This document shows positions 1-16,518 of a stretch of DNA of 16,518 nucleotides, in pieces. The translations under genes and the position numbers were made by a program. The notes beneath the pieces were generated by a model. It was not told where the DNA came from, ran no database searches, and saw only the letters and a list, made by a program, of their open reading frames with translations. This DNA comes from Candidatus Hydrogenedens sp. Its GTDB lineage: Bacteria > Hydrogenedentota > Hydrogenedentia > Hydrogenedentales > Hydrogenedentaceae. Each line of letters opens with the position of its first letter. Within the stretch, counting starts at the first letter, position 1. The stretch covers positions 1 through 16,518 of the forward strand of contig JAIWNQ010000214.1 in the NCBI GenBank assembly GCA_020216745.1, written 5' to 3'.

Positions 1-1069
1 GACTCCATGCAGTTGGTAGATTAGAAATTCCTGAACGTTTTCTCATCATGAAATTGCGATTTTCAGGGTCATGCACGACAAACTGGTCCCATTCACGACG
101 GGTAATGTCAAAACTTAATGTTAACTTATCATTCGGAAAACGGTAAGCAAGACCTACACCGAAAGAGGAAGGAAACGTATATTTTAACGGTCTCTTGCTG
201 TAATAAAATCCTGGCACACCAAGCCCACGAGTAATTGCCCACCACTCTTCATAATCTACATCCGCCGTGAATTTGGAATTATAAACAAAACCTATTTGCC
301 AACGCTCTCCTAATCGATACAGAGCACCCAAAGTAACGTTTGTCCCCTCAAAGTTCTTGTATTTCTTTCTTATAACAGTATGCGAAAAAGAGGCACGTGT
401 CGTTTGTCCGTTAGTTCGAAACGTTCGATATTCTTCCTGGTCCACAGTCCATTCGTTGTTACTTAGTATTGATTGGTTCCAAAGATTTAACACAAGTCCC
501 ACAGAAAGTCGGTCTGTTAATTCAAAACCAAATGCAGGAGATAATGACGCCAGTTGCCCACTTTGTTTATAGTTAACCTGCGAATGTAACCCTAAAACGT
601 TCCCTAATGCTAAAGCCGACATATCACGATAGAAAAAGTCTAATTCACGGTCAAAGTCATACTTCGCTTGATAATTCAAACTCAAAACGAGGTTCCGTCC
701 TTTAATAGTTCGACGGAAAGGATAAACAAAACTCATGTAGTTTAATTGACTAAAATCGATAGAATAATCCTCTTTAAGTTCAGGGTGTGTTGATGATTCA
801 AAATCCTCGCCGATATATTTATATGAATAAACCATTGAAAATTCTGGACGTTCCAACTGTGTTAAACCTCCAGGGTTCCATGAGGCTGAGGTGGCATCGT
901 CCGCTATTGCTATGAAGGCACCACCCATCCCAATTGCACGGGCTCCACTACCGATTACATTCGGTGACGAATTAATAGGGATACCCTGTGCACTTGCTTC
1001 TTCCAAAATACCTATTAAGCAAAATGCAAAAATAATATTACATAGTGATTGAAGGTAAACCTTTTTCAA
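1..1069 (-). CDS. FadL/OmpP1-like outer-membrane beta-barrel protein, 3' end cut by window edge
   Basis: The frame is open for 356 codons from a TTG at 1069 down to the left edge, so the C-terminus is missing. The first 28 residues form a good signal peptide: MKK, a hydrophobic stretch, and an ASA|Q cleavage site near residue 27. Residues 42-52 read GARAIGMGGAF, followed by IADDATSASWNPGGL (about 55-69). This is the N-terminal signature of the FadL/OmpP1 and PorV-like barrel families, which sit in the outer membrane and often carry hydrophobic compounds. The rest alternates aromatic and polar residues, as beta strands do (for example TLSFDITRREWDQF near the edge). The TTG start is chosen because a GGAGGG Shine-Dalgarno lies 8 nt upstream and because it alone includes the signal peptide. 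The first 32 bases overlap the end of the lipoprotein gene at 1038-3203, implying translational coupling. The transported substrate cannot be told. Confidence 0.85.
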   Translation of the reverse strand, partial: MKKVYLQSLCNIIFAFCLIGILEEASAQGIPINSSPNVIGSGARAIGMGGAFIAIADDATSASWNPGGLTQLERPEFSMVYSYKYIGEDFESSTHPELKEDYSIDFSQLNYMSFVYPFRRTIKGRNLVLSLNYQAKYDFDRELDFFYRDMSALALGNVLGLHSQVNYKQSGQLASLSPAFGFELTDRLSVGLVLNLWNQSILSNNEWTVDQEEYRTFRTNGQTTRASFSHTVIRKKYKNFEGTNVTLGALYRLGERWQIGFVYNSKFTADVDYEEWWAITRGLGVPGFYYSKRPLKYTFPSSFGVGLAYRFPNDKLTLSFDITRREWDQFVVHDPENRNFMMRKRSGISNLPTAWS

Positions 1070-3203
1070 TGGCTACGCCCTCCGAAGATTTAGATGTGTC
1101 AATAATAACCTGACCTCTCGCACTGGTCGGTGTAACACTTACAATGCGCGATTTATAAAGAACTTCATATTCTGCAGGCTGTGTTATTTCACCTGTATCC
1201 GGGTCTACCCATACAGGTGAAGCCTCATACAAAATCAATGCATAAATACCGGGGCGAACTCCATCTTGCTCAGTCCAATTAAACAAAATTTCATAGCGTT
1301 GCCCAGAAGCCCGTGAATCTACGACCTCACCTGACAAACGTGGAAAATAATCAGCCATTTGTCGGGCAAGGACATCACACTTCCCTTCAACCAAACTATC
1401 ATTATTTATATCCTCAATAAACGCATCAAAGATATTTATCACTTCTGATGTTTCTGTATTTAATAACCGTAATTTTACTTCCACCGATTGCTCACCGCGG
1501 GCAAAAAGCTCACCTACAACAAAAACCTGTGACGGTATAATTCTACCCATGTCCAATGCCCGTGTAGGGTCGGCTAAACCTGTGGATAGTTGTTGCTCAG
1601 TTAGGATATTCTGCAAATAAAGACGGTCTAAGATACTAAATCGCCCTTGCTTTCTTAATACGTCTTCTAATGTAGTGCGTAATTTACTTCCAAAACTATC
1701 CGACGGATTACGTCCACCAATTGCCAGCAAGGCGAGACTCATTTTTGTTTCATTACTTTCAACAAGCACAGGCTCTACTTTCACATCCATTTCCTTTACC
1801 GATTTTTTACCTTGTGCATCTTGTGCCTCAACGGATAATTTCATTGTTCCTGAACCTGTCTTCAATAGTTCCCCTGGCAAAGGCACACGCTTATTAAAGG
1901 CTTCCTTCGGTGCACCTGTTAATTGCGTATAAGGCTCACCATTAATAAGTAGTGCCTGAACAGGAGCCGAACTAATCACCTCGCCTGCTACACGTACCGC
2001 TCGATTATGTCGTGATGGCCGTTCTGGGTTGGGTGTTTTGATATTAATTTCAGGAACAACTTCGTCGGTTTGATTAAAAAGAGCAGTAATGAGAGCAGAG
2101 TTTAGCCCCTCTGCGGTAGCAATTTGATTTCTCGACATACCCTTGCTTTGAGCCAAACGCCACATTAATGCTGATTGCGATTGAGGCTCACCTTTAAATA
2201 TTTTTAACGCAGTACGAGTTTCATTTCCCGCTATATCTTTAGCTGTAATTATAAAAACATTTTCTCCTTCCGCAAGAGGGACAACAGAATGAAATTCCTT
2301 TTTCTGTTCCCCATTCACCTCCGCAATAATCTTGTTGTTCAAGGAAATATCTGATATTCCTGTAGCGTCAACAACAATTCCCTCCACTTCAATTTCATTC
2401 TCATTAGTCACATGTAAATCTGAAGGCTTAAAAATACCAATATTAGGACCTGTTAAGTCTACTTGTGCCGATAGCTTTATTTCCTGTTCTTTTCCTGCTA
2501 AGTCTCGTGCAACAATAGTAAAATCTTGTTTCCCCTCTTTGAGATCGATCGCCTGTTCAATGACCGCAGACGCTTCACCACGTCTAAAATACAGAGGTTG
2601 ACCATTAACAAGAACTTGTTCAAGTCCTATGTCATCAAAGCATTCAATATGTAACACATTGTTTGCTTCTTTGATAATTGTTGCCTGTCGTTTTGCCTTG
2701 CTTTTGTCCTTTGTTATTTCAGGGTCCACCTCAAGAACCTCGGCTTTAATAGTAGGGACCTGTCTATCTTGTAATTCTCCTCGTGAGATACGTTCTTTAA
2801 CAATCAAATCAAGGTAATATCGTGCTCGTTCTGTATCTACTTGCGATATGGATGTTCTAAGTAAATTCTCTGCTTCTTCTAACTGCCCTTTTTTATATAA
2901 AACAATACCTAATTCACGATTGGGGAAATATTCAACAAAGTGTAGTCCATAGGTTCGGGCTTGCCATGAATCTTGTGAACGACTTTCAAGAGCTGTTCGC
3001 AAATCACGCTCCGCTTCATCATAAAAACCACCTGCTAAATATGAACAACCACGTTCATAATAATTCCACCAACGGCCATGAAAAACTCCTGAGGTAACTC
3101 CGTATTCTTTTTCTCCTACCGTATATTTATCTGAATCCGGCGTCTGACAACCCCAGATTACCATCAGGGATAACAAAGATAATATTAATACATTTCTTTT
3201 CAC
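1038..3203 (-). CDS. Lipoprotein with TPR-like, Ig-like and CsgG-like domains
   Basis: 721 aa. Residues 1-19 are a lipoprotein signal: MKRN, a Leu-rich core, then VIWGC with the acceptor Cys at 19. The Trp in the lipobox is unusual. Residues about 45-140 look like TPR helices (YLAGGFYDEAERDLRTAL, then KKGQLEEAENLLRTSI). Two or three Ig-like/cadherin-type repeats follow (about 180-250, 252-337 and 385-478), with linkers such as ARDLAGKEQ and AKDIAGNET. Residues about 487-620 resemble CsgG/LpoB-type domains: LALLAIGGRNPSDSFGSKLR, RFSILDRLYLQNILTEQQLS, FVVGELF. The last 95 residues resemble a FlgT/CsgG-associated beta domain (RPGIYALIL, then SEGVAIEKG). CsgG relatives act in the periplasm or form outer-membrane export pores. 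Here the Ig and TPR parts suggest a scaffold role, an inference. The gene precedes and overlaps the outer-membrane barrel gene, so the two may act together. No single family covers the whole protein. Confidence 0.85.
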   Translation of the reverse strand: MKRNVLILSLLSLMVIWGCQTPDSDKYTVGEKEYGVTSGVFHGRWWNYYERGCSYLAGGFYDEAERDLRTALESRSQDSWQARTYGLHFVEYFPNRELGIVLYKKGQLEEAENLLRTSISQVDTERARYYLDLIVKERISRGELQDRQVPTIKAEVLEVDPEITKDKSKAKRQATIIKEANNVLHIECFDDIGLEQVLVNGQPLYFRRGEASAVIEQAIDLKEGKQDFTIVARDLAGKEQEIKLSAQVDLTGPNIGIFKPSDLHVTNENEIEVEGIVVDATGISDISLNNKIIAEVNGEQKKEFHSVVPLAEGENVFIITAKDIAGNETRTALKIFKGEPQSQSALMWRLAQSKGMSRNQIATAEGLNSALITALFNQTDEVVPEINIKTPNPERPSRHNRAVRVAGEVISSAPVQALLINGEPYTQLTGAPKEAFNKRVPLPGELLKTGSGTMKLSVEAQDAQGKKSVKEMDVKVEPVLVESNETKMSLALLAIGGRNPSDSFGSKLRTTLEDVLRKQGRFSILDRLYLQNILTEQQLSTGLADPTRALDMGRIIPSQVFVVGELFARGEQSVEVKLRLLNTETSEVINIFDAFIEDINNDSLVEGKCDVLARQMADYFPRLSGEVVDSRASGQRYEILFNWTEQDGVRPGIYALILYEASPVWVDPDTGEITQPAEYEVLYKSRIVSVTPTSARGQVIIDTSKSSEGVAIEKGLPSITM
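1078..1083 (-). promoter_or_regulatory. Shine-Dalgarno that fixes the TTG start of the barrel gene
   Basis: On the minus strand this reads GGAGGG, 8 nt before the TTG at 1069. It lies inside the 3' end of the upstream lipoprotein gene. It is the main reason for choosing a TTG start. Confidence 0.7.
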
Positions 3204-3447
3204 GTAACACTCCCTAATCTATCTTTATTTTTGTTTTTCGTTCCTTTATATTTATTTTACCATTTATTTAACAAAAAATGGATTATTTTTTCAGTATATT
3301 TTAATTATTCATAAAAATCAAAAATATTTTGTCCTTTATACCCATATTCTCATATCTTTTACGAAAAATTAAAACAACACAATTACTTCATTATTTTTGT
3401 TAATATTATAAACTATATTATTTTACACATTATTTTAGGGACTTTCA

Positions 3448-4395
3448 ATGAAAAGTTTATTCAGCATTTTATTTCTTCTATTACTTCAAATGATATTAAT
3501 TGCAGAAGCACAAAACGACTCCTTAAACACATCTGAATTTTCATACGGTTTTTGGCTCACATCTGTATACCCTACAGATAAGCCTAATATAGCAGGTAAA
3601 TTAATTCTTCCATCCATCACACAAGAAAATAAACCGCCAATCTGGAGGATAGCACAATGGGGTACCCAATACCCTTTGAATAGTGGAGCATTTCAACAAC
3701 AAAACGAAACGACATGGTTTATCGAAAATGAAGCAAAAAAGGTTATGCTACTGAAGAAAAACAATCATTGGGTAATCCTTCTAAACTGCAACGGAATTAC
3801 AGAATATAATGGCAAACTGCGGAAATATGGTGAACCATGGGCACATGTATTAATTGAAAAACACTTTCCTCAAGAAATAAAAATAAAAGAATACGATTTA
3901 AAGTTTGAAATAAAATTTCAAATAACTCGTTGTATGTGCGACTCTACCTTAAAAGAAAAAGTCGATCCTCATTTACATACTGCTCAAATTACAGCCTACT
4001 GGACAGTAAAAAATACAAACCCCCGTAGCCCAGACTATGAAGATTATTTTTGGTTCGGTATTCCAATTTTTGATGCTCGTTATACAATCCCACCAGAGTA
4101 TATTAGTAAAGATGTAGGTTCTGCATATACTACCAACAAATTAATTGCTGTCATTGATGGAAACCGATTTTATAAAGGAAATACAGGTGATGGAACACCT
4201 AAGATGCTCAATGTAACCTTAAATTCTTATATTGAGGAATCTCTCAATAAAGGGAAGAATCAAGGTTTCTTAAAAAATTCAAATATTGATGACCTTTCAA
4301 TCACTTCCTTCAATTTAGGGTGGGAAGTTACTGGACCTTATAACGCTGAGATAGAAATTTCACACATCTCTATGCCATGCATCCCTAAAAAATAA
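3448..4395 (+). CDS. Secreted protein of unknown function, probably beta-rich
   Basis: 315 aa. The N-terminus is a clear Sec signal peptide: MKSLFS, a long Leu/Ile core, and a likely cleavage after AEA at residue 21. The mature protein is rich in aromatic and polar residues (for example DYFWFGIPIFDARYTIPPEY and SFNLGWEVTGPYNAEIEISH), as in jelly-roll or concanavalin-like folds. I recognise no catalytic motif and name no family. Two close Cys (CMC, around residue 168) and a Cys near the C-terminus (MPCIPKK) could form disulphides. The ATG is preceded by AGGGA about 6 nt upstream. It diverges from the lipoprotein gene across 244 bases of very AT-rich DNA with no clear promoter. The next gene, also for a probable secreted protein, follows after 125 bases. 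A carbohydrate-binding role would suit that neighbour but is a guess. Confidence 0.7.
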   Translation: MKSLFSILFLLLLQMILIAEAQNDSLNTSEFSYGFWLTSVYPTDKPNIAGKLILPSITQENKPPIWRIAQWGTQYPLNSGAFQQQNETTWFIENEAKKVMLLKKNNHWVILLNCNGITEYNGKLRKYGEPWAHVLIEKHFPQEIKIKEYDLKFEIKFQITRCMCDSTLKEKVDPHLHTAQITAYWTVKNTNPRSPDYEDYFWFGIPIFDARYTIPPEYISKDVGSAYTTNKLIAVIDGNRFYKGNTGDGTPKMLNVTLNSYIEESLNKGKNQGFLKNSNIDDLSITSFNLGWEVTGPYNAEIEISHISMPCIPKK

Positions 4396-4520
4396 TATTT
4401 ATCCAACATCAAATACTATGAAGATAAAAAGTTGTTTTAACTGTATTTGTACATAAATTTTTTTAGAAATCTATAAGAGAATATAATACTAAAAAACATA
4501 ACTTTGTTGGAGGTATAAGT

Positions 4521-5639
4521 ATGCTTAATATGTTCTTGTTATCAGTTATAGGTATTTTCTCAATGGGTAATAATGCAGATGTGCGTTGGATTCATCCACT
4601 GGTCCAGACACTTGAAATTGATAGAAATGGTCCATTTGTAAATCTTGATGACAACTCCATTGGCACAATAGATATTCATGGGTTCCGTGTGAGTAAAGAT
4701 GACGGAAAAACATGGTCGGAAGCAATCCCTGTCTGCAAAGGAATAGACCCTGAAGAACCTGCCTCTTATTATCTACTTCGGACTAAGAACAACACATTAA
4801 TTTTTGTCTATCTGAACTTTATCGGCAAAAATTTCGACTGGGATGAAAAAACAAAAGAACCTGGGAAAAATAGCAAATTAGAAGTATGGGCAATTAGAAG
4901 TATTGATGGTGGTAAAACATGGATAGATAACCAATGCATACTTGAAGGATATAACACTAATTTCTTTGCATTAATACAGACTCGTTCTGGTAGGGTCATC
5001 GCACCATTTGACCACCTAACCAGCCAGCCAGGTCATTTTATTATCTGCACTGTATTTTCAGACGATGAGGGTAAAACGTGGCAAAAAAGTAATTGGATTG
5101 ATATCGGAGGACATGGTCATCATGACGGAGCATTAGAGCCTACTCTTGCAGAATTAAGCGACGGCAGGTTGCTTATGCTGATTCGCACCAGTTTAGACCA
5201 ATTCTGGCAGGCAATTTCAGAAAACGATGGAAAGTATTGGCGAATTATCCAGCCCAGTGGAATTAATGCAAGTAACTCTCCAGGATATTTACTACGATTG
5301 AACAGTGGCAGACTTGTTTTGGTCTGGAATCAACTCAACCCTGAGGGACGAGAACAAAAAAAGAGTATTATGCCTCAACATACAGAGTTTCCCTCGTCAT
5401 GGCATCGAGAGGAACTTTCCATTGCCTTCTCAGAAGACGATGGCAAAACTTGGACAAAACCTGTCGTAATAGCTCGCCAGCCTGGCGGACAATTGAGTTA
5501 TCCTTACCTGTTCGAGAGACGTCCAGGTGAACTATGGATTATTCCAGGTTTCGCATTCAAAAAAATGTGGGAGGAGCCTTTTCCACTACGACTTAAAATC
5601 GACGAACAAACGTTCCTGAACGAAATACAAAAAAGGTAA
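4521..5639 (+). CDS. Sialidase-like (BNR/Asp-box) six-bladed propeller protein
   Basis: 372 aa. Five Asp-box motifs (SxDxGxTW type) are visible: SKDDGKTW 58-65, SIDGGKTW 127-134, SDDEGKTW 180-187, SENDGKYW 233-240 (degenerate) and SEDDGKTW 304-311. They are spaced as in sialidase propellers. Residues 206-223 (EP...ELSDGRLLMLIRT) and the later PGYLLRLNSGRLVLVW and YPYLFERRPGELWI stretches match the exo-alpha-sialidase-like superfamily that includes many uncharacterised glycan-active enzymes. Glu206 and Arg222 are candidates for the conserved acidic and arginine positions. I cannot show that the full Arg triad and Tyr/Glu nucleophile pair are present, so sialic acid may not be the substrate. 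The N-terminus MLNMFLLSVIGIFSMGNNA is hydrophobic but uncharged, a weak signal peptide. A GGAGG Shine-Dalgarno lies 7 nt before the ATG, and a lone TATAAT sits at 4482-4487 without a good -35. Confidence 0.85.
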   Translation: MLNMFLLSVIGIFSMGNNADVRWIHPLVQTLEIDRNGPFVNLDDNSIGTIDIHGFRVSKDDGKTWSEAIPVCKGIDPEEPASYYLLRTKNNTLIFVYLNFIGKNFDWDEKTKEPGKNSKLEVWAIRSIDGGKTWIDNQCILEGYNTNFFALIQTRSGRVIAPFDHLTSQPGHFIICTVFSDDEGKTWQKSNWIDIGGHGHHDGALEPTLAELSDGRLLMLIRTSLDQFWQAISENDGKYWRIIQPSGINASNSPGYLLRLNSGRLVLVWNQLNPEGREQKKSIMPQHTEFPSSWHREELSIAFSEDDGKTWTKPVVIARQPGGQLSYPYLFERRPGELWIIPGFAFKKMWEEPFPLRLKIDEQTFLNEIQKR

Positions 5640-5745
5640 TTTATAAGCCACAATTTAATTACTAACACACTGGGAACACATGAATAGTTCACTTTTTAGC
5701 ACGACTAATTCCATAACATTATCTTATTTTCTCGACCATTCAAGT

Positions 5746-5774
5746 TTGAAATGTATCTGTTTTTTTGGTAAAAT
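5746..5774 (+). promoter_or_regulatory. Sigma-70-type promoter for the tRNA pair
   Basis: TTGAAA at 5746-5751, a 17-base spacer, and TAAAAT at 5769-5774. The -10 ends 14 bases before the first base of tRNA-Gly. Transcription would start at about 5781, leaving a very short leader. Spacing and position both fit a housekeeping promoter. Confidence 0.6.
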
Positions 5775-5788
5775 TAATATACAATTAA

Positions 5789-5864
<76 letters not shown>

Positions 5865-5875
5865 TTTTTTTAATA

Positions 5876-5951
5876 GGGCCGTTAGCTTAGTTGGTAGAGC
5901 AGGGGACTCTTAATCCCAAGGTCGCAGGTTCGACTCCTGCACGGCCCACCA
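5876..5951 (+). tRNA. tRNA-Lys (anticodon CTT)
   Basis: A full cloverleaf is visible. The acceptor stem GGGCCGT pairs with ACGGCCC, the D-arm is GCTT/GAGC, the anticodon loop is CTCTTAA with CTT at 5909-5911, and the T-arm is GCAGG TTCGACT CCTGC. The discriminator is A and CCA is encoded. The top pair of the anticodon stem is G-A (5902/5918), a mild irregularity. The anticodon CTT reads AAG. It lies 11 bases after tRNA-Gly with no promoter between them. Confidence 0.97.
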
Positions 5952-6075
5952 GATCAGATAACCTACCCCAGATAACCCACACATAAAATGAATAACTACT
6001 ACAGAGTTCGTATCTCGTATTCAACAAATCCCTAAAAACAGACTAATCTATTGCACATGGTTTTAATCCTAATTT

Positions 6076-6777
6076 TCAATTCTCAACCTCTTTTGGTTTA
6101 CGTTTATTCTTGTTATTACTTGCATCTTCTTTTTTACTTTTACTTTTCTGTGGATTTATGTTTTTATATTGGATGGAACACCCTAAAGCTGAGAAACCAA
6201 ACCATGCCAACTTTGACATCATATCTACATAAGAAGGCTCAAAACTTAGACCTACATGGATTATCCCGCCATATTCTAAAAACTGGACAATTGCCCAAAC
6301 TATCATTAAAGAGCCAACGGAAGCCGTAGCAACAACAACCACTACTCTTTCAGCAACAAGAGAGAGAACACCACCTACACATCCAATTAAAACCATGAGT
6401 AAGGAATAATCAATTAATCCTGTTAAAATAAAACTGATTATATAAGCACCTAAAAATCCAAGTAAAAAAACACCAACTTTATACATAAAAATAGAGATTA
6501 CAACCCCGACAAGTCCAAAAATGATAGATATAAAAAGCTGAACAACAATAGATAAAAAAGGTAATGGAGAAAGGGTATTGAGCAGTAACCATGAAGTTAG
6601 AAATAAAGTGACAAATCCACAGGCTCCAATTATAAAATAAAGAAACCTATAACCATAGAAACAACAGAGGAACCCTATAATCCATATCGCAATAAGTATC
6701 GGTAACACGGGGGATAATTGCGACATCATTATTTCCACATCAAACACGTTTTTAGACATACAAAACAAAGTGTACAT
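6076..6777 (-). CDS. Multi-pass membrane protein, DUF4203-like
   Basis: 233 aa. About seven hydrophobic segments are visible, near residues 22-41, 44-67, 75-97, 99-120, 125-142, 147-167 and 187-203. They are followed by a very basic, Lys-rich cytoplasmic-type tail (about 204-233). The GFLCCFYGYRFLYFIIGACGF stretch and the Gly-rich helices resemble the DUF4203/TM7S3-TMEM198 group of small membrane proteins, whose bacterial function is unknown. The gene starts 18 bases after the stop of the exported protein at 6796-7932 and so probably forms an operon with it. Starts at Met7 or Met17 are also possible, since the ribosome-binding site is weak. The family call is by resemblance only. Confidence 0.75.
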   Translation of the reverse strand: MYTLFCMSKNVFDVEIMMSQLSPVLPILIAIWIIGFLCCFYGYRFLYFIIGACGFVTLFLTSWLLLNTLSPLPFLSIVVQLFISIIFGLVGVVISIFMYKVGVFLLGFLGAYIISFILTGLIDYSLLMVLIGCVGGVLSLVAERVVVVVATASVGSLMIVWAIVQFLEYGGIIHVGLSFEPSYVDMMSKLAWFGFSALGCSIQYKNINPQKSKSKKEDASNNKNKRKPKEVEN

Positions 6778-6795
6778 TGTATTACCCCGAACTCC

Positions 6796-7920
6796 TTATT
6801 TTCTTGCAACAGGGGGGAGTAAATCTTCGACAAATGAAGTAAGTGTTTCTTCTATCCCTAAAAATACGGATAACACAATCAAAATAATAGTCGAAAGAAC
6901 AGTGATTATACTTAATGGACTTATTTGCAATTTGCTTATATCAAGATTACCAGAGAATAAATCTTTTAGCCATGAACCTTGTCCACCCAGGTAAACATAA
7001 TATCTTTTGCCATAGGATTCAATCACTAATATTCCTGATGCTTTATTATAGTCTCGTGGTTGAAATTGGACCTTAAAGGTAACTGTTTGTTGAGGGGGGA
7101 TCAGATACTCATGTTCCCCGACAATCCAAAACTCTGGTTCCCCAATAATCCAGATTTGCATGGGTATTTCTTTTGTCCCTATGTTCTGTGCACTAAATTC
7201 CATTTCCATTACCGTTTTCAATGATACTTTTCCAAAATTTACTAAACTGTTGACTGCAGGAGTAATAATTAGTGGTATATCTTTATCCAATGAAGGGATC
7301 TCCAGTTCTCCTTCTACAGGGTTTTCTCCTGGAGTTATCGCATACTCTACAAACAAATTAAAATCGCCTTCAGCTAATTGATATTCCTTTTTATTGGATA
7401 TTTTATCTCCATCAAGGTCTGCTGTCCCACGGAGATACAGACCTCCATTAAGATTATAATTTTTCAAATCTAACTTTATGCCAAATTCACTCAATGCACC
7501 TTGAACAAAATACTGGATAGATAGCGGTTCACCTAAGGTTATTATTGCTGCAGAAAACCGCTCTATCTCATCGCATGAAATACCATATAGCTGATAAATA
7601 GCAGTACAACGACTTCCTAAGGTGTTATCTTTTTTTATTTGTATCCAATTATAATAATATGTGGCTAATAAGAAATCATGGTTTGGAACCTTGTCATCTC
7701 TTAGAACACGGTCTAACAACCGAGCATGGGCACGGTCAGGAATTCCATTCTTATCCTCATCGAGTACATCAGGGTCTACTTCTGAATCAAATGCCTTAGT
7801 TATTTTTACAAATATTGCTTCTGCTTCTATATCTAAAACATAAGCAGGCAATGTAAAAAGTAAAAAACAAAGAACGTAAAAGAGGGTAATTTTTGATAAA
7901 TTTGTTTTGAATATAGTCAT
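6796..7920 (-). CDS. Exported protein with Ca-binding-type motifs, an ASH/HYDIN-like Ig domain and a C-terminal anchor
   Basis: 374 aa from the ATG at 7920. A GTG at 7932 would add four residues, and neither start has a clear Shine-Dalgarno. Numbers below count from the GTG. Residues 8-37 form a signal peptide or anchor. DEDKNGIPDRA (58-68) and DLDGDKISNKKEY (172-184) match the DxDxDG-type calcium loops of thrombospondin-3/dockerin-like repeats. Residues about 224-318 look like an ASH/HYDIN-type Ig domain: a VNFGKV strand, NIGTKEIPMQI, then a VTFKVQFQPRD strand and a G-I-L-V-I strand. Residues about 338-360 are a strong transmembrane helix, so the bulk would be held outside the inner membrane with a short tail. 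Two Cys (109 and 120) may pair. It is upstream of the DUF4203-like gene. The overall family is not recognised and the function is unknown. Confidence 0.75.
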   Translation of the reverse strand: MTIFKTNLSKITLFYVLCFLLFTLPAYVLDIEAEAIFVKITKAFDSEVDPDVLDEDKNGIPDRAHARLLDRVLRDDKVPNHDFLLATYYYNWIQIKKDNTLGSRCTAIYQLYGISCDEIERFSAAIITLGEPLSIQYFVQGALSEFGIKLDLKNYNLNGGLYLRGTADLDGDKISNKKEYQLAEGDFNLFVEYAITPGENPVEGELEIPSLDKDIPLIITPAVNSLVNFGKVSLKTVMEMEFSAQNIGTKEIPMQIWIIGEPEFWIVGEHEYLIPPQQTVTFKVQFQPRDYNKASGILVIESYGKRYYVYLGGQGSWLKDLFSGNLDISKLQISPLSIITVLSTIILIVLSVFLGIEETLTSFVEDLLPPVARK

Positions 7921-8006
7921 AGTTAAATTCACTTTATTAAATTTACTATTTTTATATTAGACTCGTTATCATTTAAAATAGATTTACCTTTTAAATACTT
8001 TTGGAA

Positions 8007-8023
8007 GCATTATAATACAATGC
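8007..8023 (+). promoter_or_regulatory. -10 element TATAAT inside a short inverted repeat
   Basis: A perfect TATAAT (8011-8016) lies 21 bases before the ATG of the 72-aa gene. It sits inside GCATT-N7-AATGC, a 5-base inverted repeat that could be an operator. The core TTATAA also gives a TATAAT on the other strand, facing the divergent gene that ends at 6796. No good -35 is visible on either strand. Confidence 0.35.
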
Positions 8024-8037
8024 AGAGGTAAAAGAGA

Positions 8038-8256
8038 ATGAAATACTTTAAAATATCTCAATTTGTCCCCGGAAAAGGGGATGCGTGGACATACTATGAA
8101 TGTGATGATGATGGGACTATCTTACGACAATTAACATACATTCCTACCACCAACGAAATTAATAAAGTTTCTGACCCTATTGTGAAAAAATTATATCGAC
8201 CTGATTTATTAACACTCACAGAGCAGGAAGAATTCATTTCGCTCTGGAATAAGTAG
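8038..8256 (+). CDS. Small hypothetical protein, 72 aa
   Basis: AGAGG lies 9 nt before the ATG and the gene has a perfect TATAAT upstream. The protein begins MKYFKISQFVPGKGDAWTYY and continues with a DDDG turn, suggesting a small beta-sheet domain followed by a helical C-terminus (LTEQEEFISLWNK). There is no signal peptide and no Cys except one. The start resembles small immunity-like or DUF6881-type proteins, but I do not make that assignment. It lies 46 bases before the PHP gene in the same direction and may share its transcript. Confidence 0.65.
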   Translation: MKYFKISQFVPGKGDAWTYYECDDDGTILRQLTYIPTTNEINKVSDPIVKKLYRPDLLTLTEQEEFISLWNK

Positions 8257-8302
8257 TTCTAAAATATTTACTATGATGGACCCTTAGAAGGAGCCCTACG
8301 AG

Positions 8303-9172
8303 ATGAAAATTAAAAGTCCATACCTAAACACAAGTAATTATATTTGGGCAAAAGGCAATTTACACACACATACATCTATAAGTGATGGTATTTATTCTCC
8401 ACAGGAAACAGCAGATAAATATGCATCTATGGGATATCAATTTTTGATGTTTAGCGACCATGATATCCTAACCGACATTACAGAGGTAAAAGTAGATGGA
8501 ATGGTTATCATTGCTGGAAATGAAATTACCATAGATGGACCGCATATTCTACACATAAATGCCAGAAATAAAATAGAACCCTATCCAGACCGACAAAAGG
8601 TTATAAATAACATTATTCAGAATGGTGGATTTGCCATTATCTCCCACCCAAACTGGGAAGAAGATTTTAATCACTGTCCACAAGAACTTTTAGAATCATG
8701 GCAAAACTACACAGGAATAGAAATTTACAATGGTATTGTGCGTCAACTCCCAGGAAACCCCAGTGCTACTGACCGTTGGGATTTACTCCTTTCTAAAGGA
8801 ATATATGTATGGGGATATGCTCATGACGATGCACACTGGGAAGATAATTATGGTGTTGCGTGGAATGTAGTACAAGTAGAAACACTTAGTTTTAGCAATG
8901 TGCTTAACGCTCTAAAGAAAGGGTGTTTCTACGCAAGTTCAGGTGTCGAAATCAACCAAATATCAGTACATGGAAATATAATTTCCATCAAAAGTTCAAA
9001 TGCAAAAAAAATCGCTGTTGTTGTAGACTATGGACGTAGAATACATCAATGTAAAGGAAATAATATTGACTTTGAAGTAAAGGATAATTTCCCATATACT
9101 TACCTACGATTTGAATTATGGGGGGATGGAGAAGACCAGGCGTGGACACAGCCTTTCTTTATTCAAAGGTAA
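8303..9172 (+). CDS. PHP-domain metal-dependent phosphoesterase
   Basis: 289 aa. All PHP metal-binding motifs are visible. NLHTHTSISDG has His21 and His23, FSDHD has Asp52-His53-Asp54, AGNEIT has Glu74, ILHINA has His84, ISHPNW has His115, and YAHDDAHW has His174 with Asp175 and Asp176. PHP proteins use two or three divalent metals to hydrolyse phosphoesters; this short stand-alone form is related to the YciV/RnaAM group of nucleases and phosphatases. Residues after about 210 (KGCFYASSGVEI onward) form an extra beta-rich C-terminal part. It has no signal peptide, so it should be cytoplasmic. AGGAG precedes the ATG. The substrate is unknown. Confidence 0.9.
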   Translation: MKIKSPYLNTSNYIWAKGNLHTHTSISDGIYSPQETADKYASMGYQFLMFSDHDILTDITEVKVDGMVIIAGNEITIDGPHILHINARNKIEPYPDRQKVINNIIQNGGFAIISHPNWEEDFNHCPQELLESWQNYTGIEIYNGIVRQLPGNPSATDRWDLLLSKGIYVWGYAHDDAHWEDNYGVAWNVVQVETLSFSNVLNALKKGCFYASSGVEINQISVHGNIISIKSSNAKKIAVVVDYGRRIHQCKGNNIDFEVKDNFPYTYLRFELWGDGEDQAWTQPFFIQR

Positions 9173-9210
9173 AAAATTGCAAAATTAATAAAATTTATGA
9201 AAACTTTTCA

Positions 9211-9238
9211 CTGACAAATTGTATTAAATCAATATAGA
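9211..9238 (+). promoter_or_regulatory. Candidate promoter for the small-peptide operon
   Basis: CTGACA at 9211-9216, a 16-base spacer and TATAGA at 9233-9238. It lies in the 149-base gap before the first peptide gene. A second lone TATAAT is at 9280-9285 without a good -35. The DNA is very AT-rich, so false matches are likely. Confidence 0.3.
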
Positions 9239-9321
9239 GATTTTTCATGTTCAAATGTAATAAAATAATGCATTAGAAATATAATATATAGAACCTATGA
9301 ATAAATCAGAGGAGAAAATGT

Positions 9322-9483
9322 ATGAAACATACCTATGCGATAACAATGCTTAAAAAAGCAGAAGTTGAAACAAAATTAACAGTAGGTCAAGTTTTAACCC
9401 TTGTAGCGAATATCCTAAGTGTTGTGGCTCAGGCTTTTATCGCTAAAGAAGAAGGATCCACAACAATAACATCTACAAAATAA
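9322..9483 (+). CDS. Small peptide 1 of the locus, possible precursor, 53 aa
   Basis: The gene has an AGGAG Shine-Dalgarno 7 nt before the ATG. The peptide begins MKHTYAITMLKKAEVETK, continues with a hydrophobic helix (LTVGQVLTLVANILSVVAQ, about residues 19-37), then AFIAKEEG and a Ser/Thr tail STTITSTK. The layout of a basic N-terminus, helix and Ser/Thr tail recurs in peptides 2 to 4. The N-terminus is close to that of peptide 5 (MKHIRKMTLRKADAF). This pattern fits an exported bacteriocin-like or RiPP precursor with a short leader. There is no Sec cleavage site and no Cys, so lanthionine or disulphide chemistry is not expected. It could instead be an intracellular regulatory or membrane-active peptide. 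Too short for a confident family. Confidence 0.7.
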   Translation: MKHTYAITMLKKAEVETKLTVGQVLTLVANILSVVAQAFIAKEEGSTTITSTK

Positions 9484-9503
9484 CTGTAAAAAGGAATTTA
9501 GAT

Positions 9504-9713
9504 ATGAAACGAATTAAATCTATGACCTCCCTGCCACGACGTGCCCAACAACAAGAGACAGGAGGTGGATTCTGCACTAAAATTGAAAGCGATTATCAAG
9601 CATTCTTATGTTTTCTACTTGAAGTTCTAACAGGTTTCTTCTTACCATTAGCGGAAATTAAAAAACCACAAGAAACAAATAACTCAACCCAAACAAGTGA
9701 AACTGGAAGTTAG
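9504..9713 (+). CDS. Small peptide 2 of the locus, possible precursor, 69 aa
   Basis: AAGGA lies 8 nt before the ATG, 20 bases after the stop of peptide 1. The N-terminus MKRIKSMTSLPRRAQQQETG shares MK-x-I-K/R-x-MT with peptide 5. A GGGFC stretch follows, which resembles the Gly-rich leader ends of some peptide substrates but is not a proven cleavage site. Then comes a hydrophobic helix (DYQAFLCFLLEVLTGFFLPL, about 30-49), the charged AEIKK, and a Ser/Thr/Asn tail ending TQTSETGS. There are two Cys (in GGGFC and AFLCF), unlike the other four peptides, which have none. Its role is inferred only from layout and neighbours. Confidence 0.65.
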   Translation: MKRIKSMTSLPRRAQQQETGGGFCTKIESDYQAFLCFLLEVLTGFFLPLAEIKKPQETNNSTQTSETGS

Positions 9714-9731
9714 TGATTAAACTTTGATATA

Positions 9732-9773
9732 CAAACTTCCAAAGTTTGAAAAATAAGTGCTTTGTAGTATAAT
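9732..9773 (+). promoter_or_regulatory. Internal promoter overlapped by a hairpin, before peptide 3
   Basis: CAAACTT-CCA-AAGTTTG (9732-9748) is a perfect 7-base-pair hairpin with a 3-base loop. An alternative 8-base pairing AAACTTTG/CAAAGTTT (9719-9726 with 9740-9747) uses the same right arm. TTGAAA (9746-9751), a 16-base spacer and TATAAT (9768-9773) form a strong sigma-70 match whose -35 begins in the hairpin's right arm. Transcription would start near 9780, about 27 bases before the ATG of peptide 3. The dyad could be an operator, or end transcripts from peptides 1-2, although no T-run follows. Confidence 0.5.
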
Positions 9774-9806
9774 AACATCTATATTAACTTTTTACTCAAT
9801 AGATAT

Positions 9807-9959
9807 ATGAAACATATAAAAAAACAAACATACAAAACACCACAGCCTGCTGTGACCGCAGATGTGATTTTAATACTTGTTATTCAATTATTAGAGGCTA
9901 TTAGAAATCTCGTGTCTACAAAAGCGACAATTTCTACAAACATAACAAATACGACTTAA
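9807..9959 (+). CDS. Small peptide 3 of the locus, possible precursor, 50 aa
   Basis: The N-terminus MKHIKKQTYKTPQPAVTA is basic, like peptides 1 and 5. A hydrophobic helix follows (DVILILVIQLLEAIRNLV, about residues 19-36), then STK and a Thr/Ser/Asn tail ending ISTNITNTT. There is no Cys and no Sec cleavage site. No clear Shine-Dalgarno precedes the ATG, so the short leader from the internal promoter matters. The start is chosen because its MKHI matches peptide 5. It has its own promoter at 9746-9773. Function is inferred from context only. Confidence 0.65.
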   Translation: MKHIKKQTYKTPQPAVTADVILILVIQLLEAIRNLVSTKATISTNITNTT

Positions 9960-9984
9960 AATTGAGATTGTTCTTATAGATAGA

Positions 9985-10215
9985 ATGAACAAAAAAAATA
10001 CTCAACATATTAATCAAATAACAAAATTAAGTAGTTCAGTTACAGTAGGCTACTTTCATTTTACTGTTGATAATATTTTGAAGTTTATTCAAGATGTTAT
10101 CAAAATATTTATTCCTGTAGTTAGCAACAAAGACCCAGAAGTTCCATTAGGTGGTGGTACAACAACTTCCACTTCATCATCGTCGTCATCATCGTCATCA
10201 TCAAGTAGTTCATAA
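9985..10215 (+). CDS. Small peptide 4 of the locus, with a poly-serine tail, 76 aa
   Basis: The peptide begins MNKKNTQHINQITKLSSS and continues with a hydrophobic/aromatic stretch (VTVGYFHFTVDNILKFIQDV, about 19-38, then IKIFIPVV). It then has the charged SNKDPEVPLGGG and a tail of Thr and 13 consecutive Ser. It shares the helix-then-Ser/Thr layout of peptides 1-3 but not the MKHI start. The serine run is coded by a trinucleotide tract (10174-10203) whose length could vary. The ribosome-binding site is weak. The Gly-Gly-Gly before the tail could be a linker. Too little is seen to name a family. Confidence 0.6.
   Translation: MNKKNTQHINQITKLSSSVTVGYFHFTVDNILKFIQDVIKIFIPVVSNKDPEVPLGGGTTTSTSSSSSSSSSSSSS
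10174..10203 (+). repeat. Trinucleotide (TCR)10 tract coding poly-serine
   Basis: Ten consecutive TCA or TCG triplets in the frame of peptide 4, followed by AGT AGT TCA before the stop. Slippage by whole triplets would change only tail length; slippage by one or two bases would not be expected from this repeat unit. Confidence 0.85.
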
Positions 10216-10251
10216 AAATAACAATAAATTAACCAATATGGGATTATTAGT

Positions 10252-10371
10252 ATGAAACACATACGCAAAATGACCCTAAGAAAAGCGGACGCTTTCACTA
10301 ATTTTATGAATGCAGTTTGGCGTGCGTGGATGGATTTTCGTTACGAAAAGAAAAACGAAATTGGCTTTTAA
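10252..10371 (+). CDS. Small peptide 5 of the locus, possible precursor, 39 aa
   Basis: The peptide begins MKHIRKMTLRKADAFTNF, sharing MKH and a LxKA[DE] motif with peptide 1 and MK-x-I-x-x-MT with peptide 2. A Trp-rich amphipathic part follows (MNAVWRAWMDFRYEKK) and it ends NEIGF. There is no Ser/Thr tail, no Cys and no export signal. A short GGGA before the ATG may serve as ribosome-binding site. The shared leader makes this the strongest case that the small ORFs are related genes rather than chance frames. The aromatic core differs from the others and could mark a separate peptide type or a regulator. Confidence 0.6.
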   Translation: MKHIRKMTLRKADAFTNFMNAVWRAWMDFRYEKKNEIGF

Positions 10372-10406
10372 TTTATTTATCCAAACACACTCAAAAGAGC
10401 CTCCTT

Positions 10407-10430
10407 CCCAAAAAAAAGTATTGGGGTTTT
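10407..10430 (+). terminator. Weak terminator or attenuator between peptides and enzyme genes
   Basis: CCCAA (10407-10411) can pair with TTGGG (10421-10425) around a 9-base loop, followed by GTTTT. The stem is short, so this is more likely partial read-through than a full stop. It would let precursor genes be expressed above the modification and export genes, as in many peptide operons. Confidence is low. Confidence 0.3.
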
Positions 10431-10462
10431 AAATGATTAAAAAAATAGGCTATTGATTTTTT

Positions 10463-10990
10463 ATGATTAACAAGGAACATGCCATCATTCGCACATCAGA
10501 CCTATTTGATGCCAAACATTTATTACGATTTTACGCCAGTGAAAACATGTACGGAGCCTTACTTGATGGAAAGCGTGAGCCTATTCTGCCCAATCAGAGT
10601 GAATTGGAGGAACTCCTACAAAACAAAGATGCAACACAATCTTTTTATGCAGTCGAAGATAAAGAAGGGAACCTCCACGGGTTCATTGTTTTGAAGGGTA
10701 TCAATCAGGAGGCTCTTTTTGGTGAAATCATTCTTTTATTCGATAATCAAACGTATTTAACAAATTCGCCATTAATCCATGATGCATTAGAATTTATCGA
10801 AAATAAGGCATTCCGACAACTTCACTTAAAAAAACTTGTGACCACCTGCATCGATGAAGAAGAGCCTCTTAAAAATTTCCTTCAACAACACCTATATATT
10901 CTGGCAGGAATAATGCGGGAGGTGTTATTTGCTCGTGGAAAATGGCATAATCTTGAAACATGGGTTAAATTAAGTTCTACCACGAACTAA
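10463..10990 (+). CDS. GNAT-family N-acetyltransferase-like protein (degenerate)
   Basis: 175 aa. The secondary-structure order fits a GNAT fold: IIRTSDLFDAKHLLRFY at the start, SFYAVEDKEGNLHGFIVLKG, a helix LIHDALEFIENKAF, strand LKKLVTTCI, and a RimL-like end REVLFARGKWHNLETWVKL. The canonical acetyl-CoA loop (Q/RxxGxG/A) is not seen; the expected place is FDNQTYLTNSPL. So it may bind a different acyl donor or be inactive. GNATs move an acyl group from CoA to an amine of a peptide, protein or small molecule. It is the first gene after the peptides, 92 bases after peptide 5. Its ribosome-binding site is poor. Confidence 0.75.
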   Translation: MINKEHAIIRTSDLFDAKHLLRFYASENMYGALLDGKREPILPNQSELEELLQNKDATQSFYAVEDKEGNLHGFIVLKGINQEALFGEIILLFDNQTYLTNSPLIHDALEFIENKAFRQLHLKKLVTTCIDEEEPLKNFLQQHLYILAGIMREVLFARGKWHNLETWVKLSSTTN

Positions 10991-11026
10991 TATTCATTTA
11001 ATAGTATTATTTGAGGGATTAGAGCA

Positions 11027-11647
11027 GTGAGTATTGTTACAAAAACATTTATTCGTAGAGCAGATAGAGAGGACCTCGACCTGCTTGTTCGCTGGATGGA
11101 AGATGAAGATTTTCAATACTTCCTTTATGGAGACCCTGCACGTTCCCCTCGTCTTATTCGTGACCAGATTGTAGGTTATTTAAGTAAAACCGCAGGCAGT
11201 CCTATCCCTGGAAGTGTTTATTTCATCGTCGATTCGCCTAACGGACCTATTGGCATGATTTCATTACAAAATATCAGTTGGCGGAATCGTTCCTGTAATC
11301 TTGATGTCTACATATCACCTCAACATCGAGGACACCTTTCAACAGGGATTAATGTATACCGTGCATTAGAGTATGCCTTTGACGAATTAAACATGCACCG
11401 TGTTTCTGCAATTATCTACGCTTTTAATCAACCCTCTTGGAGATTACTCGAGTTTCTGGGTGCTAAAAGGGAAGTAACCTTAAAAGACCATATACTGCGA
11501 AATGGTATCTGGCACGATGTGTTTGTTTACGGCTTACTAAAACAAGAATTTAATGCATGGCGTGAAAAATATGCTGAACAATCCAAAGAAGTCACTTTGC
11601 AAAAAATGATAGAGTCCATGAAATGCTATTTGGAGAAAAATTTGTGA
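11027..11647 (+). CDS. GNAT-family N-acetyltransferase (RimJ/RimL-like)
   Basis: 206 aa from a GTG start with GAGGG 9 nt upstream. FIRRADREDLDLLVRWMED at the N-terminus and the central strand-helix pattern match the RimJ/RimL GNAT subfamily, whose founding members N-acetylate ribosomal protein amino termini. The acyl-CoA loop is visible as SPQHRGHLSTG (about 97-107), and the ending N-x-x-S-W-R-L-L-E-F-L-G-A (about 134-146) is typical. In peptide-maturation loci RimL-type enzymes acetylate the amino terminus or lysine of the product (goadsporin, microviridin). Its last four bases (GTGA) overlap the start of the CPBP gene. The upstream GNAT is 36 bases away. Confidence 0.88.
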   Translation: MSIVTKTFIRRADREDLDLLVRWMEDEDFQYFLYGDPARSPRLIRDQIVGYLSKTAGSPIPGSVYFIVDSPNGPIGMISLQNISWRNRSCNLDVYISPQHRGHLSTGINVYRALEYAFDELNMHRVSAIIYAFNQPSWRLLEFLGAKREVTLKDHILRNGIWHDVFVYGLLKQEFNAWREKYAEQSKEVTLQKMIESMKCYLEKNL

Positions 11648-12357
11648 ATCCAAAGTACCTACTTATCATTTTTGTGATTTATATTCTGTTAGAATTTACA
11701 CGGAATCTGTTCAAAAAAAATTTTTTTTCTTCCCTTACAAAAATGTGCCAATTTGTTCTACTTATCTGCTCAATCATATATTTGGCAATCATAGGCATCT
11801 TACCAAGAAATTTATTTAACATCTCCAGTTGGATTATCGGACTGATATTAGGGCATATCGTTTATACAATAGGTTTCTTTATAACAATCGGTTTTAATGA
11901 ACTCGTCAAAAATCAATTCCTATCTATCCAAAAAATACTCCGTTTTTCTGTTCTATCCCCTATTATTCTCAGTCGCACAATGACAATAGCACTAACAGAA
12001 GAAATCATTTATCGAGCAAGTTTACAAACCATCTTAATAAATGTGACAGCAAAACCGATACTTTCAGTCTTTATTATTTCTATTGCTTTTACTCTTGTCC
12101 ATGAACATGTCTTCGTTAACAATATTCGTCAAAACATTGAATTTGTGGTGTTTTCCATCTTTTTAGGGTTTGCATATTACCTAACATCTGATTTAGGACT
12201 TGTAACGATAATCCACTTTATTCGCAATATGGAAAGTAACTACTTAGAATACCAAGAAAAACTAATTGAAGAGCCTGATGAAGAGCGTTGTTTAACAGAA
12301 TTAGAGCAATCTCTGTTTAGTCCCAATGGAGTCAAGGAATGCAAGGCAAACAATTAA
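11644..12357 (+). CDS. CPBP (CAAX/bacteriocin-processing) family intramembrane protease
   Basis: 237 aa from GTG at 11644. This start overlaps the previous stop as GTGA and has GGAG 8 nt upstream, so it is preferred to the ATG at 11623. All three CPBP motifs are present: EEIIYR (Glu119, Glu120, Arg124), FTLVH (Phe149, His153) and HFIRN (His191, Asn195). About six to seven hydrophobic helices are visible and the C-terminus is acidic. CPBP proteins are Rce1-like intramembrane glutamate proteases; in bacteria they often sit in bacteriocin and peptide loci as immunity proteins or leader peptidases. Here either role is possible: it lies between the GNAT and the ABC exporter. The final 19 bases overlap the ATPase gene. 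Confidence 0.9.
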   Translation: MNPKYLLIIFVIYILLEFTRNLFKKNFFSSLTKMCQFVLLICSIIYLAIIGILPRNLFNISSWIIGLILGHIVYTIGFFITIGFNELVKNQFLSIQKILRFSVLSPIILSRTMTIALTEEIIYRASLQTILINVTAKPILSVFIISIAFTLVHEHVFVNNIRQNIEFVVFSIFLGFAYYLTSDLGLVTIIHFIRNMESNYLEYQEKLIEEPDEERCLTELEQSLFSPNGVKECKANN

Positions 12358-13421
12358 ACAACTTAATAAACGATTATACAGTCTACCTTGACAACGTCTC
12401 GAAGACCTTTCGCACATATCATTTTTTTCACAAAGATGATGTAACAGACAAAAGAAGAATTCTTACTAAAAAAGAAGCCTGCGCCGCTGACCATGTTACC
12501 TTCGGAATTAAAACGGGTGAAATTATGGGCTTATTGGGACCTAATGGTGCAGGGAAAACAACCACTGTAAAGATGATTTCTACATTGGTAAAACCTGATA
12601 GTGGAACCGTATTTGTAGATGGGATGAATGTAGAGAAACACCGAAAAGAAGTATTATCAAGAATAGGTGTAGTTTTAGAAGGAACACGAACAAGCATCTG
12701 GCCACTAACACCTCTTGAAAATTTGTATTATTATGGGAACCTTCGAAATATCCGAGGTAAAGTATTAAAAGAAAGGGCAAATCAACTCCTCGATTTTATA
12801 GGATTAAAAGACAAAAAGGATATTGAAGTCCGCAAACTATCGCGAGGTCAAAAACAAAAATTGGCAATTTGTATCGCTCTTATCGCAGACCCCAAAATTA
12901 TCCTTTTCGACGAGCCAACCACAGGATTAGACGTACAAAGTAGTCGCTCTATTAAAGACAAAATCATTGAACTAACCCGCCATTATGGCAGGTCTGTACT
13001 TGTAACAACACATGATATGCATGTTGCTCAAGAATTATGCGACCGCATCGGTATCATCAATAAAGGTAAGCTTATAACCTGTAAGCCTACAACCGAATTA
13101 CTCGATTTATTTTCTAAACAAATCTTTTCCATCCGTTTAGACCGAAATTTGGTTGATAACGACCTTGACCACCTTGCACCTAAAATACAGGTGTTAGAAA
13201 CAATCCTTACCGCGGATGGACCCACAATAACAGTTCAAGTTCCAGAACCATATGCTGAACGGTCCGAGGCAATATATACCTTATTTGAAACGTTACGGCA
13301 GAAAAAATATCAAATTCGCTCCATCCAGCAAAAGCAAGTAAACCTTGAATATATCTTTCTTCAACTTACAGGAGAAAAACCAGTTTTTGATGAAACAAAT
13401 TTATCAGAACAGGAATTATAA
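12339..13421 (+). CDS. ABC transporter ATP-binding protein (ABC-2 export type)
   Basis: 360 aa. Walker A GPNGAGKT 67-74, signature LSRGQ 168-172, Walker B IILFDEP 188-194 and the switch His in TTHD (226) are all present. The Q-loop region reads VVLEGTRTSIWPLTPLENL, with Glu in place of the usual Gln, as seen in some ABC-2 exporters. Residues after about 240 form an extra C-terminal domain. TGGAG lies 7 nt before the ATG, inside the CPBP gene. It pairs with the permease 3 bases downstream. The best inference is an exporter or self-protection pump for the locus peptides. It is larger than the usual 300 aa of this family. Confidence 0.95.
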   Translation: MQGKQLNNLINDYTVYLDNVSKTFRTYHFFHKDDVTDKRRILTKKEACAADHVTFGIKTGEIMGLLGPNGAGKTTTVKMISTLVKPDSGTVFVDGMNVEKHRKEVLSRIGVVLEGTRTSIWPLTPLENLYYYGNLRNIRGKVLKERANQLLDFIGLKDKKDIEVRKLSRGQKQKLAICIALIADPKIILFDEPTTGLDVQSSRSIKDKIIELTRHYGRSVLVTTHDMHVAQELCDRIGIINKGKLITCKPTTELLDLFSKQIFSIRLDRNLVDNDLDHLAPKIQVLETILTADGPTITVQVPEPYAERSEAIYTLFETLRQKKYQIRSIQQKQVNLEYIFLQLTGEKPVFDETNLSEQEL

Positions 13422-13424
13422 AAT

Positions 13425-14264
13425 ATGCTCGGATTCTTACTTATTATGAAAGCGGAAATTATCAGAGGTTGGATTATTACACGAAGATACTGGTTTCGCA
13501 CATTAACGGGACTCATTATTGGCTACGGAATGCTTATGATACTTATTGCAGGCTTCTTCTACAGTCAACCCGCAATAGAAAAAGGAATTAATCAGTTTGA
13601 AGACCCAACACGTGCGACAAACTATATTCTCGGCTTCATTATCGGCTTATTTGCCTTTGGTGTTATAGGAATGTTTACTCAGGGAATTCAGGGCATGGCA
13701 CAAACAGGTATATTAGAACAGCTTTGTATGAGCCCTTATGGACTTGTAACAAATTTCCTTGCCCGTGCGGTAGTCGCTTCAGTATCCACGATTTTTTATT
13801 CTGCTCTTATGGTATATATGGTAGTTGTAAGTGTTGGGGGAAAACTTCACTTTGACCCTATACCAGTCGTAGTCCTTCTAACTTTGTCATTTATCAATTT
13901 ATTAGGCTTCGGCTTCTTAGTAGGCGGGTTAGTCTTGGTTTTCAAACAGGTTGGACAATTAACCATTCTCGTGCGTATGGCACTATTTGCCTTAGCAATC
14001 TTTGCACGCGAGGAATTCCTACAACAAGGGTGGCTCATTTCTGCATTTATGCATGCGTTACCAATTACAGATGCCTCCATCTGCTTGAAATACGTCCTTG
14101 TTAAAGGACAATTGACTAACTCGGGACAATTTGTTTCTGTATTCCTACATCCTTCATTCTACTGGCTCGGTGCCAGCTGTGTATTCTGGACATTTATTGG
14201 TATAACGTTATTTAAAATTATGGAAAATTACAGTAGATATAAAGGAACATTAGGAATATACTAA
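13425..14264 (+). CDS. ABC-2 type transporter permease
   Basis: 279 aa. Six or so transmembrane helices are visible, near residues 28-47, 66-88, 107-132, 143-172, 180-200 and 240-262. The first cytoplasmic stretch (KAEIIRGWIITRRYWFRT) and the QTGILEQLCMSPYG loop match ABC-2 permeases of the drug and peptide export type. There is a single permease gene, so it probably works as a homodimer with the ATPase. Its stop overlaps the next start by one base (TAATG). The partner of the peptides is inferred from location only. Confidence 0.9.
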   Translation: MLGFLLIMKAEIIRGWIITRRYWFRTLTGLIIGYGMLMILIAGFFYSQPAIEKGINQFEDPTRATNYILGFIIGLFAFGVIGMFTQGIQGMAQTGILEQLCMSPYGLVTNFLARAVVASVSTIFYSALMVYMVVVSVGGKLHFDPIPVVVLLTLSFINLLGFGFLVGGLVLVFKQVGQLTILVRMALFALAIFAREEFLQQGWLISAFMHALPITDASICLKYVLVKGQLTNSGQFVSVFLHPSFYWLGASCVFWTFIGITLFKIMENYSRYKGTLGIY

Positions 14265-16108
14265 TGGACTCAATGAAACCAATACACCGATTTGAAAAAA
14301 ATGGACGATATTTCGCAGTAGATATTAAAACTCCTTTCTGCTTCGAATGTGATAAGATAACATTTGATGTCCTTGAATACTATCCAGAACAAACCCAAAC
14401 AAAAATTCTCAATCTGCTTGCTTCTACCTATACCAGGGATGAACTCCTTGAAGTATGGGGAGAACTTGAATGGCTCCGTGCCATCGGTTCTATCCTGAAA
14501 ACACAAAAAATAGAAACATGGGCAAATACCCTTACCCAAACCATCGGACTACATACAATCTCTTTCCTAATCGGTGAAAATATAGAAACATTAATAAAGG
14601 AAACTATCCCCCTAACCTTACTTCGAGCTATACCTCACATTTACGCACAAACAACCTTTAAACTCAACTTCTTCATGAATCCTGCAAATATTTATCCATG
14701 GACAAAAATACAGAAAATTATCCAACAAATATTACAAATATTTATCACAATAAATGATAAAAAAATAAGTATAAATCTTTGCATACCACTACCTGAACAT
14801 ATCTATGAGGAACTAAAAATCAATAAAGAAGAGAAAATTTTCATCGTATTTGAAAAAATTACTAATGATATTTATCAAAAATTAACAGGAAATAGTACCA
14901 CAGATATAAAAAACGTATTAAATGAATCCTATGCGAAAATATGGTATCTGCCAGAGAATATCCCCTTTACTACAACTGTTGAAAAACTTCAAAAATATGG
15001 TACAAAAAAAATAGTCATTGACCTATTTGCACCTTTCATATTAAATCCAAACTTAAACATCCATACCGTATACAACGAAATCACAAATTTGTCACATTAC
15101 TATGCCCAACAATTAATAAAAAGAAAGCAATCTATCATAGAACCCTTCACTGAATTGTTTAAAACAATACAACAGGGTAATCCCGTCAAACGAAAAGACC
15201 CTGCTGGTGCTGAAGAATGGTTTATAGCCGATAACGGCGATGTATTCGGAAGTTATCTATATTTTTTAGGGAACATCCACAAATTAGGCAATATTTATGA
15301 AACAGAAATACCTATCCAAGGTTCGGAATCCATATATCGCCTCGGCATTCTTGCCACATCTGTATGCTCCCGTTGCTGGGCTCAAAATTTCTGCGGAGGT
15401 GGATGCGGTGCTGTGCACTACTGTCTCACAGGAAAAGTTACAGAACCTCAAACGGATTGGTGCAATGCCCACCGAAAATGGATCGAAGATATGATATTCC
15501 TATATCAGGAACTTAATAACTCAGATGCACTATTTACCTTCGAATTTCCAATCAAAACTATCCCAACAAAAACAAATAAACTAACTGTCCTAAAACATAT
15601 TTTCCGTAGCTTCTTTAAAGATTACATCACAATTCGCCCTCTAAAACCACAAGACGAAACATGGCTATCCCATTGGGAAACATGGAACACCTCGCTATAC
15701 TTTACCATGAATGAAGGAAATATCCTAACAACAACCCAGCATGAAAAAGAACAAGACATTTTGACTACCAACAAAACATCAGAAGAATTTGTCATTACTG
15801 ACAAAAAATCAAACCCTCGTGGACTACTGCGAATTCAACCGCATAAAACACCAAACCTTTCAACCCTTTTCATCTATTTTCATAATCCAGAAGACTACGA
15901 TAATACAGACATTATTGAGGGCTTCCAACTCATATTAGAACAAATCAAAACACGTTTTCCCGAAAACAAATGGCTCGTACCCGTCTCAAATAATGACGAA
16001 AAGATGAAACACTTCCTCGAACAACTAAACTTCAAAAGAGCTGGCCAACTCCGTGACGCTATTTTCTTCCACAATCAATACCACCCCGTTGACATCTACA
16101 TAATCTAA
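14264..16108 (+). CDS. PqqD-like/degenerate radical-SAM/SPASM/GNAT fusion protein
   Basis: 614 aa. Residues about 5-82 (IHRFEKNGRYFAVDIKT, FDVLEYYPEQ, LEWLRAIGSILK) match the precursor-recognition (PqqD-like, RRE) start of SCIFF-type maturases. Residues about 95-310 follow the radical-SAM order, but no CX3CX2C exists: Cys occur only at 26, 29, 173, 368, 371, 377, 381, 387 and 400. The usual GGEP motif is replaced by MNPA (138-141). Residues 322-400 resemble SPASM: CX2CX5CX3C at 368-381 and Cys400 are kept, but Ser330 replaces the Cys of GX4C. After about residue 450 a GNAT domain follows (ITIRPLKPQDETWLSHW; final NNDEKMKHFLEQLNFKRAG). So radical chemistry looks lost, while recognition, a partial metal site and acyl transfer may remain. 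It is the last gene of the block. Confidence 0.85.
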   Translation: MDSMKPIHRFEKNGRYFAVDIKTPFCFECDKITFDVLEYYPEQTQTKILNLLASTYTRDELLEVWGELEWLRAIGSILKTQKIETWANTLTQTIGLHTISFLIGENIETLIKETIPLTLLRAIPHIYAQTTFKLNFFMNPANIYPWTKIQKIIQQILQIFITINDKKISINLCIPLPEHIYEELKINKEEKIFIVFEKITNDIYQKLTGNSTTDIKNVLNESYAKIWYLPENIPFTTTVEKLQKYGTKKIVIDLFAPFILNPNLNIHTVYNEITNLSHYYAQQLIKRKQSIIEPFTELFKTIQQGNPVKRKDPAGAEEWFIADNGDVFGSYLYFLGNIHKLGNIYETEIPIQGSESIYRLGILATSVCSRCWAQNFCGGGCGAVHYCLTGKVTEPQTDWCNAHRKWIEDMIFLYQELNNSDALFTFEFPIKTIPTKTNKLTVLKHIFRSFFKDYITIRPLKPQDETWLSHWETWNTSLYFTMNEGNILTTTQHEKEQDILTTNKTSEEFVITDKKSNPRGLLRIQPHKTPNLSTLFIYFHNPEDYDNTDIIEGFQLILEQIKTRFPENKWLVPVSNNDEKMKHFLEQLNFKRAGQLRDAIFFHNQYHPVDIYII

Positions 16109-16283
16109 CCAATTAATATTTCTCAAACCAAAACTTTTGTATAATTGAGACCTCTGAACAAGAGGAGTGAGGGGTTTTTATATAAATTATACACATTTTC
16201 GTAGAAGAAATTAGATCTGCAAATCAAAATAAACAGGAACTCAGAAGGTTATTCCTACCCATTTATTTTTATTCTCCCTCATT
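16109..16283. other. Non-coding stretch with a possible insertion-sequence end
   Basis: No gene is visible. TATAAT is at 16140-16145. GAGACCTCTGAACAAGAGG begins at 16147, and its start resembles the terminal repeats (GAGACCTTTG type) I associate with some IS5-family elements. It also contains the short inverted repeat CCTCT/AGAGG (16151-16155 with 16161-16165). With the transposase remnant facing it, this may be the left end of an old insertion. No terminator with a T-run directly after a stem is seen after the fusion gene. Confidence 0.35.
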
Positions 16284-16518
16284 TTATTTGTTATTTTCTA
16301 ATGTTTTTTCTATCTTTTTATCACCTATGCATATGTCTCCACCTCCCGCTTTAATTCCCCATACATCCGCTTCTAATTATATTCCGCCATCAACAAAAAA
16401 TGATACGCCCCGTTCTTCTCTAATCCCCGAAACCGACATAGCGTCGTCTCGTCCGGGACCACCCCATCAAAGCCGATACCTAAAAACTCTCGAAAGGATA
16501 GACTATCTACTATCTGTT
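16284..16518 (-). pseudogene. IS5-family transposase remnant, frameshifted and cut by the window edge
   Basis: Reading the minus strand from the right edge, one frame gives QIVDSLSFREFLGIGF, then DGVVPDETTLCRFRGLEKNG, ending MAEYN and a stop at 16373-16375. This closely follows the IS5-family pattern 'RLSFRRFLGL...PDHTTLCRFR'. A second frame then continues with LEADVWGIKAGGGDICI to a stop at 16284-16286, and matches the expected next block (LEARG-x-x-IKxG-x-x-VDAT) only after a frameshift near 16375. The DDE active-site region that would follow is absent. It is therefore a decayed insertion sequence and not an active transposase. It lies about 175 bases after the peptide operon and faces it. 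Confidence 0.75.

Follow-up and report, generated by a model that had tools for sequence, protein, structure and literature searches.

In the SCIFF ranthipeptide system, the leader of the CteA precursor binds the RRE of CteB as a beta-strand (accessible part of PMC8326336), and the PqqD docking region of PqqE includes ligands of both Aux I (5% protection) and Aux II (17%) (accessible part of PMC10906245). Here we describe a window from Candidatus Hydrogenedens sp., meaning the whole stretch of 16,518 nucleotides that was analysed, in which one gene encodes a radical-SAM/SPASM maturase homologue (P0001) that has lost its cluster motif and carries a C-terminal GNAT fold. The original prediction had described P0001 in these terms, which hold for the protein itself, but it overlooked the surrounding cassette with its five leader-bearing peptides (Table 1).

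Table 1. Cassette features in the window and their positions
Feature	Position	Strand	Remarks
Precursor peptide, class I, 53 aa	9322..9483	+	Leader MKHTYAIT; relatives in other loci
Precursor peptide, class II, 69 aa	9504..9713	+	Core with two Cys (FC...LCF)
Precursor peptide, class III, 50 aa	9807..9959	+	Relatives in same-genus loci
Precursor peptide, class IV, 76 aa	9985..10215	+	NKDP motif; Ser-rich tail; degenerate leader HINQIT
Precursor peptide, class V, 39 aa	10252..10371	+	Relatives across the phylum
GNAT-fold protein 1 (GNAT1)	10463..10990	+	Without acyl-CoA P-loop; paralogue of the C-terminal GNAT fold, nearer than GNAT2
GNAT-fold protein 2 (GNAT2)	11027..11647	+	Without canonical P-loop
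CPBP/Rce1-like intramembrane protease	11623..12357	+	EE..R and His motifs
ABC transporter ATPase, DrrA-like	12339..13421	+	TIGR01188 247.6 bits, below cut-off 312
ABC permease candidate	13425..14264	+	Role inferred from position and conservation
P0001: RRE, cluster-less radical-SAM barrel, SPASM, GNAT fold, 614 aa	14264..16108	+	
RRE of P0001, residues 4-88	14273..14527	+	C26 and C29 (FCFEC)
SPASM Aux II-type set C368, C371, C377, C400	15365..15463	+	Cys in 58/58 rows
C-terminal GNAT fold of P0001, residues 452-614	15617..16105	+	

Domain architecture and conservation of P0001

The PqqD-like start noted from the DNA corresponds to an RRE with a PqqD-like fold that aligns to the CteB RRE (3-88). 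By sequence comparison and a single model, it is followed by a barrel with the radical-SAM fold despite the missing motifs, a SPASM domain that scores 30.1 bits against TIGR04085 (cut-off 27), and a GNAT fold. The SCIFF maturase model TIGR03974 is matched at 66.6 bits, below its equivalog cut-off of 425, and the best NCBIfam match is NF040492 (E 3.7e-24, best stretch 220-413), which scores 85 bits where the cut-off is 855. Pfam searches of P0001 returned DUF7249 alone, below cut-off.

For column mapping, the SCIFF maturase of Acetoanaerobium noterae was aligned to the family, which is represented by 58 rows (57 distinct sequences, 54 clusters at 90% identity). The CX3CX2C triad is absent from P0001, and the homologues lack the same cysteines, with no Cys in any of the 58 rows at the columns of the reference triad C101/C105/C108 (7, 31, and 56 gaps). 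GGEP, likewise predicted to be missing, is found in 0/58 rows, and its columns are variable. The family does not hold the full Aux I and Aux II cysteine set of SPASM, whose positions we tentatively assign by the anSME ligand numbering. Among the Aux I-type positions, C333 is replaced mainly by E, D, Q, or H (0 Cys of 58), C341 by D in 57/58 rows (0 Cys), C359 by S in 41/58 rows (3 Cys), and C412 mainly by H, S, N, or T (4 Cys of 58). The Aux II-type cysteines C399, C402, C408, and C431 correspond to C368, C371, C377, and C400 of P0001 and are Cys throughout.

The original prediction noted a retained half of SPASM (CX2CX5CX3C) but missed that the cysteines kept are the Aux II-type set, together with two new ones in the RRE. 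C26 and C29 of an RRE strand (FCFEC) are invariant in 58/58 rows, where CteB and the reference maturase have AVHVV. A third RRE Cys, at position 24, is present in 49/58 rows (C-x-C-x-x-C), and P0001 has Pro there. The possibility that the barrel holds a cluster motif of non-canonical form was rejected, since no Cys other than C26, C29, and those of the Aux II-type set is invariant.

P0001 was matched in 35 of 40 genomes and the family profile in 63 of 68 genomes of a phylum set that belong to one order, both counts including its own genome. One of these matches covers the GNAT fold only and was left out, so that the family protein is counted in 62/68 genomes, in some as a contig-edge fragment; the genomes are largely draft. 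A search of 5.8 billion proteins recovered 67 family members including P0001, of which the ones assigned to a named organism belong to Hydrogenedentota. Profile searching added a single further protein, P0068, a distant, intact radical-SAM protein. A scan of genomic contigs returned one locus, and a CteB search of viral contigs had no useful outcome.

Precursor peptides and the conserved cassette

The five short ORFs upstream of GNAT1 encode peptides of classes I-V, which have a common leader, KH[IL]xx[IL][ST], and unrelated cores. A motif scan of 26 stretches (the window, 17 cassette loci, and 8 further stretches) collected 90 peptides, whose leader conservation is partly built in because they were collected by the leader pattern. 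The scan missed true members, namely class IV in the window and classes II and IV at L023, and a class V-like peptide at L029 was left out of the counts. Between different peptides of the same locus (127 pairs), identity drops from 0.45 over positions 1-9 to 0.18, 0.09, and 0.09, which indicates a leader/core pattern. Class II, with its two Cys, accounts for 11 of the 90 peptides. Class IV ends in a poly-Ser run from a simple repeat (window 10150-10212), several of its relatives have a tail rich in Ser, Thr, Gly, and Pro, and it touches a thiopeptide-precursor model over the Ser-rich tail, below cut-off. None of the NCBIfam models names the cassette peptides, and PDB searches with the short peptides had no useful outcome.

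Class V was matched in 54/68 phylum genomes (E ≤ 0.01), one match being weak (E 0.0017, in G040); the 62 genomes that carry the family protein include 8 without a class V match, and class V is absent in all six that do not carry it. This co-occurrence is not independent, because a single family accounts for five of the six negative genomes and the remaining one is 60% complete. Five of the six genomes examined in that family (f4) are without the protein (G006, G019, G024, G028, and G032) and G014 retains it; a class V match is absent in all six.

The leaders were compared with the SCIFF leader, KH[IV]KT[LI][STN], by a seven-position matrix built from the 90 cassette leaders, so the likeness concerns this short motif only. 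A score of 12 is reached by 63 of 72 SCIFF peptides among the matches listed, against 2/7,415 background N-termini; the SCIFF median, again among the matches listed, is 18.0, and no background sequence scores that high. The top-scoring background entries include cassette peptides overlooked by the motif scan. The 72 SCIFF peptides, all close to one query, are those of ≤50 aa among 120 matches listed of 5,778, the 48 longer ones being omitted. TIGR03973 exceeded its 50-bit cut-off in 0/40 genomes, its sub-cut-off matches occur in 28/40 genomes but also in 9/14 control genomes, and ten cassette peptides searched gave no match to it. Together, the SCIFF-type leader common to the peptides and the loss of the motifs suggest that leader recognition has been kept and radical chemistry lost.

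In 20 loci, each of up to 20 kb, the P0001-family gene is accompanied throughout by GNAT2, the ABC ATPase, and the permease, while GNAT1 and the CPBP protease, which keeps its EE..R and His motifs, are found in 19 and were not detected in L031. The permease candidate has no Pfam or NCBIfam match. At three of the 20 loci (L026, L031, and L037) no peptide adjoins the cassette, and class V lies on another contig (G038, G022, and G027). In five genomes (L082, L083, L086, L087, and L088) the relative order of the peptide genes is kept, with two copies of class V type, at a locus where other cassette genes were not detected. L027 and L028 carry a second, diverged GNAT2-like gene.

Upstream of the peptides, a gene for a PHP-domain-like protein (8303-9172; 23 bits against a Pfam cut-off of 26.4) and a 72-aa ORF (8038-8256) were rejected as cassette members because they occur at 2/20 loci only, the same-genus L022 and L023; the L021 contig stops short. 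A promoter/terminator scan gave 25 promoter-like sites against 27.1 in shuffles and 10 terminator-like sites against 4.1.

Proposed pseudoenzyme and alternative readings

A cluster-less maturase relative beside five peptides points to a peptide-making system without radical chemistry. We favour, with a probability of roughly 0.6, a RiPP-type cassette in most examined Hydrogenedentota in which the SCIFF-maturase-like protein is a leader-binding pseudoenzyme that escorts the peptides to GNAT partners, a protease, and an exporter. The earlier idea of a maturase homologue that was repurposed and no longer has the radical motifs is supported by the fold, the lost motifs, the phylum-wide conservation, and the fit of the SCIFF-type leader. 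The RRE of P0001 would grip the five peptides, which are short and mostly hydrophobic, by their SCIFF-type leader (KHIxxI[ST]), and the barrel and SPASM would form a docking scaffold held in place by the single Aux II-type Fe-S cluster still left. The C-terminal GNAT fold, which is paralogous to GNAT1, may form a peptide-handling complex with GNAT1 and GNAT2. Next, the CPBP protease would cut off the leader near a conserved Ala, and the ABC pair would export the cores. A single retained cluster would, by analogy, fit a structural role; the PqqE docking figures do not point to Aux II in particular.

The further prediction that acyl transfer had been added is not supported as stated, since none of the three GNAT folds has the acyl-CoA P-loop. 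The motif [Q/R]xxGxG/A, as defined in the accessible part of PMC13060382, occurs at its usual place after strand 4 in 0/58 C-terminal GNAT folds, 0/20 GNAT1, and 0/23 GNAT2 sequences; at other positions, the string is present in 17, 2, and 3 of these sequences, respectively. The missing P-loops argue against ordinary acyl-CoA chemistry. By hhalign, the C-terminal fold is nearer to GNAT1 (E 1.3e-15) than to GNAT2 (3.4e-7), and may therefore derive from a cassette neighbour.

It is possible, if rather unlikely in our view, that the GNAT folds acylate a conserved C-terminal peptide Lys in a selidamide-like manner, the RRE-SPASM part only presenting the peptide. Lys occurs beyond residue 22 (from the leader anchor) in 88/90 peptides; Lys33 is conserved in 17/17 loci of the class V alignment, Lys being absent from the selection pattern; and at loci above 55% GC the K:R ratio is 95:95 in leaders versus 72:29 in later cores. 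Acylation of Lys or Orn in RiPPs by GNATs is on record, and NpuN has one GNAT domain without a clear P-loop (accessible part of PMC13060382). However, the P-loop is missing throughout the cassette GNAT folds, and the conserved Lys could have other roles. We regard as doubtful a radical-free SCIFF descendant in which the pairing of leader and RRE has outlasted the radical chemistry and the three P-loop-less GNAT folds and the new RRE cysteines carry out an unrecorded peptide modification, which might be the transfer of an acyl or aminoacyl group to the conserved Lys from a donor other than CoA.

PqqD and PqqE, as described in the accessible part of PMC10906245, set a precedent for another radical-SAM enzyme acting in trans with P0001 as a PqqD-like chaperone, and the genomes do hold other SPASM proteins. 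This arrangement is nonetheless quite improbable, as no second SPASM match lies within the cassette stretch (15/25 genomes with the stretch), and only 2/79 peptides outside class II have a Cys beyond residue 16. Seven SPASM proteins encoded elsewhere were rejected as radical partners, since by reading they look like anaerobic sulfatase maturases (~440-500 aa), and a leader-motif scan gave four apparently unrelated hits at 3/7 of their loci. These seven proteins (L090-L096) have a C-terminal CPCGSGKKYKKCC-like tail.

The six cysteines invariant in 58/58 rows could also be read as an Fe-S redox or iron sensor, in which the lone Aux II-type cluster and the RRE Cys pair gate peptide release, but we give this very little credence because the cassette shows nothing pointing to regulation and a structural role is enough. 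Decay into a pseudogene, suggested by the loss of the catalytic motifs, can be dismissed given the open frame, the 34 invariant columns across the 58 rows, and the presence of the protein in 62/68 genomes.

If the leader-binding pseudoenzyme is correct, a natural radical-SAM peptide maturase has become a conserved pseudoenzyme that retains the old leader code. Its cysteine pattern would suggest that Aux II can be structural and the other clusters catalytic, and the structural role of Aux II would become directly testable with the P0001 family. It would also add a multi-peptide system, of which we found no description, that occurs in most of the genomes examined from a single, largely uncultured phylum. 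The literature covered, which is partial and includes accessible parts of PMC10906245 and PMC8939145, yielded no description of a SPASM-GNAT fusion, a radical-SAM/SPASM pseudoenzyme, or this cassette.

Comparison with known systems

Unlike the SCIFF ranthipeptide maturase (CteA/CteB; TIGR03973/TIGR03974), P0001 has neither the radical triad nor the Aux I-type set and carries an extra GNAT fold, and its cassette encodes five peptides with mostly Cys-free cores, with protease and ABC genes adjoining. It resembles PqqD/PqqE in combining an RRE with a SPASM docking surface, whereas PqqE is itself a catalyst, with Aux I and Aux II in addition to a radical cluster (accessible part of PMC10906245). 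The selidamide/nostolysamide GNATs (NpuN) are similar as GNAT-fold proteins in a RiPP cassette, with two GNAT folds of which one is without a clear P-loop, but that system has a lanthipeptide synthetase and one intact P-loop (accessible part of PMC13060382). The ScfB-related orphan maturases (NF040492) provide the best NCBIfam match of P0001, yet far below cut-off. Like multi-peptide bacteriocins such as aureocin A70, the cassette pairs a transporter with a number of short hydrophobic peptides; unlike them, it has a leader plus an RRE and is spread over a phylum.
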